From positions 1 to 64,000 of the forward strand of contig WRIJ01000001.1 in assembly GCA_009782785.1 (NCBI GenBank): a stretch of DNA of 64,000 bases, read 5' to 3'. Origin of the DNA: Propionibacteriaceae bacterium. Its GTDB lineage: Bacteria; Actinomycetota; Actinomycetes; Propionibacteriales; Propionibacteriaceae. Position 1 is the first letter of the stretch. Every line of letters begins with the position of its first letter. The notes under the pieces were generated by a model. It saw only the letters and a program-made list of their open reading frames with translations. It did not search any database and was not told where the DNA came from. This document shows positions 1-64,000 of the stretch, one piece after another. The position numbers and the translations under genes are program-made.

Positions 1-415
1 CAAACCGATCAAAACCAACATAATGTTTAGACAACACAACCCGCTGATAAGACATAACACCAACACCTCCATGCGACAAAGTGTTGCAACCACCACTAGA
101 CCACAAGGTATCCAGAATCCACACTGGCCACCAGTGGGAGTCTGCCGAATTCACTCACCACCACCAGACTCCACATCGGAGAACTCACTGGCCTGGATTC
201 CTGCCAAGTCGGGCTGGTGCCCTCCGCGGAATGACCGGGAAAAGGGTGTCGCAACGCAACGTCTGTGCATGGTCACTGCAAGACAGTTGCGGCCCATGAA
301 GGAAACAACTACCTAGTCACACTATGAGATGGCAGCATGTTTGGTGGGCCAGTGTGATAGATTTTGGGAAGATTTTGGTCCATCACCATCACGGCCATTC
401 ATTAAAGGAGTATCC

Positions 416-1006
416 ATGACGAATTACAGTCCCCCCCCCGTTAGCCCGCAACCAGGTGGCTACCCCCCACAGGGTGCCTACCCGCAACCAGGTGGCTACC
501 CGCAACCAGGTGTTGCTCCTGGTTATGCCCCCGGTTACGGAGCCATGCCAATGAGTCGACCCAGAAACACATTCCTCTTCGTTGTCTCTATTGTTCTCTG
601 CGTTTTTGCAGCCATATCTGTTATTGGTGTGATTTTTGAATTCATCGTAGTAGCAGAACTAGCGGACTGGATCGGCCCTCTCGCTTGGATATTAGTCTTC
701 TTGGATTTGCTCATAGTAGGCTTCGTCATTTTTGCTTCTATTGTGGGTATCAAAGACTCGGCTAATCCGAACAAGGCGAAATTCCTGATGATCATTGGCA
801 TTATCTATGCCAGCATCGCGTTGGTGACTTTTATCCTGAAGATTGTTGGCGGGCAAAATGTCGGTCTCGCGATCGTAGGTCTGATATTGCCCATTTTGTA
901 CGTCGTCGCTGCCATCATGCACAAAAACTTCTTTGGCCCCCGCATTGGAGTGCCACAACCTGGAATGGTACAGCCAGGGATGCCTGGCCAATACCCCGGT
1001 ATGTGA
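416..1006 (+). CDS. Pro/Gly/Tyr-rich N-terminus multi-pass membrane protein (DUF4064/DUF4190-like)
   Basis: ORF 329..1006; internal ATG at 416 follows 'aaaggag'. N-terminal PQPGGYP repeats followed by several hydrophobic TM segments. Confidence 0.75.
   Translation: MTNYSPPPVSPQPGGYPPQGAYPQPGGYPQPGVAPGYAPGYGAMPMSRPRNTFLFVVSIVLCVFAAISVIGVIFEFIVVAELADWIGPLAWILVFLDLLIVGFVIFASIVGIKDSANPNKAKFLMIIGIIYASIALVTFILKIVGGQNVGLAIVGLILPILYVVAAIMHKNFFGPRIGVPQPGMVQPGMPGQYPGM
431..439 (+). repeat. Poly-C(9) homopolymer tract in codons 6-8 of the 416..1006 CDS
   Basis: Directly read: 'cagtcccccccccgttag'. Confidence 0.9.
447..513 (+). repeat. Short tandem repeats encoding PQPGGYP/PQGAYP units
   Basis: 'cgcaaccaggtggctaccc' occurs twice, followed by a third partial 'cgcaaccaggtg'. 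Confidence 0.75.
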
Positions 1007-1080
1007 GATATTCTTCTCTGAGTAGTGGTTTGTGTTGAGGCAATGCGTCTTCCCCATAGCAGTGCCTTCACAGCCACTGA

Positions 1081-1114
1081 CAGGGCGCACCTAGCTCTTG
1101 CTGGGTGCGCTCTG
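1081..1114 (+). terminator. Hairpin downstream of the 416..1006 CDS
   Basis: cagggcgcacctagc-tctt-gctgggtgcgctctg: 15-bp stem with two G-U wobbles; no clear U-tract. Confidence 0.5.
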
Positions 1115-1310
1115 TACTATGGCGGACGATAAGCGAAGGTTACAGATAGGTCACGATTGGGTGATAATGATTGCTCAGTGCACTGCGGGGTTCTAGCCTT
1201 GTTCTATGCCTGCCAGTTGTCCGCACAAGGCTCAAAAGCCACTGACACCACTGTTGTCATGCAAGGTCGACTTGAGGCACTTTATCCCTTCGAACAAAGG
1301 AATGTGACTT

Positions 1311-2564
1311 ATGCGTCATGGCAAGATCATCGCCGCGCTGTCTGCAGCGGCACTCGCCCTCACCAGCTTAACTGGGTGTGGCAGTAAAGAACCAGACTTA
1401 GAAATCTTTTCATGGTGGGTAGCAGGCTCTGAAGCCAATGGACTCGCCGCTCTCCAAGATGTCCTAGCTGAGAAATACCCAGACATCACCTTCGTCAATA
1501 ATGGCGCCTCCTGTGGTGGCGGTTCTTGTAAGGATGTTCTCCAGACCCGTATGGCCGGTGGAAATCCTCCGGATTCATTCCAGGTTCACGCTGGTGCTGA
1601 GGCACAGGATTACATCACTGCTGGCCAGCTTGAAGACGTCTCTTATCTCTATGAAGAATTTGGCCTCAACGATGTCTTCCCTAAGGATTTGGTGGACATG
1701 CTCACCCAAGACGGGAAGATCTACACGATTCCTTCCAACGTCCACCGTTCCAATGTGATCTGGGCTTCTGTTGCTTCCCTGGAAGCTGCTGGCCTCAACA
1801 CTGAAAGCGCTTACTACGAATCTATTGATGCTTTCATTCAAGCCCTCGACAAAGCAGTTGCTGCAGGCATCGAGAAGCCACTTGCGGTCGGCACAACCTG
1901 GTGTCAGGTCCATTTGCTGGAGACCGTGCTCATGGCTGATCTTGACCAAGCAACCTACAATGGCCTCTTTGATGGCACCACCGATTGGGCTGGGCCTGAA
2001 GTCAAGGTCGCCCTGGATCACTTTGCCAAACTGATGACCTACACCAATGTTGATCGCGACGCCATGGACTGGGAACCAGCAATGGACAAGATCTTTGAAG
2101 GCACTGCTGTCTTCACCATCATGGGTGACTGGGTTCCTGGTGCTCTGGGTGAAAAAGTGGAAGGGACCGACTATCTGTGGGCACCCTCTCCAGGCACACA
2201 AGGCACCTATGGTTTCTTGGCTGATTCCTTCGGTTTGACTGTTGGCGGGCCAAATCCTGATGGCGGAAAAGCGTGGCTTGATGTTATTTCATCGCGTGAA
2301 GGCCAGATTGCTTTCAACAAGGTCAAGGGTTCCATCCCTGCTCGTACTGACATTGATCTCACTGAATTCCCGGCCTATCAGCAAGCCGCTGCACAATCTT
2401 TCTCGAATGACAAGATTGTCGGCTCGATTCAGCATGGCGCCATGGCCACTATTCAGCAGGGTGACGATACCGGTCTTGCTGTGTCAAAATTCACTGGAGG
2501 AGCAATGGATGACGCTGCTATGGCAGCCCTTCAAGCTGATCTAGTGAAGGCATATTCTTCGTAA
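1311..2564 (+). CDS. ABC transporter sugar-binding lipoprotein (CUT1 family, glucose/mannose-binding-like)
   Basis: Signal peptide with lipobox LTGC; ABC_solute-binding family 1 pattern, 'IPSNVHRSNVIW' segment. Confidence 0.85.
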   Translation: MRHGKIIAALSAAALALTSLTGCGSKEPDLEIFSWWVAGSEANGLAALQDVLAEKYPDITFVNNGASCGGGSCKDVLQTRMAGGNPPDSFQVHAGAEAQDYITAGQLEDVSYLYEEFGLNDVFPKDLVDMLTQDGKIYTIPSNVHRSNVIWASVASLEAAGLNTESAYYESIDAFIQALDKAVAAGIEKPLAVGTTWCQVHLLETVLMADLDQATYNGLFDGTTDWAGPEVKVALDHFAKLMTYTNVDRDAMDWEPAMDKIFEGTAVFTIMGDWVPGALGEKVEGTDYLWAPSPGTQGTYGFLADSFGLTVGGPNPDGGKAWLDVISSREGQIAFNKVKGSIPARTDIDLTEFPAYQQAAAQSFSNDKIVGSIQHGAMATIQQGDDTGLAVSKFTGGAMDDAAMAALQADLVKAYSS

Positions 2565-2590
2565 TCTCCCCTATTCATCATGTTTATCAC

Positions 2591-2627
2591 AACCCGCGAA
2601 GCAACCTCTTGGTTGCTTCGCGGGTTT
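2591..2627 (+). terminator. Strong perfect hairpin between binding-protein gene and permease genes
   Basis: AACCCGCGAAGCAACC-TCTT-GGTTGCTTCGCGGGTT: 16-bp perfect stem followed by T. Confidence 0.8.
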
Positions 2628-2628
2628 C

Positions 2629-3603
2629 ATGCATACTAAGACCATGAGCACTCCGACCCCGGTGTATCATCGCAAACCGACCAAGTTTGTCCCTCGGTTC
2701 AAAAGGTATGCTCCGCCACTGGCACTCTTGGCTCCTTCCATCATTCTCATTGGAATATTTGTTTACTATCTTATTTTCCGCGCTGCTCACATGTCGATGA
2801 CGAACATGGAGACAGCTGAGCAAGCTGCCGGAAATGCCCCGGTTGAGTTTGTCGGTTTGGATAACTATGTCACTTTGCTCCGCGACCAGGATTTCCAGCA
2901 TTCATTGTTGAATCTGCTCCTCTACACAGTAGTGTTTATCGGCGGGACAATGGTTCTCGGATTCTTCTGGGCCTGGTTGCTGGATCGCCGATCCAAAGCT
3001 GAAGGAATCTTTCGTTCCCTCTTCTTGTTCCCCTTCGCTGTGTCGTCTATTGCTGCAGGTGTGGTCTGGAAGTGGCTACTCAACCCTATTCAAGGAGCCG
3101 ATGCGACAGGTGTCAACAGACTCTTTCAGACCATTGGATTAGGTGGGCTCCAAAATGGTTGGACAAATTCCCCCGACAATGCTGGGTCACCTGGGATAGG
3201 AATCATCGCGGTTGCTATACCAGCGATCTGGCAAATGGCAGGGTATGTCATGGCGCTCTTCCTCGCTGGGTTTCGAGGGATCTCTAACGAAATGAGAGAG
3301 GCAGCCAGAGTTGATGGCGCCACAGAATGGCAACTTTATCGCCACGTGCTCTTTCCCCAATTATCACCAGTAGCCCTCTCTGCACTGATCATCTTGGGCC
3401 ATATGTCCTTGAAGGTGTTTGATCTTGTCATGGCTTTGACAGGTCATGCGGTCTACGCCACACAGGTGCCAGCTATAACATTATATAACTTCTTCAAGAA
3501 GTCTCAGTACGGGTCGGCTTCAGCTGTTGGCATTATCTTGTTAGTCATCATTGCTATCGTCATCATCCCTTACCTGATTCACATTGCGAGGGAGGACAAA
3601 TGA
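2629..3603 (+). CDS. ABC sugar transporter permease (MalF type)
   Basis: EAA-loop 'EAARVDGATEWQLYRHVLFPQL'; six TM segments; alternative start ATG at 2644. Confidence 0.88.
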   Translation: MHTKTMSTPTPVYHRKPTKFVPRFKRYAPPLALLAPSIILIGIFVYYLIFRAAHMSMTNMETAEQAAGNAPVEFVGLDNYVTLLRDQDFQHSLLNLLLYTVVFIGGTMVLGFFWAWLLDRRSKAEGIFRSLFLFPFAVSSIAAGVVWKWLLNPIQGADATGVNRLFQTIGLGGLQNGWTNSPDNAGSPGIGIIAVAIPAIWQMAGYVMALFLAGFRGISNEMREAARVDGATEWQLYRHVLFPQLSPVALSALIILGHMSLKVFDLVMALTGHAVYATQVPAITLYNFFKKSQYGSASAVGIILLVIIAIVIIPYLIHIAREDK

Positions 3604-4514
3604 GCACGACTGTGGCCCCGTTGAACGACAAGGCTGTTGAGGCTCGCCATGTGAGGCGAGGATTCGACTGGGGAAGACTTGTGCGGTATTTCCTCCTTTT
3701 CATTGGTCTCGTCTTCGTTCTTATTCCGGTTTACGTGCTGGTCATCACGTCATTCAAAGAGGTGAGCGATGCTGGACCATCGAGAGCCTGGGCCCTGCCG
3801 GAAAAATGGTCAGTGGGTGGGTGGCAAAGAGCCTGGGGAGGTTTTGACGCCATGCCAGCGATAGGGCAGGCCCTCGGGCGTACGCTTCTGATGGTTATTC
3901 CTGCTGCCCTCATTTCAAGTTTCCTGGGATCCTTGAATGGATTCGTCCTCTCCAAGTGGCGCTTCCCCAAGGCAAACATAGTGTTTGTCCTACTCCTTTT
4001 TGGAATGTTCATTCCCTATCAGGCTGTGATTATTCCGCTCTACCAAATGGTGGCAAACATCCAAGCCACAACCTTTATTAGCCCGGGTATTCCGTCCCTC
4101 ATCATGTTGCATGTGATTTACGGAATTCCGATCACCACCCTCATCTTCAGAAACTACTACCACAATGTTCCCCAAGAGCTGATTGAAGCAGCTCGAGTAG
4201 ATGGGGCAGGAATGCTCGCAACTTATTGGCGAATTATTCTCCCCATCTCTATCCCCAGTTTTGTCGTTGTGCTCATTTGGCAGTTTACGTCTGCGTGGAA
4301 TGATTTTCTCTTTGCGATTTTCTTCGGTGGGGTTCCACAAACCCAAGCACCGGTGACTGTCTCCCTGCAATTTATCGCGACCGGTTCGATGTACGCTGAC
4401 CATGGTGCCACCATGGCAGCAGCACTTCTTGCTTCTGCTCCGACCATGCTGGTCTACATCTTGTTGGGACGCTATTTCATTGGGGGTCTCATGGCTGGAT
4501 CAGTGAAAGGCTAG
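3600..4514 (+). CDS. ABC sugar transporter permease (MalG type)
   Basis: EAA-loop 'EAARVDGAGMLATYWRIILPIS'; overlaps previous gene by 4 nt (ATGA). Confidence 0.9.
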   Translation: MSTTVAPLNDKAVEARHVRRGFDWGRLVRYFLLFIGLVFVLIPVYVLVITSFKEVSDAGPSRAWALPEKWSVGGWQRAWGGFDAMPAIGQALGRTLLMVIPAALISSFLGSLNGFVLSKWRFPKANIVFVLLLFGMFIPYQAVIIPLYQMVANIQATTFISPGIPSLIMLHVIYGIPITTLIFRNYYHNVPQELIEAARVDGAGMLATYWRIILPISIPSFVVVLIWQFTSAWNDFLFAIFFGGVPQTQAPVTVSLQFIATGSMYADHGATMAAALLASAPTMLVYILLGRYFIGGLMAGSVKG

Positions 4515-4559
4515 TAACCTATTCACACCGGGAGCGCAGACAGCCCTGAGAGGTAGTTC

Positions 4560-5519
4560 ATGAGTCATAGCAGTGGCAAAAAAGCAGTGTTGGCTGCCTT
4601 AGGTGCGAACCTGGCGATTGCCACGATGAAACTTGTTGCCTTTGCGTTGACACGAGCCTCGTCGATGCTTGCGGAAGCCATTCACTCCTTCGCGGATTGC
4701 TCCAATCAACTCCTGCTACTCATGGGAGCCAAATCTGCCCAGAAGAAACCCGATGATCTCCATCCGTTTGGATATGGCCGTGAACGATATCTCAGTGCAT
4801 TCCTGGTCTCCATCATTTTGTTCACCATGGGTGGGATATTCGCACTCTATGAGGCCTATAGGAAAGTCGCTGAGATACGTGAAGGCCACCCATCCCAGCT
4901 CCTTGAATCGTCGTGGTGGTGGGTCCCTCTGGCGGTCCTCGTCGGTGCCATGGTGGCCGAGTCTTTGAGCTTGCGTACGGCGGTGAAAGAATCACTACCG
5001 GCAAAAGGATCCTCCTCGTGGTTTCGGTTTATCCATCAAGCGAAATCTCCTGAACTGCCTGTGATCCTTCTCGAGGATGTGGCGGCCTTGTTAGGGCTTA
5101 TTTTTGCTTTGATTGGTGTGGGAATGACCCTCGTGACCGGATGGTCCGGGTGGGATGCTATCGGCACTGGGCTCATTGGTGTGCTCCTGATCGTTGTGGC
5201 TTTCATTCTCGCGGCAGAAACCCGGTCGCTCCTCATCGGGGAATCAGCATCGCCAAAGGACATCACAGCCATTGCCGAGGCACTGACCACGACACCAGGA
5301 GTCTTGCGGCTTATCCATATGAGGACGATTCATCTCGGACCAGAAGAGATCATGGTTGCCGCGAAGATTGATGTGGAAAGAAACAAAGAAACCGCTGAAG
5401 TGGCAGCCATCTTGGACCTGGCTGAGGACCGGGTGAGGTCAACCAATTCCATGGTGACCTTGATGTATCTCGAACCTGACCTCTACCGCAATCCGAATAC
5501 TGAGACACACCAAGAATGA
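4560..5519 (+). CDS. Cation diffusion facilitator (CDF) family transporter
   Basis: 'SMLAEAIHSFADCSNQ' with HxxxD metal motif, repeated TM segments, cytoplasmic C-terminal domain. Confidence 0.85.
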   Translation: MSHSSGKKAVLAALGANLAIATMKLVAFALTRASSMLAEAIHSFADCSNQLLLLMGAKSAQKKPDDLHPFGYGRERYLSAFLVSIILFTMGGIFALYEAYRKVAEIREGHPSQLLESSWWWVPLAVLVGAMVAESLSLRTAVKESLPAKGSSSWFRFIHQAKSPELPVILLEDVAALLGLIFALIGVGMTLVTGWSGWDAIGTGLIGVLLIVVAFILAAETRSLLIGESASPKDITAIAEALTTTPGVLRLIHMRTIHLGPEEIMVAAKIDVERNKETAEVAAILDLAEDRVRSTNSMVTLMYLEPDLYRNPNTETHQE

Positions 5520-5718
5520 AATGCCCCACTGTGAGCGGAAACTGAGCCGTCAAAGTCAAGTATTGGCAGATTCTTTTGAAACTTTTGAGATTTCTCGCAT
5601 CCCAATTACCCAAAACGCTATGATGTGGCATGTAATCGTCAGTCTCCCATGCAACTGATATCTCACCAGGTGCACAGGGGAGCCCCACGGTTAGTAGTCC
5701 CCAAGGAGCGGAGTTCGA

Positions 5719-6924
5719 GTGACTTATTCAATGGACGGTTGGCAAGAGCCAACTTTTAGCGAAAACCTAGAGAGGGCTGGCGTTACACGTCGAGACTTCC
5801 TCACTTATTGTGGCAGCCTGGCTGCCATTTTTGCAGCCGGTACGACCGTACTAGGTTCTGCAAGTCCAGCCTACGGCGAACCGGATGTCACAGCTGAGGA
5901 CATCGCACGTGCTTTCGACTCTGTGAAGAAACCGAATGTGATTTGGTTGCAACTCCAGGAATGCACCGGATGCATGGAGTCTGTGTTGCGCGGGGCCGGG
6001 ACAACGGTAGAAGACGTGGTGCTCAATTTGTTGAGCGTCAACTACAACGAACTCGTCATGGCAGCCACTGGCGAAGCGGCCAACCAGGCTCTCGAAGACA
6101 CAGTCAAAGAGGGCGGCCACATCCTGGTCGTCAATGGGGCAGTATCCCGCAAGGATGGTGGAGTCTGCTGCATGATCGGTGGAGAAACATCTGAGAACCT
6201 GTTGAAGAAGTCAGCAGAAGGTGCAGCAGCGATCTTGGCTGTTGGCGCCTGCTCTGTTTATGGTGGTGTCCAAGCAGCCGCACCGAACCCCACAGGAGCT
6301 GTCGGGGTCGACACGGTCCTCGGGAATCGCTCGGTGATCAACGTCTCTGGTTGCCCGCCCATCGCTGAAGTGATTTTGGCAACCATCGCGTACTTCCTCA
6401 CCCACGGTGATCCTCCAAAGACTGATTCCCAAGGGCGCCCACTGTTCGCCTATGACCAGCGCATTCACGACTCCTGTCAGCGGAGACCACACTTCGATGC
6501 CGGGCAGTTCGTTCGTACCTTCGATGATGAGGGTGCCCGTAATGGCTGGTGCCTCTATCACGTCGGTTGCAAAGGCCCGAGTACGTTCAGTGCATGCCCC
6601 ATCATTCAATGGAATATGCATACGTCGTGGCCAGTGAAGACTGGAAACCCGTGCATTGGGTGCACAGAGAAAGACTTCTTCGACAAGTTCACCCCCTTCT
6701 TCTCCCGGTTGCCTAGCGTTCCAGGTTTCGGTGTGGAAGGTACCGCCGAAAAGGTTGGACTGGGACTGGTTGCCGCAACAGCTGTAGGCATCGGCCTGCA
6801 TGCTGGTGCTACTGCCATCCGCAAGTCGGCCGCCTCGAAAAACTCCGAGGAGGAGCCTCTGGCTGCCTTCGGTGATGAATCATCCACCTCCGCCAATGCC
6901 GCTGACGCGGCACGCACATCCTGA
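5719..6924 (+). CDS. hyaA: [NiFe]-hydrogenase small subunit, Tat-exported, C-terminal TM anchor
   Basis: GTG start behind 'aaggagcgg'; Tat motif TRRDFLTY; proximal cluster ECTGCMES and GACSVYGG; C-terminal cluster motifs (HDSC, GWCLYHVGCKGP, CIGC); C-terminal hydrophobic helix. Confidence 0.93.
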   Translation: MTYSMDGWQEPTFSENLERAGVTRRDFLTYCGSLAAIFAAGTTVLGSASPAYGEPDVTAEDIARAFDSVKKPNVIWLQLQECTGCMESVLRGAGTTVEDVVLNLLSVNYNELVMAATGEAANQALEDTVKEGGHILVVNGAVSRKDGGVCCMIGGETSENLLKKSAEGAAAILAVGACSVYGGVQAAAPNPTGAVGVDTVLGNRSVINVSGCPPIAEVILATIAYFLTHGDPPKTDSQGRPLFAYDQRIHDSCQRRPHFDAGQFVRTFDDEGARNGWCLYHVGCKGPSTFSACPIIQWNMHTSWPVKTGNPCIGCTEKDFFDKFTPFFSRLPSVPGFGVEGTAEKVGLGLVAATAVGIGLHAGATAIRKSAASKNSEEEPLAAFGDESSTSANAADAARTS

Positions 6925-6936
6925 AAGGAATAAAAC

Positions 6937-8724
6937 ATGGCAGACCGCGTCGTTATTGACCCCATCACTCGCATTGAGGGGCACCTACGCATTGAGCTCG
7001 AAACTAGTGGAGGAAAGATCACTGATGCTTGGAGCTCGACAACCCAATATAGGGGTTTTGAAGAAATCCTTGTCGGACGTGACCCGAGGGATGCTTGGGC
7101 ATTCACCAACCGCATTTGCGGAGTGTGTACGGGCACCCACGCCCTGGCTTCCATCTCCGCAGTTGAGAACGCTATCGGTTCACAACCTCCTGAGCAGGCT
7201 GTTCTCATCCGCGACATGATTCTCTCAGCAACAGACATCCATGACCATGTGGTTCACTTCTATCACCTGCATGCTTTGGACTTTGTCAATGCAGCTAATG
7301 CAGCTAGTGCTGACCCACAAAAGGCCGTCGATTTTGCCAAGTCCATCGGCTCAACCTGGAGAGGCAATAATCTCACCCGCATGACTGAAGTGCGCGACAC
7401 AGTGAAGAATCTTGTTGAGTCAGGGCAGTTGTCTGTGTTCACTGGTGGATACTGGGGACATTCAGATTATCGGCTCCAGCCAGAAGCTGATCTCATGGCT
7501 GTGGCCCACTACCTGGATGCCTTGGAATTCCAGCGTTCCATGATTCGTATTGTCACCACCTTTGGTGGAAAGAATCCTCACCCCCACTTCCTCGTTGGTG
7601 GAATGGCGTGCACGATCGACCAGAATAAGTCGGAAACAGTCAACCAGGTTCAGGTCTCTCAACTCCAGGCATGGATAGCTGAGATCAACGAATTTGTGGC
7701 CACCTGTTATGTCCCGGATGCTATGGCGATTGTGGGAGTTTATAAAGACTATTTCGACATTGGTGCAGCGAACCCCAACTACTTGGCTGTGGGTCTTGCT
7801 GGGGCAACATTTAGTGGTGATCCCAATGAAGTGCCCAAGTTCCCCACGTCAAAAATGGCTGTGAAACCTGGAGTGATCTATGACGATGACTTCTCCCAAG
7901 TTCACCCCTTCGATCCCACCCTCATTGCTGAATCAGTGAACTCGACATGGCTGAGTTATGAAGGCGGGGAAAAGGCTCTCACTCCTGATAAAGGTCAAAC
8001 CAAGATGGCCTACAGCGGGCCACAACCACCGTACGAATCCAAGACAATGGCCAGCGATGACTCTGTTTTGGTTGTCAGTCGGGATAGTGATTGGGATGGC
8101 AAGTACACCTGGTGCAAGGAGCCCATGTACAACGGCAAGCGTATGCAGGTCGGACCAGTTGCCCGTGTCATCATGGCGTACGCACAAGGCCATCCTCGCA
8201 TGAAAGAAATCGTTGATGGTGCTGTGGCGAAACTCGGAATCACACTCGGACAGATGAACTCGACAGCAGGACGTGCCCTCGCTCGTGCGGCAGAGTGCTT
8301 GCTCACTGCCGAGATCCTCGCCCAAGATACCTTCCCGAAATTTGTGGAGAACCTCAAAAAGGGAAACATTGATGTCTTCGATGCCTCCAAGTGGGAGCCT
8401 AGCTCCTGGCCGAAAGAGTCCTCAGGATATGGCATGGTCGAAGTTGCCCGTGGAATGCTCTCACACTGGGTCACGGTCAAGGATCGCAAGATCGAGCGCT
8501 ATCAGTGCGTGGTTCCCACCACGTGGCTTGGTGGCGGGCGAGATGAGTCAGGACAGATGAGCCCCTTCGAACATTCGTTGGCAGGGGATAAGAATCACCC
8601 CTTGGCTGATCCGAAACAACCTCTTGAAGTGTTGAGGACGATCCACTCCTTTGATCCTTGTATGTCCTGTGCAGTCCATGTTTTGGATGTGGATGGCAAT
8701 ATTCTCCAGGTGGCCCAATCATGA
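6937..8724 (+). CDS. hyaB: [NiFe]-hydrogenase large subunit (group 1-like)
   Basis: L1 motif RICGVCTGTHALAS and C-terminal L2 motif DPCMSCAVH followed by a short removable tail (VLDVDGNILQVAQS). Confidence 0.95.
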   Translation: MADRVVIDPITRIEGHLRIELETSGGKITDAWSSTTQYRGFEEILVGRDPRDAWAFTNRICGVCTGTHALASISAVENAIGSQPPEQAVLIRDMILSATDIHDHVVHFYHLHALDFVNAANAASADPQKAVDFAKSIGSTWRGNNLTRMTEVRDTVKNLVESGQLSVFTGGYWGHSDYRLQPEADLMAVAHYLDALEFQRSMIRIVTTFGGKNPHPHFLVGGMACTIDQNKSETVNQVQVSQLQAWIAEINEFVATCYVPDAMAIVGVYKDYFDIGAANPNYLAVGLAGATFSGDPNEVPKFPTSKMAVKPGVIYDDDFSQVHPFDPTLIAESVNSTWLSYEGGEKALTPDKGQTKMAYSGPQPPYESKTMASDDSVLVVSRDSDWDGKYTWCKEPMYNGKRMQVGPVARVIMAYAQGHPRMKEIVDGAVAKLGITLGQMNSTAGRALARAAECLLTAEILAQDTFPKFVENLKKGNIDVFDASKWEPSSWPKESSGYGMVEVARGMLSHWVTVKDRKIERYQCVVPTTWLGGGRDESGQMSPFEHSLAGDKNHPLADPKQPLEVLRTIHSFDPCMSCAVHVLDVDGNILQVAQS

Positions 8725-9947
8725 CAACCACATCACCCGGCACCCTTGCTGAGGTTCCTCTACTCGTAGCAGGGACGGCCTATAGCCTCGGTGTGGTTTC
8801 TGAGGGGCGCATCATGACAATGGCTGCCGCTGCTCCTCCGGGCAGTGATGATCCTGTTGATCAGGCAGCGATTGCAGCACTGAAGGCTAACTATGTTGGT
8901 CTTGATGTTCCGCTGGTCGATGCCGCAGATGTTGACCCAGCCACACCAAAGAGGCGATACAGCATTACTCGCATTCGGGCCTACCATCGTCAAGATGGTG
9001 GTCGAGATGATCGTGTGATTATGCGTGGTGATCTGGATGCTGTCCTGGACAAAGTCGAAATCTCGAAAGAGGAACGTCGAGTCATTAAAAAGAATGCTGC
9101 TGCGGTTGTCCGCAATGGCTGGCGCCCCTTAGCGGTCGCTCGTGCCAAGGTCAATGCTAAGGATGAGGTCGGCCCTTTCCGTATTGAAGGGTTTGTCCCG
9201 GTCGCCCCTGAAGCCAGTCATGCCAAATTGGCTGATGTATCCTCAGGGCCAGCTGTGTTTGCCCGAGTACGAGTGTGGTCAGCATCCTTGCGTTTCCAGC
9301 ACTGGTTGAATGTGGCGACGATCTTTGTTCTGAGCTGTACGGGTTTCTTCATTATGGATCCTTTCTTTGGAACAACCAGTGTTGAATCTGACGCTAGTGG
9401 CTACCTGATGGGGACGATTCGAATGATCCACTTCACTGCTGCTTTCATTTGGCTCATCATCGGTCTTGCTCGAATCTGGGCAGCGTTCATGTCACGTGAT
9501 CGCTATCTTCGTTGGCCTACTTTGTGGCCGCTGAAGAAGAAGGAAGACGTGAAGAATCTTGGCAAGATTCTCCAGCACTATGCGCTGATAAAAGAGCATG
9601 CTCCGCTGTATTTAGCTCATAATCCTCTACAGCAATTGGCGTACACCTCGTTGTATGTTGCTGGTGGTTTTCAGTTGCTCACAGGTTTCATGCTCTATGG
9701 TCTCTACCACCCAAGCAGCAGTTTCTGGGCCTTTATTTCCACACCAGCGACATGGATAGGTATTCCCACTCTTCGCTTGATCCATGCCATGATGATGTTC
9801 CTGTTGTGGGCTTTTGTGCTCATGCACATCTATATGGTGCTGCGCAGTGAATCCCTGGAGCGTCACGGTGGGTTGTCAGCGATGATCAACGGTGGTGTCT
9901 GGGTCAGGCGTGGTTCTGAGCCTGTGGATGCCCCGAAGGTCGAGTGA
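8721..9947 (+). CDS. hyaC: Hydrogenase b-type cytochrome subunit with about 190-aa N-terminal extension
   Basis: ATGA overlap with hyaB; C-terminal half is a cytochrome b561/HyaC-like membrane domain (RFQHWLNVATI, IHFTAAFIWLIIG, RLIHAMMMFLLWAFVLMHIYM). N-terminal half is soluble and not typical of HyaC. Confidence 0.85.
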   Translation: MTTTSPGTLAEVPLLVAGTAYSLGVVSEGRIMTMAAAAPPGSDDPVDQAAIAALKANYVGLDVPLVDAADVDPATPKRRYSITRIRAYHRQDGGRDDRVIMRGDLDAVLDKVEISKEERRVIKKNAAAVVRNGWRPLAVARAKVNAKDEVGPFRIEGFVPVAPEASHAKLADVSSGPAVFARVRVWSASLRFQHWLNVATIFVLSCTGFFIMDPFFGTTSVESDASGYLMGTIRMIHFTAAFIWLIIGLARIWAAFMSRDRYLRWPTLWPLKKKEDVKNLGKILQHYALIKEHAPLYLAHNPLQQLAYTSLYVAGGFQLLTGFMLYGLYHPSSSFWAFISTPATWIGIPTLRLIHAMMMFLLWAFVLMHIYMVLRSESLERHGGLSAMINGGVWVRRGSEPVDAPKVE

Positions 9948-10449
9948 GTTCGAGATCGACGAGTCTCTTCGCGATAGGTTTGCCGTCACCGTTTTGGGTG
10001 TCGGCAACCCGATCATGGGCGATGATGGTGTGGGGATCACACTCTTGGAGAGGTTGCGCCATGAGTACGGTGATCCCCGTGTTGACTTTGTTGATGGTGG
10101 GACAGGTGGACTCGAACTGATCCCCGTCGTTCAAGATGCGAGACGTTTACTCATCGTTGATGCCGTGGCTGGGGACACCCCCGGTGAGGTTGTTCAATTC
10201 GATGGTGACCAGATTCCAAGGATGATGCAAGCCAAACTTTCGCCCCACCAAATCAGTTTGCTGGATCTTTTTACTACGGCAAGAATGCTCGGTAGCGAAC
10301 CTGAACATATTGCTGTGGTGGGTGTCGTACCCCAGTATGTCGGATTGCGTGTGGGACTGTCTGGAGTGGTGGAAGCTGCCCTCTTGCAAGCGACCAGCAA
10401 AGCTGGGGAGATCCTTCGCACATGGCTTGGTGAAGAGAATCTGGCATGA
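9928..10449 (+). CDS. hyaD: Hydrogenase maturation protease (HyaD/HycI family)
   Basis: VLGVGNPIMGDDGVGI and FVDGGTGGLELIPV motifs; exact start uncertain (ORF opens at 9892). Confidence 0.85.
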   Translation: MPRRSSEFEIDESLRDRFAVTVLGVGNPIMGDDGVGITLLERLRHEYGDPRVDFVDGGTGGLELIPVVQDARRLLIVDAVAGDTPGEVVQFDGDQIPRMMQAKLSPHQISLLDLFTTARMLGSEPEHIAVVGVVPQYVGLRVGLSGVVEAALLQATSKAGEILRTWLGEENLA

Positions 10450-10490
10450 ACACAGCCCCCAGTGATCCGCACCTTGACGACGAGGAGCAA

Positions 10491-10841
10491 CTATCCCTTG
10501 ACCATGTCAGCATAGGTGACGTCAAATTCATTCCCGGAGACAATTTTGCCTGCAGGCGAGCCGCACACTGGGCATGTCAAGGCAAAATACTGATCAATGT
10601 CTTGATCCTTGTCGCAGGTACCACACCACACACGCGCGGGAATTTCTTCAATCTCCAAGGTCGCATCAACGCAGATCGTTCCCTGGGTAGCGATAGGCCA
10701 GGCTCCTTCCAGAGCCTCGCGTACTGCACCACTGCGAACCCCCACACGCAAACCCACCTTGGTCACCGAAACCGCACCATAGGTGTCGGCAGCATGACGA
10801 ACAGCGGCCACGACATCAGCCAACAAGCCCAGTTCATGCAT
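10491..10841 (-). CDS. hypA: Hydrogenase nickel-insertion protein HypA (copy 1)
   Basis: N-terminus MHELGLLADVV, zinc motif CGTC...CPVCG; on the strand opposite to flanking genes. Confidence 0.9.
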   Translation of the reverse strand: MHELGLLADVVAAVRHAADTYGAVSVTKVGLRVGVRSGAVREALEGAWPIATQGTICVDATLEIEEIPARVWCGTCDKDQDIDQYFALTCPVCGSPAGKIVSGNEFDVTYADMVKG

Positions 10842-10873
10842 GGATACCTTCTTTTTCACCAGGGACGATTGCC

Positions 10874-12118
10874 ATGATACAACAGGTCAATATTGGTGCA
10901 GTGATCGATCCTGCTCCCGCTCGCGTACTAGTGAAACGAGACACCCACGGTGAGGTGGTGGAGGCTACCTTTGATTTGTCTGGGTTACCTCGGGTGGATT
11001 CTATGCTCATTGGCCGGAAGGTAGCCGATGTTCCTGGACTCGTTGAGCGGTTGTGTGGGATCTGCCCTGCGGCTCACCATCTTGCTGGTATCCGAGCTTT
11101 GGAGGATCTGGCAGGCATCACCCAGATTCCGCACTCAGCAGCTCAACTGCGAAGGCTATTGCACTACGGATCAGTGATGGCGATCCACGTCGTCTCACTG
11201 GTGGCAACCCACCCTCATGAAGCTCTCCTGCTTCGCCGTTTCGCCAAAGCCGCCATGGCTGCTGCAGGTTCCCCAGGACACTTTCCCACCACTGCTGTTC
11301 CTGGGGGAGTAGCAACTAGCCTTGATCCAGGTACGAGCCAGCAGTGCCTGGAGATGGCCGCTGAAGCCCTCGATGCAGCAACCGCTCTCGTCATGCAGAC
11401 TATGGCCACTGAAGTACCCGCTGACCCTTTCACCGGTGCCAACCTTGCTCTGGTGGACGACGATGGCCTCCTTGACCTGTTTGGGGCCTATGTACGAGTG
11501 GTTGACCACCACGGCGAAGAACTGATCTCTCAGGCGGATCATCACCAATGGGAGACACTGGTGGCAGAAGCCATACCAGGGTCATCCTCCCCGAAACCTT
11601 TTCTTCGTGGATGGGGATCTGGTGCAGGGACCTATCGGGTTGGTCCGGTCGCTCAACTGCGGGTTGCCCCCCTGTCCACCCCACTCGCTGACGAATTCCG
11701 CCATCTCTGGAATGAACAAGGCCAGGGGGCTGCTCGAGCCCGAGCGATTAGCATTCTTCACTGTGTGGAGGCCATTGAGTCCATACTGTTGGATACCCAG
11801 TCCCATCAAGGTGAGCTGGTCGGTGCAGGTCACCATGAGCGTCTTACACGCAATACCGGTGTGGGATGGGTTGATGGGGCCCGTGGTCTGCTCGTACATC
11901 GTTACGTCACTGACCATGATGGCCTTGTCACAGATGCACAAATTTTGACTCCCACAGCACAAAATGAACCATGGCTGGGAGCCCTGCTCACCCATGAGGC
12001 TGCGTCGATGAGTGACTTGGGTTTCGAAGCTGCCATTCATGAAGCAGATCCATGCCTGCCCTGCTCGTCAGCACCTGCTGGTGCCATGGGGCTCCACGTG
12101 GAGACTGGGCAAGTATGA
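10874..12118 (+). CDS. Hydrogenase large-subunit homologue without paired small subunit (HupK/HoxV-like maturation scaffold?)
   Basis: RLCGICPAAHHLAG motif near N-terminus; C-terminal ADPCLPCSSAPAGAMGLHVETGQV, which lacks the DPCxxCxxH His; 414 aa, shorter than hyaB. Confidence 0.8.
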   Translation: MIQQVNIGAVIDPAPARVLVKRDTHGEVVEATFDLSGLPRVDSMLIGRKVADVPGLVERLCGICPAAHHLAGIRALEDLAGITQIPHSAAQLRRLLHYGSVMAIHVVSLVATHPHEALLLRRFAKAAMAAAGSPGHFPTTAVPGGVATSLDPGTSQQCLEMAAEALDAATALVMQTMATEVPADPFTGANLALVDDDGLLDLFGAYVRVVDHHGEELISQADHHQWETLVAEAIPGSSSPKPFLRGWGSGAGTYRVGPVAQLRVAPLSTPLADEFRHLWNEQGQGAARARAISILHCVEAIESILLDTQSHQGELVGAGHHERLTRNTGVGWVDGARGLLVHRYVTDHDGLVTDAQILTPTAQNEPWLGALLTHEAASMSDLGFEAAIHEADPCLPCSSAPAGAMGLHVETGQV

Positions 12119-12130
12119 GAGGATGGTCCC

Positions 12131-12376
12131 ATGTGCATTGCTGCTCCCGTACCCATTCTTGACATCAGTGAAGGTCCCATGGCGATGGGGCACGTACTGT
12201 GTGACGGTGAACCGCATCCATGCTGTTTTGCGTACGTACCTGAAGCGCGCGTTGGCGATTACGTCTTAGTCCAGAACGGATTCGCCACTCAACTCCTTGA
12301 TGAGGAATCTGCTGCACTCAGTATGGCTGCCTTTGAGGAGTTAGCCAAGCTACCATCAGCGGTGCAATTGCCTTAG
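12131..12376 (+). CDS. hypC: HypC/HupF family hydrogenase maturation chaperone (copy 1)
   Basis: N-terminal MCIAAP motif; HypC length and fold pattern (GDYVLVQNGFA). Confidence 0.88.
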   Translation: MCIAAPVPILDISEGPMAMGHVLCDGEPHPCCFAYVPEARVGDYVLVQNGFATQLLDEESAALSMAAFEELAKLPSAVQLP

Positions 12377-12810
12377 TTTTGTCCCGATTCCTCTTCCGGT
12401 GCTGCAGGTGGCGGCAGGACCGGCGGGCGTGGGCGCGGGGGAATCAGGTGAGCTCCGGCTTGGAGGCGCAACTTAGTGACTTCAGTGCGCATGGCGTTCA
12501 TCTCATCGCGCAGGGCAATCAGTTCGCCACCCACATCGTGTTCCAGTGAAGAGATCTCCTCACCAAGAACAGAATTAACTAATGACTTGGGGTTAAGATC
12601 CGACACATTGAGGCCATCGAGGGGGAGATCAGAAAACTCTTCACCGAGCTCTGCCTTGAGTTGATCGGTGGCGTCGTTAGCAATTCCGCGCAGAAAATTG
12701 ATGACAGTTGACACTTTTTTCACCATGGGAGGGATCTTGTCAGGGCCAAAAACCACAGCAACCAAGACACAGATGACAAGAAGCTCGGCCATGCCGATAT
12801 CGAGGAACAT
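12373..12810 (-). CDS. tatB: Sec-independent translocase TatB-like protein
   Basis: MFLDIGMAELLVICVLVAVVFGPDKIPPMVKKVS: single TM helix, FGP(D)KLP-like motif, amphipathic helix, Pro-rich tail. Confidence 0.85.
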   Translation of the reverse strand: MFLDIGMAELLVICVLVAVVFGPDKIPPMVKKVSTVINFLRGIANDATDQLKAELGEEFSDLPLDGLNVSDLNPKSLVNSVLGEEISSLEHDVGGELIALRDEMNAMRTEVTKLRLQAGAHLIPPRPRPPVLPPPAAPEEESGQN

Positions 12811-12907
12811 CAGTGTCATAACCACAGTTTAGCCGCGTCGCTTACAGGAGGCGATTATTGCTGATAGGATCGTGAGACACACTGGCTCTGTTAAGAGGAG
12901 GTCCTTC

Positions 12908-13147
12908 ATGACCGGTTTGGCACTGTGGATGCCTGGCATCTGGCAGATGGTTATCGTCCTAGTTATCGTGTTGCTCGTCTTTGGTGGAACGAGGATTGCT
13001 GGAATTGGGAAAGAATCTGGTCGAGCCATTCGAGAGTTCAAAGAAGAACTCAAGGGCCCAGAATCACCGTCTTCCCAGGGAGAGACTGCTGGGGAGGCAA
13101 GCACAGCAAAGCTGGAGGCCAAAGCCACTGAGCAGGCTGACTCATAA
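12908..13147 (+). CDS. tatA: Sec-independent translocase TatA
   Basis: TM helix then VFGGTRIAGIGKESGRAIREFKEEL; SD 'gaggagg' upstream of ATG 12908. Confidence 0.87.
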   Translation: MTGLALWMPGIWQMVIVLVIVLLVFGGTRIAGIGKESGRAIREFKEELKGPESPSSQGETAGEASTAKLEAKATEQADS

Positions 13148-13161
13148 GGCAGGGGTCAATC

Positions 13162-14040
13162 GTGCCCAAGAAGGGTTCGCGCCTAGCGTGGCTGCGGGCA
13201 CCCAAGTCCTCTGACACCCAAGGGTCGATGCCCCTGATCGACCATTTGCGTGAATTGCGCTACCGGTTCCTCATGTCGATGATTGCTATCGTGGTCTTGA
13301 CAATCGTGAGCCTTTTTTTCCAATCCCAGCTTCTTCGCGTCGTCTTGTGGCCCATTGATCGAGCTGTCGAAATCTTCAACACCTCACGTCCCGATGATCA
13401 TGTCGAAATGGTCACCCAAGGAGTCACCGCTGGTTTCGCCCTATTTTTCCGTGTAGGTCTAGTGGCAGGATTCATCGCCGCATGCCCAGTGTGGTTGTTT
13501 CACCTGTGGCGATTCATCATCCCTGCTGTGGGGAAAGCTCAGCGCCGTGTTGCCCGAGGGTTCCTTGCCGCCGCAGTCCCACTCTTCCTGCTTGGTGTTG
13601 GGGTGGGTTACTCGTTTTGTCCTCGAGGTTTTGCAGTCCTACTCGAATTCAATCCACCCACAGTGACCAACCTCAATGACGTGGGAACCTTCCTCACCTT
13701 TGAATTACGCTTGCTGCTCGTCTTTGGTCTGGCCTTCCAATTGCCGGTGCTCTTAGTGAGTTTAAACAAAGTGGGGTTGATCACGGGGAAAGCTTTGGGG
13801 AAATTCCGAGGCCCAGCCATTGTCTTGTGTGCCCTCTTCTCGGCCATCGCAACCCCGACCACCGATGCGTTCACCATGATGGTTTTGATGGTGCCCATGA
13901 TGATCATGTACGAGATCGCCGAAGTGCTGTGTCGCATCGGTGATCGCAGACGGAGGAATCGTGGGGATGAAAGAGAACAAACACCATCGAGGTTCTCGAA
14001 GCGACAACCACCAGGCCACGTGGAGCTAGAATCCCACTAG
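13162..14040 (+). CDS. tatC: Sec-independent translocase TatC
   Basis: MPLIDHLRELRYRFL motif, six TM segments, 'LTFELRLLLVFGLAFQLPVLL'. Confidence 0.93.
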   Translation: MPKKGSRLAWLRAPKSSDTQGSMPLIDHLRELRYRFLMSMIAIVVLTIVSLFFQSQLLRVVLWPIDRAVEIFNTSRPDDHVEMVTQGVTAGFALFFRVGLVAGFIAACPVWLFHLWRFIIPAVGKAQRRVARGFLAAAVPLFLLGVGVGYSFCPRGFAVLLEFNPPTVTNLNDVGTFLTFELRLLLVFGLAFQLPVLLVSLNKVGLITGKALGKFRGPAIVLCALFSAIATPTTDAFTMMVLMVPMMIMYEIAEVLCRIGDRRRRNRGDEREQTPSRFSKRQPPGHVELESH

Positions 14041-14891
14041 CTCGCCAACACCCAGTCGATCCACTCACTAACACCCTCACCAGTCGTAGCACTGGTTCTG
14101 ATCACTATTGCCTGGGGATTGATCTTGTGGATGTTAGCCACCAAGAGATCGATATCGAAATAGAGGTACTCAAGTAGATCGATTTTGTTGATGACTATCG
14201 CTTCAACATTGCGGAACATAACTGGGTATTTGAGAGGTTTATCTTCCCCCTCAGTGACACTGATGATCATGGCTCGTCGGTGGGCTCCCACATCGAATTC
14301 TGCCGGGCACACCAGGTTTCCCACATTCTCAATGAAAACCAGGTCGAGTTCATCCACGTTGAGACCGGTGAGCCCTTGGGCAACCATGGGGGCATCGAGG
14401 TGGCATTCACCCCCAAAACCGTGACCTGTGTTCAGCAAAGAGATTTGCGCACCGAAACCGGTGAGGCGATCAGCATCAAGTGAGGTTTCAATATCGCCCT
14501 CAATGACTCCACAACGTAATTGAGATTTGAGAACCTTCAGTGTTTCAGCCAGGAGGGTGGTTTTTCCTGCCCCAGGAGAACTCATCAGGTTGATAGCGCG
14601 CACATGGGCGGCGTCTAATAATTCACGGTTCCGTGCGGCTGCGCGGTCATTTTCTTCGAAGATCGCTTCAAGGACGCTCACCCGCTCACCAGCAGTGTCA
14701 TAGTGACTATGGTCGCCGAGATGTTCCAGGTGGGTATCGTGGTTGTGTTCATGGGTGTGATCCCCATCACCATGACTGTGTTCATGAGTGTGGGCGGGGC
14801 CATGGTCATGGCTATGTTCGTGACTATGGTGAAGATCGTGTTCACCGTGGCTGTGTGCCGTACCATCATCGTGGCGATGGAATCGTCCCAT
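14037..14891 (-). CDS. hypB: Hydrogenase nickel-incorporation GTPase HypB with His-rich N-terminus
   Basis: N-terminal His-rich region (more than 20 His in about 65 aa), P-loop SSPGAGKTTL, ENVGNLVCPAEFD, NKIDLL. Confidence 0.95.
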   Translation of the reverse strand: MGRFHRHDDGTAHSHGEHDLHHSHEHSHDHGPAHTHEHSHGDGDHTHEHNHDTHLEHLGDHSHYDTAGERVSVLEAIFEENDRAAARNRELLDAAHVRAINLMSSPGAGKTTLLAETLKVLKSQLRCGVIEGDIETSLDADRLTGFGAQISLLNTGHGFGGECHLDAPMVAQGLTGLNVDELDLVFIENVGNLVCPAEFDVGAHRRAMIISVTEGEDKPLKYPVMFRNVEAIVINKIDLLEYLYFDIDLLVANIHKINPQAIVIRTSATTGEGVSEWIDWVLAS

Positions 14892-14892
14892 A

Positions 14893-15231
14893 TCAATCCT
14901 CCAGTACGAGCGAGGTCACCATGAACTCTTCACCAGTGAGGATGTCCACTTTCGTACTCTCGCAAAAGTCACACACCAGTATAGGTGTATCCCGCAGGGT
15001 GGTTTCCTTGAGACAATCCTGGCATTTCAGTGTTCCCTCGATGGAGTGAATCTTCAAGGTGGAACCCTCTAATGTGGTCGATGGTGTGACAAAATCCCAA
15101 CAGTAAGCCAGTGTTGCAGGAACCACTTGTCGCAGGTTACCCACATCGAGTTCCACGACTCGTACTCGGCGTCCTCGTGCAGCCACCTCAGCGATAGCCA
15201 CAATGGAGTGGCACAAAGACAACTCGTGCAT
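14893..15231 (-). CDS. hypA: Hydrogenase nickel-insertion protein HypA (copy 2)
   Basis: MHELSLCHSIV N-terminus, CQDC...CDFC zinc motif; abuts hypB. Confidence 0.9.
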   Translation of the reverse strand: MHELSLCHSIVAIAEVAARGRRVRVVELDVGNLRQVVPATLAYCWDFVTPSTTLEGSTLKIHSIEGTLKCQDCLKETTLRDTPILVCDFCESTKVDILTGEEFMVTSLVLED

Positions 15232-15305
15232 GGATCCTCCAATAGACCAGGGTCTCAAGCTTTGCTACGCTCGTGGATATTCATCCTACGTCAAGGCAGG
15301 TCATC

Positions 15306-17603
15306 ATGGTATCCGTGATTCGGCGCCAACTCGTGGTGACTGGGGTCGTTCAAGGCGTAGGGTTTCGTCCCCATGTTGCTCGGGTGGCAACCCAGTATTC
15401 CCTATCAGGGTTCTGCGGCAATGACGACAACTCGGTGTTTATTGAAGTCCAAGGAGCACCGGGGGATGTGGACGCATTTAGTGCCGAGGTTGTCGACACC
15501 AGTCCTCCCATGGCGAGCATTGTCCATATGACAAGCCACGACGTCCCCCTCGTCGATGCGTCAGGATTCCACATCGTCCCTTCACGCCGGGCAGCAGGTG
15601 CTTTAACACTGATACCTGCCGACGCTGCGATCTGTGCCGATTGTTGCGCCGATATGGATGACCCGGGCAACAGGCGCTACCAGTATCCGTTCACCACGTG
15701 TACCAACTGCGGGCCCCGGTTGACGATCATTCGCGATGTGCCCTATGACCGACCATTCACGACCATGGCTGGGTTTCCCCTGTGTGAGGCGTGCAACAAG
15801 GAATACGTCAATCCAAGCGATCGCCGCTATCATGCCCAGCCGATTTCCTGTTTCGATTGTGGGCCCACCGTGTGGTTGGAGACCAAGGATCATCCCCGTG
15901 ACAGCGATGTGCCTGACGACACTCGCTCGCGCGAGTCCATGGCACACACTCTTGCCCAGGCTCGGGAGATGCTCGCGGGGGGAAAGATCCTCGCGGTGAA
16001 AGGTATCGGTGGATTCACTCTGATGTGTGATGCTCGCAATGAGGAAGCAGTGGACACTCTGCGCAGGAGAAAAAATCGCCTCGGAAAACCTCTGGCAGTC
16101 ATGGCGATGACTCGCACGTCTGCTTCGTCTATTGCCGATTTCAGTGAAACCCAGTTGGCCACTTTTTCATCCCGCGAAGCCCCTATCGTGATTGTTCCCA
16201 AATCAGCCACCTATGATGTGGCAGAAGGCGTCGCTCCTGGGGTGAATGACGTCGGAGTGATGAAGGCGTATACACCACTTCACCGGCTCCTGTTCGATGA
16301 TGACAATGACATCCTTGTCGCCACGAGTGCCAACTGGTCAACCCTGCCACTGACCTATTGCAATGACGACGCCAGAAAGGATCTAGCAGACATTGCCGAT
16401 GGTTTCCTCATGCACAATCGCGAGATTCATGTCCCAGTGGAAGACTCAGTGGTTCTGGCTCACGGTGATCAGGTTTCTCCAATTCGGCGAAGCCGAGGTT
16501 ATGCCCCCCTTCCTGTCGTGATAGGCCAGAAGGATCACTGCGTCTTGGCGGTGGGTGCTGAGTTGAAAAACACTTTCGCTCTGACTCGTGATGGGATGGC
16601 TTTTGTCAGTGCCCATATCGGGGACATGGGCTCGCTGGAAACAAGGTCTGCCTTTGAAAAGTCCGTCTCCCAGATGCTGGGTGCTCATCGTCGTACCCCA
16701 GAACTGATCGTGGTCGATAAACACCCCGGTTATGCCACCCGTGGGTGGGGGATAGCCACGGCAGAAGAACTCGGTGTCCCCGTGCTGGAGATACAACATC
16801 ACCATGGCCATGCCCTCTCCCTCCTGGGGGAATCGAGGGAAGAACAACCGTCGACCTTTCTCGTCTTGGATGGAACAGGTTATGGGGATGACCAGACCAT
16901 CTGGGGTGGTGAGGTTCTTCGCCTGGGGACCCACCCTCTTGACTATGAGCGCATCAACCACCTACCGAGTTTCGACTTGCCCGGCGGCGATTCTGCTGTG
17001 AGACATCCGTGGAAATCTGCTCTCGGTGTCCTGAAAAAGTACGGCATCGATGCAGCGGACGTACGTGCTTGGCAAGACGTCAACCATGGGGGAGGATCCC
17101 CCAGTCGCGATGAGGTTTTGGCGGTGTCTTCTCAATTGGATGCCCATCTCAACTGTGCCCAAACTACCTCTGCTGGTCGGTTGTTTGATGCTGCTGCTTC
17201 GATCTTGGGTGTGTGCCACCAGATCACGTACGAAGCTCAAGGCGCCATGGAGCTGGAGGCGCGGTCCTGCCACCATGATCATGACCTGGCGCCCACCAGT
17301 GTCGAGTACCTCATTGGTCACCTGATTGTCGGAATGAAAAACAGACGTGAAGTTGAGTGTCTTGCCCACGAATTTCATGTGGGGTTAGCTCACTTGCTGG
17401 TGGAGATGGTGCGGGAGTCACACCCAACGACCAGTATTGGTCTCACTGGTGGAGTCTTTGCTAATCGCTTACTCACCAGGGTTATCACGACCCGACTAGC
17501 TCAACACGGTCTCGTGGCGCTCACTCACCGGGTCGTACCTGCCGGTGATGGTGGTCTCTCTCTCGGGCAGGCGTACGCAGGTTATCTTCACCTGGTCAAC
17601 TGA
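15306..17603 (+). CDS. hypF: Carbamoyltransferase HypF
   Basis: Acylphosphatase-like N-terminus (VTGVVQGVGFRPHVAR), CADCCADM and CTNCGPRLT zinc fingers, YrdC and Kae1-like domains. Confidence 0.95.
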   Translation: MVSVIRRQLVVTGVVQGVGFRPHVARVATQYSLSGFCGNDDNSVFIEVQGAPGDVDAFSAEVVDTSPPMASIVHMTSHDVPLVDASGFHIVPSRRAAGALTLIPADAAICADCCADMDDPGNRRYQYPFTTCTNCGPRLTIIRDVPYDRPFTTMAGFPLCEACNKEYVNPSDRRYHAQPISCFDCGPTVWLETKDHPRDSDVPDDTRSRESMAHTLAQAREMLAGGKILAVKGIGGFTLMCDARNEEAVDTLRRRKNRLGKPLAVMAMTRTSASSIADFSETQLATFSSREAPIVIVPKSATYDVAEGVAPGVNDVGVMKAYTPLHRLLFDDDNDILVATSANWSTLPLTYCNDDARKDLADIADGFLMHNREIHVPVEDSVVLAHGDQVSPIRRSRGYAPLPVVIGQKDHCVLAVGAELKNTFALTRDGMAFVSAHIGDMGSLETRSAFEKSVSQMLGAHRRTPELIVVDKHPGYATRGWGIATAEELGVPVLEIQHHHGHALSLLGESREEQPSTFLVLDGTGYGDDQTIWGGEVLRLGTHPLDYERINHLPSFDLPGGDSAVRHPWKSALGVLKKYGIDAADVRAWQDVNHGGGSPSRDEVLAVSSQLDAHLNCAQTTSAGRLFDAAASILGVCHQITYEAQGAMELEARSCHHDHDLAPTSVEYLIGHLIVGMKNRREVECLAHEFHVGLAHLLVEMVRESHPTTSIGLTGGVFANRLLTRVITTRLAQHGLVALTHRVVPAGDGGLSLGQAYAGYLHLVN

Positions 17604-17635
17604 TAGGATGATGAGGCTCGCCTGCCAAGAAGAGG

Positions 17636-18700
17636 ATGGACATGAACGATACCTCGCGTCCGGCTCAGCGTACTCGCAGAACTCCGCTTCGTGATGTGTC
17701 GATTACCATGGCCCATGGCTCGGGGGGCAAAGCCGCAGCAGCTCTGCTGGAGGAGGTCTTCCTTCCAGCTTTCGGAAATCCAGCCTCTCTCAGTCTTCCT
17801 GATGCTGCCACCCTGGCAGTGGAGGCAGGGCGTATCGCCTACACCACGGATTCCTTTGTGGTTCAACCAATACGATTCCCTGGTGCGAGCATCGGTGAGT
17901 TAGCGATCAACGGTACCGTGAACGACCTCGCAGTCAGTGGAGCCCAACCGCGCTGGTTGACTGCTGGTTTCATTCTCGAGGAAGGGTTCCCTATCGAGGA
18001 GCTGCGCAGGGTCACCCAGGATATGGCCCGAGCAGCCTCGAGTGCTGGTGTGGAGATTGTTGCTGGCGACACGAAGGTTGTTCCGCATGGGGCAGCGGAT
18101 CAAATCTTCATTAACACCTCTGGAATTGGGGTGATCCCGCCAGGGCGAACACTGGGAGAGGATCACGTACGCGTGGGGGATAAACTCATCATCTCTGGGC
18201 CTATTGCCGCTCATGGAATGGCGGTCATGATTGCGCGAGGCAACCTTGCCATCACGGCACCGATTGAATCAGATTGTGCACCACTCAATCATCAAGTCGA
18301 AGCGCTCTATGGCAGTGTCAATGTTGACGATGTTCGCTGGATGCGTGATGCGACTCGTGGGGGAGTAGCCACCGTAGTCAATGAACTAGCCCATGGGTCT
18401 GGTTGTGGCGTTTTACTTGCTGAGGAAGGGTTCACCGTTGAACCAGCAGTACGCGCTGCCTGCGATATGTTGGGGATCGATCCTCTCTATGTCGCTAATG
18501 AGGGGTGTTTCATTGCTGTGGTCAGTGAGGACTCCGGTGACCAGGCTCTCGAAGCACTGCGGGGCGCAGGGGCAATGAGAGCCTCGATCATCGGCCAGGT
18601 GGTCGAGGATCCTCCCGGGCTCGTGGGGGTGCGCAATAGTTTTGGTGGAACCCGTTTAGTGGACATGCTGGTCACTGATCCGTTGCCGAGGATTTGTTAA
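17636..18700 (+). CDS. hypE: Hydrogenase expression/formation protein HypE
   Basis: AHGSGGKAAAALLEEVF; C-terminal VVEDPPGLVGVRNSFGGTRLVDMLVTDPLPRIC ending in PRIC. Confidence 0.95.
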   Translation: MDMNDTSRPAQRTRRTPLRDVSITMAHGSGGKAAAALLEEVFLPAFGNPASLSLPDAATLAVEAGRIAYTTDSFVVQPIRFPGASIGELAINGTVNDLAVSGAQPRWLTAGFILEEGFPIEELRRVTQDMARAASSAGVEIVAGDTKVVPHGAADQIFINTSGIGVIPPGRTLGEDHVRVGDKLIISGPIAAHGMAVMIARGNLAITAPIESDCAPLNHQVEALYGSVNVDDVRWMRDATRGGVATVVNELAHGSGCGVLLAEEGFTVEPAVRAACDMLGIDPLYVANEGCFIAVVSEDSGDQALEALRGAGAMRASIIGQVVEDPPGLVGVRNSFGGTRLVDMLVTDPLPRIC

Positions 18701-18709
18701 GGAGAGAAC

Positions 18710-18976
18710 ATGTGTCTGGGTTTACCGTGTGAAGTGGCTACCGTATTAGACGATGATCTAGCTGTCGTGTCAGTCAGTGGGGTAGAGCGAGAGATTTCGA
18801 TAGGCCTGCTGAAAGACGAGGGTATCAAAGTCGGGGACTGGGTCTTGGTTCACGTGGGTTTCGCCCTGTCCAAGATTGACGCCCATGAGGCAAGCGAAAC
18901 CTTGGAACAGATCAAGAAACTAGGGACCCTCTGGGATGACGAATTGGATGCCTTCTCGTCAACGGAGATCAGATGA
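18710..18976 (+). CDS. hypC: HypC family hydrogenase maturation chaperone (copy 2)
   Basis: N-terminal MCLGLPCEV; VGDWVLVHVGFALSKID. Confidence 0.93.
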   Translation: MCLGLPCEVATVLDDDLAVVSVSGVEREISIGLLKDEGIKVGDWVLVHVGFALSKIDAHEASETLEQIKKLGTLWDDELDAFSSTEIR

Positions 18977-20079
18977 AGTACGTCGACGAGTTCCGTGACC
19001 CCACAGCTGCCCGAGGGCTGATTGCATCAATTACTACTTTGGCGGAGCGCTTGGGGCGATCATGGAAATTCATGGAAGTCTGTGGAGGCCACACACACAC
19101 GATCTACCGCCATGGCCTTGAACACCTGTTACCTCCAGCTGTTGAGTTCATTCATGGCCCAGGGTGCCCGGTGTGCGTGATCCCTTCGGGGCGTGTTGAT
19201 GACGCAGTGTGGTTGGCGGGCCAAGAAGGGGTGATTCTCACCACCTTTGGTGACATGATGCGCGTACCAGGGAAAAACGGCAATCTGCTCCAAGCCCAAG
19301 CGCAAGGGGCGGACGTACGATTCGTTTATTCCCCCTTGGACGCGGTCAACATTGCCCAAGCTCATCGGGACCAAAAGGTCGTGTTCTTCGCTGTCGGGTT
19401 CGAGACGACCGCTCCCTCCACAGCGATGGCCCTCATGGTTGCGAAAGCGCGAGGAGTGAAAAACTTCTTCGTCTTTTGTAACCATGTTCTGATTAATCCA
19501 CCAGTTCGTGCCATCTTAGAAACCCGCAATGTTCAACTCGATGGGCTCATCGGACCTGGCCATGTGGCTTCGGTGGTGGGGGCTGATCATTTTCAGTTCG
19601 TCACAGAAGAGTTCTCCACACCGATCGTGGTCACCGGGTTTGAACCACTCGACATTCTGCAGTCCGTAGCGATGCTGCTCACCCAATTCGACGAGGGACG
19701 CTGTGAGGTGGAGAATCAGTATTCACGCGTGGTTCTACGGCAAGGAAACCATGAAGCGATCAGGGTTCTGGACGAGGTTTTCTCCATGAGAGAATCTTTT
19801 GAATGGCGCGGTTTGGGTACGATCCCACACTCGGGGTATGAGCTGGCGGAAGAGTATGAACACCATGATGCTGAAAAGCAGTTTGATCTCCCTGGTGTCA
19901 AGGTTCCTGACCATCCAGCCTGCCAATGTGGGCTGGTGTTGACTGGTCAAATCAAACCCAATCAGTGCAAGGTTTTCGCTCGAGGTTGCACCCCAGAGAC
20001 TCCTATTGGCACCTGTATGGTGTCCCCTGAGGGGGCATGCGCTGCCTACTATAGCTTTGGTCGATTGTCGCAGCCCTAG
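18973..20079 (+). CDS. hypD: Hydrogenase formation protein HypD
   Basis: MEVCGGHTH, HGPGCPVCVIP, C-terminal Cys-rich CQCGLVLTGQIKPNQCKVFARGCTPETPIGTCMVSPEGACAAYY. Confidence 0.96.
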   Translation: MKYVDEFRDPTAARGLIASITTLAERLGRSWKFMEVCGGHTHTIYRHGLEHLLPPAVEFIHGPGCPVCVIPSGRVDDAVWLAGQEGVILTTFGDMMRVPGKNGNLLQAQAQGADVRFVYSPLDAVNIAQAHRDQKVVFFAVGFETTAPSTAMALMVAKARGVKNFFVFCNHVLINPPVRAILETRNVQLDGLIGPGHVASVVGADHFQFVTEEFSTPIVVTGFEPLDILQSVAMLLTQFDEGRCEVENQYSRVVLRQGNHEAIRVLDEVFSMRESFEWRGLGTIPHSGYELAEEYEHHDAEKQFDLPGVKVPDHPACQCGLVLTGQIKPNQCKVFARGCTPETPIGTCMVSPEGACAAYYSFGRLSQP

Positions 20080-20243
20080 GGTGTGCGGTGCCAGTGATCG
20101 GTGATGGATCTCTCCAGCGATGAGGGCTGTGAGTGCTCAACCATCTCACTTCAGTCCATTCCAGCGGGACAGTTCTCTTGAGTTGACTGTGTCCGTCGAT
20201 AGGGTGGAGGTGATTTCATAAGACATGACTGTTAGGAGAGATT

Positions 20244-20423
20244 ATGAGATTGAATGCACCAACGAAGATTGTCTTCCTCATCAGCATTGCTATCATGCTT
20301 GTCGGGCTCATCATTTTCATTGCAACCGCCTCAAAGCACGGTGGTTGGACATGGGTGGCCTACCTGATTACTCTTGCTGGGGCGCTCCTGCTGACAGCAT
20401 CCACCATCCTTAAAGGACTCTAG
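20244..20423 (+). CDS. Small two-TM membrane protein, 59 aa (absent from supplied ORF track)
   Basis: ATG behind 'gttaggagagatt'; reads MRLNAPTKIVFLISIAIMLVGLIIFIATASKHGGWTWVAYLITLAGALLLTASTILKGL*; followed by a strong terminator. Confidence 0.75.
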   Translation: MRLNAPTKIVFLISIAIMLVGLIIFIATASKHGGWTWVAYLITLAGALLLTASTILKGL

Positions 20424-20444
20424 TCACTACGTGACAAACACCGG

Positions 20445-20476
20445 AAGGCTGCCTGGGAAACCAGGCAGCCTTCTTT
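20445..20476 (+). terminator. Intrinsic terminator
   Basis: AAGGCTGCCTGG-GAAA-CCAGGCAGCCTT then cttt; 12-bp perfect stem. Confidence 0.85.
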
Positions 20477-20498
20477 AGTTGTCGACGGTAGACGAGTT

Positions 20499-20912
20499 CT
20501 ACTTGTAATCCTCAGGGGTTACTCTCGCGAACAAGATTTCTTCCCCATCATTGGTCTTGTTATGAAATTCGAAGACGACATCGAAATCTCGCAAGGTTTG
20601 CATGTCTGGCTCTATTCGAATTCTTCTCGTAGCTTCTGCTTGAAGTTCACCTTGAAATTCTGCAATCTGTTCAGGGGTAAGGTCACCACTAGCAATCTCA
20701 GTGAGCGTGTAATTGAGGCGGATCAACCTGTCACCAGGGGCCTCAGCGCTATCGAACTGTAGGCCGTCATCGACCATGTAGGGAGCACGCTGGTTGAGTT
20801 CGTTTGCTGCCTCACGCAGAGCCCCATCGACACTCACTGAGCAGGCAGTCAACGATAATGCTGCGAGCACTACAGCGCCAAGGGTGAACAATCGCGTACT
20901 GGTTGTCTTCAT
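20499..20912 (-). CDS. Putative lipoprotein
   Basis: Signal peptide with lipobox LTAC; no family recognised. Confidence 0.75.
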   Translation of the reverse strand: MKTTSTRLFTLGAVVLAALSLTACSVSVDGALREAANELNQRAPYMVDDGLQFDSAEAPGDRLIRLNYTLTEIASGDLTPEQIAEFQGELQAEATRRIRIEPDMQTLRDFDVVFEFHNKTNDGEEILFARVTPEDYK

Positions 20913-20988
20913 CGAAAGTCCTTTGTTCTAGTTTCAACCTTGAGACTATGAAACTATCACAGTGGCTGCTCGGGCAGACCCCGCCTTG

Positions 20989-21429
20989 TCAAGGGCGCTG
21001 CTTCGTGGCGAACCTGGACCCCAATTCCATGAGTTTTGTTTCCTCATCAGTCGTGGCTTCGACAACGATTCCATGAGTGAGTGGCGCGCCATCATCAGTG
21101 ACATTCACGTAGGTGAAGAACCCATCCACTACAAAACCTCCAGTCATCACTGACTCAACTCGTACGTACACCACCAAAGAGGAACGCCCCGCATAACACA
21201 AGGTTGAGGTGTATTCGACTTGATCACCTTTGTGTACTGGGGTGCGGAAAGATAGATCATTAATGTGAACGCAGACGATGTGATTTCTCCTGGTAGCATC
21301 GCAGGCCGCGATGAGCCCAGCCTCCACCATCCACTCCACACAACGACCGGCATAGAGTGTTCCATGGTGATTGAGGTCTTGACCCATGACGATATGACGC
21401 AAGGTGATTGGTTGGATCTTCATGACCAT
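20989..21429 (-). CDS. Acyl-CoA thioesterase-like hotdog-fold protein
   Basis: MKIQPITLRHIVMGQDLNHHGTLYAGRCVEWM...DLSFRTPVHKGDQVEY pattern of the YciA/BFIT hotdog family. Confidence 0.75.
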   Translation of the reverse strand: MVMKIQPITLRHIVMGQDLNHHGTLYAGRCVEWMVEAGLIAACDATRRNHIVCVHINDLSFRTPVHKGDQVEYTSTLCYAGRSSLVVYVRVESVMTGGFVVDGFFTYVNVTDDGAPLTHGIVVEATTDEETKLMELGSRFATKQRP

Positions 21430-21538
21430 CACTCTAGCGAGCAGACAGGGCAATAGATAGAACACGACTATTGTTGATTCCCGGCGAGTCGGTGGGATCC
21501 TCTCACCGGGGCAGCACACGACCAGCTAGGGTGTAACC

Positions 21539-22306
21539 GTGAAACATCTGTTTGAATATTTCTGGTCCTCACCCTATGGCACCCCAGAAGAGCTGTGGTT
21601 CGGGCAATTCACGCTTCAGCATTTGGCTGCTCTCGTGGCCATGGTGGTTCTCATAGCCGCGGTAGTGTGGATCTATCGCCGATCCTCGATTCACAGACGA
21701 AAACTCATCCGCTTGGTGGTGGGAATCTGCGTGCTGTCCATGGAGCTGATTATTCGACAAGTAGGGTTCGTAGTCACGGGAATATATTCAGCAGGGATTC
21801 TTCCCCTTCACGCATGTGCTGCTGCGACCTTCTGTGTTTTCATTGATTCAATCAAACCCAATTCCTGGTGTCGGGAGTATCTCTATGCGATCGGATCCTG
21901 GGGCGCTCTGTGCGCGCTCATCTTCCCCGATTGGGCCGACCAACCTTTGATGAACCTCTTCACCTGGCAATCCTTCCTTGCCCATGGTTTCTTGGTCGCC
22001 TATATCCTGATGATTCTGGTCGCTGGAGAGTTCAGACCTTCAATTCACAACCTGTGGAAAGTCGTGGTGATCATGGCCATCTTTGTGATCCCATCAGTGA
22101 TAGCAAACAATACCTGGGGTACGAATTTCTGGTTCTTAGCTTCAGGGTCGCAAGGATCACCCTTGGCTCCACTACAACAGATGGCAGGCAGTTACTATAT
22201 TCCTGTTCTCGCAGTCTTACTCACGGTTGTGTGGCTGGTGATGTATCTTCCGTGGCTGGTGAAGAAGTCTCCTCGTGAATTGGGTGGATCATATGCCGAC
22301 CAGTGA
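21539..22306 (+). CDS. YwaF-like (TIGR02206) integral membrane protein
   Basis: Multi-TM protein with ILPLHACAAATF, NNTWGTNFWFLA, SYYIPVLAVL segments characteristic of YwaF homologues; GTG start. Confidence 0.7.
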   Translation: MKHLFEYFWSSPYGTPEELWFGQFTLQHLAALVAMVVLIAAVVWIYRRSSIHRRKLIRLVVGICVLSMELIIRQVGFVVTGIYSAGILPLHACAAATFCVFIDSIKPNSWCREYLYAIGSWGALCALIFPDWADQPLMNLFTWQSFLAHGFLVAYILMILVAGEFRPSIHNLWKVVVIMAIFVIPSVIANNTWGTNFWFLASGSQGSPLAPLQQMAGSYYIPVLAVLLTVVWLVMYLPWLVKKSPRELGGSYADQ

Positions 22307-24011
22307 GGAACCTCCAGGCTCGTGAGGTAGGAATATCGACACCAGTCACCGTGTAGTACAACGTTGAGTCATCGTGAAGGGATTCGCTTTGGTCATCAAA
22401 AGCTTCATGGGTGCCGATCATGAGCACCTCATCACCAACAAAAATCTTTTCATCATCCTCAGGGAGGGTGATGACCTCCTGGTCGCGCACAATCATGATC
22501 GGCATTGCTGAAATGTGTTGAGAAGAATCCTGGGCAGAGTGAAAGAGATCACCAACGCGCAGAGAACCACGTTGAAGCCATCGTTCAATAGCTGGAGTCT
22601 GTTTCTCCCCAATCGTCATCTTGACAGCGCGAGGGGTAGATGGACCGACACGGTCCACGATCCTATTGGTCAATTTCTGAGCAGAACTATCGGTGAGCTC
22701 CATGATGGATTTCACAAATTCCCACATCCGAGGACTGACAAGATTGGCCATTGTACGCTCTGAAATCACCTGGGGAGGGAAAAAAGTAAAGTCCGGAAGG
22801 AAAGCATCGAGAAGCGGGAGTCGTGAGTGTGCACGCTGGCGTACAACCAAAAAGATCTCGGGATGCGAATGGCGTACGTGTGCAGCCAAAGCAAGATTGG
22901 CTGTATCCGAGGCGGCACCAGCAATCACAGCCTGGAAGTCAGTGAAATCATGGTCATCGCGTGGATCCATGATGGCTACATCATATTTCTCTCGGCGAAG
23001 GTCGTTAGCGATTTGTTCCCCGAAAGGGTCATCACTGATGACCAACCATCGGTCCACCTGTGCTCGGCGAGGAATCGGGGGAAGGGCTGTTCCCTCCTGG
23101 GCAATGAGCCACGTGATCAACCGGTAGACATAGGGGTGTTTGAGAGCCAAGACGAAAACATTGCCGAAATCATCAAAGGGGTTGATGATGGTCTGGGGAT
23201 GGAAATCCTCCATTGCTTCAACAATTCGAGGAGTTGCTGCCCGAGCAATGACCGGTATGTCTGGTCGCAGCAAGGAGCAGTTCATGACAATCTGAAGATT
23301 GATTTCCTCATCTCCGGTCAGGGCAAGAACTGCTTCACAGTTATGGTGGCCGAGTCCTGCCAATCCTAAGGTTGCCGGATTGCACGCATCCCCAGTGATG
23401 CCGGGCACTTCTTGGCTCAGCATGTCAGTGGCGAGGCGCTCGATAGGTAGCTCCTGCTCATCAAGCACCACGATTCTCCTCCCTAAGCGGTCTAAGGCTT
23501 TGGCCACACTTCGCCCGGTGTAGCCGTACCCTGCAATGATCACGAAAGGTTCACGCATGTGGTTGATTGTTCGTCGAACTGACTGGGCCGCACGTGCTGA
23601 TTGAAAAGCAGAATCTTGCATGAGTGACATGACTCGCGCAAGCATATAAGCCCATCCCATCACAGAGACATAAACGAAAAAGACTACCCACCAGCGCTGG
23701 TAGATCGAGAATTCGTGAGGTATCTCTCCGAAACCGATGGTGGTCGCTGTTGTTGAGAAGACATAGAAGGCTTCGAAGGCGCTCAATCGACCTGAGGATC
23801 CATCCTCTTGAACAATCCCAGGCAGCAAAGACAGTCCGATGATTCCGACAGTCATGATGGTAATGATCGCAAGAAGAGGGGTACGAAGGCGGCGAAGGGC
23901 AATGAAGATCGCCGTGGTGTTGGGGATCTCTGTTGGGATCTCCACTTCGGCCACGTGCAAGCTACGCGGTCGAAGTGGCGATTTCATTCGCCGACGGCGA
24001 CGTGTGGGCAT
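22221..24011 (-). CDS. Potassium-type ion channel with RCK/TrkA-N domains (CASTOR/POLLUX-like)
   Basis: Pore region TTATTIGFGEIPHEF; Rossmann VIIAGYGYTGRSVAKAL and second degenerate Rossmann WLVISDDPFGEQIAN; C-terminal TrkA-C-like segment. Confidence 0.8.
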   Translation of the reverse strand: MPTRRRRRMKSPLRPRSLHVAEVEIPTEIPNTTAIFIALRRLRTPLLAIITIMTVGIIGLSLLPGIVQEDGSSGRLSAFEAFYVFSTTATTIGFGEIPHEFSIYQRWWVVFFVYVSVMGWAYMLARVMSLMQDSAFQSARAAQSVRRTINHMREPFVIIAGYGYTGRSVAKALDRLGRRIVVLDEQELPIERLATDMLSQEVPGITGDACNPATLGLAGLGHHNCEAVLALTGDEEINLQIVMNCSLLRPDIPVIARAATPRIVEAMEDFHPQTIINPFDDFGNVFVLALKHPYVYRLITWLIAQEGTALPPIPRRAQVDRWLVISDDPFGEQIANDLRREKYDVAIMDPRDDHDFTDFQAVIAGAASDTANLALAAHVRHSHPEIFLVVRQRAHSRLPLLDAFLPDFTFFPPQVISERTMANLVSPRMWEFVKSIMELTDSSAQKLTNRIVDRVGPSTPRAVKMTIGEKQTPAIERWLQRGSLRVGDLFHSAQDSSQHISAMPIMIVRDQEVITLPEDDEKIFVGDEVLMIGTHEAFDDQSESLHDDSTLYYTVTGVDIPTSRAWRFLTGRHMIHPIHEETSSPATEDTSPATQP

Positions 24012-24394
24012 CAGCGGCGACGGAAGGAGGAGGTTTCGATGACCAGCAGGATCACCGACACGATATTGGCCAGGAGGGCCCCACCGGACAGCGACACGGT
24101 CGTGGAAACCATCTGCGGGGAGAGACCTTGGGACGCTGTCACGCCAATGGTGTACACCACCGCAGCAGCAATCAGTTGGATCTCAGCCACCAGGGAGGTT
24201 GCGAGGTGGACCGCACCGATTTGGGTACGATCACCCAGCTTCAACACTGTTGCCACTAAGCCGACCACAATAGCCGCATAGAGTTCTATAGGTGAATGAT
24301 GCAAGGGGTCGGACATCTCTCCCAAAAAGAACCCAAAGTTCAATGTTGCAGCGAGAAGGACAAAGAACCCGAAAAAAACTTTCTCAAGACTCAT
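24011..24394 (-). CDS. Four-TM membrane protein (DUF6394-like) upstream of the channel gene
   Basis: Hydrophobic 127-aa ORF; stop overlaps the start of the channel ORF. Confidence 0.65.
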   Translation of the reverse strand: MSLEKVFFGFFVLLAATLNFGFFLGEMSDPLHHSPIELYAAIVVGLVATVLKLGDRTQIGAVHLATSLVAEIQLIAAAVVYTIGVTASQGLSPQMVSTTVSLSGGALLANIVSVILLVIETSSFRRR

Positions 24395-24423
24395 AGGGAC
24401 AAACTAGCATGATTTTGAGGTGT

Positions 24424-25146
24424 TCATGTGTCCTCAGTGCGCCGCAGGACTGTGGAGAGTTTCTCCGCAGCAGCGACAACCGCTGGAGCATGGAGACGCC
24501 CAGGGGAGCGAGTGAGGCGTTCGATGGGTCCTGAAACTGAAACAGCTGCGATAATCTTCCCCCCAGGGGCTCGTACTGGGGCTGAGACAGAAGCCACCCC
24601 TGCTTCGCGTTCTGCTACCGACTGGGCCCAACCACGATGGCGTACTGTCGATAAGGTTTCTGAAGTGAATTGAGCATGCATGAGCCCACGATGAATTTTG
24701 TCCGGTTCCTCCCAGGCAAGAAGAATATGGGCAGCAGAGCCGGCTTTCATGGACAGTTGGGCACCGATGGGAACAGTGTCTCGCAAGCCGGAAGGACGCT
24801 CAGATCCAGCAACACAGACACGGATCTCTCCTTGGCGGCGAAAGAGCTGGGAGGACTCCCCAGTGATGTCCCGCAACCGAACCAGAATGGGCCCGGCAGT
24901 GGATAGTAGTTTATCTTCGCCTGCGGATTGAGCTAGTTCCCCTAGTCGAGGACCGAGGACGAATCGACCATTGAGGTCGCGCCCGACGAGCCGATGGTAT
25001 TCCAGGGCTACTGCGAGGCGATGTGCCGTTGGGCGAGCTAGTCCTGTGACCGTCACCAAACCGGCAAGTGTCATGGGCCCAGATTCCAGAGCCGCCAGGA
25101 CGGACGTCGCCTTATCAAGAACGCCAACACCGGAAGTAATGTCCAT
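24424..25146 (-). CDS. IclR family transcriptional regulator, divergent from leuCD
   Basis: VLDKATSVLAALESGPMTLAGLVTVTGLARPTAHRLAVAL HTH; IclR effector domain. Confidence 0.92.
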   Translation of the reverse strand: MDITSGVGVLDKATSVLAALESGPMTLAGLVTVTGLARPTAHRLAVALEYHRLVGRDLNGRFVLGPRLGELAQSAGEDKLLSTAGPILVRLRDITGESSQLFRRQGEIRVCVAGSERPSGLRDTVPIGAQLSMKAGSAAHILLAWEEPDKIHRGLMHAQFTSETLSTVRHRGWAQSVAEREAGVASVSAPVRAPGGKIIAAVSVSGPIERLTRSPGRLHAPAVVAAAEKLSTVLRRTEDT

Positions 25147-25216
25147 ATGTTGATACTAGCGTCTTGCCATATGAGAAGTCTAGTGAGATGATCAAACGAT
25201 CACTGAAGGGAGAGAT

Positions 25217-26617
25217 ATGTCACGCACGTTGAGCCAGAAACTCTGGGATGACCATGTGGTCGCCCCCGGATCCCCAGGAGAACCCGACCTGCTGTACATC
25301 GATCTACACCTGTGTCACGAAGTGACCAGTCCACAAGCATTCGATGGATTGCGCCTCGCTGGTCGCCAGGTACGACGTACAGACCTCACCTTAGCCACCG
25401 AAGACCACAACACTCCGACAGAAAACATTCTCGAACCCATCGCAGACCCTGTATCACGACTCCAGGTTGATACTCTGCGCCATAATGCAGCCGAGTTTGG
25501 GGTGCGAATCCACAGTCTCGGTGATCGTGATCAAGGCGTGGTCCATATCATCGGGCCTGGGCTCGGGATCACTCAGCCAGGAATGACTATCGTGTGTGGA
25601 GACTCTCACACCTCCACCCATGGTGCCTTTGGTGCACTCGCTTTCGGTATAGGCACCTCAGAAGTGGAACATGTGCTCGCCACTCAGACTCTTCGGCTAG
25701 CCAAACCAAAAACCATGGCAGTCAACGTCCATGGGGTCCTCCCCGCAGGTGTCAGCGCTAAAGACTTGATTCTTGCCCATATTGCTCACGTGGGAACCGG
25801 TGGTGGAGCAGGTTACGTTGCCGAGTATCGTGGGGACACCATCGAAGCGATGAGCATGGAAGCTCGAATGACCATCTGCAACATGAGTATTGAGTGGGGT
25901 GCTCGGGCAGGAATGATTGCCCCTGACGAGACCACCTTTGAATACTTGTTGGGGCGACCGCACGCCCCGAGAGGATCGCAGTGGGATGAAGCAGTGGACT
26001 ATTGGCGTACCTTGGTGAGTGACGAGGCGGCAGAATTTGATCGCGAGGTCACTATTGATGCTTCAACGTTAACACCCTTCGTCACCTGGGGGACCAACCC
26101 TGCCCAAGGGGTCGGAATTGGAGAGCGTGTTCCCGCACCTACTGACTTTGAGGACGAAACCGGGCGTATAGCTGCCGAGCGGGCCTTGGAATATATGGGG
26201 CTGACCCCAGGAACCCCCATGCGTGAAATCGGCATCGACACGGTCTTCTTAGGATCATGCACCAATGGCCGTATTGAAGATTTACGTGAGGCCGCAGCGA
26301 TTCTCAAGGGGAAGAAAATTGCCCAGGACCTCCGCATGCTCGTTGTCCCAGGATCTGCACGAGTACGGGAGCAGGCCATGAAAGAGGGTCTCGATCACAT
26401 CTTCATCGATGCTGGGGCACAGTGGCGAGAAGCCGGGTGTTCGATGTGTCTGGGTATGAATCCTGACACTCTGTCCCCAGGGGAACGCTCAGCTTCCACA
26501 TCGAATCGTAACTTTGAAGGTCGCCAAGGCCCAGGAGGGCGTACACACTTAGTTTCACCCACAGTTGCGGCTGCTACTGCCGTACGTGGGCATCTAGCCG
26601 ATCTCAGTGATCTGTGA
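25217..26617 (+). CDS. leuC: 3-isopropylmalate dehydratase large subunit
   Basis: [57 protein letters not shown]. Confidence 0.96.
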
Positions 26618-26628
26618 GGAGGAGAAAG

Positions 26629-27234
26629 ATGCAAGAATTCACCACACATACTGGTATTGGAGTGCCACTGAGGCGCTCGAATGTTGACACAGATCAGATC
26701 ATTCCAGCTGTTTACCTCAAGCGTGTCACCCGCACTGGATTTGCCGACGCCTTGTTCCACGCCTGGAGACAGGATCCGTGTTTTGTTTTGAATAGTGAAC
26801 CATATGCCCACGGTTCGGTTCTGGTGGCTGGTCCCGATTTTGGCACAGGGAGCTCCAGAGAACACGCAGTTTGGGCACTGATGGACTATGGATTCAAGGT
26901 AGTGATCGCGTCGCGTTTTGCTGACATTTTCAAAGGAAACTGCGGCAAGGCTGGCCTACTCACAGCCCTATTGAGCGAATCGGATGTTGAACAGCTGATG
27001 ACCCAGCTAGAACAAAGCCCGGGCTTGAATGTCAGTGTTGACCTTCTTCACCAAAAGATCACTGCCGGGGAAGCAACATATTCGTTCGACATTGATGACT
27101 ACACCAAACACCGTCTCATCAATGGACTCGATGATATTTCTGTGACCCTCAAAGACGAGAACCTCATTTCCCAGTACGAGGCGAACCGTGCAAGTTTTCT
27201 TCCTACGACTCTACCTATACTCACCAAGGAGTAA
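26629..27234 (+). CDS. leuD: 3-isopropylmalate dehydratase small subunit
   Basis: [45 protein letters not shown] aggagg. Confidence 0.96.
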
Positions 27235-27300
27235 CTCCCAGATGGGTATGACTCGGGGTTTCGTGAGTCAGTCTGCAATGATGGCCATTAGGCTAGAAAC

Positions 27301-28248
27301 ATGAGTCAAACCCTGTCAGAGGTTGGTGAATCTGGATTGATTGACCACATCACAGCGGACCTGGTCGCAGGATCACATCAGGTGGTCGGCCCTGGTGATG
27401 ATGCAGCGGTCATCAGCGTCGATGGATCAGTTGTCTTGTCCACTGATGTGATGAATGAGAACGTCCATTTTCGTACTGATTGGTCGAGCGCATCGGATAT
27501 TGGTCATCGCTGTGTTGGTGGCGCATTAGCTGACATTGAAGCAATGGGAGCAGTACCGAGTGGGGTTCTCATTGCTTTATCTGCACCAGCAACGACTGCT
27601 GTGTCTTGGCTCGATGGATTCATCGAAGGGGTGAGGGAAGAAATCGAACCCATCCATGTTTCTTTGCTTGGTGGAGATCTGTCAAGCGCAGCTCAGATTT
27701 CTATTGCTGTCACCGCCGTCGGTGACACTAGGGGGAATCCCATCATCACCCGCGCCGGTGCTCGCGTGGGCGATGTGATCGCCGTCACTGGGCGGTTGGG
27801 TTTCGCTGCTGCAGGGTTGGCGGTGCTTTCTCGAGGATTTCGCTCCCCACGAGTTGTGGTCAATGCCTATCGCCGCCCACAGATTCCTTACGGCGCAGGA
27901 GCAGAGGCAGTACGCCACGGTGTCCATGCCCTCATTGATGTTTCCGACGGTCTTGCTCAAGACCTGGGGCATATAGCAAAAAAATCTGGTGTTATCGCGT
28001 CACTTGATTCGCAGATGCTGATCATTGACGAAACACTCAAGGCTGTCGCCCATGCCACAGGGCAGAACCCCATGGACTTCATGATGGGTGGGGGAGAGGA
28101 CCACGCCTTGGTTGGATGTTTTCCCCCAGGGGGTGTTCCTGTCTCCTGGAAACCTATTGGTGAGGTCAAGGACTGTGCAGACCTTGATCCTGGGGTCCTC
28201 CTCGACTCTCAACCATGGCTCGGAGCCTCGGGGTGGAGCCATTTCTGA
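27301..28248 (+). CDS. thiL: Thiamine-monophosphate kinase
   Basis: GPGDDAAVISVDGSVVLSTDVMNENVHFRTDW; DVSDGLAQDLGHIA; GGGEDHALV. Confidence 0.92.
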   Translation: MSQTLSEVGESGLIDHITADLVAGSHQVVGPGDDAAVISVDGSVVLSTDVMNENVHFRTDWSSASDIGHRCVGGALADIEAMGAVPSGVLIALSAPATTAVSWLDGFIEGVREEIEPIHVSLLGGDLSSAAQISIAVTAVGDTRGNPIITRAGARVGDVIAVTGRLGFAAAGLAVLSRGFRSPRVVVNAYRRPQIPYGAGAEAVRHGVHALIDVSDGLAQDLGHIAKKSGVIASLDSQMLIIDETLKAVAHATGQNPMDFMMGGGEDHALVGCFPPGGVPVSWKPIGEVKDCADLDPGVLLDSQPWLGASGWSHF

Positions 28249-28305
28249 ACGCTCCACGGCGTGGGAGTCAGGGGATAGGGGTGCCAATAGCGTAGTCTCA
28301 CGCGC

Positions 28306-30630
28306 ATGGCGAGTCGTACACCACCCAAGACCCGCGCCCGGAAATCAGCGCCCAAAAAACGCTCTCCGCGCCAGCCCACGGGCTTACTTCCCACGATAGG
28401 TCGTGGGATCAGTGCTACATGGAACTGGGTCGCTGGTGGATTGGGGCGATTGGTTCGCAGTATCGGGCGCAGTGCGTCAGATATCCACCCCGATGTACGA
28501 CGTGATGGTGTGGGGCTGCTCTTTATCATTTTGGGAATCATCTTGTCGGCGGCTTTCTGGTTCCATCTTCCCGGGTCTGTCGGAACAGGACTTCGCGTAG
28601 CCATCACAACAGTGTTTGGTGTGGGAGCTTATGGGCTTCCACTGATCGCCTTCGTGTCGGCAGTCCTCATCTTGCGTCATCGTCAAGGTGGTGGCTCAAG
28701 GCATTTGGTTCTCGGCTGGATTGCGGTGAGTCTCAGCTTTCTGGGTTTGCTTCACATAGCACGCGGGCTTCCCAAACCTGCGGATATGTCGGCTGTGCGA
28801 GGAGCCGGAGGGCTCGTTGGTTATATTGCTTCCTCGATCATTGCCCAACCACTGAGTGTGTGGGTGGCGACACCTGTGCTGCTCATCGTGGGCTTATATG
28901 GTGTTCTTATCTTGGTTGGTCGCCCCCTGGCTGAGATTCTTTCCTCTCTGACTACATGGATCCAAAAACTGCTCTTCCCACAGACCTTGATCACTGGGGA
29001 TCAACCGAAAGACACAGAAGAAGCCTCAGAATCAACACAGGGGTTTCAACCTGAGGATTCCCCGCCGCGCCGTCGTAGCCGTACGCCCTCTGCCCCCAGC
29101 CAAGCAAAGAAGGCACCAGCACCAGACAATACGACCCCCTTGCGCCAAACACCGGTCGTCACCCAGGGAATGGAATACCACCTTCCTAGCCCGTCACTAT
29201 TGGGAGTTGGTACGGTTGCCCAGACCAAGACTCAAGCCAGTGATCACACAGTGGCTGCGCTCCAAGAGGTGTTCCGCGAATTCGACATCGATGCTGAGGT
29301 CACTGGATATTCCCGAGGCCCCACAGTCACCAGGTATGAAGTAGAGCTCGGGCCTGCAGTGAAAGTGGAGAAGGTGACCGCGCTCTCGCGAAATATTGCC
29401 TATGCGGTGGCATCCACAGATGTACTGATCCGTTCCCCGATCCCAGGCAAGTCAGCGATTGGTATTGAGATCCCCAATTCTGACAAGGAGATCGTCTCCT
29501 TGGGTGATGTTTTGCGCTCTGGTCAAGCCCGCAAACAAACCCATCCTCTCACTGTTGCCCTCGGCAAGGATGTTGAAGGTGGATTTGTTGTCGCGAACCT
29601 GGCAACCATGCCCCACCTTCTCGTGGGGGGGACGACTGGTTCAGGCAAATCGAGTTTCATCAATTCAGTCATTGTCTCCATCATGATGAGGGCCACCCCC
29701 GATGAGGTACGCATGCTGCTTGTTGACCCGAAGAGGGTTGAATTGAGTCACTACAGTGGCATCCCTCACTTGGTGACACCTATCATCACCAATTCCAAGA
29801 AGGCTGCTGATGCTTTGCAGTGGGTTGTTCACGAAATGCAACTGCGTTATGACGACTTGCATGCCTTCGGATACCGACACATTGACGACTTCAACAAAGA
29901 CGTACGTTCAAAGAAACTCACCCCTCTTCCTGGCTCGGAAAGGGAACTCACTCCTTATCCCTATTTGTTGGTCATCATCGATGAATTAGCTGATCTCATG
30001 ATGGTCGCTCCGCGTGAGGTGGAAGAATCGGTGGTGCGCATCTTGCAGCTGGCACGGGCGGCCGGAATTCATTTGGTCTTGGCTACCCAGCGTCCGTCAA
30101 CCGATGTTGTTACCGGACTCATTAAAACCAATACTCCAGCACGATTGGCTTTTGCTGCGAGCTCCATGATCGATTCACGAGTAATTCTGGACCAAAGCGG
30201 TGCAGAGAAACTTGTGGGGAGAGGTGATGGGCTCTATCTTCCCCAAGATGCCTCCAAACCTGTGAGAATCCAAGGTGCGTGGGTGTCGGATGATGAGATT
30301 AAATCAATTGTGGCCCATGTCAGTGCTCAAATCCCAGCCCAATATCGTGAGGATATTGTCGATGTTGTTTCCGAGACAAAGACTGTTGCCGAAGATATTG
30401 GTGATGATCTTGACCTTGCCCTTGAGGCGGCACGGCTAGTGGTCAACCTCCAACTCGGATCTACTTCGATGCTTCAACGCAAACTTCGTGTGGGATTCGC
30501 CAAAGCAGGGCGGCTCATGGACATTTTGGAATCTCGCGGGGTTGTCGGACCATCGGAAGGGTCCAAACCGAGAGAGGTTCTGGTGGCTCCTGATCAAATC
30601 GACGAGGTGCTCTCCTGGTTGGAGGGTTAA
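28306..30630 (+). CDS. ftsK: DNA translocase FtsK/SpoIIIE
   Basis: Four N-terminal TM segments; Walker [25 protein letters not shown]-terminal gamma-like winged helix. Confidence 0.95.
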
Positions 30631-31985
30631 TGGCTCCCATACCACTGAGCATCCGTTCCTTGGGTTGTGCCCGCAATGATGTGGATTCTGAAGAACTTGC
30701 AGCACGTTTTGTCGCTGGTGGGTTCACTTTGGTGGACACCGATGATGAAGCTGAGGTGATTGTTGTCAACACTTGTGGTTTCATTGAGGCGGCCAAAACG
30801 GAGTCTATCGACGAACTCTTGAGCGCTAGTGAGCTCAAGACAAAGGCCAAGAAAACCGTGATTGCCACCGGTTGTTTGGCACAGAGGTACGGCCTTGAGC
30901 TCGCAGAGACCCTGGGGGAGGTTGATGGAGTTTTTGGTTTCGACCACTATGAGCAGATTTCTTCCCGCGTACGAGAAATCCTGGAAAGAAAAACTGGTGC
31001 TCCCGGGCACATTGATGCCCGACGCCGTCTGCCTCTCGTGTCGAGGCAACTGCAGGAGGAACCCTCACAGCCTCGGTGGACACCGTCTCGTCGACTCAGG
31101 GTTGAGAATTCACCCATGGCACCGTTAAAAATAGCGACCGGATGCGATCGCCGCTGTTCCTTCTGTGCGATCCCCAGTATTCGTGGGCCTTTCACTTCTC
31201 GGCCAGTGTCAGACATTGTCGATGAAGCGCGGTGGTTAGTTTCCCAGGGGGTCAAGGAACTGTTTCTCGTCTCCGAAAACACGACCTCCTATGGAAAAGA
31301 CATCGGTGGTGTGACCCTGCCCAAGCTGTTGGGTGAACTGGCTCACGTGGATGGTCTTGAGTGGATTCGCCTCAGTTACCTTCAACCAGATGAGGTCAAC
31401 CTCTTGCTGGTGGAAACCATAGCCTCCACCAGCAAGGTTGTCCCGTACTTCGATCTTCCTTTCCAGCACGCATCCAAGAGTGTGTTGGAAAGAATGCGAC
31501 GACGAGGAGACCAAGAGACATACCTGTCACTGTTGTCCGATATCCGTCGTCTCATACCGCACGTGGGCATACGCACTAACGTCATTGTTGGTTTTCCAGG
31601 TGAAACCGAAGAAGATCTGGAGATTCTTACTCAATTTCTGGGTAGTGCCCACTTTGATGCCCTGGGAGTCTTCCCCTACTCCGATGAGGAGGGCACCCAT
31701 GGCGCGTCCCTTCATGGCCACCTTGATGATGATGAGATACGAGCTCGTACTGCTTCAGTGTTAGATTTCTCCGCAGCGGTGATGGCATCGCGAGCACTCG
31801 AGCGCGTCGGGGAGAAGGTCAGTGTTCTGGTTCTCGACGCTGACCATGGATCAGCGACAGGGCGCAGCGAGCAACAGGGCCCCGAAGATGGGCAGAGCTT
31901 GCTTTCCGCTCGATATCGGCCAGGTGACATCGTCGAGGGTGTCATTGATGATACGCAAGGGGTGGACTGGCTGATCCGCGTGTAG
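30630..31985 (+). CDS. rimO: Ribosomal protein uS12 methylthiotransferase
   Basis: SLGCARNDVDSEELA; radical-SAM CDRRCSFC; C-terminal TRAM-like domain; 1-nt overlap with ftsK. Confidence 0.94.
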   Translation: MAPIPLSIRSLGCARNDVDSEELAARFVAGGFTLVDTDDEAEVIVVNTCGFIEAAKTESIDELLSASELKTKAKKTVIATGCLAQRYGLELAETLGEVDGVFGFDHYEQISSRVREILERKTGAPGHIDARRRLPLVSRQLQEEPSQPRWTPSRRLRVENSPMAPLKIATGCDRRCSFCAIPSIRGPFTSRPVSDIVDEARWLVSQGVKELFLVSENTTSYGKDIGGVTLPKLLGELAHVDGLEWIRLSYLQPDEVNLLLVETIASTSKVVPYFDLPFQHASKSVLERMRRRGDQETYLSLLSDIRRLIPHVGIRTNVIVGFPGETEEDLEILTQFLGSAHFDALGVFPYSDEEGTHGASLHGHLDDDEIRARTASVLDFSAAVMASRALERVGEKVSVLVLDADHGSATGRSEQQGPEDGQSLLSARYRPGDIVEGVIDDTQGVDWLIRV

Positions 31986-32037
31986 GATTGCCCCAGATGA
32001 TCGATACGTCATCACCCCACGATGAGATTGGGTATCC

Positions 32038-32712
32038 ATGAACGAGTCCAACACTGTTGTCCCCGTGGTTAACATTCCTAACGCTTTGACCGTCCTTCGT
32101 TTGGCCATGGTTCCACTGTTTGCTTGGATGCTTCTCTCCCATCCGGATAACATCACATGGCGGTGGATGACTACAGCAGTCTTTATCGTGGCCCTGCTCA
32201 CAGATCTGGCAGATGGAGCTATCGCTCGACGAAAGAATCTCATCACGAACTTTGGCAAGCTCTGGGATCCTATCGCCGACAAAGCAATAACAGGCATGGC
32301 CATGATCGGGTTGTCGATCATTGGAGAACTATGGTGGTGGGTGACCATTGTGATCCTCATTCGTGAATGGGGCATCACCATCATGCGCTTCCTCATCGTC
32401 AAATACGGTGTACAAGCTGCTGACCGACTGGGCAAGATGAAGACCTTCTTCCAGACCATCGCCTTGGTCGGTCTGCTTGCTCCGTTTATCTTCCATATGG
32501 AAGAGCTTGTTTCTGGCCCATGGTATATGGTTTGCTTTTTCCTGCATTGGCTCGCGATCATTGCTATGGCTATTGCACTGACACTGACCATTGTCTCGGG
32601 GGTGAACTATGTTTTAGGCGCTTGGAGACTGCGTCAAAACTACCTGGCTACACATCCCCAGGATTCCTCACCCCCCGATAGTGGAGTCAAGAAAAACTCT
32701 GACGATCAGTGA
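32038..32712 (+). CDS. pgsA: CDP-diacylglycerol--glycerol-3-phosphate 3-phosphatidyltransferase
   Basis: CDP-alcohol motif DLADGAIARRKNLITNFGKLWDPIADK. Confidence 0.92.
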   Translation: MNESNTVVPVVNIPNALTVLRLAMVPLFAWMLLSHPDNITWRWMTTAVFIVALLTDLADGAIARRKNLITNFGKLWDPIADKAITGMAMIGLSIIGELWWWVTIVILIREWGITIMRFLIVKYGVQAADRLGKMKTFFQTIALVGLLAPFIFHMEELVSGPWYMVCFFLHWLAIIAMAIALTLTIVSGVNYVLGAWRLRQNYLATHPQDSSPPDSGVKKNSDDQ

Positions 32713-32759
32713 CATGGACTTCCCCTAGGGGTGATGTATCTCCACGGTAGAATAGTGTC

Positions 32760-33047
32760 ATGGCCCATCCGCGTACCTATCTTCTTCGAGAAGCCATGGG
32801 CGAAACCATTCGAGATCTTCGAATTCACCAGGGGCGAACTCTGCGAGAGGTCTCCCAAGAAGCTCAAGTCTCTTTAGGGTATCTTTCTGAGATTGAGCGC
32901 GGCCAGAAGGAAGCCTCCTCTGAGGTCCTCTCTTCTATTGCTGAGGCCTTTTCACTCACTCTCGGAGAGCTCATCTCACAGGTCGCCACCACTGCGCTGG
33001 CCCACGAATCTGAGGCTGTCATCTTTCTTCCACGACTGGCGGCTTGA
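32760..33047 (+). CDS. clgR: XRE-family regulator, ClgR-like
   Basis: GETIRDLRIHQGRTLREVSQEAQVSLGYLSEIERGQKEASSEVLSSI; conserved position upstream of recA in actinobacteria. Confidence 0.85.
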   Translation: MAHPRTYLLREAMGETIRDLRIHQGRTLREVSQEAQVSLGYLSEIERGQKEASSEVLSSIAEAFSLTLGELISQVATTALAHESEAVIFLPRLAA

Positions 33048-33241
33048 TGCGCGAAGCAGAACTTTGGACACGACTCAATGATGTGTTGGGCTGCGATTAT
33101 GCCCCAGCATGGGCAGATTTAGTGGTCATGGCCGATCTTGGTGGGCGGGTAGTCAACGAAGCGATCCAAGCCGGGATTCCCTATAAATCGATCTGGTTGG
33201 CTGTGTGTTCTCAACTTGAATTGCCGGAGAACCTGCGCTGA
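33044..33241 (+). CDS. DUF3046 family small protein
   Basis: ELWTRLNDVLG...VVMADLGGRVVNEAIQAGIPYKSIWLAVC; typical recA-adjacent protein in actinobacteria. Confidence 0.8.
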   Translation: MMREAELWTRLNDVLGCDYAPAWADLVVMADLGGRVVNEAIQAGIPYKSIWLAVCSQLELPENLR

Positions 33242-33271
33242 TACCTCGACACGCCGGAACACCGCCGCGTA

Positions 33272-33289
33272 TTCGAACAGGTGTTCGCT
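33272..33289. promoter_or_regulatory. LexA SOS box upstream of recA
   Basis: ttCGAACaggtGTTCGct: perfect CGAAC-N4-GTTCG palindrome, ~100 nt upstream of recA start. Confidence 0.92.
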
Positions 33290-33304
33290 AGTATGGGCAA
33301 AGAG

Positions 33305-33313
33305 TTATCCACA
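33305..33313 (+). promoter_or_regulatory. Consensus DnaA-box sequence in the recA leader
   Basis: Exact TTATCCACA 16 nt downstream of the SOS box. Confidence 0.4.
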
Positions 33314-33387
33314 GATAGGATCTCCCAGAGCAAAATGTCAGAGGTGGGTCCTATGGTTTACCTAGACGACCAAAAGAAAGGTACGAG

Positions 33388-34428
33388 ATGGCAGCCACTG
33401 ATCGTGAGAAGGCCCTGGAAGCAGCGCTCGCTCAAATTGAGAAACAACACGGTAAAGGGTCCGTGATGAAGCTGGGGGAGAGAACCCAGCAGGCCATTGA
33501 AGTTATTCCCACTGGGTCCATTGCTTTGGATATTGCTCTAGGGATCGGTGGAATACCTCGCGGGCGCATCGTAGAAATCTACGGTCCCGAGTCTTCAGGA
33601 AAGACAACATTAGCTCTGCACATGATTGCCCATGCTCAACAGCTGGGCGGGATCTGTGCCTTCATTGACGCCGAGCATGCCCTCGACCCTGACTATGCTG
33701 CACGACTGGGAGTCAAGACTGAAGAGCTCCTCATCTCCCAACCTGACAATGGGGAACAGGCTCTGGAAATCGCTGATACCTTGGTTCGATCTGGAGCTTT
33801 AGCTTTGTTAGTCATTGATTCTGTGGCTGCTTTGACTCCACGAGCGGAAATCGAAGGCGAAATGGGTGATTCCCATGTTGGTTTGCAAGCCAGGCTCATG
33901 AGCCAAGCCTTGCGCAAGATGGCTGGAGGTTTGGCGAATGCCAAGACAACAGCTATCTTTATCAATCAATTGCGCGAGAAGATCGGTGTCATGTTCGGAT
34001 CACCGGAGACCACCACTGGTGGACGGGCCTTGAAATTCTATTCCTCCGTGCGTCTGGATGTTCGTCGCATTGAAGCCTTGAAGGATGGCACTGATGCCGT
34101 CGGTAATAGAACTCGGGTGAAGGTGGTGAAGAACAAGGTGGCTCCTCCCTTCAAACAAGCCGAGTTCGACATCCTGTATGGGGAAGGAATATCTCGCGAA
34201 GGTGGCTTGATTGACTTAGGTGTTGAGGCAGAGATCATCAGAAAGGCTGGTAGCTGGTTCACCTACGATGGTGAACAGCTAGGCCAGGGTAAAGAGAATG
34301 TGCGAGGTTACTTAAAATCGCATCCAGAGATTGCATTGGAGATCGAAGAAAAGATTCTCTCGTCTTTCGGTGTTCGACAGGCGGTTCCCCAGGGAGTTGA
34401 TCCAGCAACTGGAGAAGTGAGTTTCTAG
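33388..34428 (+). CDS. recA: Recombinase RecA
   Basis: [65 protein letters not shown]. Confidence 0.98.
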
Positions 34429-34922
34429 TGTCGAAGCTCACCGACGGTGATCAGGCACATCAGATTGCACTTCGACGTCTGAGTGTTCGCGCACGGTCTT
34501 GTGGAGAGCTTCGCCAGGATTTAATTGACCGCCATGTTGAGGAAAGCCTTGCTGACCAAATTGTTGAACGATGTCTGAGGGCAGGGCTGCTCGATGACAA
34601 GAAATTCGCAGAATCATGGGTGAGTTCTCGCCAGAGAACTAGGTCTATGTCAGCGAAGAATCTACGCAGGGAACTGTCAGCAAAACAGGTGTCTGAGGAC
34701 ATCATCACTGAGGCGATAGCCGGTGGCGAAGATGACATCGTCCTTGCCCTCGATTTTGCAAGGCGCAGAGTCAGTTCCCTGCACCGTTATGACCAAGAGA
34801 CTAAAACTCGACGATTGTCAGGGCAGTTAGAAAGGCGTGGATTCTCCTACTCCGTGATTCGACAAGCTCTCGAGGCTGTTCTTGATGAGCCGGAGATTGG
34901 TATTCTCGACACCGATGAATAA
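34428..34922 (+). CDS. recX: Regulatory protein RecX
   Basis: Overlaps recA stop by 1 nt; [21 protein letters not shown]...[13 protein letters not shown]. Confidence 0.93.
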
Positions 34923-36342
34923 ACCACACACCTACCAAGTCATTACCTATGGCTGCCAGATGAATGCTCACGATTCCGAGAGGATTGCGGGTCTCCTTGA
35001 TGAAGCCGGGTACCAGCCAGTGGACGAGGGCAAAGATGCAGATATCATTGTCTTTAACACCTGTTCAGTCAGAGAGAATGCTGACAATCGCCTCTATGGA
35101 AACCTGGGACACCTAGCACCGCTCAAGGCAGCCAACCCTGCTATGCAGATTGCTGTGGGCGGATGTATGGCCCAAAAGGACAAGGATCTGGTGATCTCCA
35201 AAGCGCCATGGGTTGACGTGGTGTTCGGCACCCACAACATTGCTCACCTCCCAGCCCTCTTAGATCAAGCTCGCAGCGAAAAGTCTCCCCAGGTTGAGAT
35301 ACTCGATTCACTGGTGACCTTTCCATCCAACCTTCCCACGCGTAGGCAATCTGCCTATAGCGCTTGGGTGACCATTTCAGTGGGGTGTAACAACACCTGC
35401 ACCTTCTGCATCGTGCCCACGGTGCGAGGTAAAGAACTTGATCGCGAAGAAGAAGACATTGTCGGTGAGGTAACAGCGCTCGTTGGTCAAGGAGTCCAAG
35501 AGGTGACCTTGCTGGGTCAAAATGTGAATACCTATGGGGTGGGTAGTGGTCAACCAGATGCCTTTGCGCGATTACTGAGGACTGTGGGCAGTGTGGAAGG
35601 GCTGCAGCGTCTGCGTTTCGCATCCCCACACCCGGCGTACTTCACCGATTCTGTCATCGCTGCTATGGCCGAAACCCCTACTGTGATGCCCAGTTTACAT
35701 ATGCCGTTACAATCAGGTTCTGATGAAGTTTTAAAGAAGATGCGTCGAGCCTATCGCCGTGATCGCTTCATGGACATCATCGCATCAGTGCGCGCCGCTC
35801 TACCCGATGCTGCAGTGACGACCGATGTGATCGTGGGGTTTCCAGGTGAAACAGAACAAGACTTTGAAGCGACCCTCGATATCGTACGCCAAGCACGTTT
35901 CTCGGGAGCCTTCACATTTTTGTATTCACCACGACCAGGTACCGTTGCCGCCACCATGGAGAATCAAGTTCCCCCTGAGGTCGCCCAAGGTCGCTACACC
36001 CAATTGGTGGAATTGCTTGATGAGATTGCCTGGCAGGAGAACAAAACCCTTGTTGGCCACAAGGTGGAGATACTTTTTGCCACGGGTGAGGGTCGCAAGG
36101 ACGAATCGACTCAGCGAATCTCTGGACGAGCGCGAGATAATCGCCTCGTGCACGTGCAACTGCCTCGCCAAGGTGAGATTCCACGCCCCGGTGATCTTGC
36201 TACGACCACTATCACCTATGGTGCTCCCCATCACCTTCTCGCTGATTCTCCCCTAGAAAACTTGATTCGCACTCCAGGCGGGGATGCTTGGGAGTCACTC
36301 CACCAACGAGACGGATCCAGTGCTGCGATCCGCAGTGGGTGA
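34915..36342 (+). CDS. miaB: tRNA-2-methylthio-N6-dimethylallyladenosine synthase
   Basis: [18 protein letters not shown]; radical-SAM CNNTCTFC; starts inside recX. Confidence 0.95.
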
Positions 36343-39300
36343 CCATGGGCAACCCCGGTCAATCGAAGCACGCAGGGAAGGCCTCTGACCGGTTGGCATG
36401 CTTTTCTGCCCCAACAAGGACGTGGTTCACCCAAGAATTGGGGGATCCGACACCGGTACAATCCGACACCTGGGAACAGATCCAACAAGGCAAGCACGCC
36501 CTCGTCATTGCTCCCACGGGCTCAGGAAAGACTCTAGCGGCCTTCCTCCACGCCATCGACACCTTGTTGACCACACCCAGTACAACACCTGGAGTGAAAG
36601 TTCTCTACATCTCTCCGCTGAAGGCCCTGGGTGCTGATGTCGAGCGCAACCTTCATATCCCCTTGCAAGGGATCAAAGACTTGGCAACCCAGATGGGCAC
36701 ACCGACCCATCAGGTCCGTGTTGGAGTGCGCAGTGGTGACACCCCGCAGGCGCAACGCCGAGCTATGGTGATCCATCCACCAGAGATACTGATTACCACC
36801 CCTGAGTCTTTGTTCCTCATGTTGTCCTCCCAAGCCTCAAAAATCCTGACCGGTCTTCACACGGTGATCGTTGATGAGGTTCACTATCTTGCAGGAACCA
36901 AACGTGGAGTGCACCTGGGTGTCAGCCTTGAACGTTTAGAGGAACTCAGCGATGTCGGTGGGTTTCAAAGGATTGGTCTTTCAGCCACGGTGAGACCGGC
37001 ACAAAATGTTGCAAGATTTCTTGTCGGCCCACATCGCGAGGTATCGGTGGTGGAACCAGGAACACCCAAACAGTTCGAATTGGACGTACGGGTGGTCGTT
37101 GACGATATGACGCAATTGCCCAGGAGGGTAGAGGACAGTTCACATGACGACACCCAACCAGACAGAGCAGGGTCTATCTGGCCATTTATTGAAGAAGAGA
37201 TCCTAGAACTCATTGTTCACAGTCGTTCTACGATATGTTTCTGCCACTCCCGAGCTGTCGCTGAGCGCCTGAGTCGCAACCTTCAACAGCTTTACAACAC
37301 CAAGAATCCTGATGATAGTGACACAGTCATTGCACGCACCCACCACGGGTCCTTGTCGGCGGCGGTGCGAGAAGAAGTGGAGGAAGCCCTCAAAGCGGGA
37401 AGCCTGCCGTGCGTGGTGGCGACAAGCACCCTAGAATTGGGCATCGATATGGGGGATGTTGATCTTGTCATTCAAGTAGGTTCCCCCAGCAGCGTTTCTT
37501 CGGGTCTTCAAAGAATTGGTCGAGGAGGCCACCAGGTTGACGCTATCTCTCGGGGTGTGATCTTTCCCTTGTCACAAGCAGATTTGTTGACAACTGCGGT
37601 GGTGGTCGAGCAAATGGCCGCAGGAGACATTGAAGAAATCACACCCATCACGAACCCACTCGATGTCTTGTCCCAGCACTTGGTCTCCATGTGCTTAGAT
37701 CAGCCACAGAAACCAGAGAAATTACTGGATATCCTTCACCGTACAGATAGTTTTGCCCATCTCAGCCGACAGGTGTTGGATGACTGCCTCAACATGCTGA
37801 CCGGTGTCTATCCTAGTGACGATTTCGTCGAACTTCGCCCCCGATTAACCTGGGATGAAACGACCAAGATGCTGAGCGCTCGACCAGGTGCTCGCAGACT
37901 GGTCACTACCTCAGGTGGGACTATTCCTGATCGCGGCCTCTACCCAGTGTTCATGGACACCACTGGCGATACTAAGACATCTGGCAGGGCAACCAGCACC
38001 AGAGTGGGGGAACTTGATGAAGAAATGGTGTACGAAACCCGCATAGGTGAAGTTGTTACCCTCGGAAGCAGTTCGTGGCGGATCACTGACATCACTGCGC
38101 ACCACGTCCTGGTCTCTCCCGCTCCAGGACAGCTAGGAAAGATGCCCTTCTGGAAGGGCGATGATTCACTGTCACGATCAGCTCGCCTTGGTCAAGGAGT
38201 TCAGCAGTTAGTCGAACTCTTAGGGGAAACAACTGATGATAGGTCCGTCGGTGAGCGGGCGAAAGAAAACTCTACCCAGACTCAACTCACTGCCCTCAAT
38301 CGTCGTGCCCAAGATAATCTCCGCGACTATGTCCATTCTCAACGTCAGGTGACGGGCGTACTTCCAGGGGGAACAACCATCGTTATCGAGCGCCACCGTG
38401 ATGAGATGGGGGCTTGGCGAATCTGTGTCCACTGCCCCTTAGGCAGGGATGTGACAAGACCGTGGGCCATGGTGATCCGTGACCGACTTCGTTCAGCTTA
38501 TGGGATAGCACGCGGTGAGGAAATCCCTGTCCTAGCAACCGACGATGGACTCCTGATCAGGTTGGGAGAAATTGAAGATCCTTCCTTTGCCCACTTGTTG
38601 ACCTGCGACGTGAACGATCTTGAGACAATCGTAGGACGCCAGACTCAGCATTCGTCGATGTTTGCTGCTCATTTTCGTCACTGTGCAGCTCGCGCTTTGC
38701 TGCTCCCGCGCCGAGACCCGCACAAGCGAATGCCTCTGTGGCAGCAGAAATTACGATCCCACCATCTCCATTCTGTTGCCGTGCAATATGAAAACTTCCC
38801 CATCATGGTTGAGACATTACGCGAATGCCTCTTTGATGTGTTCGACCTGCCAACATTAGCCACACTCTTCACAGGCATCCTTACCCGGCGCGTACGTCTC
38901 ATAGAAGTGGAAACCCAGACCCCTTCGCCGTTTGCCTCGTCGATGTTGTTTGGTTACATCGGTGATTTCATGTACGACACCGATCAACCCATAGCAGAAA
39001 GAATGACTGCTGCCCACAGCGTTGATCCAGCGCTAGTCGCCAGTCTTCTTGGTGACTCCAGTGGGGAATTACTTGATCCCCAGGCAGTGGAACGCTATGA
39101 GGAGAACCAGCAGTTTCTTAGCCACCGTGTCACCTCACTCGAGGCCCTGTGGGACATGGTGAGAATCTTGGGGCCATTGACTCACCAAGAGTGTTCGGAT
39201 CGTAGTGGAGATGAGTCCCCCCAGTGGATTGATGAACTGCTGGCCACGAGGCGAATTATCCAGGTCAATCGAGGCCCCCACAGTTTTCTTGTCGTCAACC

Positions 39301-40787
39301 AAGACCGGTCAATACTGGAGAACCTCGACGATGAACTCTCTGTGAAAAGACTCGTCAAACGCTGGGTACGTACTCACGGTGTGACCCATCCGCACACCCT
39401 TGCCCAACGCTACGACCTTGACAATGACCTAGTGCGTTCAGTCCTAGAAAGCCTGGTCGAAGCCGGTGAACTTAGTCGAGGGCATTTTGTTTTAGCCCAT
39501 GAGATTCACTATGCGACGAAGGAGGCTCTTGCCTCCATACGCCAGCGCCATATAGCTGGTCTGCGTGCAAGTATTCGTCCAGTGAGCGAAGCGACCTATG
39601 GTTGTTTCCTCAACTCCTGGCATGAGGTGGATTCCCCCGGATGCGGGGTGGACGCTCTCCTTGGCGCAGTCGAACGCCTGGCAGGATACCGACTTCCTGC
39701 TTCAATGGTGGAGTCGGTCATTCTTCCTTCCCGAGTGGTGGACTATACCCCAGCCATGCTTGACCACGTGCTCTCCACTGGGGAAGTGACATGGATGGGC
39801 CAGGGGAGAGCAAGCTCACATGATGGTTGGGTTTCTTTATGGCCAGGGGATGTGGGCCACCTCTTAGAGGTTCATCCACACGACCTGTCTGACGATGCTG
39901 GGAAGATTCTCGACCACCTGAGCGGTGGGGGAGCATGGAGCGTGGAGGCTCTTGGTGAGCGCGTAGACTCCAGTGGCGTGGTCGAGGCACTGAGCGAACT
40001 GACCTGGGCGGGGTTAGTGACCTGTGATAACTTCAACCTGGTACGTACCCTCGTGACGCCGCGTCTAGGTCCCACGACTCGCGTGGCACCCCAACCCCGC
40101 ACAGTGATCCGATTGAGACCTCACCCCACGCGGCACCATGGGCGCTGGATGATAAGCCCAGTCTTCTCGGGGGAACCATCACAGCGACTAATTCAGGTAG
40201 CAGAACTCGAACTAGGCAGATATGGGGTATTGACCAAAGGCAGTGTTCTCTCAGAAACGATGTCACCAAGTTACCCCGACATGTACACGGTCCTCTCAGC
40301 TATGGAGACCGCAGGAGCAGTACGGCGAGGATATTTCATCACATCTCTTGGGCCAGCCCAATTCGCTCTCCCCGGTGTTGTTGATCGTTTGAGGGATACC
40401 ACCACATCGCCGATGGTTCTCCTCGCGGCTTGTGACCCAGCAAACCCCTGGGGAGCTGGATTGTCATGGCCACCATCGCTTGGGCACCAACCAACGCGCA
40501 AAGCCGGTGCGATGGTCGTACTCACCGATGGATACCCCGTGATCTATCTGGAGAAAGGAGCCAAAAGCGTAGTGAGTTTTGGAGATGATCTTGATCAGAT
40601 CACCCGTGCCCTCACGATAGTTGGCCAGTGGATTGATCAGGGGAGACTGGGGCAGATCACGTTGACCAAGATTAATTCTTCCCCCAGTTTTGATGTACGC
40701 TCCTGGCATGCTCCCTTGGAGCGTGCAGGATTCGTCATGGTCCCTGCAGGTTTTAGGCGTCGAATCAGCTCAGAGAATCTCAGTTAA
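36339..40787 (+). CDS. lhr: Lhr-type ATP-dependent helicase
   Basis: [44 protein letters not shown], large C-terminal domain; GTGA overlap with the miaB stop. Confidence 0.93.
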
Positions 40788-41403
40788 GCTTCGTACACAT
40801 CAGTAAGCCATCACCGACAGGCACCAGAGCGTGGTGAATGTTCTCCATCGTCTGTACGGCGTCCAAGGTATCTCGCATCACCATGGTTGCATCCCAGGTG
40901 TTGCTGGGATCACTCACAGTGCCGTTTAACAGCACATGATAGAGAATAACCATCCCACCAGGTCGAATCAGTTTCAACCCTTCTTCGAGATACTCTGGAT
41001 AGTGCATGTTGTCGGCATCCACGAACACCAGGTCATAACCTCCCGCCCTCAGCTTGGGTAGGACTTTCACCGCGTCACCGGCGATGAGTCGAGTTCTCTG
41101 TGGTGGGTATCCCGCAGCTGACAGGGCAAGGCGAGCTGCTTGTTGGTGTTCAGATTCATGATCGACTGAGGTCAATTGTCCGTCGTCAGCCAATCCCGCC
41201 ATGAGTCCCAGGGTTGCTACCCCTGCACCCGTACCTACTTCAACAATGGCCCGAGCTTGGAGGGTGGCTCCCACGACAGTCAGCAAGGCAGCCGTCGCAG
41301 GGGTGACTGGTTCTAGCCCGAGTTCTAGAGAGGTGCGGCGAGCCTCGGCCATGACTGGAGTTTCGAGAGGGAAACCTTCGACGAATTCATGAAGAGTCGC
41401 CAT
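40780..41403 (-). CDS. O-methyltransferase family 3 (class I SAM)
   Basis: IVEVGTGAGVATLGLMAGL, DLVFVDADNMHYPEYLEEGLKLIRPGGMVILYHVL. Confidence 0.88.
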   Translation of the reverse strand: MATLHEFVEGFPLETPVMAEARRTSLELGLEPVTPATAALLTVVGATLQARAIVEVGTGAGVATLGLMAGLADDGQLTSVDHESEHQQAARLALSAAGYPPQRTRLIAGDAVKVLPKLRAGGYDLVFVDADNMHYPEYLEEGLKLIRPGGMVILYHVLLNGTVSDPSNTWDATMVMRDTLDAVQTMENIHHALVPVGDGLLMCTKLN

Positions 41404-41528
41404 ATATGCTGATGATTCCACAGGTCCACCCTAGACCACATTGGACACCAAGAGCTGAAGCACACCAGAGAATAGATTGAGTTTCATGAGAAGATAGGAC
41501 CATCAAGGAATTCGCTGAAGGGAGCGAT

Positions 41529-41819
41529 GTGTCGTTAACCACCAAGGACGTTGCGCGATTGGCTGATCTTGCGCGGCTAGACCTCAGCGAAGAAGAATTG
41601 ACTACCTTTGCTACCCAGCTCGACGTCATTTTGGATGCGGTAGCAAGTGTCTCGCATGTCGCACAACAAGATATTGAACCAAGTTCACATGTGGTGGCAT
41701 TGAACAATGTATGGCGCGAAGACGTCGTGACACCATCACTTCCCCAGGACAGTGTTCTGGCGATGGCACCCGCTTCCCAAGAGGGACGTTTTCGTGTCCC
41801 AAAGATTTTAGGGGAGTAG
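41529..41819 (+). CDS. gatC: Asp-tRNA(Asn)/Glu-tRNA(Gln) amidotransferase subunit C
   Basis: [28 protein letters not shown]; upstream of gatA. Confidence 0.93.
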
Positions 41820-41821
41820 GA

Positions 41822-43324
41822 ATGGATTCTTTGATCTATCAATCAGCCACGAAACTTGGTCAACTGATCTCATCTCGCCAAGTTACCAGCGAAGAGGTGG
41901 CTCAGGCTCACTTTGATCGCATTGAGGCCAAAGAACATGAGATTCACGCATTCCTTCACGTGGACACAACCCGCGGCCTTGACACTGCACGCCGAGTCGA
42001 TGCTGCCTTAGATAGTGGGGAGAAACTTGGTCCGCTTGCTGGTGTACCAGTGGCTCTCAAAGATGTCTTCACCTATACCGGTGCTCCCACAACCTGCGGA
42101 TCGAAGATGTTGGAGAATTGGATTCCTCCCTATGATGCGACCATCACCAGGTGCCTCATTGATGCTGACATGGTGATCCTCGGCAAGACCAATATGGATG
42201 AGTTTGCCATGGGATCTTCCACCGAGAATTCGGCCTTTGGTCCCACATGTAACCCCTGGGACACCACAAAGGTTCCCGGCGGTTCAGGCGGTGGTTCTGC
42301 AGCCTGTTTAGCGTCTTTTGAAGCTCCCTTAGCTCTTGGGTCGGACACTGGTGGATCTATTCGCCAACCTGCAGCTGTCACGGGCACTGTCGGGGTGAAA
42401 CCCACATACGGCACGTGTTCCCGCTATGGGCTGGTTGCCATGGCTTCCTCCCTGGACCAACCTGGGCCCTGTGGGCGTACGGTCGAAGATACTGCTGCGC
42501 TTCACGAAGTCATTGCTGGGTACGATCCGTTGGATTCCACGTCGATCAACCACGAGCTCGGGTCATTGGTGGAGGCCGCACGGATGCTGGATGTTGCCGG
42601 AATGAAAATCGGGGTGGTGAAGGAATTATCAGGTGCAGGGTATTCCCCACAGGTGCTGGCCAGATTCCAGGAATCCATGGACGTGCTCAGTAACGCAGGT
42701 GCTGATGTCATCGAAGTGTCATGCAAGCATTTTCCGACGGCTTTAGGTGCTTACTACCTCATCATGCCTAGCGAAGTGTCCTCCAACCTCGCTCGATTCG
42801 ATGCCATGAGATATGGGTTGAGAGTTGGCGATGATGGCAACCAATCAGCTGAGCAGGTCATGAGAAGCTCCAGGGCAGCTGGGTTTGGGCGAGAAGTGAA
42901 AAGAAGAATCATTCTCGGCACCTATGCCCTCTCCAGTGGCTATTATGATGCCTACTACGGTTCTGCTCAGAAGGTACGTACGCTGGTCATGGAGGACTTC
43001 ACCAAGGCCTTTGAATCAGTGGATGTCCTGATGTCTCCCACGACACCCACCACGGCTTTCGCCATCGGTGAGCGCGTTGATGACCCTATCGCTATGTATA
43101 TGGCTGACCTGTGTACTATCCCATCGAATCTTGCTGGTAACGCAGCGATGTCTCTTCCATGTGGATTGAGTCAAGAAGATGGAATGCCCATAGGAATCCA
43201 GATTATGGCACCTGCTCTGTGTGATGACCGGCTTTACCGGGTCGGTGGGGCTTTGGAGGCTCTCTTGCAGGAGCGCTGGGGAGGTCCTGCATTAGCCCAG
43301 CTCATAGCGAAGGAGCCATCATGA
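41822..43324 (+). CDS. gatA: Asp-tRNA(Asn)/Glu-tRNA(Gln) amidotransferase subunit A
   Basis: Amidase signature [32 protein letters not shown]. Confidence 0.96.
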
Positions 43325-44814
43325 CCTACGAGGAGCTCATGGACTATGAGCAGGTCTTCCACGACTATGAACCTGTGATTGGCCTAGAAGTTCATGTGGA
43401 GTTAAACACTAAGTCCAAGATGTTTTGTGGATGCTCAACCCAATTCGGTGCAGAACCTCAGACACAAACCTGTCCAGTGTGTTTGGGCCTGCCTGGATCT
43501 CTCCCTGTGGTCAACGCACAAGCCGTCGAGTCAGCAATCCGCATGGGGTTGGCACTGAATTGTTCGATTGCTTCGTCGAGTCGTTTCGCACGGAAGAACT
43601 ATTTCTACCCAGATATGACGAAGAACTTTCAGACCTCCCAATATGATGAACCGATCTGCTTCGATGGGTATGTTGATGTGGATGTGGATGGACTAAGTTT
43701 CCGTATTCCTATTGAGAGAGCTCACATGGAGGAGGATGCAGGCAAATCGGTTCACCGCGGTACGACCGGACGCATTCACGGGGCAGACTATTCCTTGATG
43801 GATTACAACCGAGCAGGGGTTCCGCTGATCGAAATTGTGACCAAACCCATCATGGGCACCAGTGATCGTGCACCTCAGGTCGCCCGCGCCTACGTCGGTT
43901 ATCTTCGTGATCTTCTCCGTGATTTGGGTGTTTCTGATGTGCGCATGGAACAAGGCTCTCTTCGATGTGATGCGAATGTGTCGCTCATGCCTAGTGGATC
44001 CGAAGAATTGGGCATACGTACTGAAACCAAAAACCTCAATTCCCTTCGCTCTATTGAGAAGGCATTGAGGTACGAAATATGTCGCCAGGGTGCAATCTTG
44101 GCTAGCGGTGGGAAGGTTAAACAAGAAACCAGGCACTTCCATGAAGAATCCCAGTCCACTTCTCCAGGGAGGTCCAAGGAGATGGCCGAGGACTATCGGT
44201 ACTTCCCCGAACCGGATCTCGTCCCCCTATGCCCTGACCGGCAATGGGTGGAACAGCTTCGTGCGACCATCCCTGATCCTCCAGCAGTACGCCTTGGGCA
44301 GGCGAAAACGACCTGGGGTTTTTCCGATGAGCAGTTCCGTGATGTTGTTGCAGCTGACGCACTAGCAGTGATTGCAGCGACCGTCAATGCAGGTACGAGC
44401 CCTCAAGCTGCCAGAAAGTGGTGGATGGGAGAGCTCTTGAGAAGGGCAAATCTCGATTCTGTTTCCCTGGATGAACTCCCCATCACTGCCGGCGAGGTGG
44501 CCGAGCTTCAACAACTCATTGACTCTGGTGAGATCAATGACAAGGTTGCTCGTCAAGTGATCGATGAAGTTCTCGGCAGTGATCAATCCCCTGCGGAGAT
44601 TGTTGAATCCCAAGGGTTGTGCGTGATCACTGATACTGAGGCTTTACTAAGTGTGGTTGATCAGGTGATCGAGAAGAATAGCGATGTTGCAGAAAAGATT
44701 CGCCAAGGTAAGGTTCAAGCCGTGGGTGCACTGATAGGGCAAGTGATGGCACAAATGTCCGGCCAAGCTGATGCAGCGAAAGTTCGCGAGCTCATTATGT
44801 CCCGATTGAGTTGA
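43321..44814 (+). CDS. gatB: Asp-tRNA(Asn)/Glu-tRNA(Gln) amidotransferase subunit B
   Basis: [45 protein letters not shown]. Confidence 0.96.
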
Positions 44815-44865
44815 CTTGTGATCGTACATCATCGGTAGAAAACAACCGTAGAGACGGGAGGAAGG

Positions 44866-45552
44866 ATGGAATCCATCGAGGGTAAAGTACTCGTGGTTGA
44901 TGACGATGCTTCTTTGGCGGAGATGCTCCAAATTGTCTTGCGACAAGGAGGTTTTCAGACCGCATGGTGTTCTCGAGGGGATCAAGCGATGGAAGCTTTC
45001 CACGCAGAGAAACCGGATGTGATCCTGCTGGATCTCATGCTTCCGGGGCGTGGGGGAGTCGAGATCTGTCGTGATATTCGGGCGGAATCTGGGGTTCCGA
45101 TCATCATGTTGACAGCCAAGTCAGAGACCTCAGATGTGGTGAAAGGTCTCGAAGCTGGGGCAGACGATTATGTGGCTAAACCTTTCGCACCGCGAGAACT
45201 TATTGCTCGAATTCATACTCGTCTGCGCAGGATTCCTCTCAACGATGAGATTGAGACGATCACCGTACGCGATCTGTGCATTGCGGTGGAAACCCATCAA
45301 GTCTCCAGGGGTGAGGAGGTTATCAATCTCACTCCCTTAGAATTCGATCTATTGTTGTCGCTGGCTCGAGCACCTAAGCATGTCTTCACTCGTGAACAAT
45401 TACTCACCCAGGTGTGGGGATATCGCAACCCTGCAGATACGCGATTAGTGAATGTCCATATTCAAAGGCTTCGAGCCAAAATTGAACGTGACCCGGATAA
45501 TCCTGAGATTGTCATCACGGTACGAGGCGTAGGATACCGAGCTAGTGGATGA
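44866..45552 (+). CDS. mtrA: Response regulator MtrA
   Basis: OmpR family receiver and winged helix; followed by mtrB-lpqB. Confidence 0.92.
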   Translation: MESIEGKVLVVDDDASLAEMLQIVLRQGGFQTAWCSRGDQAMEAFHAEKPDVILLDLMLPGRGGVEICRDIRAESGVPIIMLTAKSETSDVVKGLEAGADDYVAKPFAPRELIARIHTRLRRIPLNDEIETITVRDLCIAVETHQVSRGEEVINLTPLEFDLLLSLARAPKHVFTREQLLTQVWGYRNPADTRLVNVHIQRLRAKIERDPDNPEIVITVRGVGYRASG

Positions 45553-47107
45553 GATGACCTGGTCGAGAATTCGCCGGATTCTAGCGATCCCTCTCCGCAA
45601 GTGGAAGTCGTCGCTAGTAGCAAGGGTTGTCTCCTCAGCTATGTTGGGTTCTTTCATCGTCATGATGATCGCTGGGATTTTCTTGCTCAATAGAGTCACT
45701 GGGGGAATCATTGAAGGCTCCCAAGAATCAGCCTTGGTGGATGCCAATGAAGCAATGGTGGAAATTGATCAGCAGATGCGCGCAGCTGGATTTGACTCGG
45801 CTAATTGGGATGCACTCACTGCGATAGTCACTTCGGCAATTCAACGAGGAAACACGTCGGGCAGGTACCAGGTGCATTTTGTGACATCTATCGGCACTTT
45901 TTCTGCTGCCAACCTTGATACGGCATCTATCCCTGATGAGATTCGCGAATCTGTGTCTAAGGATCCAGCTGCCATGTATTGGGTTCCGACTCGAGTTTTG
46001 TTCAAAGATGGCACCCAAGGTCCCGGATTGGTTGTGGCTTCGGGTGGCGAGGATCCTCGTGATAGCTACCAAGTATTCTTTGTCTTCTCGTTGGAGCAGG
46101 AGGCCCGTACCCTCACGATGGTACGTACTGCTGTGGGATTGACGTCTCTCGTGGTCCTCATCGGTGTCGGTGCGGTCTCCTATGGGATCTCTCGACAGGT
46201 TCTTGCACCAGTACGCATCGCTCGCCGCGCTGCCGAGAAACTCTCCAGTGGCGAACTCACTTCGTTGATGCCCGTACGTGGGACTGATGACTTAGCTCAA
46301 CTGGCAGTGTCAATGAATCACATGGCTACCCAACTCCAGCAGCGAATCCGTCAGTGGGAGCAATTATCGAGGCTTCAACAAAGATTTGTCTCTGATGTTT
46401 CCCACGAATTACGCACCCCCTTGACGACGGTCAGAATGGCTGTGGATGTCATCTACGACCAAAGAGAGTCTTTGCCGGAGGTTCAAAACAAGTCGATCGA
46501 ATTGCTCAACAAGGAGCTCAACAGATTCGAAAATCTCTTGGGTGACCTTCTCGAGATCTCACGATTTGATGCCGGGGTTGCCGTACTCAATGTGGAAGAA
46601 CACGACCTCACTGCCCTCGTCCTTACAGAAGCAGAGGCACTGTCTGAATTGGCAGCTTCAGCAGGGTGCGAGGTTATCCTCACCTGCGATGAGCAGTGTA
46701 CGGCCATGGTGGATGCTCGACGAATTTCGCGGTTAGTGAGGAACCTGATCAGTAACGCCATCGAACACGGTGAAGGTGAAGTCATCAACCTTATGTTGGT
46801 CAAAGACGAATCAGTGGTTGCCTTGGCAGTACGCGACCATGGGGTTGGTTTCGATATTGACCAAGCCAAGATGCTCTTTGATCGTTTCTGGAGAGCAGAT
46901 CCAGCCAGAACCCGCCATAGTGGTGGCACTGGGTTAGGATTGTCCATCTCTCAAGAAGACGTACGGCTCCACCAGGGGTGGATCCATGCCTGGGGGAGGC
47001 CAGGGCAGGGGGCACAATTCCGTGTTGTCCTCCCTCGCCGCCAGGACATAGTGGTCACTCATTCACCTATCGGTTTGGTCCCTAGTGATGTGGGGGAGGA
47101 CTTGTGA
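45545..47107 (+). CDS. mtrB: Sensor histidine kinase MtrB
   Basis: Two TM segments, HAMP, FVSDVSHELRTPLTTVRMA H-box, HATPase GGTGLGLSI. Confidence 0.92.
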   Translation: MDEMTWSRIRRILAIPLRKWKSSLVARVVSSAMLGSFIVMMIAGIFLLNRVTGGIIEGSQESALVDANEAMVEIDQQMRAAGFDSANWDALTAIVTSAIQRGNTSGRYQVHFVTSIGTFSAANLDTASIPDEIRESVSKDPAAMYWVPTRVLFKDGTQGPGLVVASGGEDPRDSYQVFFVFSLEQEARTLTMVRTAVGLTSLVVLIGVGAVSYGISRQVLAPVRIARRAAEKLSSGELTSLMPVRGTDDLAQLAVSMNHMATQLQQRIRQWEQLSRLQQRFVSDVSHELRTPLTTVRMAVDVIYDQRESLPEVQNKSIELLNKELNRFENLLGDLLEISRFDAGVAVLNVEEHDLTALVLTEAEALSELAASAGCEVILTCDEQCTAMVDARRISRLVRNLISNAIEHGEGEVINLMLVKDESVVALAVRDHGVGFDIDQAKMLFDRFWRADPARTRHSGGTGLGLSISQEDVRLHQGWIHAWGRPGQGAQFRVVLPRRQDIVVTHSPIGLVPSDVGEDL

Positions 47108-48846
47108 TGAAAACCCACCCATGGATCATGATATGCCTGGTGATGGCTCTGTGCGCAGGGTGTACCACCCTTCCCACGCAGGGCAGTGTTCACTTTGAAC
47201 CTCGCCGCAGTACAGATATCGGTTCGGGCGGAATCACTATTGTTCCAGAATCTCCCCCTCAGGGAGCTTCTCCAACGATGATCATCAGAGGTTTCCTCAC
47301 TGCTATGGCAAGTTTTGGCTCCGATTATGCCACTGCAAGAGAGTATCTCACCCACGAGGCATCAGCTTCCTGGGATCCAAGCCAGTCAGATGTCTTGATC
47401 TATGCCAGCGGTACGACTCCGCGCATCTCAGGCAATCAAGTGTCGATGTCGGGACCTGTTATTGGCATGCTTCACCGAGATGGCTCTTTTGCTGGCGCGC
47501 AGGAGCCCACCTGGAATCATGATTTTGCCTTGGTACGAGAGGATGGAGAATGGCGTATCTCTCATCCACCCGATGGGTTAGCACTATCGCACTACATGTT
47601 CACTCAAAGCTATACTCGTATAGATACCTACTTCCTTTCCTCACCAGGATCTGTCCTCGTACCTGATCCTCGATATGTCCCACGAGGGGCCTGGGATCGA
47701 ACTGCCGCTACCCGCTTGGTGATCCATGGGCCTTCCAGCTGGCTTTCCACCATCATTGACCCCTCACCTAGGCACCAGGTTTTTCTTGACGGTGAGGTGA
47801 CTCTCAATAAAGGCATCGCCGATATTCCACTCTCACCAGAAGCCCAGCTTCTCGACATCGACCAAGCCACTGCCCTTGCCATTGAGATCTCTGCATCCAT
47901 GGGTGATGTTCCTGGTGTCTCGCGGGTTCGCTTGCTCAGTGAGGGGGAGGTCATTGATGTGGCTCATAGTGGCGCAGATGGATCAATCGCCGTCAGTGTC
48001 GCCCAAGACTATCGACCACCAACCATGGCCTCTCAGCAGGTGCTCTACGTGGAAAGTGAGGGATCAGTAGCTACGCTAGCAGATTCTCAACTCAGCGTAC
48101 TTCCAGGTGACTGGAATGGGATGCCGCGCAGCATTTCCTCATTAGCAGTTTCCCGTTCCACCTCTGACATCGCCTGGGTTGGTGATTCTGGGCTCGTGAC
48201 TGTGTCCGGGGGACAAGAACCTCAAACCAGGTTGCGTAGCGATCTTCTGTTGCGACCGCACTATGATTCTCAGGGCCATCTGTGGGCTGTCTCCTTGTCC
48301 AAGGGTCGCGCTCAACTCCACATGATAGGAACAGACGCGGTTGTCGATGTGGATTCTTCGGTCTTGAAGGGGATGACTATTTCGGGTTTTCAAGTGTCTC
48401 CAGATGGGCGGCGAGTGGTGTTCGTGTCTGGGGCAGCTTCACCAGGGGGAAAGGCTCAACATGTTCTCGGGATTGCACTGATTGCATACGAAGATGATGT
48501 CCCAACCGCACTCGTGTCATGGAAGCCAATCCGCCTCACCTGGCAAGGCGCACCGCTATCCTCCATCATTGATGTGGCGTGGATGGGACCTTCTTCACTG
48601 TTGGTTCTTGGTAGTGACTCTGGGAATCCTCCAGGGCTCTTTCACACCGATATCGATGGTGTGGGAATAGAAGAATGGGGTTATCCACAGCCGTGGATCC
48701 CTCAAGAAATGGCTGCGGTGTACACCGATTCTGGGCCACAAATCATGATTCTCGACACTGATCACCACGTGTGGGCTTATCAAGATGGTTATCGATGGAG
48801 TCACCCGGTCGACAATGTCCTTCAGTGTTTGGCGTTTCCCAGTTAA
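47104..48846 (+). CDS. lpqB: Lipoprotein LpqB (MtrAB-associated)
   Basis: Lipobox ALCAGC; GerMN-like domain; operon position after mtrB. Confidence 0.9.
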   Translation: MMKTHPWIMICLVMALCAGCTTLPTQGSVHFEPRRSTDIGSGGITIVPESPPQGASPTMIIRGFLTAMASFGSDYATAREYLTHEASASWDPSQSDVLIYASGTTPRISGNQVSMSGPVIGMLHRDGSFAGAQEPTWNHDFALVREDGEWRISHPPDGLALSHYMFTQSYTRIDTYFLSSPGSVLVPDPRYVPRGAWDRTAATRLVIHGPSSWLSTIIDPSPRHQVFLDGEVTLNKGIADIPLSPEAQLLDIDQATALAIEISASMGDVPGVSRVRLLSEGEVIDVAHSGADGSIAVSVAQDYRPPTMASQQVLYVESEGSVATLADSQLSVLPGDWNGMPRSISSLAVSRSTSDIAWVGDSGLVTVSGGQEPQTRLRSDLLLRPHYDSQGHLWAVSLSKGRAQLHMIGTDAVVDVDSSVLKGMTISGFQVSPDGRRVVFVSGAASPGGKAQHVLGIALIAYEDDVPTALVSWKPIRLTWQGAPLSSIIDVAWMGPSSLLVLGSDSGNPPGLFHTDIDGVGIEEWGYPQPWIPQEMAAVYTDSGPQIMILDTDHHVWAYQDGYRWSHPVDNVLQCLAFPS

Positions 48847-48898
48847 CTATTGTCACCGATCACAGCAAATGAACCCTTGTCCTTGCCATAGTCTAGGT

Positions 48899-49627
48899 AT
48901 GCAGTTGATCGACGCGGCAATGGATCTGTTCTTTCAAGAGTTATGCTCTGGGTGTGGCTCTGTGAGCCACGGGTTGTGTTCTTCGTGTTATGACGAGATC
49001 ATGAAAGATCACGTACGGAATGACACGAGGCCAGGAATCGTGGTTCCACTATGGTCGGGCGGAGTTTACAGTGATCCGTTGAAACGGGTCATTTCTCAAG
49101 CGAAAGATCATCAACAACGTGGTGGAATACCTGTGTTGAGCATTCGACTAGCACTAGCAGCGGCTAGCCTGGTCGATGAGTGTCGCCCACAAGGAAAAGG
49201 AGTTCTTATTCCCATCCCATCACAACCCCGTGTGGTGCGTCGTCGAGGACTAGATTTCACTGCAACCCTTGCCCACCAAACTTCCAGGCATCTGAGTCGC
49301 CTGGGACTGGAAACCCAAGTTTCTCAACCGTTCTCATACACCCGCGTGGTTCACGACCAATCCCGATTAGCTACTGGCGCCAGACAAGATAATCTTCACC
49401 GATCCTTAGCTGTGAGACGGGAACCTTCCCAGGGGTGGATAGTGCTTGTTGATGATGTCGTCACCACAGGTGCCTCTCTGAAAGAGGCCTATCGTGCGCT
49501 GACAGAGGCCGGGCATATGGTGGAAGGGATGGCCACTATTGCAACCACAACACTGCGCCATGGGCAGTCGGCAGGCGAGATGATGGGCCATCGTCTTCCC
49601 ACCAAGGCCTCCAGCAAGCTAACCTAG
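48899..49627 (+). CDS. comF: ComF family phosphoribosyltransferase-like protein
   Basis: CSGCGSVSHGLCSSC zinc motif; PRPP motif VLVDDVVTTGASLKEA. Confidence 0.88.
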   Translation: MQLIDAAMDLFFQELCSGCGSVSHGLCSSCYDEIMKDHVRNDTRPGIVVPLWSGGVYSDPLKRVISQAKDHQQRGGIPVLSIRLALAAASLVDECRPQGKGVLIPIPSQPRVVRRRGLDFTATLAHQTSRHLSRLGLETQVSQPFSYTRVVHDQSRLATGARQDNLHRSLAVRREPSQGWIVLVDDVVTTGASLKEAYRALTEAGHMVEGMATIATTTLRHGQSAGEMMGHRLPTKASSKLT

Positions 49628-49668
49628 TCCCATCCCCAAACAGGGTGAGATTACTTCAAGGAGGAATC

Positions 49669-50274
49669 ATGGATGTCACCATCACTGGTCGCAGAATTCA
49701 AGTGACAGACGACTTTCGAGCGCAAGTTGCAAGGAGAATGGAAGAGTTAGATTCCAGGGTTGACAAGGTCATTCGCGCAGAAGTGCATGCACAAGCTGAA
49801 CCGCGTGGCTCCTCTGAGGTGGTACGTGTGGAGATTACTCTCATTGGGAAAGGCCCCGTGGTACGTGCTGAGGCGATCGCCGATGACAAATCACAAGGGT
49901 TTGATGAGGCTTTTGACCACTTGAAAACTCGACTGCGTAAGGCTCAAGACCGCCGCCGCAACCACCGTAATCTCAGGAAGGTCGGGTTCTTGGAACCTGC
50001 CGTGGAGACGTCTACTCCCGTGGAGGATGGTGAACAGCCCATTGCCGTGAAAAAGGTGGCCGGTCTGGAAATTCAAGGTGATGGGCCGATGGTTGTGCGA
50101 GAAAAGATCTTTCGCTCAACACCGCTGACCTTAGCCCAAGCGCTCGATGAGATGGAACTGGTCGGTCACGACTTCTTTCTCTATGTTGACGCCGACTCTC
50201 AACTTCCATCAGTGGTTTACCGACGCAAAGCCTACGACTATGGTGTGATCCATCTGAAAGTGATCGAGTCATAG
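49669..50274 (+). CDS. hpf: Long-form ribosome hibernation promoting factor
   Basis: MDVTITGRRIQVTDDFRAQVARRMEEL plus C-terminal dimerisation domain (SVVYRRKAYDYGVI); SD aaggagg. Confidence 0.93.
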   Translation: MDVTITGRRIQVTDDFRAQVARRMEELDSRVDKVIRAEVHAQAEPRGSSEVVRVEITLIGKGPVVRAEAIADDKSQGFDEAFDHLKTRLRKAQDRRRNHRNLRKVGFLEPAVETSTPVEDGEQPIAVKKVAGLEIQGDGPMVVREKIFRSTPLTLAQALDEMELVGHDFFLYVDADSQLPSVVYRRKAYDYGVIHLKVIES

Positions 50275-50368
50275 TAGTCGTCCCACGTACGAGAGGAAAT
50301 CCGACATTTGAAACCGGAATCAGGCAGAATAGTCTTGGTGAAAAGTTCTCATCAGTTAGGAATCGCAT

Positions 50369-52363
50369 ATGTCCCTTACCGTGACACTCGAACAAGGAAG
50401 TGACGGCGTACCCCAAATTCTCGACGAAGGGGCGAGCGGACTGACCATCTTCGGTGGGGACAAGTCTGTGGTAGCAATGAAGGTCAATGGCGAGGTAGTT
50501 GATCTGGCCAGGGAGCTTCACGATGGAGATGTGGTTACCACCATCGAAGCGGCTTCTGATGAGGGGTTGTCGATTATTCGACATTCTGCTGCCCATGTCA
50601 CTGCGCAGGCACTGCAAAGTCTTTTTCCCGAAGCCAAACTGGGTATTGGCCCACCTATTTCCGATGGTTTCTACTATGACTTTAACGTCGACCCGCTCAC
50701 TCCTGAGGATCTGAAAGCAATCTACAAAAAGATGGTCTCTATTATCAAGGAGCGCCAGAGTTTTGTTCGCAGGGTCGTCACTCAACAGCAGGCACTCGAG
50801 GAGGAAGCGAGCGAACCCTACAAGTGTGAATTGATTAACGACTCCTTGCATGCTGGTAGCGAGGAGGGCGCTTCAGTAGAGGTCGGCGGAGATGAACTAA
50901 CTATCTATGACAATGTACGTCGGGATGGCTCTGTGGCATGGAAGGATCTCTGCCGCGGCCCGCACGTCCCCCACACGGGATACATCACAGCATGTGCCCT
51001 CACCAAGACCTCAGCGGCCTACTGGCGAGGTAACCAGGCCAATGACACTCTTCAGCGTGTTTACGGCACGGCTTGGGCTTCACCAGAAGACCTCCAAGGG
51101 TACCTCACGCGCATGGAGGAAGCCGCCAAGAGGGATCATCGTAAGCTTGGTGCAGAGTTGGATCTGTTCAGCTTTCCTGAAGAGATTGGCCCAGGTTTAT
51201 CGGTCTTCCATCCGAAAGGTGGAATGGTGCGTATGGAGATGGAGCAGTATTCGCGCCAACGCCATCTTGAAGCGGATTATAGTTTCGTTAACACTCCGCA
51301 TATCACTAAAGGGAAGCTTTTTGAAATCTCCCAGCATCTGTCATGGTACGAGGATGCCATGTACCCACCGATGCGTATGGACGAGGAGCGGGGTGACGAT
51401 GGTACGGTACGCCGCCAAGGAGTGGACTACTACCTCAAACCCATGAACTGCCCAATGCACAACCTTATTTATCGTTCTCGCGGTCGCAGTTATCGTGATC
51501 TCCCTCTTCGCTTATTCGAATTCGGTACGGTCTACCGTTATGAGAAGTCCGGGGTCGTCCAAGGGATGCTGAGAGCCCGAGGTTTTACCCAAGACGATGC
51601 CCACATTTATTGCACCCGTGATCAGATGAAAGAAGAACTCGCTTCCTTGCTGGAATTTGTTCTCGGTCTTCTTCGTGACTACGGCTTTGATGACTTCTAC
51701 CTCGAATTATCCACCAAGAACCCAGACAAGTGTGTGGGAGATGATCAGGTGTGGATTGATGCTACCGATGTTCTTCAACAAGTGGGTGAAGAATCTGGTT
51801 TGGTCCTCATCCCCGATCCTGGGGGAGCAGCATTCTACGGGCCAAAGATCTCGGTCCAGGTCAAGGACGCAATTGGGCGTACCTGGCAGATCTCCACTAT
51901 TCAACTGGATTTCAACCTACCTGAACTCTTTGGATTGGAGTACGTTGCCCCCGATGGATCCCATCAGCGTCCTGTCATGATTCACCGTGCGCTCTTTGGC
52001 TCAATGGAAAGATTCTTCGCAGTACTCACCGAGCATCACTCGGGGGCTTTCCCCGCTTGGCTGAGCCCCGTACAGGTGATAGGTGTGCCCGTAGCAGCTG
52101 ATTTCAATGAGTATTTATCAGGGATTCTCGCCGACTTGAAAACACGAGGAATCAGAGTAGAACTTGATGACGGTGAAGATCGGATGCAGAAGAAGATTCG
52201 CAACGCTTCCAAGTCTAAGGTTCCTTTTATTCTGATCGCTGGGGCAGAGGACCAAGCTGCACAAGCTGTGTCCTTCAGATATAGGGATGGAACTCAGAAG
52301 AATTCTGTTCCCATTGCCGAGGCAATAGGTGAGATTGTCACTACCATTGCGGAGAGGAAGTGA
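50369..52363 (+). CDS. thrS: Threonyl-tRNA synthetase
   Basis: TGS domain, [40 protein letters not shown], class II motifs. Confidence 0.97.
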
Positions 52364-52908
52364 TGGGGGAGAAGGAAATAGAGATCCTGACAGGGGAAGG
52401 CCTACCTGGAGTGAGTGATGGGTTTGAACGCCTGTGGACTCCGCATCGGATGGCGTACGTGTCCTCGCATAAGGACCCTACCCGGGAGTGCCCTTTTTGT
52501 GTAGCGCCGGGGCTCGATGAGGATGACACCTTGGTCGTGACCCGTGGTACCACCTGTTACGTGGTGTTAAATCTCTACCCTTATAACTCTGGCCACCTCC
52601 TGGTATGCCCCTATCGCCATGTTGCATACTACACTGAGGTAACCAGTGAAGAGCGCACTGAAATGGCGCAACTCACCCAAGAGGCTATGGTGACTCTGGC
52701 TGAAGTCTGTCAGGCTCAAGGTTTCAATATTGGCATGAATCAAGGTATAGCTGGCGGCGCGGGGATTGCCGAGCATCTGCATCAACATGTTGTGCCCAGG
52801 TGGAGTGGGGATGCGAACTTCTTTCCTCTGATTGCCCAGACGAAAGCCCTCTCCCAGCTGTTGCCAGAAACCCGCACTCAGCTTGCCAGTCGGTGGGGTG
52901 AACAGTGA
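52360..52908 (+). CDS. HIT family hydrolase
   Basis: [36 protein letters not shown] (HxHxH-type). Confidence 0.92.
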
Positions 52909-53537
52909 GTCAAACAACACCTAGTGCGCTCAGTGCACCCCCAAGCTTCGATACCACCAGGATATTCACTGTTCCCAATATCGTGAGTTTCATTCGTTTG
53001 GCGGGCATCCCACTGTTTCTCTGGTTCCTGCTGGGATTGCACGCAGATTTACTGGCCATCCTGGTGTTAGTGGTGGCTGGGATCACTGACTTTCTTGATG
53101 GGTATCTTGCTCGCATCTGGCATCAGGTCTCTCGCCTCGGGCAGGTCCTTGACCCGATTGCCGACCGACTCTACATTCTCGCTATCATTTGCGGATTGGC
53201 TATTCGCGGGGTGCTTCCGTGGGTGTTGGTCATCGTACTGCTGGCTCGCGATGCCATGCTCACAACCCTGGTTCCAGCATTGAGAGCTCGTGGTTTTGCC
53301 AGTCTGCCGGTCCACTTTCTAGGAAAGATTGCCACCTTCTGTTTGCTCTACGCTTTTCCGATCGTCTTGTTGGGTGAATTGGATTTCTTTGCAGCGCACC
53401 TGTGTCATGTCTTTGGTTGGGCTGTTGTTTTATGGGGAGCCTTCTTCTATTGGTGGGCAGGAATTCTCTATATGTACCAAGGGGTGAGTTTTATTCGTCG
53501 AACAGCTCACGTACAAACTCAGAACGTGACAGAATGA
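52905..53537 (+). CDS. CDP-alcohol phosphatidyltransferase (PgsA2-like)
   Basis: DFLDGYLARIWHQVSRLGQVLDPIADRLY; TM-rich. Confidence 0.88.
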   Translation: MSQTTPSALSAPPSFDTTRIFTVPNIVSFIRLAGIPLFLWFLLGLHADLLAILVLVVAGITDFLDGYLARIWHQVSRLGQVLDPIADRLYILAIICGLAIRGVLPWVLVIVLLARDAMLTTLVPALRARGFASLPVHFLGKIATFCLLYAFPIVLLGELDFFAAHLCHVFGWAVVLWGAFFYWWAGILYMYQGVSFIRRTAHVQTQNVTE

Positions 53538-53555
53538 ACACTATCAGGAGGAAGA

Positions 53556-53939
53556 ATGACTAACTGTCCACAGGATTTGAAATACACCACCGATCACGAA
53601 TGGGTGCAGCCACGCTCAGGGGACACAGTACGGGTCGGCATCACCCAACATGCTGTCGAAGCGCTGAGCGGAATAGTTTTTCTGTCACTGCCAACCATTG
53701 GTCAGAGCTTCTCCCAAGGGGAGCAAGCCATGGAAGTGGAATCAACGAAAGCAGTGTCCGAAGTCTTTGCCCCCCTCGACGGCGTTGTGGTTGCAGTGAA
53801 TGAGGATGCGGCGAATAATCCAGATTGTCTCAGCGAAGATCCTTATGAAGCGGGCTGGCTCTTTGAGCTGGAGATGTCCGACACGCCGCAACTCGATACC
53901 TTGCTCGATGCCCAGGCATATACTAACTTGATTGAATGA
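53556..53939 (+). CDS. gcvH: Glycine cleavage system H protein
   Basis: KYTTDHEWVQPRSGDTVRVGITQHAVEALSG; lipoyl site VESTKAVSEVFAP. Confidence 0.95.
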   Translation: MTNCPQDLKYTTDHEWVQPRSGDTVRVGITQHAVEALSGIVFLSLPTIGQSFSQGEQAMEVESTKAVSEVFAPLDGVVVAVNEDAANNPDCLSEDPYEAGWLFELEMSDTPQLDTLLDAQAYTNLIE

Positions 53940-53961
53940 CCAGTAGTGAAAAGGAGTGTGA

Positions 53962-54447
53962 ATGATCATCTGTACAGCCTGCGGCGGCGAAGTAGTCGAT
54001 GACGCGCGGTTCTGCTCACACTGCGGGGAGAGGATTCAACTAGCAGAATCCACCACAACCATGCCAGTCTTAGAAGAGACCACACTGACCAATGAACTCA
54101 ACAGTGAGGATATCGCTGCCATTGAAGCATTGCCTCATGGATCGGTTCTGCTCATTGTTTTACGTGGTCCAGCCACCGGTGCTCGATTCTTGCTCAATCA
54201 GAGTCAAACAATCGCAGGGCGTGCACCAGAATCGGGGATCTTCCTCGACGACATCACCGTGTCCCGAGCCCATGTTTGCTTCACCATCGTGGGAGATACA
54301 GTCACGATTGAAGATCTTGGATCACTCAATGGCACCTATGTCAATCGATCCTTATTGAAGGATCCTGCGCCTTTGCGCAATGGGGATGAGGTTCAGATTG
54401 GAAAATTCAAAATGGTTGTCTTCCTAGGATCATCTGGACAGGAATAA
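53962..54447 (+). CDS. garA: Zinc-ribbon plus FHA domain protein (GarA/OdhI-like)
   Basis: CTACGGEVVDDARFCSHCGERI zinc ribbon; EETTLTNEL; FHA core GRAPESGIFLDDITVSRAHVCF...DLGSLNGTYVN. Confidence 0.85.
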   Translation: MIICTACGGEVVDDARFCSHCGERIQLAESTTTMPVLEETTLTNELNSEDIAAIEALPHGSVLLIVLRGPATGARFLLNQSQTIAGRAPESGIFLDDITVSRAHVCFTIVGDTVTIEDLGSLNGTYVNRSLLKDPAPLRNGDEVQIGKFKMVVFLGSSGQE

Positions 54448-55130
54448 TGGCTAGTTCCGGGCTTGCAATTGGAAAGGTCCTTGATCTGCTCAAGGCCGAG
54501 TACCCGGATATTTCTATCTCCAAGATCAGGTATTTGGAAACAGAGGGGTTGGTCACTCCTCATCGTGCAGATTCTGGTTTCAGAAAATTCTCTAAGCAGG
54601 ATGTGGAGCGGTTGCGTTATATCCTGTCCGCCCAGCAGAATCACTATCTTCCGCTCAAGGTGATTCGCGAAAACTTGGAGCTCATTGATCAGGGGATAGA
54701 GCCCGCTCCTTTGGAACCGGTTGAACCCCCATCGCCAGTTGGAAGCGATTCACCTGAAGCCGTCCACCAACCCCCAGTACGTATTTCGCGGGCAGAACTC
54801 CTGGAGCGTTCGAGGCTTCCTGAAGCTACCCTTATTGAATTGGAGAGACAGGGCATTATCCGCCTTCGCCGAGGTACGTCGTACTATGGTTGGGAGGCGT
54901 TGACCTTGGCTATCGTGGCAGTCAAGGTTGCTCCCTTGGGTATCCAAGCTCGCCAGTTGAGAGTGATTAAGGCAGCAGCCGACCGTGAGGTGGAGTTGAT
55001 CCTTGCCGCCTCGGCGACATATGTCCGTAACCCAGAGACAGCTAGACGTGCCACCTTGGAGGTTGCCGAAGTGGTAGCCCAAGCACATGCAGCCCTGCTT
55101 CAGGTGGGTCTCGACCATTCTTATCACTGA
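54447..55130 (+). CDS. MerR family regulator (FtsR-like)
   Basis: SISKIRYLETEGLVTPHRADSGFRKFSKQDVERLRYILSAQQNHYLPLKVI; position after the FHA gene. Confidence 0.88.
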   Translation: MASSGLAIGKVLDLLKAEYPDISISKIRYLETEGLVTPHRADSGFRKFSKQDVERLRYILSAQQNHYLPLKVIRENLELIDQGIEPAPLEPVEPPSPVGSDSPEAVHQPPVRISRAELLERSRLPEATLIELERQGIIRLRRGTSYYGWEALTLAIVAVKVAPLGIQARQLRVIKAAADREVELILAASATYVRNPETARRATLEVAEVVAQAHAALLQVGLDHSYH

Positions 55131-55335
55131 ACTACTATCAATCTTGACTGAGGGTTGAGAGTTCATGTCCTCGCCGGCTGTCCAAGCATTACCCCTTGTC
55201 AATACACCTTTTCTTCCAAGGACAAGCACCCAAGATTCTCTTGAGTCTACTTCGCCACGCCGAGAGCATCCTCAGTGATTGTCGAAGGAGGTTTTCTCTC
55301 ATAGCGTTATACCTACTCCCAGGCGAAAGGATGCC

Positions 55336-55872
55336 ATGGAATCCGAGGACTTCCACCAAGACCGGCTCTTCGACGGCGACTTCGAGGTCGTCGGACAGGG
55401 TGTGGGTTTTCGTGGGCCGGTTGCCTGCTCAGCAGTAGGGATCACCTATCGCCAACTCGACTATTGGGCACGGACAGGTTTGGTCATTCCAGAGATTCGT
55501 ATAGCTGAAGGTTCGGGAACACAGCGCCTCTATAGTTTCCGGGATCTGCTCTTCCTCAAGGTGATCAAGCGCCTCATTGATACTGGCATCTCTCTCCAAC
55601 AAATTCGACTGGCTATCTCGCATTTGCGTTCTCGCGGTGATGTGGACATGACCACCATCACTCTTGTCTCGGATGGGACCTCTGTCTTTGAATGCACCCA
55701 AGACAACGAAATCATTGACCTTGTCAAAGGTGGCCAAGCTATGTTTGCCATTGATCTTGCCGGGGTGTGGCATGACATCGAGGGTACGCTAGTACAGTTA
55801 CCAACAAACACCCCAGATCAACTCTGGACTGACGAATTGAGCGAGAGGCGCCGGGCACGACGGGTTGCCTAG
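55336..55872 (+). CDS. MerR family regulator
   Basis: SAVGITYRQLDYWARTGLVIPEIRIAEGSGTQRLYSFRDLLFLKVIKRLIDTGISLQQI. Confidence 0.9.
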   Translation: MESEDFHQDRLFDGDFEVVGQGVGFRGPVACSAVGITYRQLDYWARTGLVIPEIRIAEGSGTQRLYSFRDLLFLKVIKRLIDTGISLQQIRLAISHLRSRGDVDMTTITLVSDGTSVFECTQDNEIIDLVKGGQAMFAIDLAGVWHDIEGTLVQLPTNTPDQLWTDELSERRRARRVA

Positions 55873-55897
55873 TCTTTTGCCGGGAAGTAGAGCGACA

Positions 55898-58690
55898 ATG
55901 TTTCTATCTCGACACCTAGGATTATCCGACAAAGACTGTGACCAAAACGTCTTCCCTGTTCTGGGTGGATCGAGTTTCACCCAATTTCTTGCCCACCTAG
56001 ACTCTCACCCTACTTTCGGCGACGAAGCTGATCATAGACCAAGGCTAGAACATGAGGTCGGTCAAGAATTAGCCAGTTTGGCGGCCCTCAATTCTTGTGT
56101 TCTTCCGATGTACGGGATGGGTTATTCTCCAGCGATCACCCCGGCTGTTATTCGCAGGAATGTTCTAGAAAACCCTGCATGGTACACCGCGTACACTCCC
56201 TATCAGCCGGAAATCTCTCAAGGACGCTTAGAGATCCTCATGGTTTTCCAGACTCTGATTGCAGACATGATGGGACTCCCGGTAGCAAATGCTTCCATGC
56301 TCGATGAAGCAACAGCCCTGGGTGAAGCAGTGGCGTTGGCTCGCCGAAGTGTGAAAACTGGGTCTACGGTGGTCATTGATTCACGTGTTTACCCAGCGAG
56401 TATCGATGTTGTGCGCACTCGAAGCCAGGGACTGGGAATCAATGTCGAAGTCCATGATGACCTCAGCGAAGCGATCACTGACGATGTGTTCTGCGTCGTT
56501 ATTGCCCAACTTGGCCTCGATGGCCAATTGTGTTTGGTCGAAGATTCTCAAAGAATCGCTACAGCGGCTCATGACCACGGTGCCTTCGTCGTGGCAACCT
56601 CTGACCTGCTGGGGGCAACATTGATGACCCCGCCAGGAGCGTGGGGAGCTGATATGGCGGTCGGTTCTGCCGGGAGGTTTGGGATTCCCCTCTGGTATGG
56701 AGGTCCGGGGGCTGGGTTCTTGGCAGTACGAGATGGTCTGGAACGTCAATTACCAGGAAGACTCGTGGGGGAATCTCGTGACGCAGACGGTACGGTGGCC
56801 TATCGCTTAACTCTGCAGACCCGAGAGCAGCATATTCGCCGCGAAAAAGCCACCTCAAATATCTGTACCTCCCAGGTGCTCATCGCAGTCGCAGCAGCCT
56901 TTTACGGGCTGTGGCATGGCCCTCAGGGTCTGAAACAGATTGCCCAGTCCATTCACCACCAAGCGTGCCTGATCGCTGAAGCGGCGCAGCAGGAGGGTTA
57001 TCGTCTCGAGTCTGAGGACTTCTTTGACACGATCGTGATCACTCCACCAGACGGGGCAGCTGAAGTCGCCAAGAAAGCCCGCAGGCAAGGGGTTGGGTTC
57101 CGACTTCGTGGTGAAGCCCTGGTGTTGAACTTCCATGAAGCATCACTGGGGCACACCAAGATTCTTGAAGAGATCCTTGGAGTGAGGTGTGCAGGAGATG
57201 TGGACTCTCAGCACTTGGGTGACCATAACCGCGAAGATGACTATCTCCTGCATCCAGTGTTCTCTTCCTACCACGACGAAACTTCGATGATGCGCTACAT
57301 GCGTGCCTTAGCTAACAAGGACTATGGGCTCGATACAGGCATGATTCCTTTGGGTTCGTGCACGATGAAACTCAATCCAGCACTTGGGATGGAGCAGATA
57401 TCCTTGCCGGGGTTCACTCAGATTCACCCCTATGCGCCGAAAGAAGACGCGCAAGGGTATACTCAGATGATCGAGCACCTCGAAGAAAGGTTGTGTCAGC
57501 TCTCTGGATTTGACGCTCTATCCTTCCAACCAAACGCCGGGTCACAAGGGGAGTTTGCTGGGCTCATGGCGATTCGTCGCTACCACCTCTCTCGTGGTGA
57601 GGATCGTACCATCTGCTTAATTCCCACCTCAGCCCATGGAACTAATGCTGCCTCTGCTGCCTTGGCGGGACTGAAAGTGGTCGATGTCGAGGTGGATGAT
57701 CACGGTTCTGTTGACCTCACTGATCTGCATCACAAGGTGGAGAGCCATGGTTCAGATCTGGCTGTCATGATGGTGACCTACCCCTCGACCCATGGGGTGT
57801 TTGAAACCACCATCCAGCAGCTGTGTGACCTCGTTCACAGTGTGGGTGCCCAGGTCTATATTGATGGAGCTAACTTCAATGCCCTGGTGGGATTGACCAC
57901 CTTGGGTGAACTCGGTGCTGATGCAAGCCATCTCAATCTCCACAAGACCTTTGCTATGCCTCATGGTGGCGGCGGGCCTGGAGTTGGACCACTGGGTGTG
58001 AAAGCACACCTTGCTGATTTCCTTCCCGGCCATGAGTTGTTCTCTGAGGCGACAGGGGCTGTTTCAGGAGCTCCCTATGGTTCTGCTGGCTTATTGCCCA
58101 TCACGTACGCTTACCTCGCCCTCATGGGTGATAAGGGGATGAAAACGGCTACTCAGCGAGCGATCACCGCCGCTAACTATGTCTCTGGGCGGTTGAGTCA
58201 GCATTTCCCGACTCTCTACAGTGGAGCAGATGGCCGAGTTGCCCATGAATGTATCCTCGACTTGCAGGACATCACCGCTGCCAGTGGGATCACTGTTGAT
58301 GATGTTGCCAAGAGGTTGATCGACTATGGTTTCCACGCACCCACCATGAGTTTTCCTGTACCTGGGACCTTGATGGTGGAACCCACCGAATCGGAATCCT
58401 TAGCTGAACTTGATCGGTTTTGCGACGCCATGATATCCATACACGCAGAGATTGAGGCTGTGACAGCGAAGCAATGGCCCAGTGATGATAATCCGTTGGT
58501 TAATGCTCCACATCCAGCCATAAGAATCACTGGTGAGTGGACCCACCCGTACACGCGTGACGAGGCTTTCTTTCCCGGAGGGAAACACCACGGTCCCATA
58601 CTCGATGGACTGCGTGGAAAGTACTGGCCTCCTGTTGGGCGGATTGATTCAGTTTATGGCGACCGCAATCTGAAACTTCGACTCAGTTGA
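55898..58690 (+). CDS. gcvP: Glycine dehydrogenase (decarboxylating), P protein
   Basis: LNSCVLPMYGMGYSPAITPAVIRRNVLENPAWYTAYTPYQPEISQGRLE; LGSCTMKLNPA; PLP site HLNLHKTFAMPHGGGGPGVGP. Confidence 0.97.
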   Translation: MFLSRHLGLSDKDCDQNVFPVLGGSSFTQFLAHLDSHPTFGDEADHRPRLEHEVGQELASLAALNSCVLPMYGMGYSPAITPAVIRRNVLENPAWYTAYTPYQPEISQGRLEILMVFQTLIADMMGLPVANASMLDEATALGEAVALARRSVKTGSTVVIDSRVYPASIDVVRTRSQGLGINVEVHDDLSEAITDDVFCVVIAQLGLDGQLCLVEDSQRIATAAHDHGAFVVATSDLLGATLMTPPGAWGADMAVGSAGRFGIPLWYGGPGAGFLAVRDGLERQLPGRLVGESRDADGTVAYRLTLQTREQHIRREKATSNICTSQVLIAVAAAFYGLWHGPQGLKQIAQSIHHQACLIAEAAQQEGYRLESEDFFDTIVITPPDGAAEVAKKARRQGVGFRLRGEALVLNFHEASLGHTKILEEILGVRCAGDVDSQHLGDHNREDDYLLHPVFSSYHDETSMMRYMRALANKDYGLDTGMIPLGSCTMKLNPALGMEQISLPGFTQIHPYAPKEDAQGYTQMIEHLEERLCQLSGFDALSFQPNAGSQGEFAGLMAIRRYHLSRGEDRTICLIPTSAHGTNAASAALAGLKVVDVEVDDHGSVDLTDLHHKVESHGSDLAVMMVTYPSTHGVFETTIQQLCDLVHSVGAQVYIDGANFNALVGLTTLGELGADASHLNLHKTFAMPHGGGGPGVGPLGVKAHLADFLPGHELFSEATGAVSGAPYGSAGLLPITYAYLALMGDKGMKTATQRAITAANYVSGRLSQHFPTLYSGADGRVAHECILDLQDITAASGITVDDVAKRLIDYGFHAPTMSFPVPGTLMVEPTESESLAELDRFCDAMISIHAEIEAVTAKQWPSDDNPLVNAPHPAIRITGEWTHPYTRDEAFFPGGKHHGPILDGLRGKYWPPVGRIDSVYGDRNLKLRLS

Positions 58691-59465
58691 TGAACTGGCG
58701 CAGTGCCTCGGTGACCACATCAGGGGCATCGGCATGCACCCAGTGGCCAGCCTGCTTGACGCGAAGGTGGCGACAGCTTGGGAAATACTTTCTCATCAGG
58801 GTTGGGTCACCAGAAGTTGCCGTCGAGTCAGATCCTGTGATCCATAACACTGGGCCAGTGTAGATGGCATCAATGTCGTGCCATGCACCGACCAGGGCCA
58901 TGTCTCGGACGATAACGTCCAGGTTGTGGGTCCATCTCCAGGTTCGGTCGAGGCTCATGGTGAGACCTTGTACGAGGAATCTCAGCAGGAGTTCATCGTT
59001 GATGGTCCGGCGAAGCAACTGGTGTGCTTCTTGGCGGCTTGCCACAGTGCCCAGATCAAGGTCGGCCATCGCTTGCGCAATGTCGCGGAGGTGGTCAATG
59101 GGTTGATCTATTGGCTCGGTGTCCACGATAACGAGACGATCAACTAATCTCGGATGGTGCAAGGCGGTCGCCATGGCAACGCGACCACCCATGGAATGCC
59201 CAACCAGACACACCTGCTGTTGAAGACTCACCAGGGTGCCCACCACCTCGGCCACCATGTCCAGATAGGAAAACCTGCAAGTCCACGGTGAATTTCCGTG
59301 ATTGGGAAGATCGACCAACACTGAGGAATGGGGTTGGAGGCTTTGAGCAATGGAGGCCCAATTTCTACCCCGGCCAAAAAGACCGTGGAGGAAAACGAAA
59401 CTATTGCCCGAGGTTCCGAAGGTTTCGATGGCCAAAGAAGTCCCACCACCAGGACGGGAGGCCAC
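58683..59465 (-). CDS. Alpha/beta hydrolase
   Basis: FLHGLFGRGRNWASIA, nucleophile elbow GHSMGGRVA. Confidence 0.87.
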   Translation of the reverse strand: MASRPGGGTSLAIETFGTSGNSFVFLHGLFGRGRNWASIAQSLQPHSSVLVDLPNHGNSPWTCRFSYLDMVAEVVGTLVSLQQQVCLVGHSMGGRVAMATALHHPRLVDRLVIVDTEPIDQPIDHLRDIAQAMADLDLGTVASRQEAHQLLRRTINDELLLRFLVQGLTMSLDRTWRWTHNLDVIVRDMALVGAWHDIDAIYTGPVLWITGSDSTATSGDPTLMRKYFPSCRHLRVKQAGHWVHADAPDVVTEALRQFIN

Positions 59466-60035
59466 CTAGAGATCCTTTCCTTGTGCAGGGACCCAGAGGA
59501 TTTCTTCCTGATCACACAGAATATTGGCTGCTCGGGAGAGGATGAAAAGCAAGTCCGAGAGTCTATTGAGATAGGTCATGGCAAGCGTGTTGAGTTCCTT
59601 GTCGAGGTGGACGGTCCACGCCAGCCGTTCCGCTCTTCGTACGACAGCTCGTGCGCAGTTGAGGTGAGCACAAGCGCTGGTTCCCCCTGGAAGGACAAAG
59701 GAGGTCAAAGCAGGGAGGTTCTTACCCCAAGAATCGCACCACCCTTCGAGCCGGTCGATCCACTGTTTCGAAACCCTGAGAGCGGGTTCATGCCCGAGCG
59801 GGGTGGAGAGGTCTGCCCCCACATCGAAGAGATCGTTTTGAATATGGCGGAGCACTGGCACCATCGTGGTAGGGATCTGTGGATCGCTGATGGCAAGCCC
59901 GAGAAAGCTGTTCGCTTCATCGACACTTCCGTAGGCATCAAGGAGAGGATCTGATTTGGATACCTCCTGGTTGTTGGCAAGTCGTGTGGTACCGTTGTCT
60001 CCGGTTCGGGTGTATATCCTGGTGAGATGAACCAT
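59466..60035 (-). CDS. PduO-type ATP:cob(I)alamin adenosyltransferase
   Basis: RIYTRTGDNGTTRLA, DAYGSVDEANSFLGLA, CDSWGKNLPALTSFVLPGGTSACAHLNCARAVVRRAERLA. Confidence 0.93.
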   Translation of the reverse strand: MVHLTRIYTRTGDNGTTRLANNQEVSKSDPLLDAYGSVDEANSFLGLAISDPQIPTTMVPVLRHIQNDLFDVGADLSTPLGHEPALRVSKQWIDRLEGWCDSWGKNLPALTSFVLPGGTSACAHLNCARAVVRRAERLAWTVHLDKELNTLAMTYLNRLSDLLFILSRAANILCDQEEILWVPAQGKDL

Positions 60036-60068
60036 GGAGATAAGCCTAGCAAGATGGAAAGGATGTCC

Positions 60069-60770
60069 ATGAAAACCAAGGCACTATTTCTTGGCCTAGC
60101 ACTGGCAGCCCTCGTCATGGGTGGCTGTAGTGAAAACCCTGGGGAACTGACGAGTGACCCGCCAGTGGGATCCCCAGATTCAACCCCGAGTCTCACGGAT
60201 ACCGACGAGGCTGGTGCTTGCACCTATTATCCCAGTGGGCAGGCTGCAAAAACTGTGAACGGGACACCGGATTCCAATCCACCTTCGACAGGATCAGTAA
60301 CAATCACCCTCCACATGAGTGGCGGTGATGTGACCATGACTTTTGATCGCTCCCCAGCACCGTGTGCCGTTGGTTCCTTCGAGTTCCTTGCTTCCCAAGG
60401 GTATTTCAATGCGACGACCTGTCATCGGTTCGTTGACGGTTTCGTCCTCCAATGTGGGGATCCACTCGCTCAAGGTTTTGGCGGACCAGGTTATCGTTTC
60501 GACGATGAACTGTCAGGGACAGAAACATACCCCTATGGAACTGTTGCGATGGCTAACTCTGGCCCCAACTCGAATGGATCCCAATTCTTTATCGTGATTG
60601 GTCAATCGGTGAATCTTCCCCCAGATTATGTTGTTCTCGGTACGGTGGATCCTGCTTCGATGGCTACTATCGAAACCAACATTGTGGCCCATGGAGGCGT
60701 TGATCCTACCGATCCGAACGGAAGTGCTCCCCGTCAAGGGGGAGACATCATCTCCGTGACTGTGGATTAG
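60069..60770 (+). CDS. Lipoprotein peptidyl-prolyl cis-trans isomerase (cyclophilin type)
   Basis: Lipobox VMGGC; YFNATTCHRFVDGFVLQCGDP, NSGPNSNGSQFFIVIG. Confidence 0.92.
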   Translation: MKTKALFLGLALAALVMGGCSENPGELTSDPPVGSPDSTPSLTDTDEAGACTYYPSGQAAKTVNGTPDSNPPSTGSVTITLHMSGGDVTMTFDRSPAPCAVGSFEFLASQGYFNATTCHRFVDGFVLQCGDPLAQGFGGPGYRFDDELSGTETYPYGTVAMANSGPNSNGSQFFIVIGQSVNLPPDYVVLGTVDPASMATIETNIVAHGGVDPTDPNGSAPRQGGDIISVTVD

Positions 60771-60773
60771 CCA

Positions 60774-61451
60774 GTGCGCCTGATCGTTGCCACCTGTGAG
60801 GTTGACTACTCAGGTCGGCTTTCGGCTCATCTGCCGCAAGCACAACGTCTCATCATGGTGAAATCTGATGGGTCGGTCTCTATCCACAACGATGGCGGGG
60901 CATATAAACCATTGAATTGGATGGCTGCTCCTTGCTCTATAGTGATCGAACAACCCGCCGGTGGCGATCAACAGACCTGGACCGTGAAGAACAAAGGCAG
61001 TGACGTACTAAAAATCGCAATCAGTGAGATTTCCCTAGACACGACCATCGATCTCGGCATTGATCCTGGGTTGGAAAAAGATGGTGTCGAAGCACATCTC
61101 CAAGAGATCCTCAGCTCTCACCCGTCGCATCTTCGCAGTGATCTTTCCCTCGTACGCCGAGAATACCCAACCGCTATTGGGCCAGTGGACCTCATGTGCC
61201 GAACCGATGATGGGCGATACGTTGCTATAGAGATTAAAAGGCGAGGCGAGATTGATGGGGTCGAACAACTCAGTCGCTATCTCGAACTACTTCGTCGAGA
61301 TCCGCTCTTGGGAGAAGTGGAAGGAATGCTCGTCGCCCAAGTGGTGAAACCACAAGCACGCGTCCTGGCTCGTGATAGGGCAATCCAGTGCGTCATCGTC
61401 GATTACGACGATCTGCGTGGATTAGAACCTAGAGAGAATCGACTCTTCTAA
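60774..61451 (+). CDS. nucS: Endonuclease NucS (EndoMS)
   Basis: [50 protein letters not shown]; nuclease core [36 protein letters not shown]. Confidence 0.96.
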
Positions 61452-61458
61452 CGGGAAA

Positions 61459-62685
61459 TTAGTCGTCCTGGTTGTCGGTGAGAGCCTCTTCTATGGCTGC
61501 AGCATCGGGAACATTCAAGGACACTCCAGAGCTATCCTCGTCAATCTCCTCAATGATTTCTTCAATGAATTCCACCTCTTCGAAGTCTTCACTCAAGGTA
61601 GAGAAAGAGACCTCGGGAAGCTCAGACCAGTCATCATCACTGAATTCTGTTGCTGCGGCGGTTCCCAAACCGAAGAGGTTTCCGAGTTGCTGGGTCAAAG
61701 CCCGCTTGCGCTGTTGCAAAGAGTTAATATCCGCTTGGAGCTTGCTACGGCGATTAGAAGCCTCAAGGGCAACCTGTTGTTGCATGTCAGCAATTTCTCG
61801 ACGAGTGGAGCTCATCAACTGCTGGGCCTGCTGTGAGGCATCCTTGCGAATCTGTTCAGCTTCAGCAACAGCCGTACTACGAATATTGGTGGCCAGTTGT
61901 GTCTCTTCGGCAAGCTTGGTCGCAGCAGACTCTTGGCGTTCGGTGATCTCAGCGAAAGCAAGAGATTTAGCTTCCTCTGCCTCTTCAAGAGATTGGTGGG
62001 CCTCACTAATCAGTGCATCTCTCGAAGCCTGAGCGGTAGCAAGAGACTCTGTGATAGACAGCTCTGCCTCATTTTGCAGGGCTGTGGCTTGGCGTTGCGC
62101 CGAATCGATAATGGACTGTGCTTCCTGCTGAGCCTGGGTCACCATCGCTTCAGCCTGCCCTTGAGCAGCAGTCAGGGATGCGTCAGCATCAGCCTTGGAC
62201 CGATCAAGAATCGCTTGGATCTCCGACATTTGCTGTTCACGATTTTCGGTGATATCGCTCATGGCATTGGAGCGAAGAGCATCGACTTCACCCTGGCTCA
62301 CTGAACGCATCTCTTGGGCGGCAGTTGTTGCTTCGGCCGTGATGCGCTGGGCCTCTCTCATGGCAGTCGAAATAATTTCATCTGCTTTGGCTTGAGAAGC
62401 ATGCAGGATTTGCGCTGCATGGCCAGAGAGCCTGTCGACTTCGATATCACCCGAATCATTACGTGTAGTGTCGGCAGCCTTGTCTGAACCAGCAGCTGGC
62501 TGCTTGGATGCCTGGACGAGACGCTGGCGAAGGGTGACGACTCTTTCTTCAAGGCTTCGAACATAAGCGTCCACTTGCGCTTTATCGTACCCGCGCATCT
62601 GGGATTGGAATGTACCAGCTGCGGTATTCGATGAGCTGGTCGCAGTGTTCTCGCTGGTCGATTCAGTGGTCTGGTTGCTAGGCAT
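61459..62685 (-). CDS. DivIVA-domain coiled-coil protein
   Basis: FQSQMRGYDKAQVDAYVRSLEERVVTLRQRL followed by a long Ala/Gln/Glu/Ser coiled coil and acidic C-terminus. Confidence 0.8.
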   Translation of the reverse strand: MPSNQTTESTSENTATSSSNTAAGTFQSQMRGYDKAQVDAYVRSLEERVVTLRQRLVQASKQPAAGSDKAADTTRNDSGDIEVDRLSGHAAQILHASQAKADEIISTAMREAQRITAEATTAAQEMRSVSQGEVDALRSNAMSDITENREQQMSEIQAILDRSKADADASLTAAQGQAEAMVTQAQQEAQSIIDSAQRQATALQNEAELSITESLATAQASRDALISEAHQSLEEAEEAKSLAFAEITERQESAATKLAEETQLATNIRSTAVAEAEQIRKDASQQAQQLMSSTRREIADMQQQVALEASNRRSKLQADINSLQQRKRALTQQLGNLFGLGTAAATEFSDDDWSELPEVSFSTLSEDFEEVEFIEEIIEEIDEDSSGVSLNVPDAAAIEEALTDNQDD

Positions 62686-62706
62686 GCATACTCCTCAAGA
62701 GTCAAC

Positions 62707-62740
62707 AAAACTCACGTCCTGGCGAGGGGGTCGCCAGGAC
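62707..62740 (-). terminator. Hairpin terminator downstream of the epimerase gene
   Basis: GTCCTGGCGA-GGGGG-TCGCCAGGAC, 10-bp perfect stem; T-rich run on the minus strand after the stem (gtgagttttg). Confidence 0.65.
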
Positions 62741-62768
62741 ATAGGTGATTCTACTTCATTACCACCAA

Positions 62769-63218
62769 TTAGTGGGAATCGTGTGCCGGTTCGACAATTT
62801 CCAATAGTACGCCACCGGTGTCTTTCGGATGGACGAATTGGATTCGCGACCCACCAGTACCAATTTTTGGAGTGTCATAGAGCAGTCGTGCACCACGTTC
62901 GCGAAGGACCTCAGACACATGGTCGATATCTGCTACGCGATAGGCGACTTGCTGGATTCCACCGCGCCCGTTGTTAGCGGTAATGAATTTTCCAATCGTG
63001 GAGTCTTCACTCAGCGGTGCCAAGAGTTGCACCTGTGCAGCGAGTTCAACCTGGTCCCCAGTTCCCAGCATGGCCTCCTCGACACCTTGTTCTTCATTAG
63101 TTTCTCGATGGAGCAAACGGAACCCAAGGACCTCAGTGTGAAACTTCAAGGCATCCTCAAGATTGGGTACGGCATAGCCGACGTGGTCAATACATGTGAA
63201 AAGATCAGAATTATCCAT
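62769..63218 (-). CDS. mce: Methylmalonyl-CoA epimerase
   Basis: CIDHVGYAVPNLEDALKFHTEVLGFRLLHRETNEEQGVEEAML...GSRIQFVHPKDTGGVLLEIVE (VOC family). Confidence 0.93.
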   Translation of the reverse strand: MDNSDLFTCIDHVGYAVPNLEDALKFHTEVLGFRLLHRETNEEQGVEEAMLGTGDQVELAAQVQLLAPLSEDSTIGKFITANNGRGGIQQVAYRVADIDHVSEVLRERGARLLYDTPKIGTGGSRIQFVHPKDTGGVLLEIVEPAHDSH

Positions 63219-63361
63219 ACCCCTAGTGTTCCACAAACACCACGATCTCTTCACACATTCCCATGATGAGATTCCTGTGAGCTAGTTTTCAACACGCGGG
63301 GCGATAAGCCCCACGGATGGTGAGATTTCAGGCAGAATGAGGGGTGGCGAAAGAAGGAACC

Positions 63362-63526
63362 ATGGCTAAGGTGATAAGGAATATTGCGATTGTTGGAGTC
63401 GTGATCTTCCTGGCATTCTTCATTTTCACGCGTCCTGAAGATTCGGCTAACGCCGTGAAGTCCTTCTTCGAAAGCTTTGGATCACTCGTCCGCTTCTTCC
63501 AGACCCTTGTGTCCAAGGGGGGATAA
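63362..63526 (+). CDS. Small membrane protein, 54 aa
   Basis: MAKVIRNIAIVGVVIFLAFFIFTRPEDSANAVKSFFESFGSLVRFFQTLVSKGG; one TM segment; stop immediately followed by the next ATG. Confidence 0.7.
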   Translation: MAKVIRNIAIVGVVIFLAFFIFTRPEDSANAVKSFFESFGSLVRFFQTLVSKGG

Positions 63527-64000
63527 ATGGACTCTCGTCCATCCCTTTTCACTCCTGATGTTGCTCGCTACTTGCTCACCGATGAGGGTGAACAAATTGT
63601 TGACGAAGTTGTCAAACACCCTGTCTGCATGATCCCGTCGGTCTTCCTGACTATTGTTGGAATTCTGGTGATGTTTGCTGCCCCAATAGCGGGGAAACTA
63701 TGGATTGTTGTCTTGGTGGCCGGTGCTGGGATTTCATTGTTTGGGTTGTGGAAATATCACATGCTCGCCATGGATCGTTTCGTGGTGACCAATATGCGGG
63801 TCTACCGCGTCCATGGCATTACCGAACGTCACGTCGCGACCATGCCACTGTCACGAATACTAGATATTTCTGTTGTTCAATCTCTGTGGGGGATGACCTT
63901 CAACTATGGGCATTTCACTTTTGAATCGGCTGCCGAAGCGCAAGGATTACGCGAAATTACCTTTGTGGGTGATCCACGAACCCGTGATCTGACTATTCAG
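63527..64000 (+). CDS. PH-domain (bPH/YdbS-like) membrane protein, truncated by window end
   Basis: ORF open to the end: MDSRPSLFTPDVARYLLTDEGEQIVDEVVKHPV...LWKYHMLAMDRFVVTNMRVYRVHGITERHVATMPLSRILDISVVQSLWG; absent from supplied ORF track because it has no stop in the window. Confidence 0.82.
   Translation, partial: MDSRPSLFTPDVARYLLTDEGEQIVDEVVKHPVCMIPSVFLTIVGILVMFAAPIAGKLWIVVLVAGAGISLFGLWKYHMLAMDRFVVTNMRVYRVHGITERHVATMPLSRILDISVVQSLWGMTFNYGHFTFESAAEAQGLREITFVGDPRTRDLTIQ

Follow-up and report, generated by a model that had tools for sequence, protein, structure and literature searches.

The window analysed here, a stretch of 64,000 nucleotides from a Propionibacteriaceae bacterium (GenBank assembly GCA_009782785.1, contig WRIJ01000001.1, positions 1 to 64,000 of the forward strand), contains a [NiFe]-hydrogenase cluster with the gene order hyaA-hyaB-hyaC-hyaD, and the identical order was found in all ten relative loci examined. 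The genes and the parts of the hyaC product are as follows.

5719-6924, + strand: hyaA, [NiFe]-hydrogenase small subunit (TIGR00391, 410 bits), with a twin-arginine signal (RRDFL) and a C-terminal hydrophobic tail
6937-8724, + strand: hyaB, [NiFe]-hydrogenase large subunit of group 1 type
8721-9947, + strand: hyaC-type gene, fusion of a P-type ATPase N-domain and a Ni,Fe-hydrogenase b-type cytochrome, 408 aa (TIGR02125, 135 bits); its ATG overlaps the hyaB stop codon
8751-9215, + strand: N-domain, residues ~11-165, almost certainly homologous to the P-type ATPase nucleotide-binding domain; no DKTG and no P-domain
9216-9272, + strand: linker between N-domain and membrane domain, residues 166-184, mostly of low model confidence (AlphaFold pLDDT <50 from residue 168)
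9273-9893, + strand: membrane domain of the cytochrome b, residues 185-391, with four helices (TIGR02125/PF01292 match)
9892-10449, + strand: hyaD, maturation endopeptidase (TIGR00072, 132 bits; matched part from ~9982)

The hyaC product is a [NiFe]-hydrogenase cytochrome b of the HyaC/HydC type, which scored 135.1 bits with TIGR02125, above the curated cut-off of 121.5, and matched PF01292 with an E-value of 1e-27. It resembles the HyaC/HydC/HupZ b-type cytochromes of group 1 [NiFe] hydrogenases in its four-helix membrane domain, its conserved histidines, its position after hyaB and its score above the cut-off, but differs from them in carrying ~165 additional ordered, putatively cytoplasmic residues. 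His194, His237, His355 and His369 of the membrane domain were invariant in all 18 aligned homologues and are likely the haem ligands, the number of which would fit two haem b groups.

Downstream of hyaABCD, hypA and a second large-subunit-like gene were found in most of the ten relative loci. The large-subunit-like protein of the window (10874-12118, + strand, 414 aa) contains both RxCGxC and DPCxxC and has no adjoining small subunit; its gene was kept 3' of hyaD, with a divergent hypA in between, in 8 relative loci, and the protein could be either a HupK-like scaffold on which the active site is assembled or an orphan catalytic subunit. Two divergent hypA genes lie in the one cluster (10491-10859 and 14893-15258, both on the - strand), each ~31-37% identical to the counterparts of the other in relatives, which suggests separate nickel delivery partners. 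The cluster also includes tatB, tatA and tatC (12373-14040), which perhaps serve export of the Tat-dependent hydrogenase, and tatA/tatC adjoin the cluster in some relatives. A syntenic second copy of the whole cdf-hyaABCD-hypA-lsu2-tat-hypBA-hypF-hypE-hypD region, with 59-89% protein identity, was located at ~41.9-57.5 kb of contig C2 of genome G000 (locus L105), and a relative binned into the same assembly, as opposed to a duplication, may be its source, since assembly contamination was reported as 6.48%.

A first-pass annotation made from the letters of the window had placed the gene at 8721-9947, had noted about 190 extra soluble N-terminal residues and had stated that HyaC proteins usually start near the membrane domain. 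All of this was borne out: the ATG at 8721 overlaps the hyaB stop, ~185 residues (~165 of them ordered) precede the membrane domain as delimited by the TIGR02125/PF01292 match at 185-391, and HyaC-type subunits elsewhere in the phylum have ~7-37 residues at this place. The extension was present in all 18 aligned homologues, which were drawn from Propionibacteriaceae and from metagenome-assembled genomes labelled Bifidobacteriaceae or Actinobacteria. The survey of Propionibacteriaceae for the same fusion, which had been proposed as a check, returned a strong extension match in 28 of 199 genomes. These matches lay in open frames of at least 414 residues in 27 of the 28 cases, the exception being a frame of 111 residues where a contig ends, and so no free-standing copy of the N-domain was seen among the 199 genomes. 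Within the 98 nearest genomes, each HyaC above the family cut-off belonged to a genome listed with the extension. In the nearest non-fusion HyaC-type subunit (L077), the membrane domain is preceded by a 122-residue open frame without a methionine, and the likely start is a GTG ~30 residues before that domain. The fusion proteins formed one clade with support of 100/99 in the membrane-domain tree, which is consistent with a single fusion event, and the fusion to a complete N-domain apparently arose once, in an ancestor of a lineage centred on Propionibacteriaceae.

Copies from outside the window's own genome were ~40-55% identical to the window copy in the N-domain and 59-74% identical in the membrane domain. 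In three close pairs, dN/dS of the extension was 0.24, 0.34 and 0.21, and that of the membrane part of the same pairs was 0.20, 0.12 and 0.27; judged from these substitution ratios (0.2-0.34), the extension is translated and under purifying selection. Almost no weight attaches to an untranslated or mis-started region with a passive upstream frame and the true HyaC start near residue 185, close to where such proteins usually begin, against the upstream dN/dS of 0.2-0.34, a frame open in all relatives, a start abutting the hyaB stop and extension motifs kept down to 36% identity.

Comparison of the extension with P-type ATPases was performed at the level of profiles, genomes and predicted fold. 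The NCBIfam model TIGR01647 (P3A ATPase) matched the window protein with an E-value of 0.001 and matched 8 of the 18 members (best E-value 6.4e-5), far under its curated whole-protein cut-off, as expected with one domain alone. A reverse search was carried out with the extension's own profile against the six-frame translations of 397 genomes from the phylum and 395 from the class (~790, the two sets partly overlapping), and gave ten matches outside the family. Eight of these were P-type ATPases with DKTG and GDGxND in which the match fell inside the N-domain and in register; the other two (L060 and L064), proteins without ATPase motifs, were set aside as chance. Alignment of the extension with 34 actinobacterial P-type ATPases using hhalign gave a probability of 96.5, an E-value of 8e-10 and a score of 65.5; column shuffling, repeated 100 times, gave no score above 24.2, and the reversed profile scored 20.1. 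An AlphaFold model of the extension, built from seven sequences of its own family alone, reached a pLDDT of 79 and a pTM of 0.76, with order from about residue 11 to 167; the single-sequence model (pLDDT 42) was unusable. When the family model was searched against the PDB using Foldseek, 73 matches were returned with an E-value of 0.001 or less, and the 50 listed were all P-type ATPases; the best E-value among the matches listed was 1.1e-7 with a probability of 1.00, and the TM-score of the predicted model reached 0.63, with Pma1 and the plasma-membrane H+-ATPase 5ksd. Searching the fold against a viral library gave only three matches at the same threshold, all P-type ATPases. The structural and profile comparison proposed earlier thus came out on the side of likeness, for a region that is mostly ordered.

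Because the NCBIfam match, the reverse genome search, the HMM-HMM comparison and the predicted fold all agree, the extension is almost certainly homologous to the P-type ATPase N-domain. That the fold is another or a new one, and the motif likeness a coincidence, might be argued from the Pfam result (no P-type ATPase model at an E-value of 1 or less for the extension alone or any of the 18 members), from the empty single-sequence phmmer search of PDB sequences and from the profile search of the PDB, which reached only copper ATPases at an E-value of 0.4, out of register, and was discarded as evidence. Against this stand the independent profile, reverse-search and fold results with their controls, and such a coincidence is very improbable. 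Since the curated libraries that were used hold no model for the domain, database annotation likely misses it. For the P3-type assignment of the first-pass annotation the results are divided: the TIGR01647 match alone favours P3A (H+-ATPase) kinship, and the subfamily profiles scored about equally against the extension (P3A 56.7, other P-type ATPases 60.7), which leaves P3A as one candidate among the possible subfamilies of origin.

The predicted fold, the order of motifs and several pocket residues are shared with the N-domains of P3A H+-ATPases (e.g. Pma1/AHA2) and of P2 and P1B enzymes, and the likeness read by eye in DPVD, DPAT..RR, MRGDL..VL, NGWRPLAVA and F.IEGFV proved to be in register. 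The extension differs from these N-domains in a Lys to Arg change in KGAP and in the Phe, which is mostly lost, and from whole P-type ATPases in the absence of the P-domain, the A-domain and the pump membrane domain; the membrane part of the fusion protein is a cytochrome b, so that the N-domain is joined to a redox subunit. The earlier proposal of a P/N-domain therefore stood for the N-domain, through the profiles, the genome-wide reverse search and the predicted fold, and failed for the P-domain and its inactivated DKTG.

The failure lies in the register. In TIGR01647 the DKTGT motif occupies positions ~290-294, and the match starts at residue 7 of the query and position 295 of the profile; the alignment of YSLGVVSEGRIMTM with the phosphorylation motif DKTGTLTEGRLTV is thus out of register. 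In hhalign, residues 11-35 paired with the stretch that follows DKTGT, with SEGRIMTMAA opposite SERDVLLCGA, and both there and in the P1B-like hit L059, whose corresponding stretch reads SESRVLALAAATEANSEHP, the segment SEGR(V/I)..LAA paired with the beginning of helix 1 of the N-domain (SESRVLALAA, SERDVLLCGA). A relic of the catalytic Asp at YSLGVVSEGR was rejected as out of register with these alignments. A second candidate, the DKTGTLTE-like TSPGTLAE at residues ~4-11 of the window copy, was rejected as not conserved in relatives. The P-domain motifs TGD and GDGxND were absent from the extension. Since the profile alignments start after DKTGT, the domain begins after the hinge, and on these alignments the extension is an N-domain alone, from which the P-domain is wholly absent rather than inactivated; no remnant was found in which Tyr could replace a catalytic Asp. 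The reading as a pseudo-P-type ATPase headpiece, with an inactivated P-domain ahead of the N-domain, draws on the resemblance by eye of YSLGVVSEGR to DKTGTLTEGR, but DKTGT is placed before residue ~7-11, SEGR is the N-domain helix start, TGD and GDGxND are missing and residues 1-10 are unconserved and of low model confidence, and it is accordingly highly unlikely. With the P-domain and the DKTG Asp absent from the sequence, pump-like phosphorylation and ATP hydrolysis are excluded for the extension.

Pocket residues were mapped from the alignment onto the nucleotide site of SERCA, the mapping being the authors' own, and the equivalent segments are as follows.

8850-8861, + strand: DPVD, residues 44-47, corresponding to DPID of P3A enzymes and to SERCA Thr441/Glu442; D44 and V46 invariant, D47 D/E in 18/18
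8931-8957, + strand: VDPATPKRR, residues 71-79, corresponding to FDPxxKRT and to Phe487..Lys492 of SERCA; V/I/F/A/T at the place of the Phe
9021-9032, + strand: MRGD, residues 101-104, corresponding to KGAP (SERCA Lys515), with an invariant Arg102 instead of the Lys
9117-9149, + strand: GWRPLAVARAK, residues 133-143, equivalent of RGxRxLAVA (SERCA Arg560/Leu562); R135 and L137 invariant

In SERCA, Phe487 and Arg560 anchor the nucleotide (PMC3203174), the role of Arg560 is also described in PMC11977196, and roles of Thr441, Glu442, Lys515, Arg560 and Leu562 are attributed to Clausen 2003 as cited in PMC11977196. The N-domain Lys is conserved but absent in P1B and P6 ATPases (PMC10654040). The equivalent of Glu442 is Asp47 (D/E in 18/18), that of Lys515 is Arg102 (R in 18/18), and those of Arg560 and Leu562 are Arg135 and Leu137 (R and L, each in 18/18); Arg78 is the tentative equivalent of Lys492, owing to a one-residue insertion. 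Val71, at the place of the adenine-stacking Phe487, is F in 3 of the 18 sequences, V/I in 13, A in one and T in one; this loss of the Phe points to ligand binding that is weaker or of another kind. Invariant positions made up 4 of 7 in the pocket and 15 of 150 across the core (P 0.002), a pattern that is no proof of ligand binding because the conserved pocket residues are also fold-core residues, and that fits a retained but altered anion or nucleotide site. Isolated N-domains of ATP7B and Na,K-ATPase fold and bind nucleotide alone when produced as recombinant fragments, but those are laboratory fragments and not natural proteins of other function.

The counts of Lys and Arg in the N-terminal flank, loops 1-3 and C-terminal tail were 4, 0, 9, 0 and 4, and on the positive-inside rule this pattern places the extension very probably in the cytoplasm. 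Export of the catalytic subunits is established for group 1 hydrogenases, and is indicated in the window by the RRDFL of HyaA. In HyaC/HydC systems H2 is oxidised outside and electrons pass from the small subunit through haem b to menaquinone. That the N-domain acts as a cytoplasmic regulatory module binding a nucleotide or similar ligand is the preferred reading, given somewhat less than an even chance, and nucleotide sensing by the extension is plausible. The inherited pocket would accept adenine nucleotides or else a related anion, and the N-domain, which continues through the linker at residues 166-184 into helix 1, would be placed to report that cytoplasmic ligand. The ligand state might then adjust electron flow from the periplasmic [NiFe] hydrogenase through haem b to menaquinone, with binding of ATP or ADP changing quinone reduction or the stability of the complex. 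Precedent for N-terminal control of HyaC was sought in literature of partial coverage, and none was found.

The main rival to this regulatory reading is a scaffold role, in which the N-domain has lost its nucleotide binding and acts in assembly or in docking to other proteins, for instance by tethering the hydrogenase complex to a partner in the cytoplasm or by making HyaC more stable. Loss of the Phe487 equivalent in 15 of the 18 sequences and the change of Lys515 to Arg speak for it, as does the faster evolution of the N-domain relative to the membrane domain, but the nucleotide-pocket equivalents are among the most conserved residues of the domain, a feature that a pure scaffold would not need. 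Such a role is distinctly possible, short of probable. A stricter form of the regulatory reading, that an N-domain which escaped from ion pumps acts as an energy-charge (ATP/ADP) sensor and gates, by way of the cytochrome b, a membrane-bound uptake hydrogenase, is given a probability of roughly 0.35.

To our knowledge, the P-type ATPase N-domain is otherwise known only inside P-type ATPases. Literature on such a fusion, or on the hydrogenases of these bacteria, yielded nothing relevant within a partial coverage, which counts as weak evidence of novelty. Natural attachment of an N-domain to a redox subunit would demonstrate that such a domain is reusable as a module, and, if nucleotides are bound, the fusion would offer a direct, testable route by which Actinobacteria of the gut and the environment could match H2 oxidation to their ATP status.
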